Source: Pelagimonas phthalicica
GTDB taxonomy: Bacteria; Pseudomonadota; Alphaproteobacteria; Rhodobacterales; Rhodobacteraceae
Assembly: GCF_004364805.1 (NCBI RefSeq)
Contig: NZ_SOAP01000003.1
Location: 372,001 to 436,000 of the forward strand
Direction: 5' to 3'
Length of the DNA stretch: 64,000 nucleotides
Shown here: positions 1 to 64,000 of the stretch, one piece after another
Position numbering within the stretch: the first letter of the stretch is position 1
Layout of the letters: each line of letters begins with the position of its first letter
Translations under genes and position numbers: made by a program
The notes under the pieces: generated by a model
What the model was told of the DNA's origin: nothing
The model's input: the letters and a program-made list of their open reading frames with translations, nothing else
The model's database searches: none

Positions 1-750
1 GTTTCTGAAATGTCCTGGACCAAAAAGAACGTTCACCCGGGCAAGATCGTCTCCACATCTCAGGAAGTCGACGTCATGGTTCTGGAAATCGACGGCTCCA
101 AGCGCCGCGTTTCCCTTGGTCTCAAGCAGACCATGCGCAACCCATGGGAGCAGTTCGCTGAATCCTATCCTGAGGGCACTCAGGTTGAGGGCGAAGTCAA
201 GAACATCACCGAATTCGGTCTGTTCATCGGCCTCGAAGGCGATATCGACGGCATGGTTCACCTCTCCGACCTGTCCTGGGACGAGCGTGGCGAAGATGCG
301 ATCCAGAACTACCGCAAAGGCGACATGGTTCAGGCCGTTGTCTCCGAAGTCGACATCGAGAAAGAGCGTATCTCGCTCTCGATCAAGGCGCTGGGTGGTG
401 ACAAATTCGCAGATGCGGTTGGCGGCGTGAAGCGCGGCTCGATCGTGACCGTCGAAGTGACCGCGATCGAAGATGGTGGCATCGAAGTGGAATATGAAGG
501 CATGAAATCCTTCATCCGCCGCTCCGACCTGTCCCGTGACCGTGCTGAGCAGCGCCCAGAGCGCTTCAACACCGGTGACAAGATCGACGTGCGCGTCACC
601 AATATCGACAGCAAGACCCGTCGTCTGGGCCTGTCGATCAAAGCACGCGAAATCGCAGAAGAAAAAGAAGCCGTGGAACAGTATGGTTCCTCCGACTCCG
701 GTGCGTCGCTCGGCGACATCCTGGGCGCGGCTCTGAAGGGCGACGAGTAA
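1..750 (+). CDS. rpsA: 30S ribosomal protein S1, C-terminal part (5' end outside window)
   Basis: The frame is open from base 1 and ends at TAA 748-750, so about 249 C-terminal residues of S1 are present. S1 binds mRNA on the 30S subunit and helps load structured or weak-SD messages. The fragment shows the end of one S1 (OB-fold) repeat (RRVSLGLKQ), a full repeat with the typical TEFGLFIGL and MVHLSDLSW motifs, and a last repeat ending RLGLSIKAREIAEEKEA, followed by a short acidic/Gly tail. A strong terminator follows directly. In related bacteria ihfB usually follows closely; here about 2.4 kb of other genes lie between them. Confidence 0.97.
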   Translation, partial: VSEMSWTKKNVHPGKIVSTSQEVDVMVLEIDGSKRRVSLGLKQTMRNPWEQFAESYPEGTQVEGEVKNITEFGLFIGLEGDIDGMVHLSDLSWDERGEDAIQNYRKGDMVQAVVSEVDIEKERISLSIKALGGDKFADAVGGVKRGSIVTVEVTAIEDGGIEVEYEGMKSFIRRSDLSRDRAEQRPERFNTGDKIDVRVTNIDSKTRRLGLSIKAREIAEEKEAVEQYGSSDSGASLGDILGAALKGDE

Positions 751-772
751 TCGTCACGCTCTCGCGACACAG

Positions 773-803
773 AAAGGCCCCGGAGAAATCCGGGGCCTTT
801 TTT
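773..803 (+). terminator. Rho-independent terminator of rpsA
   Basis: A GC-rich hairpin (AAAGGCCCCGG, short loop, CCGGGGCCTTT) runs into a run of T. It lies 23 bases after the rpsA stop codon, in the position expected of an intrinsic terminator. Confidence 0.93.
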
Positions 804-905
804 GTTTGGGGCGTATCTGGATTTGGCGTGTCAATCCAATGCATCCAGACATTAAAGCGTTACTCCTCCGATGTCAGGCCAAAGCTTTACAAGAATCATG
901 CAATA

Positions 906-931
906 GGTTATGGAATGATCATTCCATAACC
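906..931. promoter_or_regulatory. Perfect 26-bp palindrome, probable TetR operator
   Basis: The left arm GGTTATGGAATGA (906-918) is followed with no spacer by its exact reverse complement (919-931). It ends 10 bases before the ATG of the TetR-family gene at 942. TetR-family repressors bind such palindromes as dimers and commonly autoregulate, so this is the likely operator of the adjacent gene and its downstream partner. The binding itself is inferred. Confidence 0.85.
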
Positions 932-941
932 CGTGATTGAT

Positions 942-1553
942 ATGCCCAGACCCATTGAATACGACAAGAACGCGTTGCTTGACCGAGCTTTGAAAGCCTT
1001 TTGGATCAACGGCTATGCGGGCTGTTCTATCCAGGAGCTGGTGGAGGCGACGGGGATGGGGCGGCAGGGGCTGTATAATGTCTTTGGCGACAAGGATGGT
1101 GTCTTTCTTGCCGCCGCCGAGCACTACACATCCATGGTGGCCGAGCAATGCAAACCCTTGCACGCGCCGGATGCCAATATGGCGACGATCAAATCCTTCA
1201 TCCTCAGCTCTCTTGCCGCGCAAGAAACCCATGGCGGCGGGGCCTGCTTTGCTGTTGTCACCGCCTTTAGCCCCCAGGCCACCGACCCCAGGATTGCGCC
1301 GGTTCTTGAGGCTGTTGCGCATAAGGTGCGCAGCGGTTTCGCTGGGGTTCTGCGCGCTGAACAAGACCGGGGCAGGGTCACGTCGCACGCCTCGACAGAG
1401 GCTTTGGCTGACTACCTTTACGCCAGCATGAACGGGCTCAGCGCCCTTGCCAAAACCGGCGGCGGACGCGTGCGGGTTGAGGACGCCTTGGACATTGCCC
1501 TCGCCACTCTGGACCACGAACAGGACACCACATGTCTCGCAAAACCTTCCTGA
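942..1553 (+). CDS. TetR/AcrR family transcriptional regulator
   Basis: A 203-residue protein with an N-terminal helix-turn-helix at about residues 29-49 (SIQELVEATGMGRQGLYNVF), preceded by the usual helix DRALKAFWINGY, and an all-helical ligand-binding C-terminus. ATG at 942 is chosen because the protein then begins MPRPIEYDKN, as is usual in this family; a GTG at 933 in the same frame sits almost against the operator. The gene overlaps the next membrane-protein gene by 22 bases, so the two are probably co-transcribed and autorepressed through the palindrome at 906-931. The ligand is unknown. Confidence 0.9.
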   Translation: MPRPIEYDKNALLDRALKAFWINGYAGCSIQELVEATGMGRQGLYNVFGDKDGVFLAAAEHYTSMVAEQCKPLHAPDANMATIKSFILSSLAAQETHGGGACFAVVTAFSPQATDPRIAPVLEAVAHKVRSGFAGVLRAEQDRGRVTSHASTEALADYLYASMNGLSALAKTGGGRVRVEDALDIALATLDHEQDTTCLAKPS

Positions 1554-1912
1554 CCTTTGCCGCCTTCATCGCCTGCACCATCGGCACCATCGCGTTTCTG
1601 TTTCCGACAACGCTCTTGGTGGATATGAAAAGCGCGCAGCCCACCGGCGCGGGGCTGGTCATGGCGCGAACGGCAGGGGCCTTTTTGTTCAGCATCGGTG
1701 TCCTGAATATCTTGGTCCGATCACATGAGGCCTCGCCGACCCTTGCGGCTATTTTGCTTGCGAACGCCCTGTTACAAGTGTTGATCCTGCCCGTTGATCC
1801 CTTGGCCTATATGTTCGGCATCTACGCCTCGCCCATGTCCTTCCTGCCCAACACCCTCCTTCATCTTGTGTTGCTGGCCGGGTTTTTGCACTTCTGGCGC
1901 GGGACTCGGTGA
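1532..1912 (+). CDS. Small four-helix membrane protein (DUF4345-like)
   Basis: A 126-residue protein with about four hydrophobic segments: residues 5-25, 42-62, 70-90 and 100-122. Its start lies inside the 3' end of the TetR gene (22-base overlap), so translation is probably coupled and the TetR protein may control it. The size and topology resemble small DUF4345-type membrane proteins often paired with TetR regulators; the assignment to that family is tentative. No catalytic motif is visible. Confidence 0.75.
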   Translation: MSRKTFLTFAAFIACTIGTIAFLFPTTLLVDMKSAQPTGAGLVMARTAGAFLFSIGVLNILVRSHEASPTLAAILLANALLQVLILPVDPLAYMFGIYASPMSFLPNTLLHLVLLAGFLHFWRGTR

Positions 1913-2011
1913 CTTTAGTCCTGTCTCTCGGCACTTCATGATATTTGAGTTGCACCGCCCCAAGCGCGCCCCTTAGGCTGAACCTATTGAAAAAGAGAAT
2001 TTGGGGGAGCC

Positions 2012-2275
2012 ATGAAACGGTTCGTGTGTACAACCGCCCTTGTTATTGTCGCCAGCACGGCCTTTGCCAGCGGCCCTGACACGTTGAAAATGAAGTTCAA
2101 GGTCGAGGATGGCATCCATAAGATGCTGGGCGTTTTTGGCAGTGATTGGGCTCCGGGGCAGGTGCAGTCCGAGGCGGCCAAGAATTGTGCCGAGATCGGC
2201 AAACCCTTTGGCGGTTTGCAAGTCTTGGGGCGTAATGCCCAGGGGCTCACGGTGTTTGAGGCCAGATGCAAATAG
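2012..2275 (+). CDS. Small secreted protein of unknown function
   Basis: An 87-residue protein with a classical signal peptide (MKRFVCTTALVIVASTAFAS, cleavage likely after the AFA motif) and a mature part of about 67 residues with two cysteines (NCAEIG and the terminal ARCK), which could form a disulfide in the periplasm. A GGGGGAG ribosome binding site precedes the ATG. It is separate from the genes around it. I do not recognise the family. Confidence 0.7.
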   Translation: MKRFVCTTALVIVASTAFASGPDTLKMKFKVEDGIHKMLGVFGSDWAPGQVQSEAAKNCAEIGKPFGGLQVLGRNAQGLTVFEARCK

Positions 2276-2294
2276 CACCTGACCCCTTTGGCGG

Positions 2295-2727
2295 TTAGCC
2301 GCGCGTTTCATAGCGCAATTTGATCACCGGCTGACCCGTATAATCGTCGTGACGGCGGCTCAGTTCGACAAAGCCGAACCGTTCATAAAACCGACGACCC
2401 AGCGGATTGTGCTCAAACACATCCAACTCCAAAACCGGTTGGCGCTGCAAAGCTGCTGTCACCAAGGCCTGACCCAGGCCCTTGCCCTGACAGTCCGGAT
2501 CGACAAAAAGCCCGCCCACAGTGTGGCCCAACAGGGCGATAAAACCGCAAAGCCGGTTCTGCTCATGCGCCACAAGTGTTTGGGCTTGTGGCAGGTAAAT
2601 CTGGCGAACATTGTCACATTCCTGCTCCAGAAAGGCTGGTGACACAAACCCATGCGCCTGTTGGCTGGCACGGCGATAGATGTCGACGATTGCGTCGTCA
2701 TCGGAGAGGTTGATAGTCTTTGATCAT
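2295..2727 (-). pseudogene. GNAT family N-acetyltransferase, frameshifted near its start
   Basis: The main open part (2295-2645) reads as a GNAT acetyltransferase: VGGLFVDPDCQGKGLGQALV is the acetyl-CoA binding motif A and FYERFGF the C-terminal motif. The only start in that frame is a GTG in the middle of the conserved FVSPAFLEQE segment. Upstream the same frame continues with good GNAT sequence (INLSDDDAIVDIYRRASQQ) but meets a TGA and has no start codon. An ATG at 2727, preceded by an AAGAGA ribosome binding site, reads MIK and would continue into it if one base near 2717-2722 were removed. So the gene is broken by a one-base insertion, or the sequence has an error there. A short product from the internal GTG would lack the N-terminal helix. 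Confidence 0.7.
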
Positions 2728-3136
2728 TGTTTGATGTCTCTTGATTTGATTGGATCAAGTTTTGATTGGCTGCAAACACACATGCGGCCCAAAGCCGTTT
2801 CATGTGGTCACACTGTCATGGATGCTGTGCATCCGGCCCAATCAGGACATCAAACCTCCTGCCATTTGATCTGTGACACCGCTCTATCAGCCCCACCCAA
2901 CTGTCGCAAGCGGGACAAAAGGGCAGACGAATCGCCGCATGGGATGCTGCGACTGCACAGCCCGGTTTTTGCGCCATTCACCGCCTATTTCACGAGACTG
3001 CGGCGCTATTTCTGCTCAAATAGCTGCAAAACATGAGTTTTTCACCCATTGAACAGTTTTCGGAACGCAATTCGCGTCCTATAGTCGGGCAATAATCACG
3101 TGCAAATGACAAGCACAGCAGGGGGGATGCGAAAGC
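2728..3136. other. Gene-free stretch upstream of ihfB
   Basis: About 400 bases separate the divergent acetyltransferase remnant and ihfB. An open frame on the plus strand (2680-3036) has no family features and poor start context. The stretch should hold the ihfB promoter; no clear repeat or RNA gene was seen. Confidence 0.5.
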
Positions 3137-3418
3137 ATGATCAGGTCTGAATTGATCCAGAAGATTGCGGATGAGAACCCGCACCTGTATCAGCGGGATG
3201 TGGAACGGATCGTCAATACGATCTTCGAAGAGATCACCAATGCCATGGCTCGGGGCGACCGGGTCGAATTGCGGGGCTTCGGAGCGTTTTCGGTCAAGAA
3301 GCGGGATGCACGCACCGGCCGCAACCCCCGTACCGGGGAATCTGTCGAGGTCGAGGAAAAGCACGTGCCCTTCTTCAAGACCGGCAAGCTGCTGCGGGAC
3401 CGCCTGAACGGGAAATAA
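3137..3418 (+). CDS. ihfB: Integration host factor subunit beta
   Basis: A 93-residue HU/IHF-fold protein that, with IhfA, bends DNA at specific sites in the nucleoid. It begins [19 protein letters not shown] and has the DNA-binding arm [20 protein letters not shown], the usual IHF-beta signature. Length matches the family. A GGGGGGAT ribosome binding site precedes the ATG. lapA follows after 3 bases, so the two form an operon. IhfB near rpsA and trpF is the expected order in Rhodobacterales. Confidence 0.97.
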
Positions 3419-3421
3419 CCC

Positions 3422-3781
3422 ATGCGGTATATTCGTTACGCTTTTTACGCAGCGCTCGCAGTGCTTCTTGTAACCGTGTCTTTGGCCAATCGTGACATGG
3501 TGACATTGAACACCTTGCCCGAGGCCGTGGCGGCCATTCCGGGTGTTGGCTGGCTGTCGCAATCGGTTGAGGTGCCGCTGTTTATCGTTGTCCTGGGCAG
3601 CCTGATCCTTGGCGTGTTGCTGGGTGAAGTGCTGGAATGGCTGCGTGAGCACAAGCACCGCGCTGATGCCGCGCAAAAGGGCGCGCAGGTGCGCAAGCTT
3701 GAGCGTGAGCTGAAAAAGACTCAGGCCGAGCGCGACAAGGACAAGGACGAGGTTCTGGCGCTTTTGGATCAGGCCAGCTGA
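3422..3781 (+). CDS. lapA: LapA-domain (DUF1049) inner membrane protein
   Basis: A 119-residue protein with two membrane segments (about residues 3-22 and 45-67) and a charged cytoplasmic coiled-coil tail (RKLERELKKTQAERDKDKDE), the layout of lipopolysaccharide assembly protein A. In E. coli LapA works with LapB to tune LpxC turnover and so LPS synthesis. It starts 3 bases after ihfB. No lapB is adjacent, so the exact role here is by family analogy. Confidence 0.85.
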   Translation: MRYIRYAFYAALAVLLVTVSLANRDMVTLNTLPEAVAAIPGVGWLSQSVEVPLFIVVLGSLILGVLLGEVLEWLREHKHRADAAQKGAQVRKLERELKKTQAERDKDKDEVLALLDQAS

Positions 3782-3810
3782 TCCACTTGTAAAGTTGAGA
3801 ATGCCCTTAT

Positions 3811-3895
3811 AGGGCCGGGGAGGGGGCGCTGCCCCCTCTTGCTTTTCAAGCAATTCACCCCCGGGATATTTGTGCCAAGAAGAAACAGGGCGACA
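3811..3895 (+). repeat. Two-hairpin intergenic repeat, copy 1
   Basis: Stem 1 is GAGGGGGC-GCT-GCCCCCTC (3820-3838), stem 2 TTGCTT-TTC-AAGCAA (3839-3853), then a conserved tail CCCCCGGGATATTTGTGCC followed by AAGAAGAAAC. Related copies lie at 11435-11493 and 40932-40994. It sits between lapA and trpF and may act as a terminator of the ihfB-lapA transcript. Confidence 0.75.
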
Positions 3896-3897
3896 GC

Positions 3898-4557
3898 ATG
3901 GATGTGAAGGTCAAGATTTGCGGTTTGTCGAAACCGGCAGATGTGGAAGCTGTGGCCAAGGCGGGCGCGGCCTATGCAGGGTTTGTGTTCTTTCCCAAGT
4001 CACCGCGCAATGTCAGTGTCGAGCAGGCGCGCGACCTTGCGGTGCTGGCCCCGGTTGGTTTGGCCAAGGTGGCTCTGGTCGTGAATCCGGATAATGCGCT
4101 GCTGGATGAGATCTGCGGCCGCGTGGCCATCGACATATTGCAACTGCATGGCGAGGAAAGCCCCGAGCGCGTCGCCGAGATCCGCAGCCGCTATGGTCTG
4201 CCGGTGATGAAGGCCGTGGGCGTCGCCACTGCCGAGGATCTGGGGCAATTGCCTGCTTATGAGCGTGTCTGTGACCAGATCCTTGTTGATGCCAAAGCGC
4301 CCAAAGGGGCCGATCTGCCCGGCGGCAACGGCTTGGCTTTTGACTGGCGTCTGATTGCTGGGCGGCGTTGGTCGCGCCCTTGGATGCTGGCGGGCGGGCT
4401 AACGCCTGACAATGTCGCGCGCGCCGTGGAACTGACCGGGGCGACCCAGGTCGACGTGTCCTCGGGCGTCGAAAGCGCGCCGGGGCAAAAGAATGCCGGG
4501 CTGATCGCGGAGTTTGTCAGCGCGGCCCAAAGCGCGGGCGCTATTCCCGAACTCTAG
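3898..4557 (+). CDS. trpF: Phosphoribosylanthranilate isomerase
   Basis: A 219-residue TIM barrel that converts N-(5-phosphoribosyl)anthranilate to CdRP in tryptophan synthesis. Visible motifs are VKICGL with the catalytic Cys near residue 7, [28 protein letters not shown] and [14 protein letters not shown], which bind substrate phosphate. Length is normal. In related genomes trpB often comes next; here the following gene is a convergent ArsC-like gene, so trpB must be elsewhere. Confidence 0.95.
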
Positions 4558-4579
4558 GCCTTGTTGACAGAGCCTAAGC

Positions 4580-4918
4580 TTACAGGATCTCCAGCACCTG
4601 TTCTGGCGGGCGGCCAATGGTAGCTTTGCCATTGGCAAACAGGATCGGGCGTTCGATCAGCTTGGGCGCGTCTGCCATGGCGGTCAGCAGGGTCTCGGCA
4701 TCGCTGTCTTTGCTCAGGCCCTTGTCTTTGAACGCCGCCTCCTTGACTCGCATCATCGCGATCACCGGCAGGCCCAGCATGTCAGCGGCAGCGCGCAGTT
4801 CCGCGACTGTGGGCACATCCTCTAGATATTTGCGGATCTCGGGCGCATGGCCGTTTTCTTCAAGCAGCGTCAGGGTTTGGCGCGATTTTGAACAACGTGG
4901 ATTGTGCCACAGGATCAT
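4580..4918 (-). CDS. ArsC-like reductase (thioredoxin fold, YfgD/ArsC family)
   Basis: A 112-residue protein with NPRCSKSR at residues 6-13, where Cys9 is the active-site cysteine of glutaredoxin-dependent ArsC proteins, and the conserved LIERPILF segment near residue 90. It may reduce arsenate or, as for many YfgD-type members, an unknown substrate. There are no ars genes around it. It overlaps pyrD by 4 bases (ATGA) and is the last gene of the leftward DUF952-DUF1330-pyrD operon. Confidence 0.85.
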
Positions 4919-5973
4919 AGCCAGTCCTCTCTTTTGGTGCCGACAGCCTCGGCGACATTTACAAACCCGTCGCGGGCCAAAAGCTGATCCAGCCCGCGCG
5001 CGATCTCAGCCCCCAGCGTCAGCCCGCCATAGACCAGCGCCGTATATAGCTGCACCGCCGAGGCCCCGGCGCGGATCTTGTCATAGGCCTGTTGGGCCGA
5101 GCCGATGCCGCCCACCCCAATCAGGGGCAGTTTGCCTTCGGTCAGCAGGGAAAGCTGCGCCAAAACGCGGGTGGACTTTTCAAACAGGGGCGCACCGGAC
5201 AGACCGCCAGACTCGCCCTTGTGCTGCGATGTCAGCCCCTCGCGCGACAGGGTGGTGTTGGTGGCGATGACTCCAGACACACCCGAGCTCAGCGCGACTT
5301 CGGCCACATCTTTCAGCCCCTGTTCGTCCAGATCCGGGGCGATTTTCAAAAAGACCGGAATGGGCGTGGCCAGATCGCCGCGCGCCTCCATCACCCCGCC
5401 AAGCAAAGCCGCCAGCGCGTCCTTGCCCTGCAAATCGCGCAGCTTTTCGGTGTTGGGTGAGCTGACATTCACCGTGGCAAAATCCAGATGCGCGCCGCAA
5501 TGGCGCAGCACTTTGGCAAAATCTTCGGCGCGGTCGCTGCTATCCTTGTTGGCACCCAGGTTCAGACCCAGAACCATATCGCGCGGGCGTTTGGCCAGCC
5601 GGGTCGCGGCGGCTTCCATACCCTCATTGTTAAAGCCAAACCGGTTGATGGCCGCGCGGTCCTCAGACAGGCGGAACAGGCGCGGTTTCGGGTTGCCCGG
5701 CTGGGCGCGCGGCGTGATCGCCCCCACCTCGACAAAGCCAAACCCGGCCCGGCTGAGCGGGTGCAGCGCCTCGGCGTTTTTGTCAAATCCGGCGGCGATG
5801 CCTACGGGATTGGTCATGTTCAGCCCGGCGACCGAGCAGCGCAACCGATCCGAGGTCACCAGCCCCGGCAAAGGGGCAAGGCCCGCCTTGAGCGCCTTGA
5901 GCGCAACGCCATGCGAGGTTTCAGGATCAAGTTTGCGCAGCAGGCTCATGCCAAGCGTTTCGAGGGCTTTCAT
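4915..5973 (-). CDS. pyrD: Dihydroorotate dehydrogenase (quinone), class 2
   Basis: A 352-residue FMN enzyme that oxidises dihydroorotate to orotate and passes electrons to the membrane quinone pool. It shows [14 protein letters not shown], the FMN-binding loop [29 protein letters not shown], the active-site segment [11 protein letters not shown] with the class 2 catalytic serine, and [14 protein letters not shown]. The N-terminal helices of class 2 enzymes (membrane contact) are present. It overlaps the genes on both sides by 4 bases, so translation is coupled. Confidence 0.96.
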
Positions 5974-6398
5974 CCGAACACATCTCCGGTCTCAGTTGGG
6001 GCATTGCGGATCAGGCGCGAGGTTGCGACGCCCGCCTGACGGTGGATCACCGCCTTGGCGTAATCCGGGTCTTTGACCATGGCCATAAAGGCATGGGCCG
6101 AAGGGTAGCGCGCGATAAACACATGATCCCAATCCTCGCCCTCAGGCCCGATCAAGGTGCAGCGAAACGCGCCGCGCCACAGGATGGTGCCACCAACCCG
6201 GGCCAGAACCGGGCCGCTTTCGGCGCCATAGCGGGCATAGGCCTCAGCCCCGCTCAGCCCTTGCCCGTGCAGGGCGTGGCCCTCGGGATAGGCAGCCTGA
6301 TCGCGCAGCTTGACGAGGTTCAGCATCTCGCAAGGCTCATCGCGGTTCAGCCCTTTGAACAGGTCAAACTGGGCGCGGGTCGGGTCGATATGGCTCAC
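5970..6398 (-). CDS. DUF1330 domain protein
   Basis: A 142-residue protein with the ferredoxin-like dimeric alpha/beta-barrel pattern of DUF1330: [17 protein letters not shown], then a central [19 protein letters not shown] and [35 protein letters not shown] in shorter blocks. The biochemical role of this family is not settled. It sits in an operon with pyrD and a DUF952 gene, with 4-base overlaps on both sides. Confidence 0.85.
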
Positions 6399-6733
6399 AC
6401 CATTTCCTCCGGGAATTGGTGCCCGTCCGGGCCCAGCGGCAGGTCGCGGGTCCAGAGGATGTCGGCCAGGCGCAAAGGCGCATAAAGATGGGGGAATTTG
6501 TCACCGCCGCGCGAGACCTCCCATTTCAGCGCCTCACCCAGGGCATCGGCATCCAAAGCGGCCAGCAACAACCCGTCGATCCCGGCAAAATGCTTGGCGG
6601 CGGTTTCGCGGGCCTGGGCGGCGGTCGAGAAATGCACAAACCCGTCAGCGACATCAATAGGCGCGCCAGCGGTTTCGCCCTGCGCCTGCAAATCGGCCCA
6701 TTCCGGGGCCCGGAGAATTTTGTAGATCAGCAT
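6395..6733 (-). CDS. DUF952 domain protein
   Basis: A 112-residue protein beginning MLIYKILRAPEWADLQAQG and containing FVHFSTAAQARETAAKHFAG and LYAPLRLADILWTRDLPLG, the pattern of the DUF952 family (related in fold to ADP-ribosyltransferase-like proteins). The ATG at 6733 is preferred over an upstream ATG at 6799 because the upstream extension is proline-rich and unlike the family. Function unknown. It overlaps the DUF1330 gene by 4 bases. Confidence 0.88.
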   Translation of the reverse strand: MLIYKILRAPEWADLQAQGETAGAPIDVADGFVHFSTAAQARETAAKHFAGIDGLLLAALDADALGEALKWEVSRGGDKFPHLYAPLRLADILWTRDLPLGPDGHQFPEEMV

Positions 6734-6764
6734 GGGGCCGTGATGCGGCGCCGCTGCTGTGGGG

Positions 6765-7151
6765 TCAAGCGGGTTGCGGCTCTGACCGGGGGGATTCACT
6801 GTCCAATTGCGTCTCTAGCAGCTGAAGCCGATCCAGAACGGCTGCGCGACGCTCTTGTAGTTCGGCCATGAGCCGATCAATGCTCTCCAGCTTTTCGGTC
6901 ATCTTGGCGATGCCACCCTCGCAAGGGCCTGAACCGTCATCGCTCAGACACGCCCGCATGGCATAGATCTCGCGCGTCGAAAACCCGGTGGCGATAAAGT
7001 CGCGGATCCGCGCGGCGCGGCGCAGATCCGATGGGCTGTACTGGCGATAGCCGTTCAGGGTCCGGCCGACCGCCATCAACCCGGCGCTTTCATAATGGCG
7101 CAGCATGCGCTGGCTGATGCCAAGATGGAGGGCGGCGTCTTTGGGGGTCAT
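6765..7151 (-). CDS. MerR family transcriptional regulator
   Basis: A 128-residue protein: MTPKDAALHLGISQRMLRHY is the winged helix-turn-helix, followed by ESAGLMAVGRTLNGYRQY and a C-terminal coiled coil (KLESIDRLMAELQERRAAVL). ATG 7151 is used because the protein then begins with the HTH, as MerR proteins do. One conserved-position cysteine (GPCEGG) is present but no metal-binding cysteine pair, so the signal is unknown. A MerR-type promoter lies upstream of the SDR gene at 8237-8267 and is its probable target. Confidence 0.9.
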   Translation of the reverse strand: MTPKDAALHLGISQRMLRHYESAGLMAVGRTLNGYRQYSPSDLRRAARIRDFIATGFSTREIYAMRACLSDDGSGPCEGGIAKMTEKLESIDRLMAELQERRAAVLDRLQLLETQLDSESPRSEPQPA

Positions 7152-7239
7152 TTGGCGGCCTCTTTGTGGTGGTGAAGATTGAGCTAGGGTCTTTTGTACA
7201 AAAACCAAGGCAACGTGACTTACAGAAGAACGAGCAACA

Positions 7240-7387
7240 GAGGTTCGCGCCCGACCCCGAGGGTGGGCCTAACTGGCATGGTTTCCGCTTGCATCCTCGC
7301 CGCTTTGCAGAGGATTGCGATGTTTCAAAATTCGCGCCCGCCCTGGGGGGGCGGGGTCGGGCGCGAACCGGATTGCAGGCAATCCGG
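7240..7387 (-). repeat. Multi-hairpin dispersed repeat, copy 1
   Basis: It contains exact 17-bp inverted arms (GGTTCGCGCCCGACCCC at 7242-7258 and its reverse complement at 7353-7369), a nested stem TTCGCGCCCG (7331-7340) with 7358-7367, and a hairpin CCGGATTGC-AG-GCAATCCGG at 7368-7387. Read on the minus strand it aligns with 16380-16582. It fills the gene-free stretch 7152-7428 between the MerR and SDR genes. Confidence 0.75.
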
Positions 7388-7428
7388 GAACGACTCTTCT
7401 CGTCTGCGCAAAAGCAACAAGGACGAGA

Positions 7429-8193
7429 TTACTCCCGCAGCGTCCAGCCCCCATCCACCGTCAAGATCTGCCCGGTCAGCCAGGCATTCTCGGCACTGCC
7501 CAGGCGCAGCACCCAAGGCACGATGTCCTCGGTCACCCCGCGCCGCCCCAGAGGGATTTGCTTTGCCTCCTGCGCCTCAATCTGCGCCGCCATCTCGGCG
7601 GGCAGCCCCATCATCCCGGTCAAAGCCCCGGTCTGGACCGGCCCCGGCGCAATGGCGTTCACCCGCACGCCATCCCCGGCAAATTCAAGAGCCCAGGCGC
7701 GGGTCAGGTGTTCCAGCGCCGCTTTGCTCGCCGCATAATGCGCCATCATCGGCGCGTCCTTGCGCGATACCGCGGTGCCAATATTCACAATCGCCCCCTT
7801 GCTCGCTTTCAAGGCCTCCGCCCCGGCCTTCACCAGCATGGATGGCGCGGTGATGTTCACGGCACCCATCTGGCTGATCACCTCTGCGTCATAAGCGGGC
7901 AGGGGCATCGGTTGACCAGCCCCGGCATTGTTGACGATCAGGTCAATCCGTCCCCACCGGGCCAAGGCGCGCGCAACAAGGACCGCGCCAGTTGCCGGAT
8001 CAGCGGCATCCGCCTGCACAGCCTCAATTGCTGCGCTGTTGCCCGCCACCTCTGCCAACCGATCCATATTCCGCCCGGTGATCACCACCTTGGCACCCTG
8101 CCGTACGAGTTCCAGCGCCACGGCTTTGCCTATGCCAGAACTGCCCCCAGTCACAATCGCCACCTTGTCCTGCCACGTGTTGGTACCTGTCAT
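7429..8193 (-). CDS. SDR family NAD(P)-dependent oxidoreductase
   Basis: A 254-residue classical short-chain dehydrogenase. The cofactor motif TGGSSGIGK is at residues 15-23, then VNNAGAG, the catalytic tyrosine/lysine YAASK, and the C-terminal VDGGW. ATG 8193 is chosen because it places the Rossmann motif at the usual distance from the N-terminus; a longer frame to 8376 would add an unrelated extension and overrun the promoter. A MerR-type promoter with a 14-bp palindrome lies about 45-75 bases upstream. Substrate unknown. Confidence 0.93.
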   Translation of the reverse strand: MTGTNTWQDKVAIVTGGSSGIGKAVALELVRQGAKVVITGRNMDRLAEVAGNSAAIEAVQADAADPATGAVLVARALARWGRIDLIVNNAGAGQPMPLPAYDAEVISQMGAVNITAPSMLVKAGAEALKASKGAIVNIGTAVSRKDAPMMAHYAASKAALEHLTRAWALEFAGDGVRVNAIAPGPVQTGALTGMMGLPAEMAAQIEAQEAKQIPLGRRGVTEDIVPWVLRLGSAENAWLTGQILTVDGGWTLRE

Positions 8194-8236
8194 CTCGCTG
8201 CGTCTCCTGTGTTGCAAAATGCTGTCAGGGGGCAGG

Positions 8237-8267
8237 GGTAGCGCTATGACACTAGTGTCAGGGTCAA
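8237..8267 (-). promoter_or_regulatory. MerR-type promoter/operator of the SDR gene
   Basis: On the minus strand a -35-like TTGACC (8267-8262) is followed by the perfect palindrome TGACACTAGTGTCA (8260-8247) and a weak -10-like GCTACC about 19 bases after the -35. A dyad placed inside an over-long spacer is the hallmark of MerR-controlled promoters. The nearby MerR gene (6765-7151) is the likely regulator. Confidence 0.75.
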
Positions 8268-8465
8268 GCGGTATTTCCTCCACAGGCCCTAATTGCAGCA
8301 GCGCCGCAAGCGGGCCTGCCACTTTGTCAGGCAGCGGCGCGACATGAAACCGATACAAATCACGCCTATTGGGCAAGGGTCCGCTGCGTCATGTTTTTCG
8401 GCTTTGACTCGCCCTTAGAACAGGTGCAGCATCACACGATATAATAACCGACACAGGGGAATATC

Positions 8466-10028
8466 ATGTCTGTTCGTTTTCTGTCCACGGTCGCTGCGGC
8501 TGCGCTTTGTGCCAGCTCTGCTGCTGCTGACTACACATTGCATATTGTGCACATCAACGATCTGCACAGCCGTATTGAGCCGATCAACAAATACGATTCG
8601 ACCTGCAAGGCCGAGGATAATGCCGAGGGTAAGTGCTTTGGCGGCTATGCGCGCGTCGCGACCAAGATCGCCGAATTGCGCGAGCAGCTGAAAGACGAAA
8701 ACGTGCTGGTTCTGGATGCGGGCGACCAGTATCAGGGCTCTCTGATGTACACCACCTACAAGGGTGACGTGGAAATCGAGATGATGGAAAAGATCGGCTT
8801 TGACGTCATGGCCGTGGGCAACCACGAATTTGACGATGGCCCCGAAGGCCTGCTCAAGCTGGTGGATGGCGTTTCCTTCCCGGTGATCTCGGGCAATATC
8901 GACGTGACCCAATCCAATATTTTGGCGGGTAAAGTCGACAATCACGTGGTGCTTGAGGTTGGCGGCGAAAAGGTCGCGGTCATCTCTGCCCTGGCGGTTG
9001 ACACCTCCGAGACCTCCAGCCCCGGCGAAGCGGTGATCTTCCAGGACGAAATCGAAAGCCTGCAGGCCGATGTGGCCGCGCTTGAGGCAGACGGCGTGAC
9101 CAAAATCATCGCGCTGAACCATGTTGGCGTAAAGAAAGACATGGAAATCGCCGAGAAAGTCGCCGGTGTTGATGCGGTTGTGGGCGGTCACTCGCACACC
9201 AAATTCTCCAACACCGAAGAGGGCGCAATGGCCTATCCAACCATGGTTGGTGACGTGCCCGTGGTGCAGGCCTATGCCTATTCCAAATATGTCGGCCACC
9301 TGACGCTGACCTTTGATGATGCGGGCAATGTGACCGCCGCAACCGGCGACACCATCGTTCTGGATGCCTCTGTGGCCGAAGACGAAGCCATCGTCGCCCG
9401 CGTGGCCGAACTGGCTGGCCCGATTGAGGAAATGAAAAACCGCGTTGTGGCCGAAACCGCCGAAGCCATTGATGGCGAGCGTGGTTCCTGCCGTGCGGTA
9501 GAATGCGCCATGGGCAACCTGGTGGCAGATGCCATGCTGGACCGGGTCAAGGATCAAGGCATCCAGATCGCCATTCAGAACGGTGGCGGCCTGCGCTCCT
9601 CTATCGATGCGGGCGAAGTCACCATGGGCGAAGTGCTCTCGGTTCTGCCTTTCCAGAACACCCTGTCGACCTTTGAGGTCACCGGTGAAACCATCGTGGC
9701 AGCGCTGGAAAACGGTGTCTCCAAGCTGGAAGATGGCGCAGGTCGTTTCCCACAGGTTGCGGGCATGACCTATGCGTTTGACGCCTCCAAACCAGCGGGT
9801 GAGCGGGTCTCCGACGTGATGGTTGGCGGCGCGCCAATTGATCTGGCCGCGACCTATGGCGTTGTGTCCAACAACTATGTGCGCAATGGCGGCGACGGTT
9901 ACAAAATGTTCCGCGACGCTGACAACGCTTATGATTATGGCCCGGATCTGGCGGATGTGACCGCCGAATACATGGCCAAAATGGGCCCGGTCAAAATCAT
10001 GCTGGATGGCCGCATCACAGCCAAATAA
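8466..10028 (+). CDS. Periplasmic 5'-nucleotidase / metallophosphatase (UshA-like)
   Basis: A 520-residue secreted protein: signal peptide to about residue 21 (AAAALCASSAAAD), then a calcineurin-like metal-binding domain with HINDLH, GDQYQG, GNHEFDDG and GGHSHTKF, then the 5'-nucleotidase C-terminal domain with NLVADAMLDR, NGGGLRSSIDAG and SNNYVRNGGDGY. Family members hydrolyse nucleotides or UDP-sugars in the periplasm to recover phosphate and nucleoside. It is a single gene with its own terminator. Length is normal for UshA/NadN-type enzymes. Confidence 0.95.
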   Translation: MSVRFLSTVAAAALCASSAAADYTLHIVHINDLHSRIEPINKYDSTCKAEDNAEGKCFGGYARVATKIAELREQLKDENVLVLDAGDQYQGSLMYTTYKGDVEIEMMEKIGFDVMAVGNHEFDDGPEGLLKLVDGVSFPVISGNIDVTQSNILAGKVDNHVVLEVGGEKVAVISALAVDTSETSSPGEAVIFQDEIESLQADVAALEADGVTKIIALNHVGVKKDMEIAEKVAGVDAVVGGHSHTKFSNTEEGAMAYPTMVGDVPVVQAYAYSKYVGHLTLTFDDAGNVTAATGDTIVLDASVAEDEAIVARVAELAGPIEEMKNRVVAETAEAIDGERGSCRAVECAMGNLVADAMLDRVKDQGIQIAIQNGGGLRSSIDAGEVTMGEVLSVLPFQNTLSTFEVTGETIVAALENGVSKLEDGAGRFPQVAGMTYAFDASKPAGERVSDVMVGGAPIDLAATYGVVSNNYVRNGGDGYKMFRDADNAYDYGPDLADVTAEYMAKMGPVKIMLDGRITAK

Positions 10029-10049
10029 TCAGGGCACGCGCCACTGATG

Positions 10050-10085
10050 CCCCCCTCTCCCGCTTTGCCCGGGGGAGGGGTTTTT
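10050..10085 (+). terminator. Rho-independent terminator of the 5'-nucleotidase gene
   Basis: A C-rich arm (CCCCCTCTCCCG, 10051-10062) pairs with CGGGGGAGGGG (10070-10080) and is followed by TTTTT, 20-odd bases after the stop codon. Confidence 0.9.
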
Positions 10086-10114
10086 CTTTGCCAAGGTCGA
10101 ACACTGGACAAGGG

Positions 10115-10142
10115 TTCTTAGGCTGGGTCCTGACCCTAAGAA
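10115..10142 (+). other. Hairpin in the leader of the first Hint gene, sharing the MITE-A end motif
   Basis: TTCTTAGG (10115-10122) pairs with CCTAAGAA (10135-10142). The loop region contains GGGTCCTGACCCT, the exact 13-base terminus of MITE-A found at 21.7, 23.9 and 43.4 kb, but no further MITE sequence. It lies about 50 bases upstream of the Hint gene start. Confidence 0.55.
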
Positions 10143-10193
10143 AGACTTTACCAAGGCTTGCTAGCTTTGCCGCGTTTCGATGCGGAGGCTCAT

Positions 10194-11315
10194 TTGCCAA
10201 TTTCAACACATCAGGCGATCTATTTAGGCACTTACGCCGATGCGGACACGGATGAGCTGACCTTTCCGGTCGAAAATACCGGTGTCTATCTGAATTCCTT
10301 TGGCTCGTCCGGGGACCCGCTTCATGATCACGTGGTGGACATCGATTTCGACGATTGGGATTCAACCGGTGAGGTGGCGACCGACAATACGGCCACCTTG
10401 GATACGATCAGCCATTCCGCAGGCGGCTTTCCGGTCATCACAACGGTGGATTCCCTGGCTGTGGTGTCCTTGACCGTGACCTACACCAATGGCGACACCG
10501 CGAATTTTACCAATGCGGTGATGTTCCAGGATTCCAACGGCAACCTGTTTCTGACCAATTCGAATTTTGCCGGAACGGATATCACCAGCGGGTCCAGCGC
10601 GTATATTGAATCCGTTACCGTCACGACCGTGGACACCAATTATACCGGGTTATTCCACACCAACCTTCAGGCTTTTCCTTGTTTTGCCAGCGGCACGCGG
10701 ATTGCGACCCCAAACGGACCGCTCCCAGTCGAAGAGGTGAAGGTCGGGGACCGGGTGACCACTGCGTCCGGCACCGAGCGTCAGGTCATCTGGCGGGCCA
10801 GCCGGCATTTGGTCTTTTCAGATGGGGACCTGTCGCAAAAACCAATCGAGATCAAACCAGGCGCCATGGGGCGCGGGTTTCCGCAAAACCGTCTGGTCCT
10901 GTCGCCGCAACATGGGGTCATGTTACCCGCGACGACGCAATCACCAGCGGCTTTGGTGGCGGCCAAACATCTGACCCCTCTGCCGGGGTTTCGTCAGATG
11001 CGCGGCGCGCGTTCGGTGACCTATCACAGCATCCTGTGCGATCAGCACGATATTTTACTGGCCGAAGGGCTCCCGGTTGAAAGCTTTTTCCCCGGTCGCT
11101 ACGCGCTCAGCCTGTTGCCGCTGGGCCAACGCCTTGCCGTAGGTGCGGCTATCCGGGACCTGGCGTATGACCCGGCAACCACCTGCCAGCGTCCAGCCTT
11201 GTCTCGATTGTCTCGCAAGGAGGCCTGGAGCAGAGTGCAAATCCGTCGGGCAAGCCGAAGGTTTTACCCGTCGACAGACCCGGCCGTGAATTACATATTG
11301 GCCAGACGTGCATAA
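10194..11315 (+). CDS. Hint-domain (hedgehog/intein-like) exoprotein
   Basis: A 373-residue protein. The N-terminal half is acidic and beta-rich without a signal peptide; the Hint domain begins at Cys163 (CFASGTRIATPNGPLPVEEV) and includes LSPQHGVML and VTYHSILCDQHDILLAEGLP. Hint domains can self-cleave; many roseobacters carry such proteins, often thought to be exported by type I systems. TTG 10194 is chosen because GGAGG (10184-10188) lies 5 bases before it and the product starts with the family-like PISTHQAIYLGTYADADTDE. The last residues (about VNYILARRA) are encoded by DNA derived from the antisense strand of a duplicated ABC transporter 3' end. Confidence 0.85.
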   Translation: MPISTHQAIYLGTYADADTDELTFPVENTGVYLNSFGSSGDPLHDHVVDIDFDDWDSTGEVATDNTATLDTISHSAGGFPVITTVDSLAVVSLTVTYTNGDTANFTNAVMFQDSNGNLFLTNSNFAGTDITSGSSAYIESVTVTTVDTNYTGLFHTNLQAFPCFASGTRIATPNGPLPVEEVKVGDRVTTASGTERQVIWRASRHLVFSDGDLSQKPIEIKPGAMGRGFPQNRLVLSPQHGVMLPATTQSPAALVAAKHLTPLPGFRQMRGARSVTYHSILCDQHDILLAEGLPVESFFPGRYALSLLPLGQRLAVGAAIRDLAYDPATTCQRPALSRLSRKEAWSRVQIRRASRRFYPSTDPAVNYILARRA

Positions 11316-11397
11316 AACATCCCTTCGGCCACCAGCGCGCCATGCGTGCCTTGCGCCACAAGGCGATCCGCCTTTTTTGTATTGGCCAGGCGCTTAT
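11263..11397 (-). pseudogene. Fossil duplicate of the 3' end of the adjacent ABC exporter gene
   Basis: The minus strand reads RLANTKKADRLVAQGTHGAL then VAEGMFYARLANM and a stop, matching RLATVKKADRIVVMDQGRIV / AQGTHDALVAKGGLYARLAKM at the end of the intact gene (11608-13395). Relative to it, eight codons (RIVVMDQG) are deleted in frame. Nucleotide similarity extends past the stop to the TTACCCGTCG block near 11263. The rest of the duplicated gene is absent. The Hint gene's 3' end overlaps it. Confidence 0.85.
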
Positions 11398-11434
11398 CCG
11401 GAGCGCTTTTTCCTCGACATGCAGAGTGCCTGAG

Positions 11435-11493
11435 TTTCTTCTTGGCGAAAATACTCCGGGGGAGGCCGCTTTGCGGACGGGGGCAGCGCCCCC
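11435..11493 (-). repeat. Two-hairpin intergenic repeat, copy 2
   Basis: On the minus strand: GGGGGC-GCT-GCCCCC, then a second stem CCGC-AAA-GCGG, then CCCCCGGAGTATTTTCGCC and AAGAAGAAA. It aligns with 3811-3895 and 40932-40994. The surrounding stretch 11398-11607 has no gene. Confidence 0.75.
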
Positions 11494-11607
11494 AACCCGC
11501 TCGCGGCACGCGCAAATCCCTCTTGGGGTTTCCTCCTAAGGGAGATGATGGGACGCCGCTCGCTCTTGCAGAGCATCGCCCCGCCCACCATCCCGTAGGC
11601 CAGCGCT

Positions 11608-13395
11608 TTACCCGTCGGTAAACTGCATTTTGGCCAGACGCGCATAAAGCCCGCCTTTGGCCACCAGCGCATCGTGCGTGCCTTGGGCCACGATGCGGCC
11701 CTGATCCATCACCACAATACGATCCGCCTTTTTCACCGTCGCCAAACGGTGCGCCACGATCACCGTGGTGCGATCGGCTGACAAAGTGTCCACCGCTTCT
11801 TGCACGGCGCGCTCACTTTCAGCGTCCAGCGCCGAGGTGGCCTCGTCCAGCAGCAGCAACGGCGCGTCGCGCAGGATGGCGCGGGCAATGGCGACCCGTT
11901 GTTTTTGGCCACCCGACAGCATCACGCCGCGCTCACCCAGCCAGGTGTCATAACCGTCCGCCAATTTGGTTAGGAAGTCATGCGCGGCGGCGGCCTTGGC
12001 GGCGGCCTCGACCTCGGCATCGCTCGCTCCGGGGCGGCCAAAGCGGATGTTTTCCCGCGCGCTCGTGGCAAAGATCATCGGCTCTTGCGGGACCAGTGCG
12101 ATATGGCTGCGGAAATCATGGCGGTTGAGGTCGCGCAAAGCCACATCATCCAGCGTCACCACCCCGGATACCGGATCGTAAAAGCGCTGGATCATCTGGA
12201 TCATCGTGGTTTTGCCAGCGCCCGAGGGACCAACCAGCGCCACGGTTTCACCGGGCTCAATGCTCAGCTCGATATCGTCCAAAGTCGCCAGATCGGGGCG
12301 CGACGGGTAGGAGAAACTGACCTTGTCAAAGCGGATCGCCCCGCGCACCGGACTGGGCAGGGATGCGGGCGCATCAGGGTCTTGCACGCTGTCCTCGGCC
12401 TGCAACAGCTCGACCAGACGCTCGGTCGCCCCAGCGGCGCGTTGCAGCTCTCCGAACACTTCGGACAGAGACCCAACCGCCCCGGCCACCAGCACCGACA
12501 GGATGACAAATTGCACCAGCGTGCCGGCGCTCATCCCGCCTGCGCGGACATCCCAGGCCCCGATCCACAGCACACCGACCACGCCGGTAAAGACCAGAAA
12601 GATCACGATGGCAGTCATCAGCGCGCGGGTCCAGATGCGTTTCTGGGCCGAGTCAAAACTCTTTTCCGTCACATCGCCAAAGCGGCTGCGCGACAGGGTT
12701 TCGTGGGTAAAGGCCTGCACGGTCTGCACCGCACTCAAGGCCTCAGAAGCATTGCCCGAGCTTTCAGCGATCCAATCCTGGTTCTCGCGGCTCAGCTGAC
12801 GCAAACGACGGCCAAGCACCAGAATGGGCACAACCACGGCAGGCACAATCAGCAGCACCAACCCAGTCAGTTTCGGCGAGGTAAAGAGCATCAGCACCAA
12901 CCCGCCGCTGAACATCAGCACATTGCGCAGCGCTACCGAAACCGACGAGCCAATCACCGACAGGATCAACGTGGTGTCCGTGGTGATCCGGCTCAGCACT
13001 TCGCCAGTCATGGTTTTCTCGAAAAAGGCCGGGGACAGGCCGATGACCCGATCAAACACTGCCTTGCGAATATCGGCGACAACACGTTCACCAAAGCGGG
13101 TGACCAGCGCGTAACGCAAAGCCGTGCCCACGGCCAGCGCGGCGGCAATCGCCAAAGCCGCGCCAAAATAGCGATCCAACAGAGCGCCATCCTCGACGCT
13201 GAAATTATCCACCACCCGGCGCACCGCCATCGGCAGGATCAGCGACAACGTGGCGGTGGTGATCAAAGCCAGCAGGGCGGCAATCATCTGGCCACGATAG
13301 GGGCGCATGAAAGGCCACAGCGCGCCCAGCGATCCCAATTTCTTGGATTTCTCGCGGTCTGCCTCGGCTGAGGTCATCGTCGTGCCACGGGCCAT
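11608..13395 (-). CDS. ABC exporter, fused membrane and ATPase domains (MsbA/LmrA-like)
   Basis: A 595-residue half-transporter: six membrane helices in about residues 25-320, then an ATPase domain with Walker A VGPSGAGKTT near residue 390, signature LSGGQKQRVAIARAIL, Walker B LLLLDEATSALD and the switch His in IVAHRLATV. Such proteins dimerise and export lipids or drugs. The substrate cannot be told from sequence; the family is common in Rhodobacterales. Its 3' end has been duplicated downstream at 11263-11397. Confidence 0.93.
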   Translation of the reverse strand: MARGTTMTSAEADREKSKKLGSLGALWPFMRPYRGQMIAALLALITTATLSLILPMAVRRVVDNFSVEDGALLDRYFGAALAIAAALAVGTALRYALVTRFGERVVADIRKAVFDRVIGLSPAFFEKTMTGEVLSRITTDTTLILSVIGSSVSVALRNVLMFSGGLVLMLFTSPKLTGLVLLIVPAVVVPILVLGRRLRQLSRENQDWIAESSGNASEALSAVQTVQAFTHETLSRSRFGDVTEKSFDSAQKRIWTRALMTAIVIFLVFTGVVGVLWIGAWDVRAGGMSAGTLVQFVILSVLVAGAVGSLSEVFGELQRAAGATERLVELLQAEDSVQDPDAPASLPSPVRGAIRFDKVSFSYPSRPDLATLDDIELSIEPGETVALVGPSGAGKTTMIQMIQRFYDPVSGVVTLDDVALRDLNRHDFRSHIALVPQEPMIFATSARENIRFGRPGASDAEVEAAAKAAAAHDFLTKLADGYDTWLGERGVMLSGGQKQRVAIARAILRDAPLLLLDEATSALDAESERAVQEAVDTLSADRTTVIVAHRLATVKKADRIVVMDQGRIVAQGTHDALVAKGGLYARLAKMQFTDG

Positions 13396-13552
13396 GTATG
13401 CGTCCTTTGCAAATAGCTGTCAGGGGGTTTTGCCATCTCTGGCCCCCGGGTCAAGCGCTGAGATGACGCGGGCGGGCAATTGCAGGGCGCTCTGTGGGCC
13501 TCAGGCTTGTCCTTTCGCTCATGGCGAGCGTTGGCCTCGCGCAACTCGCCTC

Positions 13553-13596
13553 CAAATTCCGTTGACGGAATTTGCAAATTTCATCGATGAAATTTG
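13553..13596. repeat. Two abutting 22-bp palindromes, locus 1
   Basis: Palindrome 1 (13553-13574) has arms CAAATTCCG and CGGAATTTG around TTGA. Palindrome 2 (13575-13596) is perfect, with half-site CAAATTTCATC. They touch with no gap. The same arrangement of two touching 22-bp CAAA...TTTG palindromes occurs at 26610-26653. The locus lies in the gene-free stretch 13396-13683 between the exporter and tRNA-Gly. Confidence 0.8.
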
Positions 13597-13683
13597 GACC
13601 CGCGCGCCGCATACACGCGCCAGATATCACGCGCGCACCCAGAGGCAATCGCCTGCGCGGCCCACCAGATCTGTAGGGGAGTT

Positions 13684-13757
13684 TGGAGCGGGTAGCGGGA
13701 ATCGAACCCGCACCTTAAGCTTGGAAGGCTCTTATGATACCATTTCACCATACCCGC
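13684..13757 (-). tRNA. tRNA-Gly (anticodon TCC), CCA encoded
   Basis: The minus strand folds as a complete cloverleaf: acceptor GCGGGTA pairs with TACCCGC, D-arm with GGTGAAATGGTATC, anticodon loop CTTCCAA with anticodon TCC, T-arm GCGGGTTCGATTCCCGC, and an encoded CCA at the 3' end (13684-13686). It reads GGA/GGG glycine codons. Confidence 0.97.
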
Positions 13758-13793
13758 AGCGAAGACAGGGTTTAGGCCAGAGCGCGGGCGGCG

Positions 13794-14468
13794 TCAACAC
13801 GCATCAGGTGGAATTTCTTCGATCAACTGCGGCCCGCTGGCCCGGTTGGAATTCACCTCTGTGCGGACCCTGTGAAAGGTGATGACATCCTCCTCAGCGG
13901 GTTGCATGAGCGTTGCCGCACCATGCCCCTCTTCGCCCAGCCATTTGCCCCAATGCTGCGGCTCCAGGATCACTGGCATCCGGTGATGAATCCTGGACAT
14001 CACCGCATTTGCCGCCACCGTCACCATGGCGCAGGTTCGCAGCCGCGCCTCCTCGGGCCCCCAATCCTGCCAGATCCCGGCAAAGACCATCTGCGCGCCA
14101 TCCTTACGGGTAATATACCAGGGCAGGCGGTTGCCGGCCTCATCCTTGCTCCATTCATAAAACCCGCTACAGGGGATCAAACATCGCCTCTGGCGACAGG
14201 CCTCGCGAAAGGCGGGTTTTTCGGCGATGGTTTCGGCGCGCGCGTTGATCAGCAGCGGCCCGCCGCTTGGCTTGTCATACCAATGCGGGATGAATCCCCA
14301 GCGCATGGCGCGCAGCTTGCGCCGATCTTCACCGGGTTCGATCACATGGATCTGGGTGGTCGGGCAGGTGTTGAAATTGGGCACCTCGGGCAGGTCATTG
14401 GCCGGGCTGGCGTCAAACAACTGCGCCATGGCCTCATTGGGCAGGGTGGTGGCAAAGCGTCCACACAT
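13794..14468 (-). CDS. SOS response-associated peptidase (SRAP; YedK/HMCES family)
   Basis: A 224-residue SRAP protein, which crosslinks to abasic sites in single-stranded DNA to protect them. The key residues are all present: Cys2 after Met removal (MCGRFATT), Asn75 in INARAET, Glu105 in GFYEW, and His161 in the RIHHRMPVI segment. Length matches the family. It lies between tRNA-Gly and a leftward methyltransferase gene. No LexA box was recognised in the 20-base gap, so SOS control is not shown. Confidence 0.94.
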   Translation of the reverse strand: MCGRFATTLPNEAMAQLFDASPANDLPEVPNFNTCPTTQIHVIEPGEDRRKLRAMRWGFIPHWYDKPSGGPLLINARAETIAEKPAFREACRQRRCLIPCSGFYEWSKDEAGNRLPWYITRKDGAQMVFAGIWQDWGPEEARLRTCAMVTVAANAVMSRIHHRMPVILEPQHWGKWLGEEGHGAATLMQPAEEDVITFHRVRTEVNSNRASGPQLIEEIPPDAC

Positions 14469-14488
14469 GGGTGACCTCCCTCAGCTTA

Positions 14489-15697
14489 TTAGGGGTTCTT
14501 CCCAAGGTTCCCCAAGCCAGAATATTTCAACAAGCCCCAGCCACAAAGCGCCTTTTCCACCGGGGCCCAGGCCATGCCAAATGCCAGCGCATCCATGCGC
14601 GCACCCGCCGCGATCTGTTCCAGCGAGCGTCGCCCATCAATCCCCGCGATCAATCCCGCCGCTGCCTTGGGCAATGTGAACGTGCTGCGCACCCCATCTG
14701 ACCCAACCGGGATCGGTTTGCCCTGCGCCACCGCCTTGGCCAGCGCCCCGGCCTGAACACCGCTCAGATGTGGCACCAGTTTGCGATTGCTGCCCTTGGC
14801 GGGTTTGCGATCCTCACCCGCAGGCACCGCATAGCCCACATGCAGCCGGATGGTGCCGGTCAACTGCTCTGCCACCGCCATGGCCGCGCCGTCGCTCATG
14901 CCCTCGGGGCGTTTGCAAATCCGCTCCAGATCATAAAGCGCCGGGGTGACAAAGCTTTGTAACTGCCAGCCGGTTTTCTCGAATGTCTCCAACAGCTCCG
15001 CCACCGAATAAGACCGATCCTGCCCATGCAACAACAGATCATAAAACCCGGCATCCGAGGCTTTGTGATCGTTCAAATTCGGATTGCTCTTGAACGGGTG
15101 GCCCTCGGGCAACCCTTCGACAATCTTTTGCGCCGCCTTCAGCCGCTCTTGCGGGGCCATCCCCTCAAACAGCGCGCCAAACCCGCCCTGCAACGGGTAC
15201 ACGCCAGAGCGCCCATAGGGCGCATAGACCATAAAGCCAAAGCCGCCCCCCGGTGCCAAGGCAGCGCGCAAGGCGGCAAAGCCGGCCTCGGGGTCGGGCA
15301 GGTGATGCAGCACGCCGCAACTGTCGATATAGTCAAATTCACCGTAATCCGGCGCATCCAGCAAACTGCCGGTCTCAAAACGAATGCCGCTCAACCCGCG
15401 CGCTTTCGCCCGCGCCTCGGCCACAGCGCGCGAGGCTTTGGAAAGATCCACATAGGTGATCTCATAAGGCGCGCCAGCATGGCTCAATACCTGCGCGAGC
15501 TGGATCAATCCATCCCCGGTGCCGCCACCGGCGACCAAAACCCGCAAGGGCTGGGACCAATCGCGCTGGCCGCCCCATAAATAATGATCCATTTCAATCG
15601 GATGCGAGGGCGAGCCGGTGATCAGCCGTTTGGCCTCATCCGCGGGATCACGTTCGGGGTAGGGATAGGCTTCGTATTGTTCCTTGACCGTGACCAT
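14489..15697 (-). CDS. Class I SAM-dependent methyltransferase
   Basis: A 402-residue protein beginning MVTVKEQYEAYPYPERDP, with the SAM-binding motif VLVAGGGTGDGLI and the motif CGVLHHLPDPEAGFAALR, followed by a long C-terminal part (ending LLKYSGLGNLGKNP) without recognised catalytic motifs. The YPYPERDP start is typical of a proteobacterial methyltransferase group of unknown substrate. ATG 15697 is preferred to one at 15730 because it gives the family N-terminus and avoids overlapping the divergent flavodoxin promoter. Confidence 0.88.
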   Translation of the reverse strand: MVTVKEQYEAYPYPERDPADEAKRLITGSPSHPIEMDHYLWGGQRDWSQPLRVLVAGGGTGDGLIQLAQVLSHAGAPYEITYVDLSKASRAVAEARAKARGLSGIRFETGSLLDAPDYGEFDYIDSCGVLHHLPDPEAGFAALRAALAPGGGFGFMVYAPYGRSGVYPLQGGFGALFEGMAPQERLKAAQKIVEGLPEGHPFKSNPNLNDHKASDAGFYDLLLHGQDRSYSVAELLETFEKTGWQLQSFVTPALYDLERICKRPEGMSDGAAMAVAEQLTGTIRLHVGYAVPAGEDRKPAKGSNRKLVPHLSGVQAGALAKAVAQGKPIPVGSDGVRSTFTLPKAAAGLIAGIDGRRSLEQIAAGARMDALAFGMAWAPVEKALCGWGLLKYSGLGNLGKNP

Positions 15698-15747
15698 GGG
15701 GCTCTTTCGCTCTTGTGACTGGCGCGACAATCGCCCAATTTGCCGTT

Positions 15748-16332
15748 ATGACGCAAGCCGATACACCGCTCATCTGCCTTCCTTGGTTTTCCGAAACCGG
15801 TCATGTGCAATCCTTGGCGCAGGAAATTGCCGCCGGGGTGGACGCCTCTGGCGCCCGTACCGTTACCATGGATGTCACCGATCTTTCCCCCGCAGATTGG
15901 CAGGCCCTGGACGCCGCCAGTCTTATCGCCTTTGGCTGCCCAACCTATATGGGCTCCACCCCGGCACGCTATTCCCTGTTTCTCGAAGAGGCAGCAAGCG
16001 CTTGGCCAGACCTGCGCTGGCAGGACAAGCTGGCCGCCGGGTTTGTCAGCGCCATCCACCCGTCAGGCGACAAGCTTTCTGCCCTTTCGCGCCTATCGAT
16101 CTATGCGGCGCAAATGGGCATGATCTGGGTTGGCCAAACCGCCATTGGCGCGCCGGTCTATCCGGACCGCCAAGGGCTGAACGCCGATGGCAGCTGGCTT
16201 GGCCTCATGGCCACGGATAGCGGAGAGACCTTGCGCCCAGAGGACGCCCAAACCGCCCGACACTTCGGCACCCGCCTGGCACAGATGGCGGCCCGGTGGG
16301 AGCGTGGAAGTGTAAATATCCGCGCTAACTGA
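15748..16332 (+). CDS. Flavodoxin-fold NAD(P)H-quinone oxidoreductase (WrbA-like)
   Basis: A 194-residue flavodoxin-like protein. FSETGHVQSLAQ is the FMN phosphate loop, FGCPTYMGSTPARYS the second FMN loop, and GFVSAIHPSGDKLSALS the third. WrbA proteins reduce quinones by two electrons. ATG 15748 places the FMN loop at the normal position; an ATG at 15715 would add 11 residues. It is divergent from the methyltransferase gene with only 50 bases between, so promoters must overlap. Confidence 0.85.
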   Translation: MTQADTPLICLPWFSETGHVQSLAQEIAAGVDASGARTVTMDVTDLSPADWQALDAASLIAFGCPTYMGSTPARYSLFLEEAASAWPDLRWQDKLAAGFVSAIHPSGDKLSALSRLSIYAAQMGMIWVGQTAIGAPVYPDRQGLNADGSWLGLMATDSGETLRPEDAQTARHFGTRLAQMAARWERGSVNIRAN

Positions 16333-16379
16333 TGAGCCTAGTCACCAGTAAATGAAATTCTCATCATCGAGATAACGCC

Positions 16380-16582
16380 CCGGATCGCTTGCGATCCGGT
16401 TCGCGCTCATGCCAGAGGCATGCTTCCAGCATGATCCCGCCCGTCAAACCAAAGGTTTGCCTTCGGCAAAGCGGCGGGCGCGAATTGGTCTCTACGTTTC
16501 AATTGGATGCACTGTAATCTAATACCACCACCCAGTCGCTAAGGTTAGACGCGCCCACCCTCGGGATCGGGCGCGAACCTCT
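16380..16582 (+). repeat. Multi-hairpin dispersed repeat, copy 2
   Basis: It begins with hairpin CCGGATCGC-TT-GCGATCCGG (16380-16399) and TTCGCGC, returns with GCGGGCGCGAATT (16473-16486), and ends with CCCACCCTCGGGATCGGGCG then CGAACCTCT. Read in reverse, 7240-7387 has the same blocks in the same order with unrelated spacers. It fills most of the gene-free stretch 16333-16714; the rest of that stretch should carry the promoter of the AraC-type gene at 16715. Confidence 0.72.
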
Positions 16583-16714
16583 CGTTTGGGATGATTACAA
16601 GTGAGGCGCATTATCCGCGCCCCGCCTAACTAACCTGCCAACCCCATTGCATCCCCCCTCCACCCGGATACACTACGCCCAAGCCCCCATTTCCACGCGC
16701 CCAAGACATTCCAA

Positions 16715-17920
16715 ATGATCGACATTTCCATCGCGCCTGACGACCTCTGGCTGTTCTCCGGTTCCATGATCTCTTTCGCGCTCTGCATCTTTGTGCTGCT
16801 TGGCCTCTTGCTCAAGCTGCGCGATACCAAGAGCCACCGCATGTTCGTATGGGCGATGATCGGGTTTTTCTCCATCAACGCCGCCGACCACCTGGCCGAG
16901 CTGATCTATAACCCCTTCATCTGGGGCCCGGAATGGCTGTTCCAATGGCACGAAATCTTTCTGCCCTGCTTCATGATCGCGCTCTATTTCTTTGTCCGTG
17001 GCCTCACCAGCGCCGCGCCAAAGCTGATCCGGCGCGACTGGCTGCATCTCATCCCGATTGCCCTGTCCTTCCTCTGCCTGTCACCTGCGCTGCTCTTGCC
17101 CGGAGAGATCCGCCGCGACCCCGAGGCGCATGGCCTCACTCAAGACCACCTTGACCTGATCCAACTGGGGGATGATGCATTCTGGACACTATGGGTGGTG
17201 ACCGTCCTGATCTACGGCACCCTCTGCGCGCGCAAGCTCATCCAGCACAAACGCAACATTCGCGACGTGTTTTCCGATCTGACGGGCAAGACGCTGGCCT
17301 GGCTCGACGCGCTGGTTGCCACCATCCTGATCCTGTCGCTGATCGTGATCGTGGACGAGGTGCTTGACCTTTTGAACTATCCCGAGATCCGCTTTGGCCC
17401 CACCGAATTCCTGTACGATCTGGTGCTGGTCTTTTCCTTTGGCCTCTTTGCTCTGCGCGCTGTGCCGCCCTTGCCGGGTTGGACCAGCGCCGTGCTGGAG
17501 CCGCCGGTGATCGAGACAGCCACACCTGCGCCGCCCTCGCCAAAACCTGATCGCTATGCCCGTTCTGGCCTGACACCCGAAGATCTGAACCGCTACGCTG
17601 ATCGTTTGACCCAACGCATGGAGGTCGGCCAGCTCTGGCGCAATCACGCGCTTAGCCTGCGCGCGCTGGCCTCTGAAATCTCAATCCCTTCGATCCACCT
17701 GTCCGAGGTGCTGAACACCAAGCTTGGCATGTCCTTTTACGACTACGTGAACCAATGCCGCATCCGCGACGCTTGCGAGTTGCTGGCCACCACCAGCCAC
17801 ACGATTCTGGAGATCTCCGAGACGGTGGGGTTCAACTCGAAATCTACCTTCAACACCAGTTTCAAAAAGGTGACCGAGCAGACGCCCTCGCAATGGCGGG
17901 CAAAACATGCGCGAAAATGA
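16715..17920 (+). CDS. Membrane-bound AraC-family regulator, paralogue 1
   Basis: A 401-residue protein with about seven membrane segments in residues 12-250 (for example SFALCIFVLLGLLLKL and VATILILSLIVIVDEVL), a proline-rich linker, and a C-terminal AraC DNA-binding domain with two helix-turn-helix units (LRALASEISIPSIHLSEVL and ILEISETVGFNSKSTFNTSF). It probably senses a membrane or periplasmic signal directly. A paralogue lies at 19807-20967. Direct repeats and a small lipoprotein gene follow immediately, suggesting that gene as a target. No clear ribosome binding site precedes the ATG. Confidence 0.9.
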   Translation: MIDISIAPDDLWLFSGSMISFALCIFVLLGLLLKLRDTKSHRMFVWAMIGFFSINAADHLAELIYNPFIWGPEWLFQWHEIFLPCFMIALYFFVRGLTSAAPKLIRRDWLHLIPIALSFLCLSPALLLPGEIRRDPEAHGLTQDHLDLIQLGDDAFWTLWVVTVLIYGTLCARKLIQHKRNIRDVFSDLTGKTLAWLDALVATILILSLIVIVDEVLDLLNYPEIRFGPTEFLYDLVLVFSFGLFALRAVPPLPGWTSAVLEPPVIETATPAPPSPKPDRYARSGLTPEDLNRYADRLTQRMEVGQLWRNHALSLRALASEISIPSIHLSEVLNTKLGMSFYDYVNQCRIRDACELLATTSHTILEISETVGFNSKSTFNTSFKKVTEQTPSQWRAKHARK

Positions 17921-17970
17921 TCAGCGACCCCATTCTGTAACTGTCAGTAAAATATAAGGAATTTCCCAAA

Positions 17971-17996
17971 TCCGTACGGGCCAGCTTGTCCGTACG
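17971..17996 (+). promoter_or_regulatory. Direct repeats TCCGTACG, possible AraC-type binding site
   Basis: TCCGTACG occurs at 17971-17978 and again at 17989-17996, an 18-base period. AraC-family proteins bind direct repeats about two helical turns apart. The site lies between the membrane AraC gene and the lipoprotein gene at 18105. Function inferred. Confidence 0.45.
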
Positions 17997-18029
17997 CCCG
18001 TCCCAGCCGGTTCGGACGATCTCCATCCC

Positions 18030-18098
18030 CCTCGTTGACTATCTCGGCGTCACAGCAACACCGCCGCCCCCAAACGCGGCGCTTTACAGTCAACGAGG
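18030..18098 (+). promoter_or_regulatory. Leader stem that can hide the ribosome binding site of the lipoprotein gene
   Basis: CCTCGTTGACT (18030-18040) is the exact reverse complement of AGTCAACGAGG (18088-18098). The second arm contains the AACGAGGA ribosome binding site, 6 bases before the ATG at 18105. Inside the loop a second stem, CGCCGC with GCGGCG, can form. In mRNA this would sequester the ribosome binding site. Confidence 0.6.
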
Positions 18099-18104
18099 AC
18101 TCAT

Positions 18105-18464
18105 ATGAAAGCTCTGATCACACTCCCGCTTGTTGTCGCAATTGCGGCCTGCTCCAATAGCGGCGCGAATTACCAACCCATTCTGGACGGCCCCAAAGAC
18201 GCCGCCTATCAAAGCGATCTCGCCTCCTGCCGCGCCCTGGCCAAGAACCAGACCCAGCTCAACCGCCGGACCATGGGCAAAGCCGCCATCGGGGCCGGGA
18301 TCGGCGCGGCGCTGGGCAGCGCGGATGACGAGGGCGACGCCACAGGCGGGGCCATTGCTGGCGCTCTGGCTGGTGGCCTGACAGGTGTCGGCGACGCGCG
18401 CGAGAAAAAGCAGTCGATCCTGATCAACTGCATGCGTGGCCGCGGCCATAACGTTGTTGGATAA
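18105..18464 (+). CDS. Glycine-zipper lipoprotein
   Basis: A 119-residue protein with a lipoprotein signal (MKALITLPLVVAIAAC; Cys16 is the lipidation site) and a glycine-zipper segment, AAIGAGIGAALGSADDEGD followed by GGAIAGALAGGLTGVGDA, typical of small outer-membrane or periplasmic lipoproteins of the SlyB/OmpA-linker type. Two further cysteines (SCRAL, NCMRG) may form a disulfide. It follows the membrane AraC regulator on the same strand. Its leader can fold so as to cover the ribosome binding site. Confidence 0.85.
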   Translation: MKALITLPLVVAIAACSNSGANYQPILDGPKDAAYQSDLASCRALAKNQTQLNRRTMGKAAIGAGIGAALGSADDEGDATGGAIAGALAGGLTGVGDAREKKQSILINCMRGRGHNVVG

Positions 18465-18475
18465 GGGGGCGCAAA

Positions 18476-18688
18476 ATGGCTAACATCCTGAGCATCCGCG
18501 CCTGCCGTTTCCAGGCCCTGCATGATTTGCTGACCGGAGCTGTGTCTCTGCCGCTCAACGCCTCTGTGGCGGGGCGCGATGCTCTGGATGACACCCGTCC
18601 TGCGGCGCGTCTGGCCGCCGCAGGCTTTACCACTTTGTTCAATCAGGTCGTGCCCAGCGACCGCGCCAGCGAGGGCTATGTGCGATGA
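18476..18688 (+). CDS. Small protein of unknown function
   Basis: A 70-residue frame with a GGGGGCG ribosome binding site before the ATG. It starts 12 bases after the lipoprotein gene and overlaps the next gene by 4 bases (ATGA), both consistent with a real gene in an operon. The sequence (MANILSIRACRFQALHDLLT...) has no signal peptide, membrane segment or motif I recognise. Confidence 0.5.
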   Translation: MANILSIRACRFQALHDLLTGAVSLPLNASVAGRDALDDTRPAARLAAAGFTTLFNQVVPSDRASEGYVR

Positions 18689-19536
18689 AACATGTCTTTA
18701 TTGCCGGGGCCACCGGCTATCTCGGCCGCCATCTCTGCGCGGAATTTCACGCCAATGGCTGGCATGTCACCGCGCTTGTCCGCTCCAAAAGCAAAGTCAC
18801 CGATCTCCCCGCCGACCGCATCGTCGAGGCCGAGGCCACTTGGCGCGAAACCCTGCATGGCACCATGCAAGGTATTGATCTGGTTGTTTCTGCGCTGGGC
18901 ATCACCCGCCAGGCCGATGGGCTGAGCTATTGGGATGTGGATTACCAGGCCAATCTCAACCTGCTGGACGAGGCCGTGGCCAGCGGCGTCGCACATTTCG
19001 CCTATGCCCATGTGCTTCATGCTGACCGGATGAGCCACGTCCCCCTTGTCGCCGCCAAAAGCGCCTTTGTCCGCAAGCTGCAAACCGCTCCGATATCCCA
19101 TACGGTCATCGCCCCCACCGGTTATTTCTCGGACATGTCCGATTTCTTTGACATGGCGCGGCAGGGGCGGGTCTGGCTGTTTGGCTCTGGTCAATTGCGG
19201 ATCAACCCGATCCATGGGGCAGATCTTGCTCATGCCACCCGACAGGCGATTGAGGCGGGCGAAACCTGGCTTGATGTGGGCGGCCCCGATATGTTCACCC
19301 ATGAGGATCTGGCCAAGCTCGCCTTTGACAGCCTTGGCAAATCACCCCGCATCACCCATCTCCCCGATTGGACCCGCCGCCTGGCCCTCAGGGTGATCCC
19401 ACATGTCACCCCCCGCCACATCTCTGGCCCTGCGCAGTTCTTCCTCTCAGCCATCGGGTTGCCCATGACCGCCAAACCCCACGGCACCCGGCATTTGGAC
19501 GCGTTTTTCGAAAGCAAGGCGCAGCAGGCCGATTAG
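18685..19536 (+). CDS. Atypical SDR / NAD(P)-binding epimerase-like protein
   Basis: A 283-residue protein with an N-terminal Rossmann motif GATGYLGRHL (residues 7-16) and NmrA-like features (VSALGITRQADGLSYWDVDY, VIAPTGYFSDM). The classical YxxxK pair is not obvious, so it is an atypical SDR that may bind NAD(P) and modify or sense an unknown substrate. The stop codon TAG is the first three bases of MITE-B, which therefore inserted exactly at, or trimmed, the 3' end. It overlaps the upstream small gene by 4 bases. Confidence 0.85.
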   Translation: MKHVFIAGATGYLGRHLCAEFHANGWHVTALVRSKSKVTDLPADRIVEAEATWRETLHGTMQGIDLVVSALGITRQADGLSYWDVDYQANLNLLDEAVASGVAHFAYAHVLHADRMSHVPLVAAKSAFVRKLQTAPISHTVIAPTGYFSDMSDFFDMARQGRVWLFGSGQLRINPIHGADLAHATRQAIEAGETWLDVGGPDMFTHEDLAKLAFDSLGKSPRITHLPDWTRRLALRVIPHVTPRHISGPAQFFLSAIGLPMTAKPHGTRHLDAFFESKAQQAD

Positions 19537-19803
19537 GGCCTGTGGACAATCAGCATAGATCATCAGCGCGAGACCCATTTTGCCGCTGACAAGGCGATTT
19601 TCCCGCAGCGATCTGGTTGATCGGCAGGGGAAATCAACGAAGGCAAAGGCAAAATGGGCCGCGCAGCTCCGCTGTTTCGCCAAAATTGCTCATTTCGTCG
19701 TTATTTTCGCTCGCATTAGCCCGCTAGTGCTGCGCTCAAATGCCTAAAACTGAGCAATTTTGGACTGAAACTGATGATCTATGGTGAATGTCCACAGGCC
19801 CTA
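19534..19803. mobile_element. MITE-B: 270-bp palindromic element without transposase
   Basis: Terminal inverted repeats of 33 bp match at 31 positions; the left end starts TAGGGCCTGTGGACA and the right end is its complement. Inside are more pairings (CCCATTTTGCC with GGCAAAATGGG; CCAAAATTGCTCA with TGAGCAATTTTGG). TA flanks both ends, as expected of a TA target duplication. There is no open frame of note, so it must be mobilised in trans if mobile. It separates the convergent SDR and AraC-type genes. Confidence 0.8.
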
Positions 19804-19806
19804 GTT

Positions 19807-20967
19807 CTACTTGCGCAGGTCTGACGGCGTCTTACCGGTTTCCCGCTTGAACGCCTTGTAAAAGGCCGAGCGGGAGTTGAACCCGACATCATAGGCGATG
19901 ACCAGAATGGTTTCTTCGGTCTGGGTCAGCTGTTTGATCGCGTCCTGAATGCGATAGCCATTCACCAGGTCAAAGAAATTCTTGTCCAGATGCGCGTTCA
20001 GCGTCTGCGACAGATAGTGGGAATTCACGCCAACATGTTTGGCCAGATCCCACAGCGACAGGTTCGGATTGCGATAGAGCAAATCCTCTGACATCGCCGC
20101 CTCGATCTTTTCGGCGATGCGCTGGGCGCGGGTCTCATCCAGGGCGGATTTCTCGTATTTCGGCTTGGCCGGTTCCTCGGGCGGCAGGCGGTCATCCGTG
20201 TGGGATTGGATCAACCCAGGCCGTTGCCGCAACCCCCAGATCCCCAGCACCCAAAACAGCGCAAACAGAACCAGACTGTTCAGCGCCAGTGCCTCGGCCT
20301 CGAAATCCGCCGCGCTCAGGGCCCCGGCCCAGATCGACGCGCTGTGCAGGATATTGACCAACAGATAGAGACCCGCCGACAGCATAATCACCCAGATCCA
20401 GGTCAGCTCCTTGTTTTCCGTGCTGGCAAACACCTCTTTCAAACGCGCCTGATAGGTGGTCAACCGGCGGATCGTCAGATAGATATAGATGCCAATCATA
20501 ACCTTGAAACTCAGATCCGCCACCAGCACCAGCAAAGCGATCAACAACAGGCCCGGCATCCTAGGGTCATCCTCGGCAATCTCTGCATTCACCAGATCAG
20601 CAGGCATGAACAGAGCGGACCAGAAACACAGCACCACAAACACAATCGGCAGGATGTGGCGGCGCAGTCTCGGGACGCGTTCCAGCTCGCCCTCGCTGGT
20701 CAGGCCGCGCACATAGAGCCAGAACAGAAACGGGCTGGCCACTTCGAACCCGCCCACAAGCAGCGCAAGTCGCAGCGCAAAATCCGGTGCCCCCTCGCTC
20801 TCTGCCCATAACAGGGCACCGCTGGCCAGGCCCTTGAACAGAAACAACAGCGCCAGCGGCACATAGACCCAGGCATCGCGCCGCCGCAGCAGCAAGAGAT
20901 TGGCGCAAAACAGGCAAAAGCCGGCTGTCGCAAGGGTCAGGGCAGTTTCAATCGAAGCAAAAGTCAT
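19807..20967 (-). CDS. Membrane-bound AraC-family regulator, paralogue 2
   Basis: A 386-residue protein with about seven membrane segments in the first 240 residues and a C-terminal AraC domain (LWDLAKHVGVNSHYLSQTLN and ILVIAYDVGFNSRSAFYKAF). It has the same architecture as 16715-17920. ATG 20967 is chosen so that the protein begins just before the first membrane helix, like the paralogue; an in-frame start at 21036 would add 23 hydrophilic residues. It is divergent from a small lipoprotein gene at 21311 and probably regulates it, since a large inverted repeat lies between. Confidence 0.9.
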   Translation of the reverse strand: MTFASIETALTLATAGFCLFCANLLLLRRRDAWVYVPLALLFLFKGLASGALLWAESEGAPDFALRLALLVGGFEVASPFLFWLYVRGLTSEGELERVPRLRRHILPIVFVVLCFWSALFMPADLVNAEIAEDDPRMPGLLLIALLVLVADLSFKVMIGIYIYLTIRRLTTYQARLKEVFASTENKELTWIWVIMLSAGLYLLVNILHSASIWAGALSAADFEAEALALNSLVLFALFWVLGIWGLRQRPGLIQSHTDDRLPPEEPAKPKYEKSALDETRAQRIAEKIEAAMSEDLLYRNPNLSLWDLAKHVGVNSHYLSQTLNAHLDKNFFDLVNGYRIQDAIKQLTQTEETILVIAYDVGFNSRSAFYKAFKRETGKTPSDLRK

Positions 20968-21098
20968 CTCGGAACCTGTCTCATACGCTGCGCAATACCG
21001 CGACCCCGGATTGCCAGCCATGGTGGAGTTAAGCAACCGCCCAAACCGTCAAGACGCGCGGCGTTTCGACAGAACGGTCCTGCCGCATCTCCCCCATT

Positions 21099-21192
21099 CT
21101 TGTCGTCTCTCTCAACCGGCAAGGACAGGACAGCACGGTTTTTCCACCTGTCTCGACCGCTAATTTGTCCTTCCCGTTGGAAGGAGACGACA
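21099..21192. promoter_or_regulatory. Long imperfect inverted repeat between AraC paralogue 2 and its lipoprotein neighbour
   Basis: The arm TTGTCGTCTCTCTCAACCGG (21100-21119) is largely complementary to CCGTTGGAAGGAGACGACAG (21173-21192); about 17 of 20 positions pair. It lies in the 340-base divergent promoter region, a plausible site for the AraC-type regulator. Confidence 0.5.
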
Positions 21193-21310
21193 GCACTGCC
21201 CCCCGCCGCCTATCTGCACAGGCAACCGAAGCCGGTCGATCCGTCAGGGCCGCAAACCCCAAGACAGACAACCGGCCAGCGGTGGGAAACGACAGACTAA
21301 GAGGAAAATT

Positions 21311-21637
21311 ATGTACCTTCGTTCCATCCAACTGCCTTTGATGGGGCTGCTAGCCCTCAGCTTTCTTGTTGCCTGTGGTGAATCCAAACAGCAGCTGGCC
21401 AAGGCCCAAACCTATAGCTGCACCCAGCTCGCCCGCGAGATCGGCAAGCGCGAGCAGCGCAAAACCTCGGCGCAGGTTGACGGTTTCGTCAATAACGTCG
21501 AGTCGATCTTCGCCAAGGATAAAGAGGTCCGCACCGCCGCCGATATCGAAACCGGGGTCAACCTCGTGGATGAGATCGACGCCACCAAATCCCTCAAGCA
21601 ACTCGAAGGCATCTACCGCGCCAAAGGCTGCCACTGA
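21311..21637 (+). CDS. Small lipoprotein
   Basis: A 108-residue protein with a lipoprotein signal ending LLALSFLVACG (lipidated Cys at about residue 22) and a mature helical part with two cysteines (SCTQLARE near the start, KGCH at the end) that could pair. AGAGGAAA precedes the ATG. It is divergent from the membrane AraC paralogue 2, repeating the pairing of paralogue 1 with the lipoprotein at 18105; the two lipoproteins themselves are not clearly alike. Function unknown. Confidence 0.78.
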   Translation: MYLRSIQLPLMGLLALSFLVACGESKQQLAKAQTYSCTQLAREIGKREQRKTSAQVDGFVNNVESIFAKDKEVRTAADIETGVNLVDEIDATKSLKQLEGIYRAKGCH

Positions 21638-21710
21638 CAGAGCACCCGCGCAGCCCACCACCGGGCTGCGCACCCCCGAGCAAAAACGCCGACTATAATC
21701 CCCTTACCTT

Positions 21711-21976
21711 AGGGTCAGGACCCATTAAGTCACAACGCTCAGTTCATCTGATTTTGTTCCAGAGTAGGCATATGCCCGCCGGAATAGTGGTTCTATTTCA
21801 AGGGTATATAACGCAGGTTGGAGCAAAATCAGTTGAACCCGAAGGGCATGGAGAAATACATGCTCTCAGTGGCTCGATTTTCTTGCCAAGGCAACCAGCC
21901 TTGTCTGCGAAATTCAACCCTCTGACAACACGCATTTTTCCATGCTGAGCATTGCGAATTAATGGGTCCTGACCCT
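21711..21976 (+). mobile_element. MITE-A copy 1 (266 bp)
   Basis: The ends are inverted repeats of 32 bp matching at 29 positions (left AGGGTCAGGACCCATTAAG...). TA flanks both ends. The inner sequence can pair again (ATTTTGTTCC with GGAGCAAAAT). Copies of the same length or longer lie at 23873-24138 and 43383-43693. A 64-codon open frame inside is discussed under rejected items. The right end is 14 bases from the stop of the Hint gene. Confidence 0.88.
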
Positions 21977-21990
21977 AGGGGTGCATCGGT

Positions 21991-23610
21991 TCAGGCGACG
22001 GTCCGCCGCGCGCAGGAAACTGGTTTGGCCAAGCCGGACCCAAGCCGCGGGAGTAAGGCGGTTTCGAAAGGTTTTAGGGCAAGCCGCGCAGATTGCATTT
22101 TTGGTGCCTTCAAATGCCGTAGGCCCGGCAACAGACCAAACAGCTCTTCCTGATAGGTTTCGTCAAAACTCCGCGCAGTTTCAGGGCCTGCCAAATAGCT
22201 TTCGCTCCGCATACCGTCACCGACAATAATTTCATGGCGCTCAAGCAAAAGGTGAAAATACACTACGTCCTTGCCTGACGGATCAAGAACAATTCCTTTC
22301 CCGTCGACAATGTCACAAGCCCTTGCCAAGGCTTCCTTTTCGCCAAAGAACAGCTGCAAGCCACTTTGTTTGAGCAGCAGGCGATGATTGCGCGACACCC
22401 ATGTCGTGCGCGAATTCCCCAAAGCACCTTTTTCAATCCGAACGGGCGCATCCATCCCCACCGCCTTTCTGATCGAACGTCCAATCCAGACAAGGGGTTG
22501 CGGCCCCCGATCCACGGTTTCCACCAGATCACCGACCTTGAGATGCTGAACCGGAACTCCGCCGCGCGGTGTCCGGATGCGGGTGCCAAAGGTGAAACAG
22601 GGGGCGGTTGTGATCAGATTGACATGGCCGACATCGGTGTTTCCCAGGTCATCCTCGACCGTGTATGTGAAAAAGTCTTCGCCAACCTCGCTGCCAGAAC
22701 TGGCGAGCACCACACCTTCAGACGTCACCTGGATGGTTTGCCCGGTCGAAAGCACGATTGTGTCACCTACATTGACGGGCTGCCCGTTAATGTGGGTGAT
22801 CGACATTTGCGCACCAGTGGCTGAGGTGTCATTGGCTAAGAGGTTATGGTTGACGTCTTCACCCAGTCGCACATGAATCTCGTCATCCTCAGCAACCAAA
22901 GCGGTCTGTACGGAATCCGCAGCAATCAAAAGGTTGCTGTCATATGAGCCGTCACCGCCGTCAGCGATGCCGATCTTGATCGAGTTGGTCACCCCGGGAT
23001 TGACCGGAGCCTTTAGCGTCAGCGTGACGGTAAACCCGTCCATTTCGGTATTGTAGGTATCGCTGGTGTCGGCGTTGTCGATGTATAGGTTCGAATTGTC
23101 GACATCATTGATTTCATCAATGGAAATATTGCCTGTCCCAACGGATAGCTCGGCTTCGACCCCATTGACCCAAACCCCCACAGCGTCATTGAAACCACCA
23201 TCCACAAATTCGAGATATTCCTCTGAGGAAAATACAATCTGCATGGTCAACGTGCTGCCATCAGGAACAAAGTCCGCTTCAAATACGGCTGCGTCAAAGG
23301 TGGTCTGACCTGAAATCGCATCGAGATCGGCATCGCCTGCCGTATTGTTTATTGTTGAGGTGTCAGCTGCGATATTCACGTCACCGGAGCTATTGGTAAT
23401 GTCGGCGGCATTCCCCGTCGACAAGATGACACCGGTATCAGATGGCGTAATTCCTGGCGCAACACTGTCACCGTTCGAATAGGTGCCAGAGGCCGTGGCG
23501 GCTCCGGTATAGGTTGCGGAAACCACTGTAACACCATTGCCAAACATGGTGTCCGCCATATCCATGGCACTCGCGCTGCTATCAATTGGCAACTCGCTGG
23601 CGGTTGGCAT
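21991..23610 (-). CDS. Exoprotein with choice-of-anchor L, cadherin-like and Hint domains
   Basis: A 539-residue acidic protein without a signal peptide. The N-terminal part has the choice-of-anchor L pattern (TLTMQIVFSSEEYLEFVDGG, then ISIDEIND), followed by a cadherin/Ig-like repeat (HNLLANDTSATGAQ, FTYTVEDDLGN) and a C-terminal Hint domain starting near residue 338 (CFTFGTRIRTPRGGVPVQHL; VSRNHRLLL). Probably exported and possibly self-processing. ATG 23610 is used; AGGATTGAG lies before it. The gene sits between two direct MITE-A copies. About 260 bases upstream (23611-23872) hold nothing recognisable. Confidence 0.87.
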   Translation of the reverse strand: MPTASELPIDSSASAMDMADTMFGNGVTVVSATYTGAATASGTYSNGDSVAPGITPSDTGVILSTGNAADITNSSGDVNIAADTSTINNTAGDADLDAISGQTTFDAAVFEADFVPDGSTLTMQIVFSSEEYLEFVDGGFNDAVGVWVNGVEAELSVGTGNISIDEINDVDNSNLYIDNADTSDTYNTEMDGFTVTLTLKAPVNPGVTNSIKIGIADGGDGSYDSNLLIAADSVQTALVAEDDEIHVRLGEDVNHNLLANDTSATGAQMSITHINGQPVNVGDTIVLSTGQTIQVTSEGVVLASSGSEVGEDFFTYTVEDDLGNTDVGHVNLITTAPCFTFGTRIRTPRGGVPVQHLKVGDLVETVDRGPQPLVWIGRSIRKAVGMDAPVRIEKGALGNSRTTWVSRNHRLLLKQSGLQLFFGEKEALARACDIVDGKGIVLDPSGKDVVYFHLLLERHEIIVGDGMRSESYLAGPETARSFDETYQEELFGLLPGLRHLKAPKMQSARLALKPFETALLPRLGSGLAKPVSCARRTVA

Positions 23611-23872
23611 CACTCAATCCTGTATTCACAACACGAAAGCTGGATAGCTTACGCACGTTAAAATTGGGGAAAGAGCGGGGCACAGGTCGAACAACTTTAC
23701 GGGGGAAAAAGCCGAAAGCGCCGGTCTAAAGCGGTGACTTAACCTCTCCTAACCGATTTTAACCAAAGAAATCTCTGAGCGCGCGATCCAAGTGGTAACA
23801 GGCCGGGCAATCTCCCCCAAACGCGGGCAGAATCGGACAGATTGGCAAAATGGCTTGATCCGGGGCCCCGTG

Positions 23873-24138
23873 AGGGTCAGGACCCACTAAGTCACAACGC
23901 TCAGTTCACCAGATTTTGTTCCAGGCTAGGCATATGACCGCTGGAATAGTGGTTCTATTTCAAGGGCATATAACGCAGGTTGGGACAAAATCCGGTGAAC
24001 CCGAAGGGCATGGAGAAATACACGTTCTCAGCGGCTCGATTTCCTTGCCACGGCAACCAGCCTTGTCTGCGAAATTCAAACCTCTGATAACACGTATTTT
24101 TCCATGCTGAGCGTTTTGACTTAGTGGGTCCTGACCCT
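23873..24138 (+). mobile_element. MITE-A copy 2 (266 bp)
   Basis: The same element and orientation as copy 1, with 32-bp ends matching at 31 positions. Both ends carry CACTAAGTCA where copy 1 has CATTAA, so the two ends changed together. Left flank GA rather than TA. It lies upstream of the Hint gene, between it and a DUF1992 gene. Confidence 0.88.
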
Positions 24139-24253
24139 AGGCGGGGGCAATCTCTGCAAAATTGGGGTGGTTTTGTACCGATTGCCCCGTTGCGATAAGG
24201 GCGAGCGATCCGTTACCGGCAGCGTGCGGTCTGTTAAAACCGGCGTAACGGGC

Positions 24254-24553
24254 TCAGCCTTTGCGGGCGATTTCAAGCCGCGCCTCTAGCAGCGACATCT
24301 CCGAAATCAGCTTGCGACGTTCGGTTCGATCGGTGGTTTCCAGCAGTTCCGCGCGCAGTTTCGCCAGCTCTTGGCTCAGCGAAACAAACTCGGGAACCGT
24401 GCCATTTTCCTTTAGAATCCGGTGCATTACCGCATTGTCTGGGTCATCACATTTCGGCAGCGGCTTGCCCGCACCCGCCAGATTGTCAAAGGCCCCCTCG
24501 CGGTCGGCCTTTTGAATCTTGGTATTGATGAGATCGATCAGCGGATGGTCCAT
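24254..24553 (-). CDS. DUF1992 (DnaJ-C28-like) domain protein
   Basis: A 99-residue protein beginning MDHPLIDLINTKIQKADREG with the conserved FDNLAGAGKPLP motif of the DUF1992/DNAJC28 domain, and a C-terminal helix (LLETTDRTERRKLISEMSLL). ATG 24553 is chosen because GGAAGG lies just before it and it gives the family start; a longer frame to 24703 would overlap the divergent acyl-CoA synthetase start. Function unknown. It is divergent from the acyl-CoA synthetase with about 150 bases between. Confidence 0.88.
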   Translation of the reverse strand: MDHPLIDLINTKIQKADREGAFDNLAGAGKPLPKCDDPDNAVMHRILKENGTVPEFVSLSQELAKLRAELLETTDRTERRKLISEMSLLEARLEIARKG

Positions 24554-24701
24554 TCCTTCCTTTTGCCACCTCCCCCCACAAAAGTCACCCACCCCAAAAC
24601 GCTGCGTCAAAGCCCCATTGCCCCAACGTCGCAAACCCTTGCGCCATTGGGATAAAATCCACAGTATACAGGCCAGCGAGTAACGGGGAGGAAGGGCAAC
24701 C

Positions 24702-26585
24702 ATGGCTTATGCGAGCATGGACGACCGCAATGCAATTGAACAAGAAATGCCATGGGGTGATCGGGATATTCCGGTCAGTCTCTATGGCCAACTCTGCAAA
24801 ATTGCAGGGAAGTTTCCGGATCGGCCCGCCACCAGTTACCAATTAATGTCCGGGGCCAAGGACAAGGCGGACACGGTCACCTGGCAACAGATGAAAGACC
24901 GGGTCACCCAAAGCGCCAACATGTTCCGCAGCCTTGGCATTGGCGAAAACGATGTGGTGGCCTATGTGCTACCCAATTGCTCTGAAACGATTTATACCCT
25001 TTTGGGCGCGGCAGTAGCCGGGATCGTCAATCCGATCAACCCACTGCTGGAACCCGAACAGATCGGCTCGATCCTGCGCGAAGTGGATGCCAAGGTTGTC
25101 GTGACGCTCAAGGCCTTTCCAAAAACCGATGTCGCGCAAAAGGTCGCCGAAGCCGTGCGCCACGCGCCGCATGTCCACACAGTGATCGAGATCGACCTTA
25201 ACCAATATCTGACACCGCCCAAATCCTGGATCGTGCCTCTGATCCGACCCAAGAATGACGGCAATACGCATGTGGATGTGCTTAATTTCAATAAGGAAAT
25301 TGCCAAGCACAACACCACGCTCGATTTCGAGGACAGCACCGAAGACCGCATCGCGGCCTATTTCCACACCGGCGGTACGACCGGCATGCCAAAGGTCGCT
25401 CAGCACCTTTATTCCGGCATGAATTACAATGGCTGGCTTGGCGCGACGCTGCTGTTTGACGAGACCGACAACATCATGTGCCCGCTGCCGCTGTTCCATG
25501 TCTTTGCGGTGCATGTGATCCTGATGGCGGCCCTGCATTCCGGTGCACATGTGGTGTTTCCAACACCGCAAGGCTATCGCGGCGAGGGCGTGTTCGATAA
25601 TTTCTGGAAGCTCTGCGAGCGCTGGAAAATCAGTTTTATCATCACTGTTCCTACAGCCGTCTCCGCCTTGATGCAGCGCCCCGTGGATGCCGATATTTCT
25701 TCTGTAAAAACAGCGTTTTCCGGCTCGGCCCCGATGCCAATGGAGCTTTTCAAACGCTTTGAAAAGACCTGCGGAGTTACCATTTGCGAAGGCTATGGCT
25801 TGACCGAAGCCACCTGCCTTGTCTCGGTAAACCCACCGGAAGGGGTGAAAAAGGTCGGTTCGGTCGGCATTCCCTTGCCCTATAACAACGTCAAGATCCT
25901 CAAGACAGCAAATGGCGAACCGGTGGAATGCGCCGCGGATGAGATTGGCGAGATCTGCATCTCGAACCCCGGGGTTTTTGCGGGCAGCACCTATACCGAG
26001 ACCGACAAGAACAAGGACCTGTTCCACTACGGCACCTATCTGCGCACCGGCGATTTGGGGCGGTTGGACGAGGATGGCTATCTTTGGATCACTGGCCGGG
26101 CCAAAGACCTGATCATTCGTGGCGGTCACAATATTGACCCGGCAGAGATCGAAGAGGCCCTGCTGGCGCATCCCGCCGTTGCCTTTGCCGGTGCCATCGG
26201 GCAGCCGGATTCCCATGCTGGTGAGCTGCCTTGTGCCTTTGTCGAACTGGTTGACGGGGCCGAGGTCAGTGTCGAAGAACTGCTGGAACACGCGAAAAAG
26301 CATGTTCACGAACGCGCGGCCCATCCCAAGCATCTGACAATCCTGGATGAATTGCCCAAAACCGCTGTTGGCAAAGTGTTCAAACCGGATCTGCGTAAGA
26401 ACGCGATCACCCGGGTCTATAACGGCGCTTTGGAAAAGGCGGATTGCCCGGCGCGCGTGGTATCGGTCATGGATGACAAGAAACGCGGTTTGGTGGCACA
26501 GCTCGAGGCCAATGGCGCGGATGATGCGCAGGTTGGCACGGTTCTGGGGGCCTTCGTTCGGCCTTGGGAATGGGCCGAGGCGTAA
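24702..26585 (+). CDS. Acyl-CoA synthetase (AMP-forming)
   Basis: A 627-residue adenylate-forming enzyme that activates a carboxylic acid through acyl-AMP to the CoA thioester. Motifs: HTGGTTGMPKV (phosphate loop), EGYGLTEATCLVS, YLRTGDLGRLDEDGYLWITG, RAKDLIIRGGHNIDPAEIE and PKTAVGKVFKPDLR with the catalytic lysine. The length is slightly above the usual 540-560, mainly in the middle (SWIVPLIRPKNDGNTHVDV). GGGGAGGAAGGG precedes the ATG. No neighbouring gene defines the substrate. Confidence 0.93.
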   Translation: MAYASMDDRNAIEQEMPWGDRDIPVSLYGQLCKIAGKFPDRPATSYQLMSGAKDKADTVTWQQMKDRVTQSANMFRSLGIGENDVVAYVLPNCSETIYTLLGAAVAGIVNPINPLLEPEQIGSILREVDAKVVVTLKAFPKTDVAQKVAEAVRHAPHVHTVIEIDLNQYLTPPKSWIVPLIRPKNDGNTHVDVLNFNKEIAKHNTTLDFEDSTEDRIAAYFHTGGTTGMPKVAQHLYSGMNYNGWLGATLLFDETDNIMCPLPLFHVFAVHVILMAALHSGAHVVFPTPQGYRGEGVFDNFWKLCERWKISFIITVPTAVSALMQRPVDADISSVKTAFSGSAPMPMELFKRFEKTCGVTICEGYGLTEATCLVSVNPPEGVKKVGSVGIPLPYNNVKILKTANGEPVECAADEIGEICISNPGVFAGSTYTETDKNKDLFHYGTYLRTGDLGRLDEDGYLWITGRAKDLIIRGGHNIDPAEIEEALLAHPAVAFAGAIGQPDSHAGELPCAFVELVDGAEVSVEELLEHAKKHVHERAAHPKHLTILDELPKTAVGKVFKPDLRKNAITRVYNGALEKADCPARVVSVMDDKKRGLVAQLEANGADDAQVGTVLGAFVRPWEWAEA

Positions 26586-26609
26586 CACTCTCAGTCAGGG
26601 GCGCGGTGA

Positions 26610-26653
26610 CAAAAGTTTTGCAAAACTTTTGCAAATTCCGTCGACGGAATTTG
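26610..26653. repeat. Two abutting 22-bp palindromes, locus 2
   Basis: Palindrome 1 (26610-26631) is perfect with half-site CAAAAGTTTTG. Palindrome 2 (26632-26653) is perfect with half-site CAAATTCCGTC. They touch without a gap, as at 13553-13596. The locus follows the acyl-CoA synthetase stop by 25 bases. Confidence 0.82.
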
Positions 26654-26694
26654 GTGGCGCGCACCTGACGCGATCGCGCAAGTAAAACCCAAAG

Positions 26695-26731
26695 AAACAG
26701 CCGCGCTGGATATCAGTTGCGGCTGTTTTTA
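26695..26731. terminator. Terminator between acyl-CoA synthetase and ArsR genes
   Basis: ACAGCCGC (26697-26704) pairs with GCGGCTGT (26719-26726), followed by TTTTT on the plus strand and preceded by an A-rich run, so it could work in both directions for these convergent genes. It touches the ArsR stop codon. Confidence 0.85.
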
Positions 26732-27058
26732 TGCCCCGGCTTTGGCGCAGAACATCTCGTAAAGCAGGGAAATCACGCGGCTGGTATCGTCATTGGCCAG
26801 GCTGTAATAGATCGTCTTGCCGTCACGCCGGGTCGAAACCAGCCCCTCTTCGCGCAGCCGGGCCAGCATCTGACTGACCGCCGCCTGGCGTGTGTCCAAC
26901 AGCGCCTCAAGCTCGCCCACCGATTTTTCACCCGAGCCGAGATGACACAGGATCATCAACCGTCCCTCATGGGCCAGCGTCTTTAGAAAAGACGCGGCAT
27001 GCTGAGCATTGGTGGCCATTTCCTCGGGCGGGGCTGGGGGTTTGGGCATTTGGTTCAC
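26729..27058 (-). CDS. ArsR family transcriptional regulator
   Basis: A 109-residue winged-helix protein: LKTLAHEGRLMILCHLGSGE, then the recognition helix region VGELEALLDTRQAAVSQMLA and the wing LVSTRRDGKTIYYSL. One cysteine lies in helix 3 (ILCHL), the position where metal-sensing ArsR proteins often have a Cys pair, but here only one is present. The start is uncertain: GTG 27058 or ATG 27049. No obvious regulated partner; the catabolic operon upstream is on the same strand but separate. Confidence 0.88.
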   Translation of the reverse strand: MNQMPKPPAPPEEMATNAQHAASFLKTLAHEGRLMILCHLGSGEKSVGELEALLDTRQAAVSQMLARLREEGLVSTRRDGKTIYYSLANDDTSRVISLLYEMFCAKAGA

Positions 27059-27151
27059 GAGGTGCGGTTCCCTGTTGGATTTCGCGACAAGATAAACATG
27101 CTTTGCCCAAAATGCGAGGGGTGGATTGAATTTGCGAGATTGCGGCCTCGG

Positions 27152-28390
27152 TTACGCGGTATCGCGTGGGGCCGGTGCCCCGCCTTCGAACAGGTTGCCG
27201 TTTTTGTAATCACAAGGATCGTCCTGCATCTGCAGGTGCAACCCATCGCCCTCATAGGGATTTGCGCGGGCCAGGTCTTCATCGACCTCGATCCCAAGCC
27301 CCGGAGCCGTGGGGGCGGTGACATAGCCATCTTCGACCCGGATCGTGCTTTTGATCAGCGCGTCATGAAAGGGGGTTTCGATGGTTTCGGCGATCAGCAG
27401 GTTGGGAATGGCCACGCCGAGATGGATATTTGCCGCCCATTCCACCGGGCCAGCATAGAGATGCGGGGCCATTTCGGCATTAAAGCTTTCCGCCAGAACC
27501 GCCAGTTTGCGCGCCTCCCATATGCCGCCGACACGGCCCAAAGCCGGTTGCAGGATCTTGGCCCCGCCCGAACGCAGAACCGTGGCAAATTCGGCGCGGG
27601 TACACATGCGTTCCCCGGTGGCGATGGGGATGCGGACAGAATTCGCAACCTGTTCAAATTCAAGCAGATTGTCAGGCGGGATCGGCTCTTCGTACCAGAG
27701 CGGGAGGTAGGGTTCCAAGGCTTGTCCCAGTCGGATCGCGCCCGAGGTGTTGAACTGGCCATGGGTGCCAAAGAGCAGGTCTGCCTTGTCCCCCACCGCG
27801 TCGCGAATGGCGCGGCAAAAATCGACCGAGCGGGTGATATCGGACATGGCGGGCTGGTGGCCGCCGCGCATGGTATAGGGGCCAGCCGGGTCGAACTTCA
27901 CCGCCGTATAGCCGCGTGCCACGCAATCCGCGGCGGCTTCGGCGGCCATATCTGCATCGCCCCAGAATTCGGGCAGGGGATGATGATCCAGCGGATAAAG
28001 ATAGGTATAGGTGCGGATGCGTTCATTCATCATCCCGCCCAGCAGCGCCCAGACCGGACGGTTGCGCGCTTTGCCCAGAATGTCCCAACAGGCCATCTCA
28101 AACCCCGAAAACGCGCCAATCACTGTCAGATCAGGGCGTTGCGTAAAGCCCGAACTATAGGTGCGGCGGAACATGCGTTCGATGTTCTCCGGGTTTTCGC
28201 CAAGGATGTAGCGCTGGAACACGTCCGTTATCACGGCGCGCATCGCCTCGGGCCCGACGCTTGAAGCATAGCATTCGCCCCAACCTGTGATCCCGTCCTT
28301 GGTGGTCAGCTTGACCAGTATCCAATAACGCCCGCCCCAACCGGGGGCAGGGGGGGCGGTGACGATGATATCAAGATCGCTGATCTGCAT
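27152..28390 (-). CDS. Enolase-superfamily enzyme (mandelate racemase / muconate lactonizing type)
   Basis: A 412-residue protein with the N-terminal capping domain and the C-terminal barrel of the mandelate racemase group. Metal ligands appear in LFGTHGQFN (at the usual Asp position), WYEEPIPPDN (Glu) and IATGERMC (Glu), and MAPHLYAG holds a probable general-base His. Members racemise or dehydrate sugar acids or cycloisomerise lactones; the variant active site (TKDGITGWGECY) resembles galactarolactone cycloisomerase-type proteins. ATG 28390 follows GAGGCCGCC. It is the last gene of the PcaD-PcaB-MFS operon, 113 bases after the MFS gene. Confidence 0.88.
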   Translation of the reverse strand: MQISDLDIIVTAPPAPGWGGRYWILVKLTTKDGITGWGECYASSVGPEAMRAVITDVFQRYILGENPENIERMFRRTYSSGFTQRPDLTVIGAFSGFEMACWDILGKARNRPVWALLGGMMNERIRTYTYLYPLDHHPLPEFWGDADMAAEAAADCVARGYTAVKFDPAGPYTMRGGHQPAMSDITRSVDFCRAIRDAVGDKADLLFGTHGQFNTSGAIRLGQALEPYLPLWYEEPIPPDNLLEFEQVANSVRIPIATGERMCTRAEFATVLRSGGAKILQPALGRVGGIWEARKLAVLAESFNAEMAPHLYAGPVEWAANIHLGVAIPNLLIAETIETPFHDALIKSTIRVEDGYVTAPTAPGLGIEVDEDLARANPYEGDGLHLQMQDDPCDYKNGNLFEGGAPAPRDTA

Positions 28391-28503
28391 GGCGGCCTCG
28401 GGTCTGATGTGTCGGTTCAATCGGGGCAAAGAATGCCCGCCTAGAGAGTGATCTTTGCAGCATGACCCGAGCCGTCATGCAAGAAAACGACAGAAAGCGG
28501 CGT

Positions 28504-29709
28504 TTACGACCTTTGTTGTTGTGACGCCGGGGCAAGGAACAGCGCCAAGGTCAGCACCGTCAGTAACAGCGCCACCAAAAAAGGGGCAGGAGGGAAGTAG
28601 ATGCCGGTTTCGGCGCGGGTGAAATGGGCAAAGGTCGCGGTCATCAACAAGGGCGCGATGGCCATGGCGATGGCCGAGGTCGAGCCAAGCAAGCCCTGCA
28701 ATTCACCCTGCCGCGATGGGCCAAGCCTTTGGGACAGGATCCCTTGCATGGCCGGAGAAAACGCCGCGCCCAAAGCCGCCAACGGGGTGAGGATCAGGGC
28801 CAGCTGGCCCGAGGTCACAACCGACAACGCTCCATAGGAAATCCCGGAGAACACCAGACCGAACAGAGCTGTACCGCGGTTTCCAAGCCGGTTGATCAGG
28901 CTGCGGATCAACACGCCCTGCACCAGAACCAAAGACACGCCAAAGATCGCCAGTGACACGCCGATCATGCCGGGCTCCCAGCCAAAACGCGCTTTGCCGA
29001 AATAGGCCCAAACCGCCGGATAGACGGCGAAACTGACCTGATAGAGGAAGAACCCGATCAACCCGCGCCCAACGCCGGGCAGGTGCGACATGGCGAGAAA
29101 GGCCGAAAACGGGTTGGATTTGCGCAGGACAAAGGGGCGGCGGATGGCGTCGGTAACGGTCTCGCGGAACACCGCCCAGCCGAGCAACCCGTTTGCGCCT
29201 GCCAGAAGCGCGGCAGCCCAGAACGGGGCGCGGGTGCCATATTCGCCCAGCACACCGCCGATCAACGGCCCTAGGATAAAGCCAAGCCCGATGGCCGCCG
29301 AGATCAGGCCAAAGCCCTGCGCCTCTTTGCCCGGCTCGGCAAGGTCGGCCATGGTGGCCGAGGCGGTGGCATGGGTGGCGGCGGTGATGCCGCCAATGAG
29401 GCGACCAATCAACAAGAGCCAGAGCGTTCCGGCCAAGGCCATGACCACGTAATCCGCCGCCATGACCGCCAGCGACACCAACAGAACCGGTCGGCGGCCC
29501 AGCCAGTCTGACAGATTGCCCAAAAGCGGCGAGAACAGGAATTGCATGACCGCAAAGGCGGTGGTCAAAACCCCGCCCCACAGCGCCGCATCAGACAGGG
29601 TTCCGCCAGTGACCTCGGTGATGAGGTCGGGCATGACCGGCATGATCAACCCGACGCCCATCGCGTCGATCATCACGGTTGCCAAGAGGAAGACGGCGGT
29701 GAGGTTCAT
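28504..29709 (-). CDS. MFS transporter, TetA-like
   Basis: A 401-residue protein with 12 hydrophobic segments and the MFS motif GNLSDWLGRRPVLL between helices 2 and 3. The N-terminus (FLLATVMIDAMGVGLIMPVM) is typical of the TCR/Tet drug-export family. Its position between two catabolic genes, 3 bases after pcaB, suggests transport of a substrate or export of an intermediate rather than tetracycline resistance. Confidence 0.9.
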   Translation of the reverse strand: MNLTAVFLLATVMIDAMGVGLIMPVMPDLITEVTGGTLSDAALWGGVLTTAFAVMQFLFSPLLGNLSDWLGRRPVLLVSLAVMAADYVVMALAGTLWLLLIGRLIGGITAATHATASATMADLAEPGKEAQGFGLISAAIGLGFILGPLIGGVLGEYGTRAPFWAAALLAGANGLLGWAVFRETVTDAIRRPFVLRKSNPFSAFLAMSHLPGVGRGLIGFFLYQVSFAVYPAVWAYFGKARFGWEPGMIGVSLAIFGVSLVLVQGVLIRSLINRLGNRGTALFGLVFSGISYGALSVVTSGQLALILTPLAALGAAFSPAMQGILSQRLGPSRQGELQGLLGSTSAIAMAIAPLLMTATFAHFTRAETGIYFPPAPFLVALLLTVLTLALFLAPASQQQRS

Positions 29710-29712
29710 CGA

Positions 29713-31038
29713 TCAGAGCGCGGCCGCGGCTTGCGCAAACCTGCGCGCCTCATCCGGGGCGGTGCCCAATTGCTGGGTCATGTCGAACAGGGTTGCAGGC
29801 AGGTCCGCATGCGCCTCTTTGGCAATGCTGGCCAGATCCTGGCCGGTGTCCCGCGCCTTGGCACATAGGGTCTTGGTCTCGGCCTGCGCCTCTGGGCGTG
29901 GCATCTTGGCAGCAAGGGCAAAGCTCAGCGCCTCGGCCAGAACAAACCCGCCGGTTTCATCAAGGATCTCGGACATGCGGGCGGTATTGGGGCTAAGACC
30001 GCCGCTCACAGCCTCGGCCTGCGCCAGCGCGGCAGCGCAGCATTGGACCAATTGCGGAAAGGTCAGCCATTCGGTGAACCATGCGGCCCCGTCGCGCTGT
30101 TGGCGATGCAGCGCCGCGCCTTGCAAGGTCGTGTTCAACCCTTGCGCATGACGGGCCAGTGCAACCAAAGCAGAGGGCAGCACAGGGTTTTGTTTTTGCG
30201 GCATGGTGGAGGATCCGCCAGCCCCGCCCAGTGTTACCTCGCCAATGCCGGAATGGGTGGCGAGGATCAGGTCCTCGCCAAGCTTGCCCAAGGCAATCGT
30301 GGTGCGGGCCATCCAATCGGCCTGTAGCAGGATCGGGCCGCGATCGGAATGCCAGCTGCGCCCCGGGTCCTGCAGGCCCAGCTTGGCCGCCAGTTCAGCA
30401 CGCAGGGCAATCGGATCATCACCCAGCGCCGAAGCCGTGCCAGCCGCGCCGGAGAGAGAGACCAGCAAGGTCTGCGCGCGCAGCTCTGCCAGGGCCTCAA
30501 GCTGCGCAATCAGCGGCCAGCCCCAACTTGCCACTTGCGCGCCAAAGCTGGTGGGAACGGCGTGCTGCCCATAGCTGCGCGCGGTCATCGGCGTGTCAGC
30601 ATGGGCTTGGGCGAGTTTGGCCAGATTGGCGAGGATGGCGCGCAAATGCGCCTCCATCATGCCAAGGGCACGCTTCATGCGCAGCATCAGGGCGCTGTCC
30701 TGAATGTCTTGCGAGGTCGCGCCCCAATGCAGATATTGCCCGTGTTCGGGCGCTTGTAGGGCTTTGCGAAAGGCGGCGACAAGGCCGGGAACCGTCACGC
30801 CGTTCTGGCCACAGGACTCGGCCAATCCGGCTGGGTCGATCTGCAGCTCAAGGCTGGCGCGGTGTAGGGCCTGGGCGCTGAGCTGCGGGATCGTGCCCGC
30901 CTCGCCCTGAACCAAGGCCAAGGATCCCTGAACCAGCATCATCGCGCGGATTTCGGCGCTGTCGGAAAACAGCTTGCCGATGTCTCCGGCGGGAAAGAGA
31001 GTATTTAGGTGCAGGCTGTCAAAGGGGGTGGCGGGCAT
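29713..31038 (-). CDS. pcaB: 3-carboxy-cis,cis-muconate cycloisomerase family protein
   Basis: A 441-residue fumarase/aspartase-superfamily protein with the signature GGSSTMPQKQNPVLPSALV and the sequence HWGATSQDIQDSALMLRM typical of PcaB. PcaB converts 3-carboxy-cis,cis-muconate to the 4-carboxymuconolactone in the protocatechuate branch of the beta-ketoadipate pathway. PcaC, PcaG and PcaH are not in the window, so the pathway is only partly present here. Operon with the hydrolase (12 bases upstream) and the MFS gene (3 bases downstream). Confidence 0.88.
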   Translation of the reverse strand: MPATPFDSLHLNTLFPAGDIGKLFSDSAEIRAMMLVQGSLALVQGEAGTIPQLSAQALHRASLELQIDPAGLAESCGQNGVTVPGLVAAFRKALQAPEHGQYLHWGATSQDIQDSALMLRMKRALGMMEAHLRAILANLAKLAQAHADTPMTARSYGQHAVPTSFGAQVASWGWPLIAQLEALAELRAQTLLVSLSGAAGTASALGDDPIALRAELAAKLGLQDPGRSWHSDRGPILLQADWMARTTIALGKLGEDLILATHSGIGEVTLGGAGGSSTMPQKQNPVLPSALVALARHAQGLNTTLQGAALHRQQRDGAAWFTEWLTFPQLVQCCAAALAQAEAVSGGLSPNTARMSEILDETGGFVLAEALSFALAAKMPRPEAQAETKTLCAKARDTGQDLASIAKEAHADLPATLFDMTQQLGTAPDEARRFAQAAAAL

Positions 31039-31050
31039 AGAGGGCTCCGG

Positions 31051-31758
31051 TCAGGTCTGGGCGATCTGGTGCAAGAGCGCGGCAAGGCGATCCGGCATCG
31101 AAAAGAAAGGTGAATGAGAGCTGGGCAGGCTGTAGCGGTCACACTCGGGCAGGGCGGTGGCCATCTCGCGCTGAAATTCGGGCGGAATGGCCCGGTCATC
31201 GTCACAGGTGATATAGCTGCGCGCCACCGAAGCGTAGTTTGCGCCGAGATCAGCGGGGGTTTCCTGCGGCAGGATCGGCTGTGGGCACAGGTTTTGCAGC
31301 GCGTAGTCCACCGCTTCGGGACAATCGTGATAGAATTTGTCCTGCGCCATGCTGGGATCAAACCCCATGGTGATGCGGTCCGGCGCAACCTGAAAGGCCT
31401 CGGCCAAGGGCTGGCGCGGCGCTTTGCGGCGTTGATCGGCCAGGCCAAGCCCGGGCCAGGGGATATAGGAACAGAGATAGACCAGCCGCGCGATATGGCT
31501 TGGGTCCAGCTCGGCGGCGCGGGAAATCGGGAACCCGGCCATGGAATGGCCCACAACAATGCTGGGCGCGTCCAGAGCCGCTACGATGGCGCGCGCGTAA
31601 AGGTCAAGCGTCACATCCGCCGCCGGCGTAGTATCCGCCCCGTGCGAGGGCAGGTCAATGGCCTTGGCCTCATGCCCGAGGGCCTGCAATTCAGGGATCA
31701 CATCGCGCCAGCACCAGGCCCCATGACACGAGCCGTGGATCAGCACAAAGCGCGCCAT
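31051..31758 (-). CDS. Alpha/beta hydrolase (methylesterase-like)
   Basis: A 235-residue protein beginning MARFVLIHGSCHGAWCWRDV, the oxyanion-loop pattern of the plant methylesterase/hydroxynitrile lyase type. The nucleophile is in VGHSMAGFP and the catalytic His probably in SSHSPFF near the C-terminus. It lies between pcaD and pcaB in the same operon with no gap, so it may hydrolyse an ester or lactone feeding that pathway. Exact substrate unknown. Confidence 0.85.
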   Translation of the reverse strand: MARFVLIHGSCHGAWCWRDVIPELQALGHEAKAIDLPSHGADTTPAADVTLDLYARAIVAALDAPSIVVGHSMAGFPISRAAELDPSHIARLVYLCSYIPWPGLGLADQRRKAPRQPLAEAFQVAPDRITMGFDPSMAQDKFYHDCPEAVDYALQNLCPQPILPQETPADLGANYASVARSYITCDDDRAIPPEFQREMATALPECDRYSLPSSHSPFFSMPDRLAALLHQIAQT

Positions 31759-32547
31759 TCAGACCAGCCCTTGCGATTTCAGGAAGCCGGTCAGCACTTC
31801 GGCATATTCTTCGGGCTTTTCGACGCAAGGAAGATGTCCCGCCCCGCGGATCAGATGGAATTGCGAGCCAGGGATCAGATCGGTCATTTCACGCACCAGA
31901 TCCGGTGGGGTCGAGCCGTCTTCGGTCCCGGCAATGCCAAGCGCGGGCAGGCGCAGGCCGGATGTGGATGAGATGAAATCAGTTCCTGCAATCGCCGCAG
32001 CACAGCCAACCCAACCGGCCACGGGGGTTTGCAGATGCAGGTTCTCCCAGGCGGGGTAATCCGGTGTCTGGCGGAATTTCTTAGAGAACCAGCGCGTCAT
32101 GGTGGCCTCAAGCGCTGCCTCAAGCCCGCCTGCTTCGACGGTTTTGATCCGGTCCTCCCACATGTCGCGGGTGCCGATTTTGGCGGCTGTGTTTGACAGA
32201 ACCACGGCCTTGACCAGATCAAGGCGTTTCGCGGCCAGCCCTTGGGCAATCAACCCGCCAATAGAGAGGCCGACAAAGACGGCATCCTTGAACCCGGTCA
32301 TCTGCATGAGTTTTTCCGCGTCGCCAACCAGCGCGCCCATGGAATAGCGCCCCTCGGGCGTGTCAGACAGGCCATGACCACGCTTGTCATAGCGCAGGAT
32401 GCGCAGACCAGCGGGCAAGAGCGGCATGATCGGATCCCAAAGCCGCAGGTCTGTCCCCAGCGAATTGGCAAAGACCACCGGCACCCCATCATCAGGCCCA
32501 TCAATCCGGTAATGCAATTTGAATTTACCCATATCGGCCATATGCAT
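31759..32547 (-). CDS. pcaD: 3-oxoadipate enol-lactonase
   Basis: A 262-residue alpha/beta hydrolase. FANSLGTDLRLWDP, the nucleophile motif VGLSIGGLIAQGLA and the histidine region RGAGHLPCVEKP fit PcaD, which opens 3-oxoadipate enol-lactone to 3-oxoadipate. ATG 32547 is chosen for the GGAGG seven bases upstream. It is the first gene of the leftward operon and has a TTAACGCGTTAA palindrome about 50 bases upstream. Confidence 0.9.
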   Translation of the reverse strand: MHMADMGKFKLHYRIDGPDDGVPVVFANSLGTDLRLWDPIMPLLPAGLRILRYDKRGHGLSDTPEGRYSMGALVGDAEKLMQMTGFKDAVFVGLSIGGLIAQGLAAKRLDLVKAVVLSNTAAKIGTRDMWEDRIKTVEAGGLEAALEATMTRWFSKKFRQTPDYPAWENLHLQTPVAGWVGCAAAIAGTDFISSTSGLRLPALGIAGTEDGSTPPDLVREMTDLIPGSQFHLIRGAGHLPCVEKPEEYAEVLTGFLKSQGLV

Positions 32548-32598
32548 GGCATGCCCTCCCTGTCGCGTTTCGGGTTTGACTGACCCAGCAGGAACCAC

Positions 32599-32610
32599 TT
32601 AACGCGTTAA
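32599..32610. promoter_or_regulatory. Palindrome TTAACGCGTTAA, possible operator of the pcaD operon
   Basis: A perfect 12-bp palindrome, 52 bases upstream of the pcaD ATG. No pca regulator gene is adjacent, so the binding protein is unknown. Confidence 0.5.
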
Positions 32611-32716
32611 TGTCTTTGATGCCAGACAGCGTTAAGCGATGTGACAACAACCAGCAACGTTTTTATGTGGCCCAAGATGTAGCCGTTTGGCGCAGGCGAT
32701 GGCAACCAAGGCCAAA

Positions 32717-32745
32717 GAAAAAGGCGGGGTGACCCCGCCTTTTTC
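32717..32745. terminator. Terminator between the pcaD operon and the SlyD-like gene
   Basis: AAAAAGGCGGGG-TGA-CCCCGCCTTTTT, a hairpin flanked by A and T runs, lies just downstream of the SlyD-like gene on the minus strand (stop at 32767) and can serve either strand. Confidence 0.92.
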
Positions 32746-32766
32746 AATTCAGTTCCGAAGGGCGCT

Positions 32767-33225
32767 CTAGCTACCACACCCACAGGATTCGTCGCCACAT
32801 CCGACCGAGACCAGCTCCAGTTCAAAGGTCAGATCCTTGCCCGCCAGCGGGTGGTTGGCGTCCAGGGTGACTTCGGTTTCGGTGACTTCGGTGACGGTTA
32901 CAGGCATGACCTGACCGGTGGGAGATTGCATTTGCAGCTGAATACCAACCTCAAGCGGGATATCGTCGGGGATGTTTTCGCGCGGGATGGCCTGAACGGC
33001 GCGGTCATCCTTTTGACCATAGGCCTCGTCCGCAGGGATATGGATGGTTTTCTTTTCGCCAACGGACATGCCATCGACACCTTTGTCGAAACCGGGGATG
33101 ACCTGACCAGAGCCCAGTTTGAATTCCAGCGGGTCGCGCCCGGCGGAGCTGTCAAAGGTCGAACCGTCATCCAGGGTGCCGGTGTAATGAATGCGAACGG
33201 TATCGCCGGATTTGGCTTGTGTCAT
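32767..33225 (-). CDS. FKBP-type peptidyl-prolyl isomerase (SlyD-like)
   Basis: A 152-residue protein: VRIHYTGTLDDGSTFDSS is the FKBP start, the inserted IF (chaperone) domain lies in the middle, and the C-terminus CGDESCGCGS is a short metal-binding-like tail. SlyD-type proteins catalyse proline isomerisation, act as chaperones and can bind nickel. Length is close to family norm though the metal tail is shorter than in E. coli SlyD. Confidence 0.92.
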   Translation of the reverse strand: MTQAKSGDTVRIHYTGTLDDGSTFDSSAGRDPLEFKLGSGQVIPGFDKGVDGMSVGEKKTIHIPADEAYGQKDDRAVQAIPRENIPDDIPLEVGIQLQMQSPTGQVMPVTVTEVTETEVTLDANHPLAGKDLTFELELVSVGCGDESCGCGS

Positions 33226-33325
33226 CTTGGCCTCGTTTTTCGGGAAATGAATGGACGAGGCCGGACCGCCCGGGTGCTCGTATGGGCGCGCACCCTATGA
33301 GACCCGGACGTGATTTGCAAATGGC

Positions 33326-33724
33326 TTAGCCCTGTTCCGCCGGGGCAGCCGGGGTCATGATGCCAACAGGCGCACCGGTCGGGTCGGCGATGATGGCAAT
33401 GCGGCCGATGCCCGGCACGTCAAAGGCAGGGCGGCGGATTTCGCCCCCGGCGGCAACCGTGGCCTCGACCGAGGCATCCACATCATCCACCGCGATATAG
33501 GTAAACCAATGCGGCGGCACACCGTTCAGATGTTCGAGCAGGCCCAGATCCATCAGGCCGCCGACGGGTTGGTCGCCCTGCATGGCGATCCAATAGACGC
33601 TGCCGGTTTCGGGGTCAGGCATGGAGTCAAAACTCCAGCCGCAGAGGTCGGAATAATAGGCCTTGGCCTTTTCGACATCGCGGGTCATCAGCTCGTTCCA
33701 CCAGATTTTACCGTGGTTTGACAT
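33326..33724 (-). CDS. VOC family protein (glyoxalase-like)
   Basis: A 132-residue vicinal-oxygen-chelate protein: MSNHGKIWWNELMTRDVEKA, VYWIAMQGDQPVGGLMD and PTGAPVGIMTP are typical of the two beta-alpha-beta modules. ATG 33724 is chosen for AAGGAGAG six bases upstream. Substrate unknown; likely a metal-dependent lyase or binding protein. Convergent with nothing; the next gene is divergent. Confidence 0.9.
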   Translation of the reverse strand: MSNHGKIWWNELMTRDVEKAKAYYSDLCGWSFDSMPDPETGSVYWIAMQGDQPVGGLMDLGLLEHLNGVPPHWFTYIAVDDVDASVEATVAAGGEIRRPAFDVPGIGRIAIIADPTGAPVGIMTPAAPAEQG

Positions 33725-33877
33725 GGTCACTCTCCTTGAACATTACTCGGGTTATTGGAAATTCGATGACCCAAGGCTAACACATTGGTGTGAGACTGCG
33801 CGGGTAATCGCGCCTTTGACCTTTCGCTCCTGCCGAAATCTGTCAGGGTGGCGGGCGGCAATTCTGGAGGGGACCCC

Positions 33878-34558
33878 ATGACCATCACCACCTGCATCTT
33901 TGACGCCTATGGCACCTTGTTTGATGTCGCTGCAGCCGCCCGTGTCGTGGCCGAAGAGCCGGGGCGCGAAAAGCTGGCGGCGGTCTGGCCGCAAATCGCC
34001 GCGGATTGGCGGGCCAAACAGTTGGAATATAGCTGGCTGCGCGCGGTGGCGGGCACCTATGTGCCGTTTTGGGAGGTCACCAAGGACGGGCTGGATTGGG
34101 CGATGGAGCGGGCCGGGTTGCAAGATGACCTTGAGCTGCGCGAACGCCTGCTGGCGCTTTATTGGGAATTGCCCGCCTATAAGGAGGTGCCGTTTATGCT
34201 GGCGCATCTGAAGGCCGCCGGGAAAAACTGTGCGATCCTCTCCAACGGCAATAAGGATATGCTTGAGGGCGCGGTGGATAGCGCCGGTGTCGGCACCTAT
34301 CTGGACGCGCTGATCTCGGTGGACAAGGTCGAGACTTTCAAACCCGCCCGCGAGGTTTATGATCTGGTCGGCGCGCGGTTTGGCTACGCGCCCGAAGAGG
34401 TGTTGTTTGTTTCCTCCAATGGCTGGGACGCGGCCCATGCCGCGGCATATGGTTTCAACACGGTCTGGGTGAACCGCATGGGCTTGCCAATGGATCGGTT
34501 GCCGGGCAAACCGGGGCGCGTTCTTAGCGACCTCAGCACGATACCGGAGCTTGTTTGA
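33878..34558 (+). CDS. (S)-2-haloacid dehalogenase, type II (HAD superfamily)
   Basis: A 226-residue HAD hydrolase: FDAYGTLFDV holds the nucleophile Asp, CAILSNGNKDMLEGAV motif II, and VSSNGWDAAHAAAYGFNTVW the type II haloacid dehalogenase signature. It would hydrolyse 2-haloacids to hydroxyacids. ATG 33878 follows GGAGGGGACCCC. Its TGA overlaps the ATG of the next hydrolase gene (TGATG), so the two are translationally coupled. Confidence 0.93.
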   Translation: MTITTCIFDAYGTLFDVAAAARVVAEEPGREKLAAVWPQIAADWRAKQLEYSWLRAVAGTYVPFWEVTKDGLDWAMERAGLQDDLELRERLLALYWELPAYKEVPFMLAHLKAAGKNCAILSNGNKDMLEGAVDSAGVGTYLDALISVDKVETFKPAREVYDLVGARFGYAPEEVLFVSSNGWDAAHAAAYGFNTVWVNRMGLPMDRLPGKPGRVLSDLSTIPELV

Positions 34559-35376
34559 TGCCACGTTTTACCACATCCGATGGGATAAGCCTGTTTTTCA
34601 CGGATGAGGGCGAGGGGCTGCCGATCCTGTGCCTGTCGGGGCTCAGCCGCAATGGCAAGGATTTCGACTATGTTGCGCCTTTGCTGGATGGCGTGCGCTT
34701 GATCCGGTTGGATTATCGCGGGCGCGGACAGTCGGATTGGGCCCCGCATGAGACCTATTCGATCCCGGTTGAGGGGCGGGATGCGGTTGAGTTGTTGGAT
34801 CATCTGGGGATCGAAAAAGCGGCGGTGCTGGGCAGTTCACGCGGTGGTTTGATCGCCATGGGTCTGGCGGCAACAGTCAAAGACCGGCTGCTGGGGGTGG
34901 CCTTGAACGATATCGGCCCGGAAATCGCGGATAAGGGGCTGGATGTGATCAAGGATTACCTTGGTAGACGCCCGGTCTGGAAGACTATGGAGGCAGCGAT
35001 TGCCGCGCGTCCTAAGGTGATGGCCGGATTTGCCAATGTGCCCGCAGAGCGCTGGAAGCGCGAGGCGGAGACGCATTACCGCGAGGTCGAAGGGGGGCTG
35101 GACATCACTTATGACCCGAAGCTGCGCGACGCGGTTCTGGCGGACGGGGCGCAGGTGGTGCCGGATCTTTGGCCATTTTTTGATGCGCTGGGCGGGTTGC
35201 CATTATGCCTGATCCGGGGGGCAAATTCGGACCTCTTGTCGGCGGCGTGCTTTGACAAGATGGTGGCGCGGCGACCGGATGCGCAGGCGGTGCAGGTGGC
35301 TGACCGTGGCCATATCCCGTTTCTGGATGAACCCGAAGCGGTGGAGGCCCTACGCAATTGGATTGCGATGATGTGA
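34558..35376 (+). CDS. Alpha/beta hydrolase
   Basis: A 272-residue protein with GLSRNGKDFDYVAP, RLDYRGRGQSDW, the nucleophile GSSRGGLIAMGL and the terminal histidine region VADRGHIPFLDEPE. It is coupled to the haloacid dehalogenase gene by a one-base overlap, so it may act on related compounds, but no specific substrate is visible. Confidence 0.9.
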   Translation: MPRFTTSDGISLFFTDEGEGLPILCLSGLSRNGKDFDYVAPLLDGVRLIRLDYRGRGQSDWAPHETYSIPVEGRDAVELLDHLGIEKAAVLGSSRGGLIAMGLAATVKDRLLGVALNDIGPEIADKGLDVIKDYLGRRPVWKTMEAAIAARPKVMAGFANVPAERWKREAETHYREVEGGLDITYDPKLRDAVLADGAQVVPDLWPFFDALGGLPLCLIRGANSDLLSAACFDKMVARRPDAQAVQVADRGHIPFLDEPEAVEALRNWIAMM

Positions 35377-35382
35377 CGGGAG

Positions 35383-35413
35383 CGGCGCTGTTTTCAGCTG
35401 GCTGAAAAGGCGC
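35383..35413. terminator. Hairpin between convergent hydrolase and truB genes
   Basis: GGCGC...TTTTCAGC (35384-35398) pairs with GCTGAAAA...GCGCC (35401-35413). There is no T-run, so it may be a weak bidirectional terminator. Confidence 0.5.
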
Positions 35414-35462
35414 CCCGCCCACCGTCCCGACAGGCAACCGTTTTTTGTTCGCTAAACGCGCC

Positions 35463-36374
35463 TTATTGCGCCGTGACGAATACACGTTTCGGGTGCAACT
35501 CACCGGCTTTGTAGACGCCAACCGCGATGGGTTCGCCATCGAGACTGGCCCAGGCCTCTTCGCCGTAATCCACGTCTGAGGCAAACACCATGCCGGGATT
35601 GCCGTTGCGCAGCTTGGTCGCGCCCTCAGCGGTGGTGCGCAGCTCGGGCAGATCATCCAGCCCAACCTCAAGCGGTTTCAGGTAGGCGTCCAGATCCGGG
35701 GTCTTGGCCATTTCATCAATCTGTTCGATGCTCAGCCCATCACCAGCCTCAAACGGGCCGGACCAGATGCGGCGCAGGCACAGGACATGGCCCTTGCAGC
35801 CCAAAGCTTCGCCCAAGTCACGGGCGATTGAGCGCACATAGCCGCCCTTGCCACAGGTCATTTCCAGCTCGACATGGTCATCATCGATGCGCCGGATCAT
35901 CACCAATTCTTCGACCCAGAGCGGGCGGGCTGCGATTTCCATCTCTTCGCCATCGCGGGCGCGTTTATAGGCGCGCTCCCCGTCGATTTTCACCGCTGAG
36001 AATTGCGGCGGCACCTGCATGATGTCACCGACAAACTGGTGCAGCGCTTCTTTGATGTCGTCATCCGCCGGGCGCAAATCCGAGCTTGCAATCACTTCGC
36101 CCTCGGCGTCATCGGTATTGGTGGCTTGTCCCAGACGCACGGTGAAGCGATAGGCTTTGAGCGCGTCGGTGATATAGGGCACGGTTTTGGTGGCCTCGCC
36201 CAGGGCCACCGCCAAAACACCGGTCGCTTCGGGATCCAGAGTGCCCGCATGCCCGGCCTTTTTCGCGTCCATGGCCCAACGAACCTTATTCACGACCGAG
36301 GTCGAGGTCATGCCTGCCGGTTTGTCTACGATCAGCCAGCCGGAAATATCGCGGCCCTTGCGCTTGCGTCCCAT
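35463..36374 (-). CDS. truB: tRNA pseudouridine(55) synthase
   Basis: A 303-residue enzyme that makes pseudouridine at position 55 in the T-loop. [20 protein letters not shown] and [20 protein letters not shown] carry the catalytic Asp (GTLDP); [16 protein letters not shown] is another TruB motif. Length normal. In many bacteria truB lies near infB/rbfA; it does not here. Confidence 0.96.
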
Positions 36375-36436
36375 GGAAACCCTCTGCTTGGTGAGGCGGC
36401 GGAGGTAGCAATCCGGGGCTGGCCTGTCAACAGAGC

Positions 36437-37054
36437 CTATGCGCCGCGCAGCCTCTTGGGCAATTGGCGTAGCTTGTCAGGATAGTCCGGGATCTCGTCA
36501 CCTTCGCGGAACAAGGCCCAGGACGGGAATTTGTCCTGCGGGTCGCGTTTCTTGGAAAGCGAGGTGCGCATGATCGGCTGACCGGTCGCCTCGGCCAATG
36601 TGTTGACCGAAACCTGCACCAGCGGCCATTTCTTGTGATAATCATGCCCGGCCAGCATGCCGCCCTTTTTCACCTTGGGATACCAGTCAAACAGGGTCTT
36701 GCCCTGATTTTCGCCGGTATGGGCATAGCCATCAATATAGACGAAATCGAAATATTCATCCGGGAAGGCCCCCAGCGCTTCCTCAAAGCTCATGCGCAGC
36801 AGCCAATAGGGTTTGCCCATGCCAACAAGCTGGAGCGCCTCAATATATTGCTTGGTGTCATGATGGTCGCCGTAAAGATCGACGCCATAAAGTTCGCTGA
36901 ACAGGCCCGTATCGAGAATGCGTTTGGAATACCAGCCACCGGCGACACCCAGCTCGATCCCGACCAGATTGTCACGTTCCAGAAAAAGCGGAAGCTCTTT
37001 GCGTTCCTGCAGAATATCGATGATCTCTGCGCTGGTTTCTGTGGAAACTTTCAT
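36437..37054 (-). CDS. SAM-dependent methyltransferase (Methyltransf_24 type)
   Basis: A 205-residue protein beginning [37 protein letters not shown] is the SAM-binding motif I, and [20 protein letters not shown] and [12 protein letters not shown] are later motifs of this class I group, often linked to modification of sugars or cell-surface molecules. ATG 37054 follows GAGTAAAACC. Substrate unknown; neighbours give no clue. Confidence 0.85.
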
Positions 37055-37219
37055 GGTTTTACTCTGCCCGAAACACTGGTTTTTATTTTGGTGGCAGATT
37101 GCAGGTTGTGTTTGGCTTTGGCAATGCAATTTTGCCGAAGTGCAAACCTAGCATTACGAAAGGGGCGGCCAAGTGAGAGCAGCGGTTACACAGAAATCCG
37201 TTTATTGGTTGGAACGGTT

Positions 37220-37828
37220 TCACTGCCTCAGCAAGGTTTGTCCAAGACCACCAAAGTGCAGTTTTGTTTGCTGGGAATTTGTCCAAAAACCGGGCCATCC
37301 CGAACCCAAGGCTTTGTGGGACCAAAGAAGCTGATCCGTGTCCGCAGGAATTTCGTCGACCGCGTCTTCGTCGCGAATTTCGCATTGGCAGCTCAAACCA
37401 AAGAATCCGTTTACCAACAACGCAAGGATGTATGCGTCTTCGGTGCGCAATCCGCTAGGTGACCAGCCGTTTTCATTCAGGTCTTGATCTCCATACAGCC
37501 AGTCGCCTGCGGCCAAGGCCTGGCCCGGGTCCCGATTTGAAACTCCCAATCTATAAACGCCCTGGTTTTCGGTCACGATCGTGCTGACCCCGAACTCATC
37601 CGGGACCAAGTCACGCGAAAGGGTGATTGTGTCTTGGACATTCATCAGATCCGCGGTCACAGGCGGCGAAGAATAAAAATTTGGCCCGAGCCGCGTGGTG
37701 AGATCTTCGATCAGCGAAAGCGCGTCAGGTATGCCATCTTGGGCAACACGGGTTGGAGGCGTGTAATCCGCCAACCCGGCCCAAGACGCGATCAATAATA
37801 GGACATCTTCTACAGACTGGATCAGCAT
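37220..37828 (-). CDS. Hypothetical protein cotranscribed with metG
   Basis: A 202-residue protein without signal peptide or membrane segment. It is acidic, with two cysteines (LSCQCEIRD). The C-terminal part (YILALLVNGFFGLSCQCEI; GSGWPGFWTNSQQTKLHFGG) has the aromatic-rich look of small globular immunity- or SMI1-like proteins, but I cannot place it. It starts 6 bases after metG, so it is probably read through from it. Confidence 0.7.
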   Translation of the reverse strand: MLIQSVEDVLLLIASWAGLADYTPPTRVAQDGIPDALSLIEDLTTRLGPNFYSSPPVTADLMNVQDTITLSRDLVPDEFGVSTIVTENQGVYRLGVSNRDPGQALAAGDWLYGDQDLNENGWSPSGLRTEDAYILALLVNGFFGLSCQCEIRDEDAVDEIPADTDQLLWSHKALGSGWPGFWTNSQQTKLHFGGLGQTLLRQ

Positions 37829-37834
37829 GGTCGA

Positions 37835-39547
37835 TCAGTCACGCGTTCCTGCAAAGCGCTCTTGCCATTCCTCACGCTCGGCATCGGTGATCTTGCGGAA
37901 GGTGACGTCCGGCACGCTAAAGGCATGGCCTTCGGGCAGGGCGGTCAGCGCGGCGGCGATGTCATCGGGCCATGTGGCGTCTTCGGCCCCCATGGATGTC
38001 AGCAAATCGGCGCTGGCGTCCGGGATAAAGGGCGAAGAGATCACCGCATAGAGACGGATCATGTTCAGGGCCAGACGGATCTGCGCGGCGGCCTGATCGG
38101 GGTCGGTTTTGAACGTGGTCCAGGGCGCGACCTCTTGCAGGTACTCGTTGCCCAACACCCAGGCCGCACGCAGGGCGGTTGCGGCCTTGCGCACTTCGAT
38201 TGCTTCCATATGGGCCTGGTATTCCTGCACCTTGGCGGTGAGGTCTGCGACCAACTGCTCTTCACGCGCGCCCATGGTGCCGCCCGCCGGCACGGCCTCG
38301 GAAAACTTGGAACGGCAGAATTTGGTCACACGGCTGGCAAAGTTGCCCAGCACGTCGGCAAGGTCCTTGTTCACCGAGGTCTGGAAGTTTTCCCAGGTGA
38401 ATTCGCTGTCCGAGCTTTCGGGCGCGTGGCTCAGCAGCCACCAGCGCCAATAATCCGCTGGCAGAATTTCCAGCGCCTGATCCATGAACACACCACGCCC
38501 GCGCGAGGTGGAGAACTGCCCGCCATCATAGTTCAGATAGTTGAACGATTTGATGTAATCGACCAGCTTCCACGGTTCGTTCGAGCCAAGGATCGTGGTC
38601 GGGAAAGACAGGGTGTGGAAGGGCACGTTATCCTTGCCCATGAATTGGGTGTAACGCACATCATCAGCACCCTTATCGGTGCGCCACCAGCGTTCCCAAT
38701 CCTCACCTTTGCCCGCATCAACCCATTCCTGGGCGCAGGCGATATATTCGATGGGCGCGTCAAACCAGACGTAGAACACCTTGCCTTCCATGCCCGGCCA
38801 AGGCTGATCACCCTTCATCACAGGCACACCCCAATCGAGGTCACGGGTGATGCCACGATCCTGCAAGCCGTCACCGTCATGCAGCCATTTCTTGGCAATC
38901 GAGGTGGTCAGCACCGGCCAGTCGGTCTTGCTATCGATCCAGGCATCCAGCTTGTCCTTCATCTGGCTTTGGCGCAGGTAAAGGTGTTTGGTCTCGCGCA
39001 TTTCCAGATCGGTCGAGCCGGAAATGGTCGAGCGTGGATTGATCAGGTCGACCGGGTCAAGCTGCTTGGTGCAATTGTCGCACTGATCGCCGCGCGCATC
39101 CTCAAAACCGCAATTGGGGCAGGTGCCCTCGATATAGCGGTCGGGCAGATAGCGGCCATCGGCATGGGAATACATCTGCGTTTCGCTGACCTCGGCAATC
39201 AGGCCTTCGGCATCAAGACGCGCGGCAAAATGCTGGGTCAGCTTCTTGTTCTGCTCAGAAGATGAGCGGCCAAAATGGTCAAAGGACAGGCGAAAGCCTT
39301 TGGCGATTTCGGACTGCACGGCCCACATTTCGGCGCAGTATTCATCCACCGGCTTGCCTGCCTTGGCGGCGGCCAGCTCGGCCGGGGTGCCATGTTCATC
39401 GGTGGCGCAAAGGAACATCACCTCATGCCCGCGTGCGCGCAGGTAGCGGGCGTAAAGATCGGCAGGCAGCTGAGAGCCCACAAGATTGCCCAAGTGCTTG
39501 ATCCCGTTGATATAGGGAATCGCGGAGGTGATGAGATGGCGTGCCAT
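37835..39547 (-). CDS. metG: Methionyl-tRNA synthetase
   Basis: A 570-residue enzyme charging tRNA-Met. [20 protein letters not shown] contains the HxGH-like motif, [17 protein letters not shown] the zinc knuckle, and [10 protein letters not shown] stands in the KMSKS position (a variant known from this subgroup). The anticodon-binding domain follows. The C-terminal tRNA-binding extension of the E. coli enzyme is absent. ATG 39547 is chosen because the protein then starts [15 protein letters not shown], as in relatives. Confidence 0.96.
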
Positions 39548-39601
39548 GGCTGTTCGTCCCGTGCGGTTTGGCGCTGATGTAACGGATGCAAGCGGCAAGG
39601 G

Positions 39602-40849
39602 CTAGTTGGATTTGTCTTCTTTGTCCAGAGAGCTGTCGCGAAAGCGCGACATGAGACGACCAATCACAAAGGAGGTGCGCGGCGCATAGACATAGGGCGT
39701 GCGTTCGGTCGCGCCGGGGCGGGCGCGCATCCTCAGCAGGCCAAAGACGATCAGCAGCGCGTGGCCAAAGGCGATCATGGTGAATAGGGCAGGCGGGCCA
39801 AAGGCATCGATCAAGGTCGAGGCGACCCAGGGCGCGGCGATGGCTCCGCAGGCATACCAGAACATCAGCGCCGCCGAGAGTTCGACACGTTCCGAACTGT
39901 CGGCAAAGTCATGGGCATGGGCGGCTGCGACGGAATAGATTGGAAAAGTCGTCGCCCCAAACAGGGCGGCAGTCAGCATGATGGCTGTAGTGTTCAGCCC
40001 GGATACGCTGGCGGTGAAAACACTGCTGATGACGGCTGCCACAGACAGCCAGATCAACACAAAGCGTCGATCAAACCGATCGGCGAGCCAGCCAACCGGG
40101 TATTGCGCCAGCGCGCCCCCCGCGACAAAGGCCGCCAGAAAGAGCGCGATGTCAGAGGTTTGCAGGCCCACCCCAGTGCCATAAAGAGGCCCGACCATGC
40201 GAAATGACGCCCCAGAAAGCGCGGCAACCAGCACCCCGGCCACCGCCAAGGGCGAACGCGCAAAGGCCAGGCCGGGCTTGAGCCTCGGTGCGTCAGGGGT
40301 TTCGGGCTGGGTGGCGCGGGTCAAGGTCAACGGCAGGATCGCCGCGCAACAGATCATCGCCAGCAGGGTGTAGGATACGTAATAGGCCGGTTCGAGCACC
40401 GAAATAATCAGCTGCGCCGCTAGAGAGGCCAGCATATCGGTGACCCGATAGGTCCCCATGGCGCGCCCACGATTGTCATTGGTGACCTTTGATTGCAGCC
40501 AAGATTCAACCACCGTGTAGCTGCCCGCGATACACAGCCCCTGTCCAACCCGCATGGCGGCCCAGAAATACGGGTTATCGCTGAGGATATGGCCAAGAAT
40601 GCCCATGGTGCCAAGCGCGGTGAAAATCGCAAAGGCGCGGGAATGGCCGATATTGCCCATCAGGCGCGGGGCCCACCAGCAGCCAAGGAAAAAGCCGAGG
40701 AAATGCGCTGAGCCGAGAAAACCGATTTGCTGCGTGGTGAAGTTCAGCTTGAGCCCCGACAGCGCGTCAAGCGGACCCACGCCGCCCGAGGACAGTTGCA
40801 AAAGGACAACCGACAGATAGAGGGCGGCAAAGGAGAGCATCATACGCAT
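39602..40849 (-). CDS. MFS transporter (YcaD/UMF2-like)
   Basis: A 415-residue 12-helix protein: LYLSVVLLQLSSGGVGPLDA, MRVGQGLCIAGSYTVVESWL and PVGWLADRFDRRFVL (the MFS loop motif in the second half). It resembles the YcaD-type family of unknown substrate. It precedes metG by about 50 bases on the same strand, a neighbour of convenience. Confidence 0.88.
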   Translation of the reverse strand: MRMMLSFAALYLSVVLLQLSSGGVGPLDALSGLKLNFTTQQIGFLGSAHFLGFFLGCWWAPRLMGNIGHSRAFAIFTALGTMGILGHILSDNPYFWAAMRVGQGLCIAGSYTVVESWLQSKVTNDNRGRAMGTYRVTDMLASLAAQLIISVLEPAYYVSYTLLAMICCAAILPLTLTRATQPETPDAPRLKPGLAFARSPLAVAGVLVAALSGASFRMVGPLYGTGVGLQTSDIALFLAAFVAGGALAQYPVGWLADRFDRRFVLIWLSVAAVISSVFTASVSGLNTTAIMLTAALFGATTFPIYSVAAAHAHDFADSSERVELSAALMFWYACGAIAAPWVASTLIDAFGPPALFTMIAFGHALLIVFGLLRMRARPGATERTPYVYAPRTSFVIGRLMSRFRDSSLDKEDKSN

Positions 40850-40931
40850 AGGGGCATAGGCGCATTGCTGGGCTGGGCGGGCATGGGGGATTGCGACTTT
40901 CTTTTGTCGTTTTGGGACTTTTGGCTGTGTT

Positions 40932-40994
40932 GGGGCGCTGCCCCGTCCCGAGCATGGCTCGGGACTCCCCGGGATATTTTAAGCCCAGAGAAAC
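40932..40994 (+). repeat. Two-hairpin intergenic repeat, copy 3
   Basis: GGGGC-GCT-GCCCC, a second stem GTCCCGAG-CATGG-CTCGGGAC, then CCCCGGGATATTTTAAGCCC and AGAGAAAC. It aligns with 3811-3895 and 11435-11493; the second stem has a different sequence in each copy. It lies between the divergent MFS and thioesterase genes. Confidence 0.75.
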
Positions 40995-41073
40995 CACAGG
41001 CTGGTGACGCAGCGTTAGGGTTTTGGGTTGTGTCGGGCTGGGGTTGAGTGGCGTGAGCGACAGGAGGATGTTG

Positions 41074-41559
41074 ATGTCACAGCGCAAGATTGCCCGCAGC
41101 CTGGATGAATTGCCAAGCCCCGAGGAATTGATGTCAGTGCCGGGGCTGGAGATGATGCGCAGCATTGTGTCTGGGGAACGGGCCGGGCCACCTATTGGTG
41201 AGACACTGGGCTTTGCCCCGGTTGAGGCGGAAGAGGGCCGCGTGGTGTTCGAAGGCATCCCGCAATTTGAGGTCGCCAACCCGCTGCGCACGGTGCATGG
41301 CGGCTGGTATGGGGCGATCCTGGACAGTTGCATGGCCTGCGCGGTGCATACGACTTTGCCGGCCGGGGCGGGCTATACGACGCTGGAATACAAGATCAAT
41401 ATCACCCGCGCGATCCCTTTGGGGGTTGTGGTTCATGCGGTTGGGATTGCGCAACATTCCGGGCGCTCGACCGCTGTGGCGACTGGAGAGTTGCGCGGCA
41501 AGGAGGATGGCAAACTATATGCCACCGGCTCGACCACCTGCATGATCCTGCGGGGGTGA
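41074..41559 (+). CDS. PaaI-type hotdog thioesterase
   Basis: A 161-residue protein with the hotdog signature NPLRTVHGGWYGAILDSCMA and TTLEYKINITRAIPLG. Such enzymes hydrolyse acyl-CoA thioesters. ATG 41074 is chosen because AGGAGG lies six bases before it; ATG 41068 is too close to that site. The last 45 bases overlap the convergent ImuA-like gene. Confidence 0.88.
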   Translation: MSQRKIARSLDELPSPEELMSVPGLEMMRSIVSGERAGPPIGETLGFAPVEAEEGRVVFEGIPQFEVANPLRTVHGGWYGAILDSCMACAVHTTLPAGAGYTTLEYKINITRAIPLGVVVHAVGIAQHSGRSTAVATGELRGKEDGKLYATGSTTCMILRG

Positions 41560-42147
41560 GCCGAGCCGATCAAGCGACCAGCTTTTGGGTGGGGCCATGC
41601 GGGCGCGCAACCGCTCCAACCGCCAGCGGGTCTGGCCGGGGCGGTGATCGGGTTCCATCTGCCAGCGGGTTTCGACCCCCGGGGCACCGCCATTTCCCGG
41701 TGTCAGCAGCAGGCCCAGCGGGCGAAAGCGCCCTTCGCCCGCGCCGGTTTCCGCCGCCAGATGCAGGCGGCGCACGGCGGTCATGCCCGGAGGGGCGGGC
41801 AGATCAGCCACCACCAATGGGGCGGCCCCGCTGCGCAGGATCTCCTCCATGCTCCACAGGATATCCTCGGCGCGAAGCGGCGAGAGGAAGATCAGTGATT
41901 GCGGCGGCAGCAGGGAGACCAGACCATCGGTGTTGAGCTGATTGTGTTCCCATGTCGGGGAAATCCAGAAAATCGGGCCGGTTCTGAGCTCTGCCAGCAG
42001 TCTGGAGGCAATATGCACCGCCCAACTGCGCCGGGCACGGCCGCAGATTTCATGCACCCGCGACAGGGGCAAGCTTGCCTGTTCCATCACCGGCAAGCCC
42101 GGCGGTGGACGGTGGGTTTTGCGAGATAAAAGCGTATGGGCGGTCAT
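41515..42147 (-). CDS. ImuA-like protein
   Basis: A 210-residue protein with the ImuA/SulA-like pattern: SRVHEICGRARRSWAVHIAS, GPIFWISPTWEHNQLN, AEDILWSMEEILRSGAAPLV and MTAVRRLHLAAETG. ImuA proteins help the DnaE2/ImuB mutagenic repair polymerase. No imuB or dnaE2 gene is adjacent, so this is a lone copy. Tail overlap of 45 bases with the convergent thioesterase gene. Start may instead be ATG 42087. Confidence 0.75.
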   Translation of the reverse strand: MTAHTLLSRKTHRPPPGLPVMEQASLPLSRVHEICGRARRSWAVHIASRLLAELRTGPIFWISPTWEHNQLNTDGLVSLLPPQSLIFLSPLRAEDILWSMEEILRSGAAPLVVADLPAPPGMTAVRRLHLAAETGAGEGRFRPLGLLLTPGNGGAPGVETRWQMEPDHRPGQTRWRLERLRARMAPPKSWSLDRLGSPPQDHAGGRAGGI

Positions 42148-42262
42148 GGGGTTAGGGTAGCGCGTTCTTATTTTGTTCTCAATGATTGATTTTTGCTCTC
42201 TTGCCCTTGGAAATCAGGATGTCACCGCTATCATCGCGACAAAAGCGCGAGGGAGATACAGG

Positions 42263-43309
42263 ATGAAACGAAACACTCTTGGGAAAACCGGCATCGCTGT
42301 CAGTGAATTCTGCCTTGGCACCATGACCTTTGGCACCCAGACCAGCGAAGCTGAGAGCCATGCCCAGATTGAGCGGGCCTTGGATGGCGGCATCAATTTC
42401 ATGGATACAGCGGAAATGTACCCGGTCAATCCAGTCCGTAAGGAGACTATCGGGAGGACCGAAGAGATCATCGGCAACTGGTTTGCCGCTTCGGGCAAGC
42501 GGGCGGATTGGATCCTGGCAACCAAACATTCCGGTGCGGGCAGTCAGGCGCGCGATGGGGCCCCGATTTCCGCGACATCCATTCCAGAAACCATTGAAGG
42601 GTCGTTGAAACGGTTGCAGACCGACTATATCGACCTCTATCAATTCCACTGGCCCAATCGCGGCAGTTTCATGTTTCGACAGAATTGGAGCTTTGATCCG
42701 CGCAAATCCGGGATGAGCCGTGAACAGGTCATTCAGGATATTGAGGATTGTCTGGGGGCTTTGCAAAAGGAAGTGGAGCGGGGAACGATCCGCGCCTTTG
42801 GCCTGTCGAATGACAGCGCCTGGGGCACCGCACAATGGCTGGCGGCGGCGGAGCGTGTCGGTGGGCCAAGGGTGGCCTCGATCCAGAATGAATATTCCTT
42901 GATGTGTCGCTTGGCAGATACGGATCTGGCGGAATTGATGACTTATGAAGAGGTTGGTTTCCTGCCTTTCTCTCCCTTGGCAGCAGGGTATCTGAGTGGG
43001 AAATACCAAGGTGGCGCTGTGCCGGAAGGGTCGCGCATGTCGCTGAATGCCGAAATGGGCGGGCGCAAGTCGGACCGGGCTTTGGGCGCGGTGGAGGCCT
43101 ATCTGAAGGTCGCCCGCGACTTTGACATGGACCCGGTCCATATGGCCCTTGCCTGGTCGGCGCGGCGGCCATTTGTGACCTCGTCGATTTTTGGGGCGAC
43201 CACCTTGGCGCAATTGGAACATGCGCTGGGCGCGGCTGATGTTGAGATATCGCCGGAGCTTTGGGCGGCTTTGGACAAGGTCCACAAAGCCCACCCGATG
43301 CCCTTTTGA
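42263..43309 (+). CDS. tas: Aldo/keto reductase (Tas-like)
   Basis: A 348-residue NADPH-dependent reductase. MKRNTLGKTGIAVSEFCLGT and MDTAEMYPVNPVRKE resemble E. coli Tas closely; Asp and Tyr of the catalytic tetrad lie there, with Lys in ATKHSG and His in YQFHWPNRG. The C-terminal FVTSSIFGATTLAQLEHAL binds the NADPH phosphate. ATG 42263 follows GGGAGATACAGG. Its in vivo substrate is unknown. Confidence 0.92.
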   Translation: MKRNTLGKTGIAVSEFCLGTMTFGTQTSEAESHAQIERALDGGINFMDTAEMYPVNPVRKETIGRTEEIIGNWFAASGKRADWILATKHSGAGSQARDGAPISATSIPETIEGSLKRLQTDYIDLYQFHWPNRGSFMFRQNWSFDPRKSGMSREQVIQDIEDCLGALQKEVERGTIRAFGLSNDSAWGTAQWLAAAERVGGPRVASIQNEYSLMCRLADTDLAELMTYEEVGFLPFSPLAAGYLSGKYQGGAVPEGSRMSLNAEMGGRKSDRALGAVEAYLKVARDFDMDPVHMALAWSARRPFVTSSIFGATTLAQLEHALGAADVEISPELWAALDKVHKAHPMPF

Positions 43310-43382
43310 TTTCAAAGGTGGGCTGCCCCCTTGAGAGCCGCCCACCCACCCGCCCCGTCTCTCAAGGGGGCAGGGGCATGTC

Positions 43383-43693
43383 AGGGTCAGGACCCATTAA
43401 TTCACAACGCTCAGTTCGCCAGATTTTGTTCCAGACCAGGCATATGTCCGCAGGAATAGTGGTTCTATTTCAAGGGCATATAACACAGGCTGGGGCAAAA
43501 TCCGGTGAACCCCTCGCGCCAGAGGCGCGCCGAGCATAGTCGGCCTCCCTCTGGGAGGACGGGCATGGAGAAATACATGCTCTCAGCGGCTCGATTTTCT
43601 TGCCAAGGCAACCAGCCTTGTCTGCGAAATTCAAACCTCTGATAACACGTATTTTTCCATGCTGAGCATTGTGAATTAATGGGTCCTGACCCT
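43383..43693 (+). mobile_element. MITE-A copy 3 (311 bp) with a nested 45-bp insertion
   Basis: The same ends and interior as copies 1 and 2; 32-bp ends match at 31 positions and both carry CATTAATTCA. After GGTGAACCC the GAAGGG of the other copies is replaced by about 50 bases beginning CTCGCGCCAGAGGCGCG and ending CCCTCTGGGAGGAC, itself rich in short inverted repeats. Its final TA (with the preceding C) forms the stop codon of the XRE gene on the other strand. Confidence 0.88.
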
Positions 43694-44552
43694 AGGCAAT
43701 CAGGCTGCGCATCTTTTCCAGCTCTTCGGGCAATTGCCGCGCGCTGATATCGGCCTCGCGTACAAGCGCGTCAAAATGGCTGGTGATGGCGGAAATCCGG
43801 TTGGTGTCGCGAAACACCAGATAGTTGCGCCCCATATAAAGCACGGCCAGAAGCGGGCCAAAAACGGTAATCGGGGCGGAGTAAAGCTGGCGCGCGCAGA
43901 ACAGGTAGACGCGCAGGCGCGGATACAGCGATTGGCACAGCGTAATCCAGTGATCACATTGCGCCTGTCGTATGTCTGCGGGCAGACCGGAATAGTATCC
44001 GGTTCCTGATAGAAAACTCTCTAACTCATGGTAGGGAATGCAGATTTCGTAATCTGAGCGTGATTGCCGCATCCAGTCCAACCGTTCCTCGGAACTGGCA
44101 ATCGCCTGGTCAGCAGAGCGGCCCAGATGGGGTTCATATTCCCATTCCAGCACAGCTTTGGTTTTCAACATATCTGGCAAAAGTGCTGGAACATGGCGGA
44201 TTTTGTAACCTTCCGCCTCCTGGTGCCAGGCAAAGATGGTTTCATCGACCAGAGCGCGCGGCGCTTCGGTCATGGTGAGGCTGGTGGCGACCAGATCGGC
44301 GGCGTTTTCAGGCCGGTCGGACAGGCCCAGTAGCCAATCGGTAGAGACACTCAAAGCCTGCGCGCAACTGCCAACCAGATGCGCATTGGGCAGCCGCGCC
44401 CCATCATCCGCCAAGAGCTGCGAAATGGTCGAGCGATCCACACCGATATCGCGCGCCAGGGAGGTCTGATTGGCTCCAGCCTGTGACAGCGCCTCTTGCA
44501 GGCGGGTGCGGAACAGCAGGGCGCGGTCACGTTTGTCGATAATAGTTCCCAT
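43692..44552 (-). CDS. XRE-type helix-turn-helix regulator with C-terminal sensor region
   Basis: A 286-residue protein: an N-terminal HTH (NQTSLARDIGVDRSTISQLL) and a long C-terminal domain (from about residue 95) without a known motif that may sense a ligand. The stop codon TAG (43694-43692) lies in the last bases of MITE-A copy 3, so the natural C-terminus may have been altered by the insertion. Divergent from a fatty acid desaturase with a shared promoter region and an 18-bp palindrome, so it probably regulates that gene. Confidence 0.85.
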   Translation of the reverse strand: MGTIIDKRDRALLFRTRLQEALSQAGANQTSLARDIGVDRSTISQLLADDGARLPNAHLVGSCAQALSVSTDWLLGLSDRPENAADLVATSLTMTEAPRALVDETIFAWHQEAEGYKIRHVPALLPDMLKTKAVLEWEYEPHLGRSADQAIASSEERLDWMRQSRSDYEICIPYHELESFLSGTGYYSGLPADIRQAQCDHWITLCQSLYPRLRVYLFCARQLYSAPITVFGPLLAVLYMGRNYLVFRDTNRISAITSHFDALVREADISARQLPEELEKMRSLIA

Positions 44553-44576
44553 TGGGGATAAATATCACGGATCACT

Positions 44577-44594
44577 CATTTTGTTAACAGAATG
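44577..44594. promoter_or_regulatory. 18-bp near-perfect palindrome, probable operator of the desaturase/XRE pair
   Basis: CATTTTGTTAACAGAATG pairs arm to arm with one mismatch and lies in the 100-base divergent region. An XRE dimer would bind such a site. Confidence 0.6.
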
Positions 44595-44654
44595 CTGAAT
44601 ACCTTTGACCGCGCTGCGCTGGTAACGGTTTCGTGAGTAGAGACCGGAGACAAA

Positions 44655-45593
44655 ATGGCACCCCCCAAATTGGCAAAACATAGGCGGCCCCGGTGGCGGG
44701 ATTGGCATCGGCAGGTCGAATGGCCAACTCTTGTCATGCTGGGCCTGTGCTATGGCGGTTGGGTCTGGGGCATGACGGGTTTGACCGAAATCTCGCTGCT
44801 GCTGGCAATGGTCTGTGTGACCCTGAGCACCGCCTTGCATTCGTCGCTGTCTCATGAGGCGTTGCACGGCCATCCGACATCGTCGCCGGTTTTCAATGCC
44901 TTACTTGTCTTTCCCGCCTTGTCGGTTACCGTTCCCTATTTGCGGTTCAAGGATACGCATATGGCACATCACCGCGACTCTATCCTGACCGATCCCTATG
45001 ATGATCCGGAAAGCAATTATTGGGACCCGGCGGTTTGGGGGCAGCTTGCCCCCTGGCAGCAGCGCGTCTTGCAGGCCAATAACACCTTAGCGGGCCGATT
45101 GCTGATTGGTCCCGCGTTGGGCAGCATCGCCTTTGTCCTGCAGGATATGCGTGCCATCGCAACAGGTGATCGCCGGGTGCTGCTGGGGTGGCTGTTGCAT
45201 ATCCCAGCACTGGCCCTAGTGCTCTGGTGGATGTCTTCGGTTGCGCTCATGCCCGTTTGGGCCTGGAGTATTTGTGTCTACGCGGCGTTGGCCATCTTGA
45301 AGATCAGAACGTTTTTAGAGCATCGCGCCCATGATATTGCATCGGGGCGCACAGTGATCATCGAGGACAAAGGGATTTTGTCCTGGCTCTTTCTCAACAA
45401 CAATCTGCATGTGGTCCACCACATGCATGCCACGATGCCGTGGTACAGGCTGCCGCAGATGTATTACGCCAACAAAGACAGGTATCTCAGCCGCAACAAA
45501 GGGTATTTATACAGCTCTTATGGCGACATTTTTCGGCGTTATCTGCTTCGCCCCAAAGATCCGGTGCCCCATCCGCTTTGGCCGTTTCGATAG
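44655..45593 (+). CDS. Membrane fatty acid desaturase
   Basis: A 312-residue protein with the three His boxes of di-iron desaturases: SHEALHGH, DTHMAHHRD and NLHVVHHMHATMPWY, and membrane segments near residues 25-60, 75-95, 165-190 and 200-225. It would introduce a double bond into an acyl chain. Divergent from an XRE regulator, which may link its expression to membrane state. Confidence 0.92.
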   Translation: MAPPKLAKHRRPRWRDWHRQVEWPTLVMLGLCYGGWVWGMTGLTEISLLLAMVCVTLSTALHSSLSHEALHGHPTSSPVFNALLVFPALSVTVPYLRFKDTHMAHHRDSILTDPYDDPESNYWDPAVWGQLAPWQQRVLQANNTLAGRLLIGPALGSIAFVLQDMRAIATGDRRVLLGWLLHIPALALVLWWMSSVALMPVWAWSICVYAALAILKIRTFLEHRAHDIASGRTVIIEDKGILSWLFLNNNLHVVHHMHATMPWYRLPQMYYANKDRYLSRNKGYLYSSYGDIFRRYLLRPKDPVPHPLWPFR

Positions 45594-46763
45594 TCACAGC
45601 AACCGGGCGGCTGCCCGTGCGATCACCAGCTCTTCGTTTGTGGGGATCACCATCACGGGCACCGGGCTGTTATCGGTGCTGATGCGCGGATCGGGCGCAG
45701 CGTTGCGCGCATTGTCCATCTCGATCCCGAGCCACCCCAGACCGGCGCAGATCTGTGCGCGAATGGCTGCGGCGTTCTCTCCGATCCCCCCGGTAAAGAC
45801 CAAGCCATCCAGCCCTTGCATCGCCGCCGCCAGACTGCCGATTTCCATGCGAATACGGGTGCAGAAATAGTCAATCGCCTGCGCAGCTTCGACCGTATCC
45901 GAGGCGAGCAGGCTGCGCATGTCATTGCTGAGCCCTGACAACCCCAAAAGCCCGGACTCTGTGTAAAGCAGGTCAGAAATCTGCGCGGCGCTCATGTTCT
46001 CTTCGCTCATGAGGTAAAGCAACACGCCCGGGTCGATCTGGCCGGGGCGGGTGCCCATGGCGACGCCATCCAAGGGCGAAAACCCCATGGTCGAGGCGAC
46101 GGATTTTCCGCCATGGATCCCACAGATCGAGGCCCCATTGCCCAGATGCGCCACCGCCACGCGCCCGTCATGTAACGCCGGATCAATCTCGGCCACGGCA
46201 CCCGAGATGAACTCATAGCTCGACCCATGAAACCCGTAGCGGCGCACACCTTTGTCGTAATAGGCACGCGGCAGGCCATAGGTGTCTTGCACAAAGCTGT
46301 GTTGACGATGAAAAGCCGTGTCAAAACAGGCAACCTGACGCGCCTCGGGAAAGGCCTCAATCGCGGCGGCAATTCCGGCAAGGTTATGAGGCTGGTGCAA
46401 GGGGGCCAAAGGCACAAAGCTTTCCAAGCGGCCCAGCACATCATCGGTGATCTCGACAGGGGCGGAAAACTCGGCCCCGCCATGCACAATGCGATGGCCA
46501 ACCGCCTGAATACGTGCTTCGGGGAAATAGGTGGCGATTTGCTCCAAAGACGCCTGAACCGCACCGACATGATTGGCCGCCTGCTCTGGGCTCAGCTCTG
46601 CAAAGGCCAAGGTTTCGTCGGCGGCATCCTTGACCTTGATGGTCGCGGCCCCGCCGATTTGATCAATGAGCCCCGTCAGAACCGCCACCGGATCAGTCGC
46701 CGTTTCGAACAGCCCGAACTTCAAAGACGAAGATCCGGCATTCAGGGTCAGTACGTGGCTCAT
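45594..46763 (-). CDS. ackA: Acetate kinase
   Basis: A 389-residue ASKHA-fold enzyme interconverting acetate + ATP and acetyl phosphate. LTLNAGSSSLKF, VGHRIVHGG, FDTAFH, FHGSSYEF, AHLGNGAS and FTGGIGENAA are all present. It follows the MaoC-Pta fusion gene by 5 bases, so the two form an acetyl-phosphate/acetyl-CoA operon. Confidence 0.96.
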   Translation of the reverse strand: MSHVLTLNAGSSSLKFGLFETATDPVAVLTGLIDQIGGAATIKVKDAADETLAFAELSPEQAANHVGAVQASLEQIATYFPEARIQAVGHRIVHGGAEFSAPVEITDDVLGRLESFVPLAPLHQPHNLAGIAAAIEAFPEARQVACFDTAFHRQHSFVQDTYGLPRAYYDKGVRRYGFHGSSYEFISGAVAEIDPALHDGRVAVAHLGNGASICGIHGGKSVASTMGFSPLDGVAMGTRPGQIDPGVLLYLMSEENMSAAQISDLLYTESGLLGLSGLSNDMRSLLASDTVEAAQAIDYFCTRIRMEIGSLAAAMQGLDGLVFTGGIGENAAAIRAQICAGLGWLGIEMDNARNAAPDPRISTDNSPVPVMVIPTNEELVIARAAARLL

Positions 46764-46768
46764 CAAAT

Positions 46769-48160
46769 TTATCCCTTCAGACGCTCATGGTGCAGTGCCG
46801 CAACGGCACAGGAGGCCAGTCGCGCCATGTCGTCATCCGCCCGCGAATTCAGGATCACCGGAACCCGCGCACCCAGAACCACACCGGCGCTTTCGGCATG
46901 GCTAAGATAGGCGAGTTGTTTGGCAAGCATATTGCCAGCGTCCAGATTCGGTACGACCAGAATGTCCGCCTGACCGGCCACCGGAGAGATGATGCCCTTG
47001 GTCCGCGCCGCGGCGATATCCACCGCATTGTCCATTGCCAAAGGCCCATCCACCAGCCCGCCGGTGATCTGGCCGCGATCCGCCATCTTGGACAGAAGTG
47101 CGGCGTCGATCGACGAGGGGAGATCGGGATTCACGGTTTCCACAGCCGACAAAACACCAACTTTGGGCTCGGCAATGCCAAGGCTCAGCGCCAGATCAAT
47201 GGCGTTCTGGGTGATGTCGACCTTGGTTTTGAGGTCGGGCGCGATATTGATCGCGGCATCGGTGACCAGCAAAGGATGCGCCAGCCCCGGCACATCCATC
47301 ACGAACACATGGGTAAAGCGCCGCCCCATGCGCAGGCCTGTCTGTTTGTCCAAAAGCGGGCGCAGCAGCATATCGGTGTGCAAATGCCCTTTCATCAGGG
47401 CCTTGGCGCGCCCTTCATGCACCAGTTCCACCGCCCGACGCGCGCAGCCGCGATGATCTTTGATGTCGATGATTTCGATATTGTCGAGCGTTTGGCCCAT
47501 GTCCCGCGCGGTGGCTGTGATCTTGTCCGCATCCCCGAGCAGGATCGGGTCGATCAGCGTGTGCTCCCGCGCCAAAAGAGCCCCACCCAGCGAATTAGGA
47601 TCTTCGGGGCAGACCACCGCCGTGGCCAAGGCGTCCAGTGGTTCGGCCTTGGCCAGCAGTTTTTCAAAATGGCGATGCCGTTGCACCACCAGGCCGGGCA
47701 AGTCGTGGCTGTCATATTCCACCTTGCGGCGCGGGGCCAGGACTTCGGCCCAGCCATCCAGCACGACGGCATCATCACGCACCCGGCGCACTTCGGTCGA
47801 TAGGGTTACAGTGCCCTCTTTTTCGTTCTTGTCGGTGACGATCACCCGGCTCAGCAATTCATCCCCGGCATGGGCGCGATTGTGGAAATGAAAGTTTTGC
47901 GAGCGATACAGCGTCCCGGCACCGGGCAGCACATTGCCCAGAACCGCAGAAATCAAGGCCCCGACAAACATCCCGGGCAAGATCGCCTCAGGGTGGCCAT
48001 CGGCATCGCCATCCGCGTCATACATATGCATGGGATTGTGATTGCCCGACACATTGGCGAAGACGATCATGTCATCCTGCGTGCACAGTCTTTGCAGCTC
48101 GGCGCTGTCTCCGATGGTCAGCTCGTCAAATGTCTTATTCTCTATCAGCATCCGTTTCAC
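46769..48160 (-). CDS. Bifunctional MaoC-like hydratase / phosphate acetyl(butyryl)transferase
   Basis: A 463-residue fusion. Residues about 10-150 are a MaoC/hotdog hydratase domain (ANVSGNHNPMHMYDADGDAD, PGMFVGALISAVLG). Residues about 165-460 are a phosphotransacetylase/phosphotransbutyrylase domain (KALMKGHLHTDMLLRPLL, HVFVMDVPG, VLVVPNL-type ILVVPNLDAGNMLAKQL). It would make acetyl phosphate from acetyl-CoA and may hydrate an enoyl-CoA. The coupling with ackA is typical of proteobacteria carrying this fusion. Confidence 0.93.
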   Translation of the reverse strand: MKRMLIENKTFDELTIGDSAELQRLCTQDDMIVFANVSGNHNPMHMYDADGDADGHPEAILPGMFVGALISAVLGNVLPGAGTLYRSQNFHFHNRAHAGDELLSRVIVTDKNEKEGTVTLSTEVRRVRDDAVVLDGWAEVLAPRRKVEYDSHDLPGLVVQRHRHFEKLLAKAEPLDALATAVVCPEDPNSLGGALLAREHTLIDPILLGDADKITATARDMGQTLDNIEIIDIKDHRGCARRAVELVHEGRAKALMKGHLHTDMLLRPLLDKQTGLRMGRRFTHVFVMDVPGLAHPLLVTDAAINIAPDLKTKVDITQNAIDLALSLGIAEPKVGVLSAVETVNPDLPSSIDAALLSKMADRGQITGGLVDGPLAMDNAVDIAAARTKGIISPVAGQADILVVPNLDAGNMLAKQLAYLSHAESAGVVLGARVPVILNSRADDDMARLASCAVAALHHERLKG

Positions 48161-48360
48161 CTGTTATGGCCCGCATTTGGAGCCTAGTCGGGCGTAGATT
48201 TACGCTTATCCCTGTCAAAGGAAACCAGGATCGCAACGATTTTGTTACGTCACCCGGCATGACCGCCTTACGCTGCCCGCATAACACGCAAGAGCCAAAC
48301 AATTTGCACCTGACAGAAATCCTTACTTGAATTTCGCGCATGCATGGGCAACCTGCGGGC

Positions 48361-48975
48361 ATGAAAAGTTTTAATTGTCCCAATTGCGGGAACCAGGTCG
48401 AACAGGCTCTGGATATTATTAAAATGACGACCTGCACCTCGTGTGGGACTTCGCTGTTTTTAGCGGATGACAAGGCACTGACCGCCGGGCAGGGTGGTGA
48501 GATGCATGATACGCCCTTGCTGTTTGGCATTGGCGACCAGGTTGTTCTGGGCAGTTTCCGCATCGATATTTACGGCCATGCCCGTTATTCCTATGGGCGC
48601 GGCTTTTGGGATGAATTCTGGGGCGTGGATGGGCGCGGTGATCCTTATTGGGTCTCTGTCGATGAGGGCGACATCGTCCTGCAAGAGGCCTGCCCCAAGA
48701 AAGGCGGCCCGCGCATCAAGGGCCAGCCCCGTTTGGGCGAAAAGGTCATGTTTGAACGCCGCACCTACCGTGTGAACGAAATCGAAACCGCCGAGTGCGT
48801 GGCCGTGCGCGGCAGTTTTGACGAACAGATCGATGTTGGCGACACGCATACATTCCTCAACGCCACCAACCAATCGGGCGAGCTTTTGTCCGGTGAATTC
48901 TGGGATGGCGGGGAAAAGTGGTTCCAGGGTGACTGGTATGACCCGTTTGAGATCAAAGTGGTGAGGGGAACATGA
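48361..48975 (+). CDS. DUF4178 protein with N-terminal zinc ribbon
   Basis: A 204-residue protein beginning MKSFNCPNCGNQVEQAL; CPNC and CTSCG form a zinc ribbon, followed by the DUF4178 beta-rich domain (YGRGFWDEFWGVDGRGDPYW, WFQGDWYDPFEIKVV). First gene of a five-gene operon with a second DUF4178 protein, a small protein, DUF350 and a spermidine synthase. ATG 48361 is preferred over 48340, which would add seven residues. Overlaps the next gene by 4 bases. Function unknown. Confidence 0.85.
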   Translation: MKSFNCPNCGNQVEQALDIIKMTTCTSCGTSLFLADDKALTAGQGGEMHDTPLLFGIGDQVVLGSFRIDIYGHARYSYGRGFWDEFWGVDGRGDPYWVSVDEGDIVLQEACPKKGGPRIKGQPRLGEKVMFERRTYRVNEIETAECVAVRGSFDEQIDVGDTHTFLNATNQSGELLSGEFWDGGEKWFQGDWYDPFEIKVVRGT

Positions 48976-50264
48976 CCCGCAGCGGCGATCTGACAACGAT
49001 TAACTGCACCTCATGCGGTGCTGGCCTTGATGTTCTGGGCGGCGGGCGTGTGACCGTGCATGTCTGCCCCTATTGTGGCTCTGAACTGGACGCGCAAGAG
49101 GATTACAAAGTCCTGCGCACCTTTGCCGACCTGAAACGCCCCGACACCCCGTTCAAACTGGGGATGAAGGGCAAGATCCTCGATGTGGAATACACGGTGA
49201 TCGGCACGCTGGAGCATAAGGAAACTTATGCTGGGCGGACCTGGACCTGGATCGACCACCAGCTGTTTTCGCCCACCCACGGCTATGCCTATCTGACGTT
49301 GGATGATGGGCATGTGACCTTTTCGCGCCGCTTTCGCGGGCCCGGTTGGATTTCTGAAAGCCAGGTGGAACGTTCTGAAGCACCACCAGCCATTCAGGTC
49401 AAAGGGGATCGTTTCAAATATTACGAGACCTCGACCAGCGAAGTGACCTTTGCCGAGGGCGAATTTACCTGGGCGGTTCGGATTGGCGACAAAAGCACCA
49501 CGGTCAGCGCCATGTCTGACGATGCGATGCTGGGCTTTTCCACCACTGACAAAGAACGCGAAGTCTATCGCACCACCTATTTGCCCCGCGACGAGATCGC
49601 CAAAAGCTTTGGGGTTGAGCTGCCCAAGCTGAGCAAGAAAGTGCATCCTTTGATGCCGTTCTCGGGTGGTGAGAACTTCAAATTCGTCCGCAACATGTCA
49701 GCGCTTTTTGCGCTGCTTTGCATCATCATTTCCTTTGTAATGGGGCTGAGCGGCGGGCGCACCATTGTCTCCGAAGTGGGCCTGCCGGTGGTTGGCCTGC
49801 CGGTCGAAATCCCCTTTGAAGTCACGCAAACCAATAAGCTTTTGGAAATCGCCCTGTCCGGGGATGTGTCCAACAGTTGGGCCAGCGTCGGCTTTACGGT
49901 GCAGGACCCGGATGGCGAAATCCTGTTTGGCGCAGGGCGCGTGATGGAGCGTTACCACGGTTGGGATGATGGCAATTGGTCCGAAGGTTCGGGCAAGGCC
50001 AATCTGCGCTTTGTGCCTGAAAAGGCGGGCACCTATCAGATCAATCTTGGCGAGGCTGAAAGCGGTATCTGGACCGGCGCGGCCAAGCGCGACCAACCAA
50101 AACAGGCGATCAGCCGTCTGGATCTGCGCATTCGCGAAGGTCAGATGAGCGGCGTCTTGCCCTTCTGGGCGGCGATCCTGTTCGGCGGCGTTGCGATCTG
50201 GCAATTCATCCGCCGCTGGCGCCACAAAAGCAAACGCTGGGCCGGAGGCGATTGGGATGATTGA
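48972..50264 (+). CDS. DUF4178 protein with zinc ribbon and membrane segments
   Basis: A 430-residue protein: zinc ribbon INCTSCGAGLDVLGGGRVTV / HVCPYCGSELDA, a DUF4178 domain (TWTWIDHQLFSPTHGYAYL), then a membrane helix near residues 236-256 (ALFALLCIIISFVMGLSG), an extracytoplasmic beta-rich part, and a second helix near 395-415 followed by a basic tail (RRWRHKSKRW). It is coupled to both neighbours. It may tether the zinc-ribbon domain to the membrane. Confidence 0.85.
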   Translation: MTRSGDLTTINCTSCGAGLDVLGGGRVTVHVCPYCGSELDAQEDYKVLRTFADLKRPDTPFKLGMKGKILDVEYTVIGTLEHKETYAGRTWTWIDHQLFSPTHGYAYLTLDDGHVTFSRRFRGPGWISESQVERSEAPPAIQVKGDRFKYYETSTSEVTFAEGEFTWAVRIGDKSTTVSAMSDDAMLGFSTTDKEREVYRTTYLPRDEIAKSFGVELPKLSKKVHPLMPFSGGENFKFVRNMSALFALLCIIISFVMGLSGGRTIVSEVGLPVVGLPVEIPFEVTQTNKLLEIALSGDVSNSWASVGFTVQDPDGEILFGAGRVMERYHGWDDGNWSEGSGKANLRFVPEKAGTYQINLGEAESGIWTGAAKRDQPKQAISRLDLRIREGQMSGVLPFWAAILFGGVAIWQFIRRWRHKSKRWAGGDWDD

Positions 50265-50285
50265 TCAGGAATTTGGAGGCAAATC

Positions 50286-50459
50286 ATGAATTTGTTTCGC
50301 ATCGTCTTTTTGTCCGCGTCGGGCCTTTTGGTCGCCGGATCAACCTATCTTGGCTATCAGGGGGTCGGCGGCGCCAGCAACGATCTCGACAAAACCGCCT
50401 CTGTCCGACAGGGCAGCGGCGGGGGTGGCTATTACTACAGCAACAACCGCGTAAAATAA
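50286..50459 (+). CDS. 57-residue secreted or membrane protein in the DUF4178/SpeE operon
   Basis: ATG 50286 is preceded by GGAGGC at a good distance; the product MNLFRIVFLSASGLLVAGST then YLGYQGVGGASNDL ends GSGGGGYYYSNNRVK. It has one hydrophobic N-terminal segment and a Gly/Tyr-rich tail. It fits exactly between the second DUF4178 gene and the DUF350 gene, 15 bases before the latter. Small size makes it easy to miss. Confidence 0.75.
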   Translation: MNLFRIVFLSASGLLVAGSTYLGYQGVGGASNDLDKTASVRQGSGGGGYYYSNNRVK

Positions 50460-50474
50460 CGGGGGCATTTCACA

Positions 50475-50693
50475 ATGTTAGAAGCAATCAACTTTGCCGA
50501 ATTCCTTGGCACCATTTTCTACACCTTCCTTGGCATGTTGCTGATGTTCGTGACCTGGAAAGTTCTGGACTGGATCACACCTTTCCCAATCATGAAAGAG
50601 ATTGAAGAGGATCAGAACATCGCCCTGGCGGTGGTCATTGGCATGCTCTTTATCTCGATTTCGATCATTATCGCGGCCGTCATCGTTTCATGA
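50475..50693 (+). CDS. DUF350 membrane protein
   Basis: A 72-residue protein with two membrane helices (TIFYTFLGMLLMFVTWKVLD and NIALAVVIGMLFISISIIIA), joined by PFPIMKEIEEDQ, as in the DUF350/YjfL family. Such proteins are commonly encoded next to spermidine-synthase-like and DUF4178 genes. It overlaps the spermidine synthase gene by 4 bases (ATGA). Confidence 0.88.
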   Translation: MLEAINFAEFLGTIFYTFLGMLLMFVTWKVLDWITPFPIMKEIEEDQNIALAVVIGMLFISISIIIAAVIVS

Positions 50694-52237
50694 CCACGCC
50701 CCCCATTCCCGCGTCGCGCGCGCGGGAAGCCTGGCTCTTGGCGGCGACCTTTTTGGTGGCCGTTGCAGGGCTGATTTACGAACTGATCGCCGCGACGCTT
50801 TCCAGCTATCTGTTAGGAGACTCGATCCGCCAGTTTTCCCTGGTGATCGGGATCTTTTTGTCTGCCATGGGTGTCGGCGCGTACCTTTCGCGCTTTGTTG
50901 CACAGCCGTTGCCCGGTTTCATCTGGGCGCAGATCCTATTGGGGGTCGTGGGCGGCTTCATGGCCCCGGCCTTGTTCTTTCACTACGCCTTGCTCGGCTC
51001 GGTGGCTGCGCCGCTCTATACTATGTTAATCGCGGTCGGCGTGTTGTCGGGGATGGAAATCCCGCTGATCACCCGCGCGTTAGAGGCGATTGGTGCTTTT
51101 GAGAACCGGTTCGAAAACGTGCTCAGTGTCGATTATGTCGGCGCTCTGGTGGCCTCGGTCTGTTTTCCGCTGCTGGTTATCCCGCATCTGGGGCTGATGT
51201 CGGCCAGCCTTGCCTTTGGAGTGCTCAACCTCTTGGTGGCAGGCCTGTCGATCTGGTTGTTTCGCGAACATGTAACGCGGATCATTTTTGCGGTCTGGGC
51301 GGTGGCCCTGATTGGCGCGATTGCCGGGTTGGTCCAATCCGAACGCCTTGTCGCCATCACCGAGGCGCAGCTGTTCGAAGACGATGTCATCTTGACCGAA
51401 GCCACCCCCTATCAGCAGATCACTGTCACCCGCTACCGGGATCGCACACGGCTTTTCCTCAATCATTCCATCCAGTTCGACAGTCTGGACGAGCACCGTT
51501 ATCACGAACCGCTGGTGCATCCGGTTATGGCGCTGGCCCCCCGGCGCAACAACGTGCTGATCCTCGGCGGTGGCGACGGCATGGCCGTGCGCGAAGTGCT
51601 GAAATACAAGGATGTGGAAACCATCACTTTGGTCGATCTCGACCCGCGGGTGACTGAGATTTTCCGCGATCATGAGGATTTGGCCGCGTTAAACGCACAA
51701 TCCCTGTCCGACCCGCGTGTGTCGATCCAGAATGGCGACGCCTGGCTGTTCGTAGAAGGGTCTGAGCAGGTTTTTGATGTGATCATCGTCGATCTGCCCG
51801 ATCCCAAAAACGTGGCCCTTTCCAAACTCTACAGCCGCCAGTTCTATGGGTTGCTGATGGAACGCCTTAGCGCGCAGGGGTTGATGGTCACCCAAGCCGG
51901 ATCACCCTTTTTTGCGCGGCAAGCGTTTTGGTCCGTCGTCACCACGCTGGAAACCACCCGCAATCCGCAGGGCCCCGGAAAGGAATTGGGGGTCATTCCC
52001 TATCATTCCTATGTGCCAAGCTTTGGTGAATGGGGCTTTGTTCTGGCCGGGGCGCATCTGCCCGCAGACCGCCCGCCCGCCTTGCCCGAGGGGTTGAAAT
52101 ACCTCAATCCCGAGGTCTGGCAGGCCGCGCAGATCTTTGGCGCAGATACCGACCGGGTCGAGGCAGAACCAAATACAATGCAATCGCATCCTTTGGTCGC
52201 TTATTACCTGGATGGGTGGGACTATTGGTTCAGATGA
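50690..52237 (+). CDS. speE: Membrane-fused polyamine aminopropyltransferase (spermidine synthase-like)
   Basis: A 515-residue protein: about seven membrane segments in residues 14-225, then a spermidine synthase domain with the motif HPVMALAPRRNNVLILGGGD (GGGDG), the acidic VDLDPRVTEIF, and VDLPDPKNVALSKLYS. SpeE transfers aminopropyl from decarboxylated SAM to putrescine; the membrane fusion is unusual versus the soluble enzyme. No speD (SAM decarboxylase) is in the window. Coupled to DUF350. The membrane domain suggests action at the envelope. Confidence 0.88.
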   Translation: MTTPPIPASRAREAWLLAATFLVAVAGLIYELIAATLSSYLLGDSIRQFSLVIGIFLSAMGVGAYLSRFVAQPLPGFIWAQILLGVVGGFMAPALFFHYALLGSVAAPLYTMLIAVGVLSGMEIPLITRALEAIGAFENRFENVLSVDYVGALVASVCFPLLVIPHLGLMSASLAFGVLNLLVAGLSIWLFREHVTRIIFAVWAVALIGAIAGLVQSERLVAITEAQLFEDDVILTEATPYQQITVTRYRDRTRLFLNHSIQFDSLDEHRYHEPLVHPVMALAPRRNNVLILGGGDGMAVREVLKYKDVETITLVDLDPRVTEIFRDHEDLAALNAQSLSDPRVSIQNGDAWLFVEGSEQVFDVIIVDLPDPKNVALSKLYSRQFYGLLMERLSAQGLMVTQAGSPFFARQAFWSVVTTLETTRNPQGPGKELGVIPYHSYVPSFGEWGFVLAGAHLPADRPPALPEGLKYLNPEVWQAAQIFGADTDRVEAEPNTMQSHPLVAYYLDGWDYWFR

Positions 52238-52267
52238 CAAAGGGACTTCAACCGTAGTATGAATTCG

Positions 52268-52286
52268 TTAACGACATGATCGTTAA
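52268..52286. promoter_or_regulatory. Inverted repeat TTAACGA-N5-TCGTTAA upstream of the histidine kinase
   Basis: TTAACGA (52268-52274) is matched by TCGTTAA (52280-52286). A third TTAACGG lies near 52311. It sits 60 bases before the kinase start and may be an operator. Binding protein unknown. Confidence 0.5.
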
Positions 52287-52347
52287 GATTGGGTCACCTG
52301 GGTTTGGTTAACGGATCAGACCAGTTGTGCAGCGGTAGGAGTGAAGA

Positions 52348-54813
52348 TTGAACCTGTCTCGACCACCGTCATTTTCCGGGCGCGGCTCAGTCCTTTGGGT
52401 AAGCGTGCTGCAATCTTTGTTGATCGTCGTTGCCCTGGCCGCCATGGTCTTTGGGATCAACTATTTTGGTCGCGAGTTGCAGATCAAAGAACGGCGGGCG
52501 GAGGTCTCGTTTCAGCTTGAGCTGTTCCACACCAAGCTGCAGGTCGAAATTGATACTGGGATGCAGGTCGCGCGTTCGATTGCCCTGTTCCTGTCGCAAT
52601 CCGACGCCCTGTCCGAGGAGGCCTATGCAAGGCTCGCGGCCAGTGCCGGCGTCAACAAAGAGGCGCTGATCAACATCGCTTGGGCCCCGGATCTGGTGAT
52701 CAGCCATGTTTACCCGATTGCGGGAAATGAGGCGCTGATTGGTCTGGACTACCGCGATCTGCCGACCCAGATCGAACAGGTGCAACAGGTAAAGGATACA
52801 GGCACACCCGCCCTAATTGGTCCTTTGTCCCTGGTCCAGGGCCCCAAAGGGGTGATCCTGCGCGTTCCGGTGTTTGAAACCACCCAGGGCGATCCGCAAT
52901 TTCGCGGGGTTTTGTCTCTGGTCTACAACCTTGATCTCCTCTTGGCCTCTGTTGGCATGACCGATGATGGGCTTGGTCTTGAGATGGCGCTGTTGACGGA
53001 ATCCGGCGATGTCTCGGTCAGCCTTGGCACCGCAGATTACGCGGATTGGAGCGCGCAGAACCCGGTCGCAGAGCCGATTTCCCTATTGGGGCGGAGCTGG
53101 ACCTTGATGGCGCAGCCAAGCGGCGGCTGGGCGCAGGCAGACATGGAACGGGTCATCATGATGGCCGGTCTCTCAATCGCCAGCCTGATCATCGCCATTG
53201 TCTCCATCGCGGCCATCTGGCTTGCCGCCTCGTTGAAGGAGGCAGAGCGCAAAAAGGGCCTGTCTGATCAACGCTTTGACAGCGCTGTACGCAATGCGCC
53301 GGGGGTGTTTTTCACCTATCTCCAAAGTCATGATGGTCAGGACCGGCTGGAATTCATCTCGGAGCGATGCCGCGACATCTGGGAATGTGAGCCCGGGGAC
53401 CTTTACAAAGATCCAAGCCGCCTTTGGGGGCAAGACGGGGCCGAGCAACATCTGGAATGGAACGCCACCGTGTCCCGCGCGCTGATAGAAGGTGAGCGAT
53501 GGAACTTTGTCTGGAGCATCGTGACCCCCTCGGGCACAGAAAAATGGCTTGAAGGCTGGGGGCATCCCAACCCCGATCAAAGCGAAGGGGCAAAATGGGA
53601 TAACTTTGTCCTTGATATCACCGAGGACCGGAAAAAAGATCTCGAGCTTGAACAAAAGGCCATGCAGGTTCTGGCGGCCCAAAAGCAAGAGAGCATTGGT
53701 CAATTGACCGGCGGCGTTGCCCATGATTTCAACAACTTGCTCGCTGTCATCATGGGCAATCTGGAATTGCTGCTGGATGATGCCACCGATGATGGGCAAA
53801 AGCGGTTGATCACCAATAGCCTCAAGGCCACGCAACGCGGCGCTGATCTGACCCGCAACATGCTGGCCTTTGCGCGCAAGGCCCGGCTGGAACCCAAATT
53901 GATCGAACTGAACCAACTGGTTCTGGACACCGGCAGTTGGACGCGCCGGGTTTTACCCGCCAATATTGATGTCGTGACGGATCTGCAGCCGGATCTTTGG
54001 GCTATCGAGGCGGATCCGAGTTCGACTGAAAGCGCTTTGTTGAACCTGATCCTGAATGCTCGGGATGCCATGCCACTGGGCGGGCATCTGAGAATTTCCA
54101 GCAAAAACATGTTTGTGGTTGAAGCCCAGATCACCACGTCGGGCGGTGATCTGCCACCCGGGGCCTATGTGGTTTTGACGGTCGAAGACACGGGCACTGG
54201 CATCGCTTCTGAAGCGCAGGACATGATTTTTGAACCGTTTTACACGACAAAATCCCCCGGGCGCGGTTCCGGGCTGGGCCTGTCCATGGTCCAGGGATTC
54301 ATGCAGCAATCCGGCGGCGCGGTTGCGGTGGTGTCAACCATCGGCGAGGGGACCACATTCAAACTGTTCTTCAACGCGGTCATGAAAGACCCGAAAGCCG
54401 CGCAGGAAGAGACGGGTTCCGAGACAGAAGCGGCGTTTTCTCAGGCCAGAATTCTCCTGGCCGAGGATGAGGAGGCGGTGCGTCTCGTTTTGGTGCAAAG
54501 CCTTGAAAAGATGGGCTATGATGTGTGCGCCGCCAATTCCGGCGATGCGGCCTATCTGCATTTTGTGCAGGATCAAGATTTTGATTTGGTCCTGACAGAT
54601 ATTGTCATGCCCGGAAAGCTGCAGGGCCCAGAATTGTGCGCCAAGATCCGCAATGACAGCCCGGACATGCCGGTGATCTTTATGTCCGGCTATGCCAGCA
54701 TGACGGATCAGGCGCTTCCCAATGATGACAGAACCATACGGCTGACCAAACCGGCCTCGCAGGCCCAGCTTAAGACCGCAATTGAAACCGTATTGCTGCG
54801 CCGTGACGCTTAG
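52348..54813 (+). CDS. Hybrid sensor histidine kinase with CHASE domain and receiver
   Basis: An 821-residue protein: membrane helix near 17-38, periplasmic CHASE domain (about 60-265), second helix near 272-295, a PAS domain (about 310-435), HisKA (QLTGGVAHDFNNLLAVIMGN with the phospho-acceptor His), a HATPase domain (LLNLILNARDAM, GLGLSMVQGFM), and a C-terminal receiver (LVLTDIVMPG holds the Asp). TTG 52348 is the start: AGGAG lies six bases before it and no ATG is near. No separate response regulator is adjacent, so output may be through a phosphorelay. Confidence 0.92.
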   Translation: MNLSRPPSFSGRGSVLWVSVLQSLLIVVALAAMVFGINYFGRELQIKERRAEVSFQLELFHTKLQVEIDTGMQVARSIALFLSQSDALSEEAYARLAASAGVNKEALINIAWAPDLVISHVYPIAGNEALIGLDYRDLPTQIEQVQQVKDTGTPALIGPLSLVQGPKGVILRVPVFETTQGDPQFRGVLSLVYNLDLLLASVGMTDDGLGLEMALLTESGDVSVSLGTADYADWSAQNPVAEPISLLGRSWTLMAQPSGGWAQADMERVIMMAGLSIASLIIAIVSIAAIWLAASLKEAERKKGLSDQRFDSAVRNAPGVFFTYLQSHDGQDRLEFISERCRDIWECEPGDLYKDPSRLWGQDGAEQHLEWNATVSRALIEGERWNFVWSIVTPSGTEKWLEGWGHPNPDQSEGAKWDNFVLDITEDRKKDLELEQKAMQVLAAQKQESIGQLTGGVAHDFNNLLAVIMGNLELLLDDATDDGQKRLITNSLKATQRGADLTRNMLAFARKARLEPKLIELNQLVLDTGSWTRRVLPANIDVVTDLQPDLWAIEADPSSTESALLNLILNARDAMPLGGHLRISSKNMFVVEAQITTSGGDLPPGAYVVLTVEDTGTGIASEAQDMIFEPFYTTKSPGRGSGLGLSMVQGFMQQSGGAVAVVSTIGEGTTFKLFFNAVMKDPKAAQEETGSETEAAFSQARILLAEDEEAVRLVLVQSLEKMGYDVCAANSGDAAYLHFVQDQDFDLVLTDIVMPGKLQGPELCAKIRNDSPDMPVIFMSGYASMTDQALPNDDRTIRLTKPASQAQLKTAIETVLLRRDA

Positions 54814-54846
54814 TCCTGCCAAGAGAGTTCATAGAAAAGCCAGACC

Positions 54847-57093
54847 CTAATTGGCATTTGACAGGCTCGGAGGGGCCGGCCTGTCATCTTGTTTGCGGGC
54901 ATTCTTGGTAATCCATTCCAGAAAGGCCTGTTTTCGAATGGGTTTGGTCAAAAAGTGGTCCATGCCGGCCTTTAGGCAGGATTGCATTTCCGTATCAAAG
55001 GCATGGGCCGTGAGCGCGACAATGGTAGGTTGCGGAATGTCGAGCCGCCGAATTTGGCGCGTTGCCTCAAGCCCGCTCATTCCAGGCATGGAGACATCCA
55101 TAAAGATGAGATCGGGGTTCAGGGCTTCGGTCGCGGAAACGGCTTCGACGCCATCGGCGGCAAAACGCAGAAAGATGGGCAAGCCGTCCAGATATTTGGA
55201 CAACAACAACCGGTTGGTTTGATTGTCCTCGGCGATGAGAATTTTGAGCCCGGCCAGGTGATCGAAATCCTCGGTGACCGGGGCGGTCAAATCTTCTTCA
55301 CTGCCGAGATCGGCCGCGAGTTTGACCGGAATATCGACGAGGAACGTGGTCCCCAAACCCAGTTTGGATGTCACGGAAATGCGCCCGCCCATCAGCTCAA
55401 TGATGTTCCTTGAGATGGTCAACCCCAAGCCAGTGCCGCCAAATTGGGTCACCGTATCCCGCTCCGCCTGGGTGAAGCGATCAAAAATCTTGTCGAGCTT
55501 GTTTTTGGCGATGCCGATCCCGGTATCCTTGACCTCAAATTTCAGGCGCGGCCCACCTGCCGCCTCAATGATCTCGACCCGGATATTGATATCGCCGTCT
55601 TTGGTAAACTTGATTGCGTTGCCAATCAGATTGATCGCCACCTGGCGCAGGCGGCTTTGATCCGCATCGATGGACAACGACGTCTCCGAGAAGAATTCCA
55701 GCGACAAGGCGGTGTTGGCCTGTTTCGCGGAGGCTGTGAGCAGGGCCACCGTGTCCTGGAAAAGCGTGTCGATGCGAAACGGGGCCGGGTTGAGCTCCAT
55801 CTTTCCGGCATCCAGTTGCGACAGGTCCAAAACGTCATTGATCACCGTCATCAAAGATTGAGACGACCCGGCGATGGTGCGCAGATAGCCTTTTTGCTCC
55901 TCACTCAGCCCGGTCTCGGCCAGTATATCCGTCATGCCGATGATACCCGTCAGAGGCGTGCGGATTTCATGGCTCATATTGGCGAGGAATTCTGATTTCG
56001 CGCGCGCGCCTTGTTCGGCGGCATGGCGGGCTTGCACCATTTCTTCGGCGTGTTTTTTCGCCTCAGTCACATCCCGTTCAATGCCAACAAAAAATTCAAC
56101 CTCACCGCTGGCATCATGGACCGGGAAGATATTCACCTCGACCCATATGCGGCGATTGTCTTTGGTAATGTTGACCATTTCGCCGCGAAAGGGTTTGCCG
56201 GCCCCGACAGCCTCATCAATGTCCTGCGGCAAAAGCAAGCTTTCATCGTCGCCCGAAAGTAGCTCAGCGATTTTTTGCCCCACCGCTTCCTTTGCAGAAA
56301 ACCCGGTGACGCGGCTGAAGGCCTCATTCACCCAGATAATCCGGCGTTCGGGGTCCGTGAGGACAATACTGTCATTGGCCTTGCGCGCCACCAGGGACAG
56401 TTTGCGCAACTCTTTCTGGTCAGACACCATGCGTTGATTGGCGCGCTTTAGCTCGCTTTCCTTGGCCCCAAGGGTCTGTGTGATGCGGAAATTTGCCAAG
56501 CCGGATTTGGTGAAGGACATGAACATATAGGCCATACAAATCAGCAGCATACTACCGGATGTGTCCGTGAAATATAAGACATTCAGGTCGTTTGACCTGA
56601 TGGCTTGCAAGCCGATCAAAACGACCGGAGTCACACCGTAAAGCCCCAGTTTGATCATGCCGCCAAGTGGAAAGAGCGGCAGCGCAATTGCCGAATTCAC
56701 CGCCCCGATGCCAAGCGCGCCGATGACGAACAATAGATTGGCTTCTGCACCTGACAGAAAGAAATAAAGAGCGCTCGCGCCACTCAGGCTCAACGCTTGT
56801 AGCGTGCCGGTTATTGCTGCAAAAAACTCAGCCTCGCGCACTCTGTCCGACAGGGCCAAATACCTGACCGGACGGCGCAAACACCAGCAGTCCAACAGAT
56901 CCCCGCCCAACAGCAAGACAAGCCCGCTGACGCAGATCGTGACGTCAACGGCCGTCAGCGAAAGGGAACATCCCATAATGTAGAGCAACACCCGAGACGG
57001 AAGCCTCGTCACCCGTTCGCTGATATGCGACAGGAGCAAACGCCTTCGGGCTTCGGGCGTTAGGCCCAAATTCTCTGCGGTGTTTGGTTGCAA
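54847..57093 (-). CDS. Hybrid sensor histidine kinase with N-terminal membrane domain and PAS
   Basis: A 748-residue protein: six to seven membrane segments in residues 35-205, PAS domain about 240-350 (IWVNEAFSRVTGFSAKEAVG), HisKA (FLANMSHEIRTPLTGIIGMT), HATPase (LIGNAIKFTKDGDI, GTGLGLTISRNII) and a receiver (ILIAEDNQTNRLLLSKYL, LIFMDVSMPGMSG). Start is uncertain: TTG 57093 lacks a clear ribosome binding site. It is convergent with the CHASE kinase, 33 bases away, with no clear terminator. Confidence 0.9.
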   Translation of the reverse strand: MQPNTAENLGLTPEARRRLLLSHISERVTRLPSRVLLYIMGCSLSLTAVDVTICVSGLVLLLGGDLLDCWCLRRPVRYLALSDRVREAEFFAAITGTLQALSLSGASALYFFLSGAEANLLFVIGALGIGAVNSAIALPLFPLGGMIKLGLYGVTPVVLIGLQAIRSNDLNVLYFTDTSGSMLLICMAYMFMSFTKSGLANFRITQTLGAKESELKRANQRMVSDQKELRKLSLVARKANDSIVLTDPERRIIWVNEAFSRVTGFSAKEAVGQKIAELLSGDDESLLLPQDIDEAVGAGKPFRGEMVNITKDNRRIWVEVNIFPVHDASGEVEFFVGIERDVTEAKKHAEEMVQARHAAEQGARAKSEFLANMSHEIRTPLTGIIGMTDILAETGLSEEQKGYLRTIAGSSQSLMTVINDVLDLSQLDAGKMELNPAPFRIDTLFQDTVALLTASAKQANTALSLEFFSETSLSIDADQSRLRQVAINLIGNAIKFTKDGDINIRVEIIEAAGGPRLKFEVKDTGIGIAKNKLDKIFDRFTQAERDTVTQFGGTGLGLTISRNIIELMGGRISVTSKLGLGTTFLVDIPVKLAADLGSEEDLTAPVTEDFDHLAGLKILIAEDNQTNRLLLSKYLDGLPIFLRFAADGVEAVSATEALNPDLIFMDVSMPGMSGLEATRQIRRLDIPQPTIVALTAHAFDTEMQSCLKAGMDHFLTKPIRKQAFLEWITKNARKQDDRPAPPSLSNAN

Positions 57094-57213
57094 GATACGC
57101 GGTCTTTCGGCATGCCGTTCCTAACGGCACTTTGCCACCGCGCAGTTAATTAAACTCTAAGTCCGCTTGCCAAAGACGGGGCCCGGCGTCCAGATCACGT
57201 CAGGCAGACCCGA

Positions 57214-58794
57214 TCACAGAATGCGTTTTTCCTCCAAGAGGTCGGGCAGGTCGTTCTCGTACAGGATCACATCATCTTCGTGCAGCTCTTTGGCGATCAA
57301 GGCACGGGCATCGCTAAAGGTTGCAACCTCGATCACCTTGGCCGCGCCGGATTTTGTGCTGTCAACAAAGCTGCGGATACGGTCGGGGTTGACCACATAG
57401 ATCATATCGCATTTCTCGGCGCTGAATTTGCCCAGACGGTCATGCACCCGGTCATGCTCCAGACCCAGTTCGGCAATGCCCGGCGTCACCAATATCCGCC
57501 GACCACCGCGCTGTTTGGCCAGCTTGTCCATCGAGGCAACCGCCGACATAAAGCCCATTTCATTCGAGTTATAGGCATCATCCAGGATCAGGGCCGTACC
57601 CGGGGCACCAACCTTTTGCAGGCGATGCGGGACTTGGGCAACGGTTCGGGTAAAATACGGGATTTGCGCCACAATCTTGGGGTCGATGGTGGCCGCCATC
57701 ACCACGGCGAGGGCCGAGTTCAACACGTTATGTTCGCCCAGCAGCGGCAGTTCATAGGTGATCCCATCAAGATCCGGGTTCTGCGAGCTTAGCGAGATTG
57801 ACCAGGACCCACCGTCAAGCTCTTGGTGGCTGATCACAACATCCGCATCCTCAAACCCAACAGTGACAGCCCGCGCGCCATAGGTTTCGCGGATTTTGGC
57901 AAAAGGGGCGTAATCCAGCAATTTGGCATTCAACACAACCGTGCCGCCCGCCGAACAGACTTCGGTGGCCAGTTCCGATTTGGCTTGGGCAATGGCCTCG
58001 ATACTGCCGAAACGTTCGGTATGCGCATCGCCAACAGCGGTGATAATGCCGTAATTCGGATGCACAAAATCGCAAAGCCGTTTGATTGACCCGATCCCAT
58101 AAGCGCCCATTTCCGCAACGAAATACTTGTGCGACCATTGCAGGCGCTGGCGGATATGACGGGTGTGACCCAGAACTGTGTTGATTGATCCGGGGCTGTA
58201 ATAGACCGGGCCAGAGGCCTCAAGGATCTCGGCAAACATGTGTTTTACAGTGGTTTTGCCAAAGGAACCGGTGATGCCGATACGGATCGGGTCAAGCCGT
58301 TCCAGCTTGGCCCGCGCCTCGCTCTGGTACCCCTCGTTGATCTTGACCTGAAGTGGTTGCAGCACTTTGTTGGCGACGATCATCACAAAAGGCGCGGCAT
58401 GCAGGGCGACCAGCGCGCAAAGCGGGTGCAGCAGCGTCAATAGCGCCAGCACGGCCACGCTGCCAAAGGTCAGCCAATAGATCCGCATGGCACGCTCGGT
58501 CCGCGCCAGGGCCTTTTTGAAACGATGTTGGCCTTCGAGATAGGCCAGCACGACAAAGGCAACCGACAGCAGCAAGGTTGTCAGCACCGCCCCCATGCCA
58601 TTTGCCCCAAGCACGACCGCCACAAGCGTCGCAACTGTTGCTTTGACATCAAACAGGCGCACATCCGACCAGGCCCCGACGAACCGTTTGCCGTCATATT
58701 CCTCTTGCTGGAAATAGGTCAGCAGGGTGCGCACGCGGGTGAAGAGCAGAAAGATCAGGCTTGCGAGCAAGCATAGTTTGGCAAAAATCATCAT
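57214..58794 (-). CDS. Membrane-anchored MurF-like Mur ligase
   Basis: A 526-residue protein. Residues about 1-140 hold four hydrophobic segments; then a Mur ligase core with P-loop GITGSFGKTTVKHM (near residue 175), the central motif YYSPGSINTVLGHTR and EMGAYGIGSIKRLCDFV, and the C-terminal domain with ILDDAYNSNEMGF. In MurF the last motif is DxYNANP; here it is DAYNSNEM. So it should ligate an amino acid or dipeptide to a carrier at the membrane but is unlikely to be the housekeeping MurF. Coupled by 4 bases to the alpha/beta hydrolase gene. Confidence 0.85.
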   Translation of the reverse strand: MMIFAKLCLLASLIFLLFTRVRTLLTYFQQEEYDGKRFVGAWSDVRLFDVKATVATLVAVVLGANGMGAVLTTLLLSVAFVVLAYLEGQHRFKKALARTERAMRIYWLTFGSVAVLALLTLLHPLCALVALHAAPFVMIVANKVLQPLQVKINEGYQSEARAKLERLDPIRIGITGSFGKTTVKHMFAEILEASGPVYYSPGSINTVLGHTRHIRQRLQWSHKYFVAEMGAYGIGSIKRLCDFVHPNYGIITAVGDAHTERFGSIEAIAQAKSELATEVCSAGGTVVLNAKLLDYAPFAKIRETYGARAVTVGFEDADVVISHQELDGGSWSISLSSQNPDLDGITYELPLLGEHNVLNSALAVVMAATIDPKIVAQIPYFTRTVAQVPHRLQKVGAPGTALILDDAYNSNEMGFMSAVASMDKLAKQRGGRRILVTPGIAELGLEHDRVHDRLGKFSAEKCDMIYVVNPDRIRSFVDSTKSGAAKVIEVATFSDARALIAKELHEDDVILYENDLPDLLEEKRIL

Positions 58795-59549
58795 TCACCC
58801 AACTCCTGCAGCGCGTCTTTGAGCATCAATGTCATTTGGTGGCGACCACGGGACAGAATGGTCAGGTGGTCATATTCGGGGCATTCAAGATAGGTCGAGT
58901 TTGGCACCAGCGCGTGCATCTTCTTACCGATTTCTGGCGGCGTTTCCGTATCGTTGGCCCCGTATAGGAATGTGGTCGGGCAAGTGATCGAGGTCAGCTG
59001 CTCAGTCTGGTTCTCCTGAACGGCCTTGATGAAAATATCGCGCAACCCGCTTTCACGGCTGGCAACGTAATCGGCGCTGCCAAACTGCTTTTCCAGCGCG
59101 ATGATCTCATCTTCGGAATTTGCCGCGGCCTTTTTGCGTTTGAATTGCCAACTGCGCAGCTTGCCCCGCCATTTCTTGGTCATCGGCACGTCGCGCGGCA
59201 CACCGGCCCCGGCCACGACGAGTAAATGGGCCACCGGGCTGTCAGACATCTGCGCTAAACGCAGCCCGACCCGGCCGCCAAAGCTGTGTCCGACCCAGAT
59301 GTAGCGCCTCAACCCCAGCTCTTGTTCCAGCATGTCGCGGGTTGCCTTGGCATAATCCTGCGTGTCCCAGGCCGCTTCGGGGCGGGGGCTTGCGCCAAAT
59401 CCTGGCAGGTCCAGCAAGATCAGTTTGGCGCGATCGCCCAACAGTTCTGCAACCGGGATGAAATCGCGATGGTCTCGCGCCCAGCCATGGCCAAAAACAA
59501 TCGGAAACCCGTCCTTGTTGCCCAGGATCTCATAGTTCATCAATGACAT
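58791..59549 (-). CDS. Alpha/beta hydrolase linked to the Mur ligase
   Basis: A 252-residue protein with VFGHGWARDHRDFIP (oxyanion loop), LDLPGFGASP, nucleophile GHSFGGRVGLRLAQ and the histidine region CPEYDHLTILSRGRHQ. It is the first gene of a two-gene operon with the MurF-like ligase and is divergent from the Ddl-like gene. It might hydrolyse an ester or amide formed or removed by the ligases. Function otherwise unknown. Confidence 0.86.
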   Translation of the reverse strand: MSLMNYEILGNKDGFPIVFGHGWARDHRDFIPVAELLGDRAKLILLDLPGFGASPRPEAAWDTQDYAKATRDMLEQELGLRRYIWVGHSFGGRVGLRLAQMSDSPVAHLLVVAGAGVPRDVPMTKKWRGKLRSWQFKRKKAAANSEDEIIALEKQFGSADYVASRESGLRDIFIKAVQENQTEQLTSITCPTTFLYGANDTETPPEIGKKMHALVPNSTYLECPEYDHLTILSRGRHQMTLMLKDALQELGE

Positions 59550-59651
59550 TTCTACCGCTCAGCATGCTGCTTTTTCACTACCATATGTAGTGCTTTGAAT
59601 TCTTGTAATGTATATGGTGAACCGAGACCAGATCGAAGAGGGGCAATTGCC

Positions 59652-60824
59652 TTGGATAAGCTGAACATAGCCGTCATTTTTGGTGGGCCGAGCCAGGAAC
59701 ACGATGTCAGTGTCGTGAGCGCGCAACAGTTGATGGATGCGGCGGATGTTCGGACAATGAACATTGTCCCGGTCTATATGAATTTTGAGGGTCGGTTTTT
59801 TCACGGTCCAACACTGCGTCGTTTAGAGCGTTACAAGCCAAGCCCGCCAGGTCTGCGCGAAGTGTTCTTTGCCTGGGATGACGCCGGCCCTTGCCTGAAA
59901 TCCCATGATGGCAGCTGGCGCTGTGGGATTGACTGCGCCGTCCCGGTCTTTCACGGCCCGTTTGGCGAAGACGGGCGTCTTGCCGGGATGCTCGAAATCG
60001 TTGGCATCCCGACCACCGGGTTTTCGGCCACCAACTCTGCCATTGCCATGCGCAAGGATGCGACCAAATCGCTGGTGCAATCGGTTGGGGTGAATGTGCT
60101 GCCGCATGTGGTTGTCCAGACCAGCCAATTGGCAGATCCCGAGCCGGTGATCGACGAGATCGAGGAAAAGCTGTCTTTCCCTGTGGTGGTCAAACCGGCC
60201 AATCTCGGCTCAAGCATCGGCGTCGGCTTGGCCAAGGACCGCGAAACCCTGCTGATCCACCTGCAAGGGGCGCTGCGTGAAGACACCTTTGCCCTGGTCG
60301 AACCACAGGTGCAAAACCTCGAAGAGCTCAACATCGCCGTCATGTTCCGCGATGGCAAAACCTGCTTTTCCGCGATTGAGCGGCCCAAGTCGTCAGCCGA
60401 GCTGCTGGATTTCCGCGAAAAATACCTGTCGCAGGAAAGCAGCGGCAATGGTGGTGGGCAGGGCAAGCTGGGGGCGGCCATTGTGCCATCGCAGGGCATG
60501 TTGTCCCTGACACGCGACATCAACCCGGATCTGGACCCGGAGCTGCAGGCGCGTCTTTATGACTATGCCGAGAAAGCCTTTGCCATCCTTGGACAGCGCG
60601 GCGCGCCGCGGATGGACTTTATGACCGACAAGGCCACTGGCGAGCTTTGGTTCAACGAGATCAACCCAATGCCGGGGTCTTATGGGTTCTTCCTGTGGGA
60701 GGCGGCAAATCCACAGGTGCTGTTCCCGGATCTGGTGGCGCATCTGGTTCAGGAAGCCCTCGGTGACACCGTGAAATCATTCACCGATCCAGTGCCGCAA
60801 GACGCCTATCTGCTGCCGCGCTAG
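59652..60824 (+). CDS. D-alanine-D-alanine ligase-like ATP-grasp protein
   Basis: A 390-residue protein starting MDKLNIAVIFGGPSQEHDVS (Glu of the D-Ala(1) site). VVVKPANLGSSIGVGLAKD binds ATP, and APRMDFMTDKATGELWFNEI holds the Mg and substrate arginine. The Ddl segment TSHSL, whose serine touches the second D-alanine in E. coli DdlB, reads YGFFL here (PGSYGFFLWE), and a Gly-rich loop (SSGNGGGQGKL) replaces part of the omega loop. So the second substrate is probably not D-alanine. TTG 59652 is preferred (GAGGGG upstream). It is divergent from the hydrolase/Mur ligase pair. Confidence 0.85.
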   Translation: MDKLNIAVIFGGPSQEHDVSVVSAQQLMDAADVRTMNIVPVYMNFEGRFFHGPTLRRLERYKPSPPGLREVFFAWDDAGPCLKSHDGSWRCGIDCAVPVFHGPFGEDGRLAGMLEIVGIPTTGFSATNSAIAMRKDATKSLVQSVGVNVLPHVVVQTSQLADPEPVIDEIEEKLSFPVVVKPANLGSSIGVGLAKDRETLLIHLQGALREDTFALVEPQVQNLEELNIAVMFRDGKTCFSAIERPKSSAELLDFREKYLSQESSGNGGGQGKLGAAIVPSQGMLSLTRDINPDLDPELQARLYDYAEKAFAILGQRGAPRMDFMTDKATGELWFNEINPMPGSYGFFLWEAANPQVLFPDLVAHLVQEALGDTVKSFTDPVPQDAYLLPR

Positions 60825-61181
60825 CCGCCGGCGCGCTTCGTGTTGAGGTTCTTTTCACTACATCTCATATGATCCCTGTCGGCATTTTGTCCGACAGGGC
60901 AGGCGTTTGTGCGTTTCAATCTGCCCATATGCATACCGCCAGATATGACACCTCTCGAATCTCACACCGAACTTACCCGCAAAAGACGGCGGAAATTGTG
61001 CGCGTTTAGCCCGAGATTCCCACAGTAAAAGGCGCGACAATGCGCTAACCCTCTCCCGATAATCCAAAAATATCACTTTAAAATAATGCGTTGATCCAGA
61101 ATCTGCGCACTTCCTAAATGTGTCTTGCTTCCGGCCAAAAGTTATCATACAACTTGTTATACAAGTAGGGAGGGTTGCCTT
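60825..61181. other. Gene-free stretch before the sugar ABC transporter
   Basis: About 350 bases with a strong hairpin (CCCTGTCGG, 60874-60882, with CCGACAGGG, 60891-60899) without a T-run, perhaps the terminator of the Ddl-like gene, and the promoter region of the transporter. A frame at 60858-61148 on the minus strand has no family features. Confidence 0.6.
61152..61166. promoter_or_regulatory. Palindrome ACTTGTTATACAAGT, probable GntR-type operator
   Basis: Arms ACTTGT and ACAAGT around TAT, 16 bases before the first permease ATG. The TTGT...ACAA pattern is common for GntR-family regulators of sugar transporters. No regulator gene is in the window. Confidence 0.6.
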
Positions 61182-62066
61182 ATGGGCGGCGAAAGCAAAT
61201 ATGTCGGTTTGTGGTATGTGGCGCCTTATGTAATCGGATTGGTGCTCTTTATCGCCTTTCCGTTTCTCGCGTCGTTCTACCTCAGCTTTACCGACTACGA
61301 TCTCTTGTCTTCCCCGGAATGGGTCGGGACAAAGAACTATGAAAAGCTGTTCACACGGGATCGGACCTTTGACAAATCGTTGAAGGTGACATTGATCTAT
61401 GTGTTCACCACGGTGCCGCTGAAACTCGCATTTGCGTTGTTTATCGCGGTGGTGCTGAACTATCGCCTCAAGGCGATTAACTTATTTAGAACAGCGTATT
61501 ACGTGCCGTCCATCCTGGGCGGCTCCATCGCAATCGCGGTTCTGTGGCGCTATATCTTTGCGGATACGGGCCTTGTGAATATGGCCATTACGGCGCTTGG
61601 TGGCGAACCGATCAACTGGTTCGGCGACCCTGAAAATGCCCTGTTCACCATCACGCTGCTGCGCTGCTGGCAGTTCGGCTCTGCCATGGTGATCTTTTTG
61701 GCGGCGCTGCAATCGGTGGACAAATCGCTTTATGAGGCCGCCGCGATTGATGGGGCAGGGCCCTGGCGTATCTTCCGGTCGATCACGCTTCCGCTGATCA
61801 CACCGGTGATCTTCTTCAACCTGATCATGCAAACCGTGCAAGCGTTTCAGGAATTCAATGGCCCCTACATCATCACCGAGGGCGGGCCGCTCAAATCAAC
61901 GTACCTCTTGCCGCTTTATATCTACGACGAGGCCTTCAAATCCTTCGATATGGGCTACGCGTCGGCCATCGCCTGGGTGCTCTTTGCCATCATCATGGTG
62001 CTGACACTGATCGCCTTCTGGTCGTCGAAAAAGTGGGTCTACTACGCGGGCGACAAGCGGAGCTAA
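61182..62066 (+). CDS. Carbohydrate ABC transporter permease (MalF/UgpA-like)
   Basis: A 294-residue protein with six membrane segments. The EAA loop that contacts the ATPase is EAAAIDGAGPWRIFRSITLP. ATG 61182 follows AGGGAGGG. The next permease starts 4 bases after its stop. A periplasmic binding protein gene normally precedes such permeases; none does here. Confidence 0.93.
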   Translation: MGGESKYVGLWYVAPYVIGLVLFIAFPFLASFYLSFTDYDLLSSPEWVGTKNYEKLFTRDRTFDKSLKVTLIYVFTTVPLKLAFALFIAVVLNYRLKAINLFRTAYYVPSILGGSIAIAVLWRYIFADTGLVNMAITALGGEPINWFGDPENALFTITLLRCWQFGSAMVIFLAALQSVDKSLYEAAAIDGAGPWRIFRSITLPLITPVIFFNLIMQTVQAFQEFNGPYIITEGGPLKSTYLLPLYIYDEAFKSFDMGYASAIAWVLFAIIMVLTLIAFWSSKKWVYYAGDKRS

Positions 62067-62070
62067 GCAC

Positions 62071-62985
62071 ATGTCATCTATCACAGATCTTCCAAATCCA
62101 AACCGTGATGGGCGCGAGCCGCCCACCGCACTCGAGCTCAAGCTCCGTCGCAAGGCCCGCATCAGTTCGACCATCCGCTACACGCTGTTGACCGTCATCG
62201 GTCTGATCATGGTCTACCCGCTGATCTGGCTTGTGGGCGCGTCCTTTAAAACCAATGCCGAGATGTTCTCATCGCCGTCATTCTGGCCCAAAGACGCAAC
62301 CATCCAAGGCTATATTGACGGCTGGAAAACCTCGACGCCCTACACCTTTGGCACGTTCTTCCTGAACTCGCTCTGGATCATCATTCCAAAGGTCATCGGG
62401 ACGGCAGTGTCCTGCACGGTGGTCGCCTATGGCTTTGCGCGCTTTGAGTTCCCGGGCAAGAAATTCCTGTTCGTGACCGTGATCGCGACGCTGCTTTTGC
62501 CAAATGTCGTGACACGTATTCCGCAATACCTGTTGTTCCGCGACATTGGCTGGCTTGATAGCTTCCTGCCGCTTTGGGTGCCCTCGGCGCTGGCGGGCGA
62601 TGCCTTCTTTGTCTTCATGGTCATCCAGTTTCTGCGCGCCATCCCGCGCGACATGGAAGAGGCCGCACGGGTCGACGGGGCCAACACGTTCCAGACACTG
62701 GTCTATATCGTGGTTCCTTTGCTGATGCCGGCGCTGATCTCGGTTTGTCTGTTCCAGTTCATGTGGACCATGAACGACTTCCTTGGGCCGCTGATCTACA
62801 TCTCGTCGGTTGAAAAATACCCGGTCAGCCTTGCGCTCAAACTGTCGATCGACGCCACCGAGGCCTTTGCCTGGAACCAAATTCTCGCCATGTCGGTCCT
62901 CGCCTTGGCTCCATCACTCATCGTTTTCTTTGCCGCTCAGAAATACTTCATCGACGGCATCTCAGCAGGGGGGGTCAAAGGCTAA
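62071..62985 (+). CDS. Carbohydrate ABC transporter permease (MalG/UgpE-like)
   Basis: A 304-residue protein with six membrane segments and the EAA loop EEAARVDGANTFQTLVYIVV. It pairs with the upstream permease to form the channel. Its TAA overlaps the ATG of the ATPase gene (TAATG), so translation is coupled. Confidence 0.93.
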   Translation: MSSITDLPNPNRDGREPPTALELKLRRKARISSTIRYTLLTVIGLIMVYPLIWLVGASFKTNAEMFSSPSFWPKDATIQGYIDGWKTSTPYTFGTFFLNSLWIIIPKVIGTAVSCTVVAYGFARFEFPGKKFLFVTVIATLLLPNVVTRIPQYLLFRDIGWLDSFLPLWVPSALAGDAFFVFMVIQFLRAIPRDMEEAARVDGANTFQTLVYIVVPLLMPALISVCLFQFMWTMNDFLGPLIYISSVEKYPVSLALKLSIDATEAFAWNQILAMSVLALAPSLIVFFAAQKYFIDGISAGGVKG

Positions 62986-64000
62986 TGGCTGATCTTCAAC
63001 TCCGTTCGGTCGAAAAGACCTATGGCAATGGTTTCAAGGCCGTACATGGTATCAACCTGGATATCGAAGAAGGGGAATTCATGGTTCTGGTGGGGCCATC
63101 CGGCTGCGCCAAATCCACAACCCTGCGCATGATTGCTGGCCTGGAAACCATCACAGGTGGTGAAATCCGCATCGGTGACCAGGTGGTCAACGAATTGGCA
63201 CCGGGCAAGCGTGGCATCGCGATGGTGTTCCAGAACTACGCGCTTTATCCCCATATGAAGGTGCGCAAGAACCTGTCTTTCGGCCTCACCCTGGCGGGCA
63301 AACCCAAATCCGAGATTGAGGAAAAGACCGCCGAAGTGTCTGAAATCCTCGAGATCGAAGAGCTTCTCGACCGCCTGCCCAAGCAGCTGTCGGGTGGTCA
63401 GGCCCAGCGGGTCGCTCTGGGGCGGGCGTTGATCAAACACCCCGAGGTGTTCCTGTTCGACGAACCCCTGTCCAACCTCGACGCCAAGCTGCGCGCCTCC
63501 ATGCGGGTTCGCATCACCGATCTGCACAAGCGTCTGCGCTCTGAGGGGCGTCCGGCCACGGTGGTCTATGTGACCCATGACCAGGTCGAAGCCATGACAA
63601 TGGGCGACCGCATCTGCGTCATGAAGGATGGACATATCATGCAGGTCGCCGATCCGGCGACGTTGTATGACAAGCCTGCAAATGACTTTGTCGCCGGTTT
63701 CATCGGAATGCCGGAAATGAACTTTGTCGAATGCAGCTTTGCGCGGGACGGCAATGTGCCGGTTCTCTCCGCTGGCGATCAACAGATCAAGGTTCTGGAT
63801 GGCTTGGCAGATCGTCTGACGACATCCGAAAGCACGGTCAAGCTCGGCATCCGCCCACAGCATCTCGATATCGTGCCCGCGGGTACTGAAAACGCCTTTA
63901 CCGGCGAGATCACCAATCTCGAATTCATGGGCCACGAAGTCAATGTCTATGCCCGGATCGGCGGAGGCACCTTTGTCTGTGTGGTCCCCAGCGAAGACTA
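62985..64000 (+). CDS. Carbohydrate ABC transporter ATP-binding protein (MalK/UgpC-like), 3' end outside window
   Basis: The first 338 codons are present. Walker A reads GPSGCAKSTT (Ala where Gly is usual), the Q-loop FQNYALYPHM, signature LSGGQAQRVALGRALI, Walker B VFLFDEPLSNLDAKLR and the switch His in YVTHDQVEAM. The C-terminal OB-like regulatory part has begun (KLGIRPQHLDIV). It energises the two permeases just upstream. The substrate-binding protein may lie beyond the window. Confidence 0.94.
   Translation, partial: MADLQLRSVEKTYGNGFKAVHGINLDIEEGEFMVLVGPSGCAKSTTLRMIAGLETITGGEIRIGDQVVNELAPGKRGIAMVFQNYALYPHMKVRKNLSFGLTLAGKPKSEIEEKTAEVSEILEIEELLDRLPKQLSGGQAQRVALGRALIKHPEVFLFDEPLSNLDAKLRASMRVRITDLHKRLRSEGRPATVVYVTHDQVEAMTMGDRICVMKDGHIMQVADPATLYDKPANDFVAGFIGMPEMNFVECSFARDGNVPVLSAGDQQIKVLDGLADRLTTSESTVKLGIRPQHLDIVPAGTENAFTGEITNLEFMGHEVNVYARIGGGTFVCVVPSED

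Follow-up and report, generated by a model that had tools for sequence, protein, structure and literature searches.

A three-gene cassette with a membrane-anchored MurF-like ligase appears to replace murF and ddl in Pelagimonas phthalicica

Introduction

Bacteria with a cell wall are generally held to need both MurF and Ddl, and the two enzymes are under study as drug targets. A variant ligase occurs together with a hydrolase in the Van resistance clusters, and in VanA a His takes the place of Tyr216. Besides MurF, the UDP-MurNAc-tripeptide:D-Ala-D-Ala ligase (TIGR01143, PDB 1gg4), there is MurT, which has only a short, flexible stretch at its N-terminus, carries a Zn ribbon and works with GatD, a class I glutaminase. 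MurT has no UDP-binding domain, its nearest structures are those of MurF, and in vitro it amidates lipid I/II and no UDP precursor (PMC6113224, PMC6085368). Passages of PMC9602339 deal with ordinary murE/murF. No description of a membrane-anchored MurF or of the three-gene cassette presented below was found in the open-licence PMC literature, a collection outside which most subscription papers lie.

Here we analyse a 64,000-nucleotide stretch of the P. phthalicica genome (the window; contig NZ_SOAP01000003.1, positions 372,001 to 436,000) that encodes such a ligase together with a hydrolase and a Ddl-like protein.

Results

The MurF-like ligase gene (TM-MurF, 526 aa) occupies 57214..58794 and the alpha/beta hydrolase gene (252 aa) 58791..59549, both on the minus strand, the hydrolase stop overlapping the ligase start in the four bases ATGA (58791..58794, minus strand). 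The Ddl-like ATP-grasp ligase is encoded on the plus strand at 59652..60824 (390 aa from a TTG start; 409 aa from the TTG at 59595). These reading frames, their strands and the overlap agree with a first-pass annotation made from the DNA letters, as do the MurF-like, hydrolase and Ddl-like family assignments, which are borne out by NCBIfam and by Pfam (Mur_ligase_M/C, Abhydrolase and Dala_Dala_lig_N/C, respectively).

Among Mur ligase models TIGR01143 scores best for TM-MurF, and MurF chains are its nearest solved structures. The score of 203.6 bits is nevertheless below the curated NCBIfam cut-off of 288.6, as are those of all 27 cassette-type ligases that we collected (190.6-237.8 bits), which form one clade outside canonical MurF and sister to it. 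TM-MurF shares with MurF the middle and C-terminal domains, the P-loop, the DDxYNxN motif, a His and a Lys. The P-loop GS[FY]GKT (TGSFGKTT in the window, residues 175-182, 58249..58272, minus strand), the motif DD[ASG][YF]N[SA]N (DDAYNSNE, residues 405-412, 57559..57582, minus strand) and the MurF-type conserved His/Lys are each kept in 27/27 aligned ligases. The sequence DAYNSNEM, singled out earlier as a departure from MurF, is present, but DAYNSN itself is no oddity: the canonical MurF of a congener reads DDAYNSNP, and 17 of the 27 ligases likewise have P at that position.

Unlike MurF, TM-MurF has a predicted membrane domain and no UDP-binding domain that we could find. Its Pfam matches start at residue 173, with none to the Mur N-terminal (UDP-binding) domain, and its alignment to TIGR01143 begins at profile position 59. 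Hydropathy averaged over the 27 aligned ligases places about five membrane helices where that domain would be (residues 1-150, 58345..58794, minus strand), supporting the earlier proposal that the ligase carries its own membrane domain. After helix 1 stands the motif QQEEY (residues 29-33, 58696..58710, minus strand), whose Q29 and Y33 are conserved in 27/27 sequences; together with the conserved R20, K93 and K94 they cluster at the presumed membrane face. AlphaFold2 models built from two-sequence alignments (mean pLDDT 50.8 and 31.7) were too poor for use. The cassette resembles MurT/GatD in pairing a Mur ligase lacking a UDP-binding domain with a hydrolase partner, and differs from it in the membrane domain, the alpha/beta type of the neighbouring hydrolase and the presence of a Ddl-type gene.

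In the hydrolase the triad Ser89-Asp200-His228 is conserved in relatives, Ser89 being kept in all 23 sequences that include the region. The Ddl-like protein scores 223.1 bits against Ddl TIGR01205, below the curated cut-off of 245.65. As with Ddl and the Van ligases, it has the Ddl N and C domains, the donor D-Ala site and the ATP/Mg residues. The equivalents of the donor and catalytic residues Glu15, Ser150, Tyr216 (here Y258), Arg255 and Asn272 are kept in 20/20 cassette-type Ddls, in DdlB numbering and with a mapping that we partly assume. It differs from those enzymes in a shortened acceptor loop, in an insertion within the omega-loop region, judged by comparison with a single canonical Ddl, and in the TSHSL/TPTSL-type segment, which has become (S/G)xxx(F/Y)L(W/F) in 20/20 sequences (SYGFFLW in the window, residues 343-349, 60678..60698, plus strand); the change from TSHSL to YGFFL that the first-pass annotation had pointed out is real and general to the group. 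The canonical acceptor-site Ser, which we take to be Ser281 of DdlB, is replaced by F in 13/20 and by Y in 7/20. The predicted donor site of the cassette Ddl is canonical and its acceptor site is not. Its top PDB match is 4fu0, named VanG in PMC7691350.

Like the Van clusters, the cassette is mobile and brings a variant dipeptide ligase together with a hydrolase. However, its hydrolase is of the alpha/beta and not the VanX/VanY type, it has its own MurF-like ligase, and the old ddl and murF have been lost from the window genome. A Van D-Ala-D-Lac type was rejected, since the Tyr216 equivalent is kept.

The first-pass annotation had taken the three genes for variant copies existing beside an ordinary MurF and Ddl, and this did not hold. 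A search of the window genome (4.9 Mb, 99.97% complete) for other murF or ddl genes gave no match beyond the cassette, an outcome that the annotation had itself named as one that would overturn its reading. In its dcw cluster, a ddl scar of 39 codons (1-39) lies between murB and ftsQ, and about 60 bases of the murF 3' end remain between murE and mraY. By these sequence comparisons, the window genome has lost canonical murF and ddl and retains deletion scars of both, and the cassette genes are the only candidates of either kind found there; they therefore now look like the cell-wall enzymes. The ddl remnant of another genome (G044) is cut differently, comprising codons 7-63 plus the last codons, and two congeners (G508 and G679) retain both murF and ddl without the cassette ligase.

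The apparent exchange of murF and ddl for the cassette is a recurrent one. Among 120 genera of the family surveyed, four genomes carry the cassette and none of these has a MurF or Ddl match besides it. A MurF above the cut-off was found in 0/4 cassette genomes vs 114/116 others (Fisher 1.8e-6), and a non-cassette Ddl match in 0/4 vs 116/116 (Fisher 1.2e-7), the latter matches comprising 99 above the cut-off, 15 of near full length just under it and two fragments. A fifth genome of the family (G489) has cassette-type MurF and Ddl only. With 22 genomes found at the level of the class, the TM-MurF-type ligase is present in 27 genomes from 15 alphaproteobacterial families; class and phylum counts are lower bounds, because only 2 to 4 first-look candidates were scored per listed genome. 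The hydrolase adjoins the ligase in 25/27 genomes and the Ddl in 20/27, three of the seven exceptions lying at or near contig ends, and distance correlations among the three proteins are 0.81-0.89. The neighbourhood is thus a conserved, co-inherited module. The cassette proteins also correlate with the wall markers MraY (0.48-0.69) and MurC (0.55-0.75), which counts against the replacement set proposed below. Its position apart from any cell-wall cluster, as first described, holds for the window but not for G974, G1034 and G897, in which it lies inside or against the dcw genes; in G974 and G1034 it sits between murB and ftsQ, where the congeners have ddl.

Of the 27 ligase genomes, 17 yielded no canonical MurF (8 of these are only 63-96% complete), 7 have a MurF derivative that lacks a catalytic motif, and the remaining three (G781, G1034 and G858) have a full-length canonical MurF above the cut-off, so the ligase is not always a replacement. 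Absence of ddl refers to the whole genome in the five family genomes and to the dcw site in the class-level ones.

In the ligase tree, the G008 sequence is excluded from the starred clade formed by the other four of its family, which suggests that the cassette reached the family at least twice. The cassette seems to be mobile and to have been gained repeatedly. In a phylum sample at E <= 1e-50 the ligase was found in 1/299 genomes, the window's own, suggesting that within the phylum it is rare outside the class. A scan of genome contigs with one query returned, apart from an Antarcticimicrobium MAG, only a short stretch from Chlamydiia that bears the ordinary acceptor motif. Two further Mur ligases without the N-domain (G002 and G089) were left out of the cassette counts; their similarity to the window ligase is confined to its catalytic part (27 and 30% identity), and no match to the hydrolase or Ddl partner occurs within the stretches read.

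Three scans of viral contigs found no relatives of the cassette. All plasmid matches stayed below 60% identity, and in no record did the match extend over 80% of either query ligase. The named plasmid matches (best 15 of 550, 15 of 100, 12 of 121 and 12 of 592) were murF, Ddl or Van ligases, and among those listed was one 'Mur ligase family protein' (Gemmobacter). In the same search a Monoglobus record has its gene next to murI, and an Acetoanaerobium record has the ordinary acceptor motif. A phage or plasmid origin was rejected on these grounds. A cyanophycin-synthetase-like pair was set aside on its score, 28.6 bits against 850, as was a defence system, PADLOC having assigned 0 defence families to each of the three proteins.

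Discussion

We propose that the three genes are a set, passed on horizontally, which takes over the last steps of stem-peptide synthesis for peptidoglycan. The Ddl-like enzyme would make a D-Ala-D-Ala-type dipeptide, the membrane-anchored ligase would use ATP to join it to muramyl-tripeptide, and the alpha/beta hydrolase would assist, perhaps by clearing or supplying a ligase substrate. That the cassette replaces the housekeeping MurF and Ddl is very probable, D-Ala-D-Ala is the likely product of its Ddl, and it is still fairly likely that both statements hold together.

Because a membrane domain replaces the UDP-binding domain, with MurT as a parallel, the substrate of the ligase may be lipid-linked, and here we see the chances as even. 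The ligase would then act after MraY, on the tripeptide form of lipid I or II and not on UDP-MurNAc-tripeptide, and MraY and perhaps MurG would handle a tripeptide precursor. We suggest tentatively, at slightly under even chances, that the stem peptide is finished after lipid attachment, with a membrane-built MurF acting on lipid I/II at the inner leaflet to attach the terminal dipeptide.

The same replacement might instead work by ordinary chemistry, with soluble UDP-MurNAc-tripeptide as substrate, UDP-MurNAc-pentapeptide as product and a membrane domain that merely tethers the ligase by MraY/MurG. This possibility, which we rate as appreciable though doubtful, contests the lipid-linked step and not the replacement. 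In its favour, MraY and MurG of the window genome have changed little, being 95% and about 86% identical to those of a congener with canonical MurF, and the former value means that no adaptation of MraY to a tripeptide substrate is visible. A catalytic core closest to MurF and a Ddl that keeps its donor site and the Ser150/Tyr216 equivalents fit ordinary chemistry as well, whereas the missing match to a UDP-binding domain and the conserved Q29, Y33, R20, K93 and K94 at the presumed membrane face argue against it.

It seems unlikely to us that the cassette changes the terminal residue of the wall (D-Ala-X) and displaced the old genes through the tolerance that this brought, be it of D-cycloserine, a further natural antibiotic or some other wall-targeting agent. 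The F/Y at the acceptor-site Ser position in 20/20 sequences, the shortened acceptor loop and the apparent mobility and repeated gain of the cassette would suit such a change, and PMC7691350 describes integron-borne Ddl variants with D-cycloserine resistance. However, that same paper ties the retained Ser150/Tyr216 equivalents to D-Ala-D-Ala-only enzymes, S11 D,D-carboxypeptidases are kept in 6/6 genomes searched (five with the cassette), and in three genomes the ligase occurs beside a canonical MurF of full length. An accessory module that puts some other cap onto a carrier in the membrane or wall, beside normal peptidoglycan synthesis, would fit those three genomes but is very improbable overall and was rejected for the window genome, where it is contradicted by the dcw scars and the absence of any other murF or ddl match.

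The replacement reading implies that the MurF/Ddl step is exchangeable: the cassette probably replaced both enzymes, apparently more than once in one family and widely across the Alphaproteobacteria. With such a cassette present, annotation would lead to mistaken claims that wall genes are missing or duplicated. The cassette may also mean that a Mur ligase reaction takes place on the membrane side of MraY, and it offers a natural system for asking whether UDP-MurNAc-pentapeptide is really required. If the lipid-linked step is true, the textbook order of the pathway would be changed, and a cassette that is transferred repeatedly would be able to oust a pair of essential genes together. In some marine and environmental bacteria murF and ddl appear to have been lost and a three-gene cassette to serve in their stead, and the last peptide step may take place at the membrane instead of in the cytoplasm.

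The cassette as a probable substitute for murF and ddl

The cassette (57214-60824) encodes a MurF-like ligase (526 aa) and an alpha/beta hydrolase (252 aa), both on the minus strand and sharing the four bases ATGA, and, divergent from these, a Ddl-like ATP-grasp protein of 390 aa (or 409 aa). The ligase carries the Pfam domains Mur_ligase_M and Mur_ligase_C, starting at residue 173, the hydrolase an Abhydrolase domain and the Ddl-like protein Dala_Dala_lig N and C. Top NCBIfam models were murF for the ligase (203.6 bits vs 288.6 required) and D-Ala-D-Ala ligase for the Ddl-like protein (223.1 bits vs 245.65 required). The first-pass annotation had described the three genes correctly, and had proposed them as an accessory module beside ordinary MurF and Ddl.

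That proposal failed for this genome, since no other murF or ddl match was found genome-wide and remnants of both persist in the dcw cluster. Searching the whole host genome (4,886,351 bases, completeness 99.97%; window on contig C3, 372001-436000) with the MurF model gave five matches: the cassette ligase, three in the dcw cluster (murE, murC and murD) and a weak one on C4 (29 bits) that is probably folC. The Ddl model matched the cassette gene, in two pieces; its remaining matches were weaker (≤47.4 bits). By protein likeness and order, with gene names partly presumed, the dcw cluster reads rsmH, ftsI, murE, mraY, murD, ftsW, murG, murC, murB, ftsQ, with no murF between murE and mraY and no ddl between murB and ftsQ. 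In congeners G508 and G679 murF and ddl are present at these positions and there is no cassette ligase, G508 being 91-95% identical to the window's genome in MurE, MurC and MraY. Relative to G508, ddl codons 1-39 and ~60 bases of the murF 3' end remain in the window's genome. Another carrier, G044, retains a different ddl remnant (codons 7-63 plus the last codons), and these unlike remnants indicate deletion of the old genes, with endpoints that differ from one genome to the other. Canonical murF and ddl have been replaced by the cassette at the genome level; in the window's genome it most likely takes over from these core wall genes and is not an accessory module. Between murC and murB, an alanine-rich 538-aa protein is encoded (stretch L016, 3067-4683), for which G508 has a 65% identical counterpart in that position and G044 a partial 30% match.

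Distribution and co-inheritance

Among 120 family genomes, one per genus, MurF exceeded the cut-off in 114, and the cassette type was the sole MurF in four (G000, G008, G037, G044); two incomplete genomes (85 and 94%) gave no MurF-model match at E 1e-38. The same four are the only ones whose Ddl match is the cassette's. Classed by model score, the other 116 have a non-cassette Ddl match, over the cut-off in 99, near full length and just under it in 15, and as fragments only in two (G068, G022). Fisher tests of cassette against other genomes, ignoring kinship, gave p = 1.8e-6 (MurF) and 1.2e-7 (Ddl). Two genomes, G092 (C1:88519-89526) and G046 (C32:5335-6354), each have a second, higher-scoring Ddl gene in addition to another ddl.

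Wider draws placed the ligase in at least 5 of 394 family genomes, the fifth (G489) giving no canonical murF or ddl match in model searches, and in at least 23 of 385 class genomes, the window's included. The 22 further class carriers span 14 additional families and have genomes of 0.9-3.5 Mb. Among the matches listed from 299 phylum genomes, none passed E 1e-50 except that of the window's genome.

Across these 27 carriers, a full-length MurF over the cut-off with a P-loop occurs in three: G858 (motif DDSFNAN), and G781 and G1034, whose DES[YF]NAS was missed by the motif pattern used and whose enzymes we judge from sequence to be probably functional. Seven encode a MurF derivative lacking a catalytic motif: the P-loop is gone in G699, G910, G818 and G722 (all fused to MurE) and in G974; in G829 (a MurE fusion) and G879 the P-loop is present and no DDxYNxN is recognisable. 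Canonical MurF was not found in the other 17, of which eight are 63-96% and nine 99-100% complete. No canonical ddl lay between murB and ftsQ in any of the 16 class-level genomes with both genes read, at that site. MurE-MurF fusions in L129 (397-2670), L130 (3968-6280), L131 (5377-7644) and L127 (10154-12565), from cassette-ligase genomes, keep the MurF N-terminal part, but their P-loop is missing, as is some or all of the C-terminal region; they are apparent pseudoenzymes.

Of the 27 loci, 25 have the hydrolase beside the ligase (truncated at a contig end in two; ~0.8 kb gap in G691) and 20 have the Ddl there, upholding the three genes as a conserved neighbourhood. The hydrolase was not found beside the ligase in G738 and G879, nor the Ddl in G882, G783, G722 and G879, or in G738, G897 and G829, where the locus is at or near contig ends. 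All three genes share a strand in G037. In G974 and G1034 the cassette sits between murB and ftsQ, the ddl site of congeners, and in G897 the ligase adjoins murB. Flanks of the window's cassette are unlike those of the four other family loci, only the three genes being common, except for one neighbouring place in L014 (weak match, 28-37% identity). Pairwise distances, from pairs that are not independent, correlate at 0.81-0.89 among the three proteins, compared with 0.48-0.69 for MraY and 0.55-0.75 for MurC; once MraY is removed, the mutual correlations are still 0.75-0.83. The cassette appears to have spread as one unit.

G008 also has a MipA family gene between hydrolase and Ddl (L048 7401-8198) and, after the ligase, a gene with a below-threshold match to a peptidoglycan-binding domain (3619-4470). 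On a Chlamydiia MAG fragment, the ORF at L015 2529-3527 matches ADP-ribosyltransferase families and lies close to a partial Ddl and a miaA-type gene.

A ligase with a predicted membrane anchor

All 27 ligases keep GS[FY]GKT, DD[ASG][YF]N[SA]N, His258, Lys272 and Arg391, and the nearest solved chains are MurFs. Where MurF has its UDP-binding domain, the ligase has ~150 residues with three hydrophobic blocks, which hydropathy suggests form five helices; basic residues at 16-55, 86-105 and beyond 150 would place the catalytic part on the cytosolic side. Residues Q29 and Y33 never vary (27/27), and R20, K93 and K94 occur in 26/27.

In a tree of the middle plus C-terminal domains, the 27 cassette ligases group as a single clade (97/91), next to 18 canonical MurFs (100/99; 14 of 29 family sequences plus G508, G1034, G781 and G858). 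Long branches are flagged for G706, canonical G858 and the outgroups, so that their placement may be spurious. The other four family ligases group with G882 and G783 (100/100) and G008 falls outside, which implies that the family either gained the ligase at least twice or had it from early on and lost it very many times. Extra Mur ligases without the N-domain accompany canonical MurF in G002 (L051 16-1329, overlapping an S11 D,D-carboxypeptidase gene) and G089 (L052 5092-6465, adjoining glycosyl- and pyruvyltransferase genes).

The Ddl-like enzyme

Donor and catalytic residues are as in Ddl in 20/20 (E16, S187, S188, K257, Y258, R320, E336, N338). Ser281 of the canonical acceptor site presumably holds the second D-Ala; the aligned position is F in 13/20 and Y in 7/20, and the loop is shortened. 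Equivalents of DdlB Ser150 and Tyr216, which one report describes as conserved among enzymes making only D-Ala-D-Ala (PMC7691350), are both kept. S11 family D,D-carboxypeptidases are retained in 6/6 genomes searched (five with the cassette, one without), consistent with a D,D end that has not changed.

Mechanism and implications

The ligase substrate may be lipid-linked. A precedent is MurT, which like the cassette ligase has no UDP-binding domain: two reports (PMC6113224, PMC6085368) describe MurF as closest to it in structure and in vitro amidation of lipid I and II and not of UDP-linked precursors, and the authors of one structure consider that a UDP-binding domain would probably be in steric conflict with the membrane. 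By sequence, MraY is little altered relative to a congener with canonical MurF, which counts against a lipid-linked substrate. The Ser-Asp-His triad of the hydrolase is intact; it may, as a guess, release substrate for the ligase, like GatD for MurT, or clear unwanted dipeptide, like VanX. The cassette is distinct enough from MurF and Ddl to count as a new variant of them, and, if the ligase substrate is truly lipid-linked, it may reorder the wall-precursor pathway.
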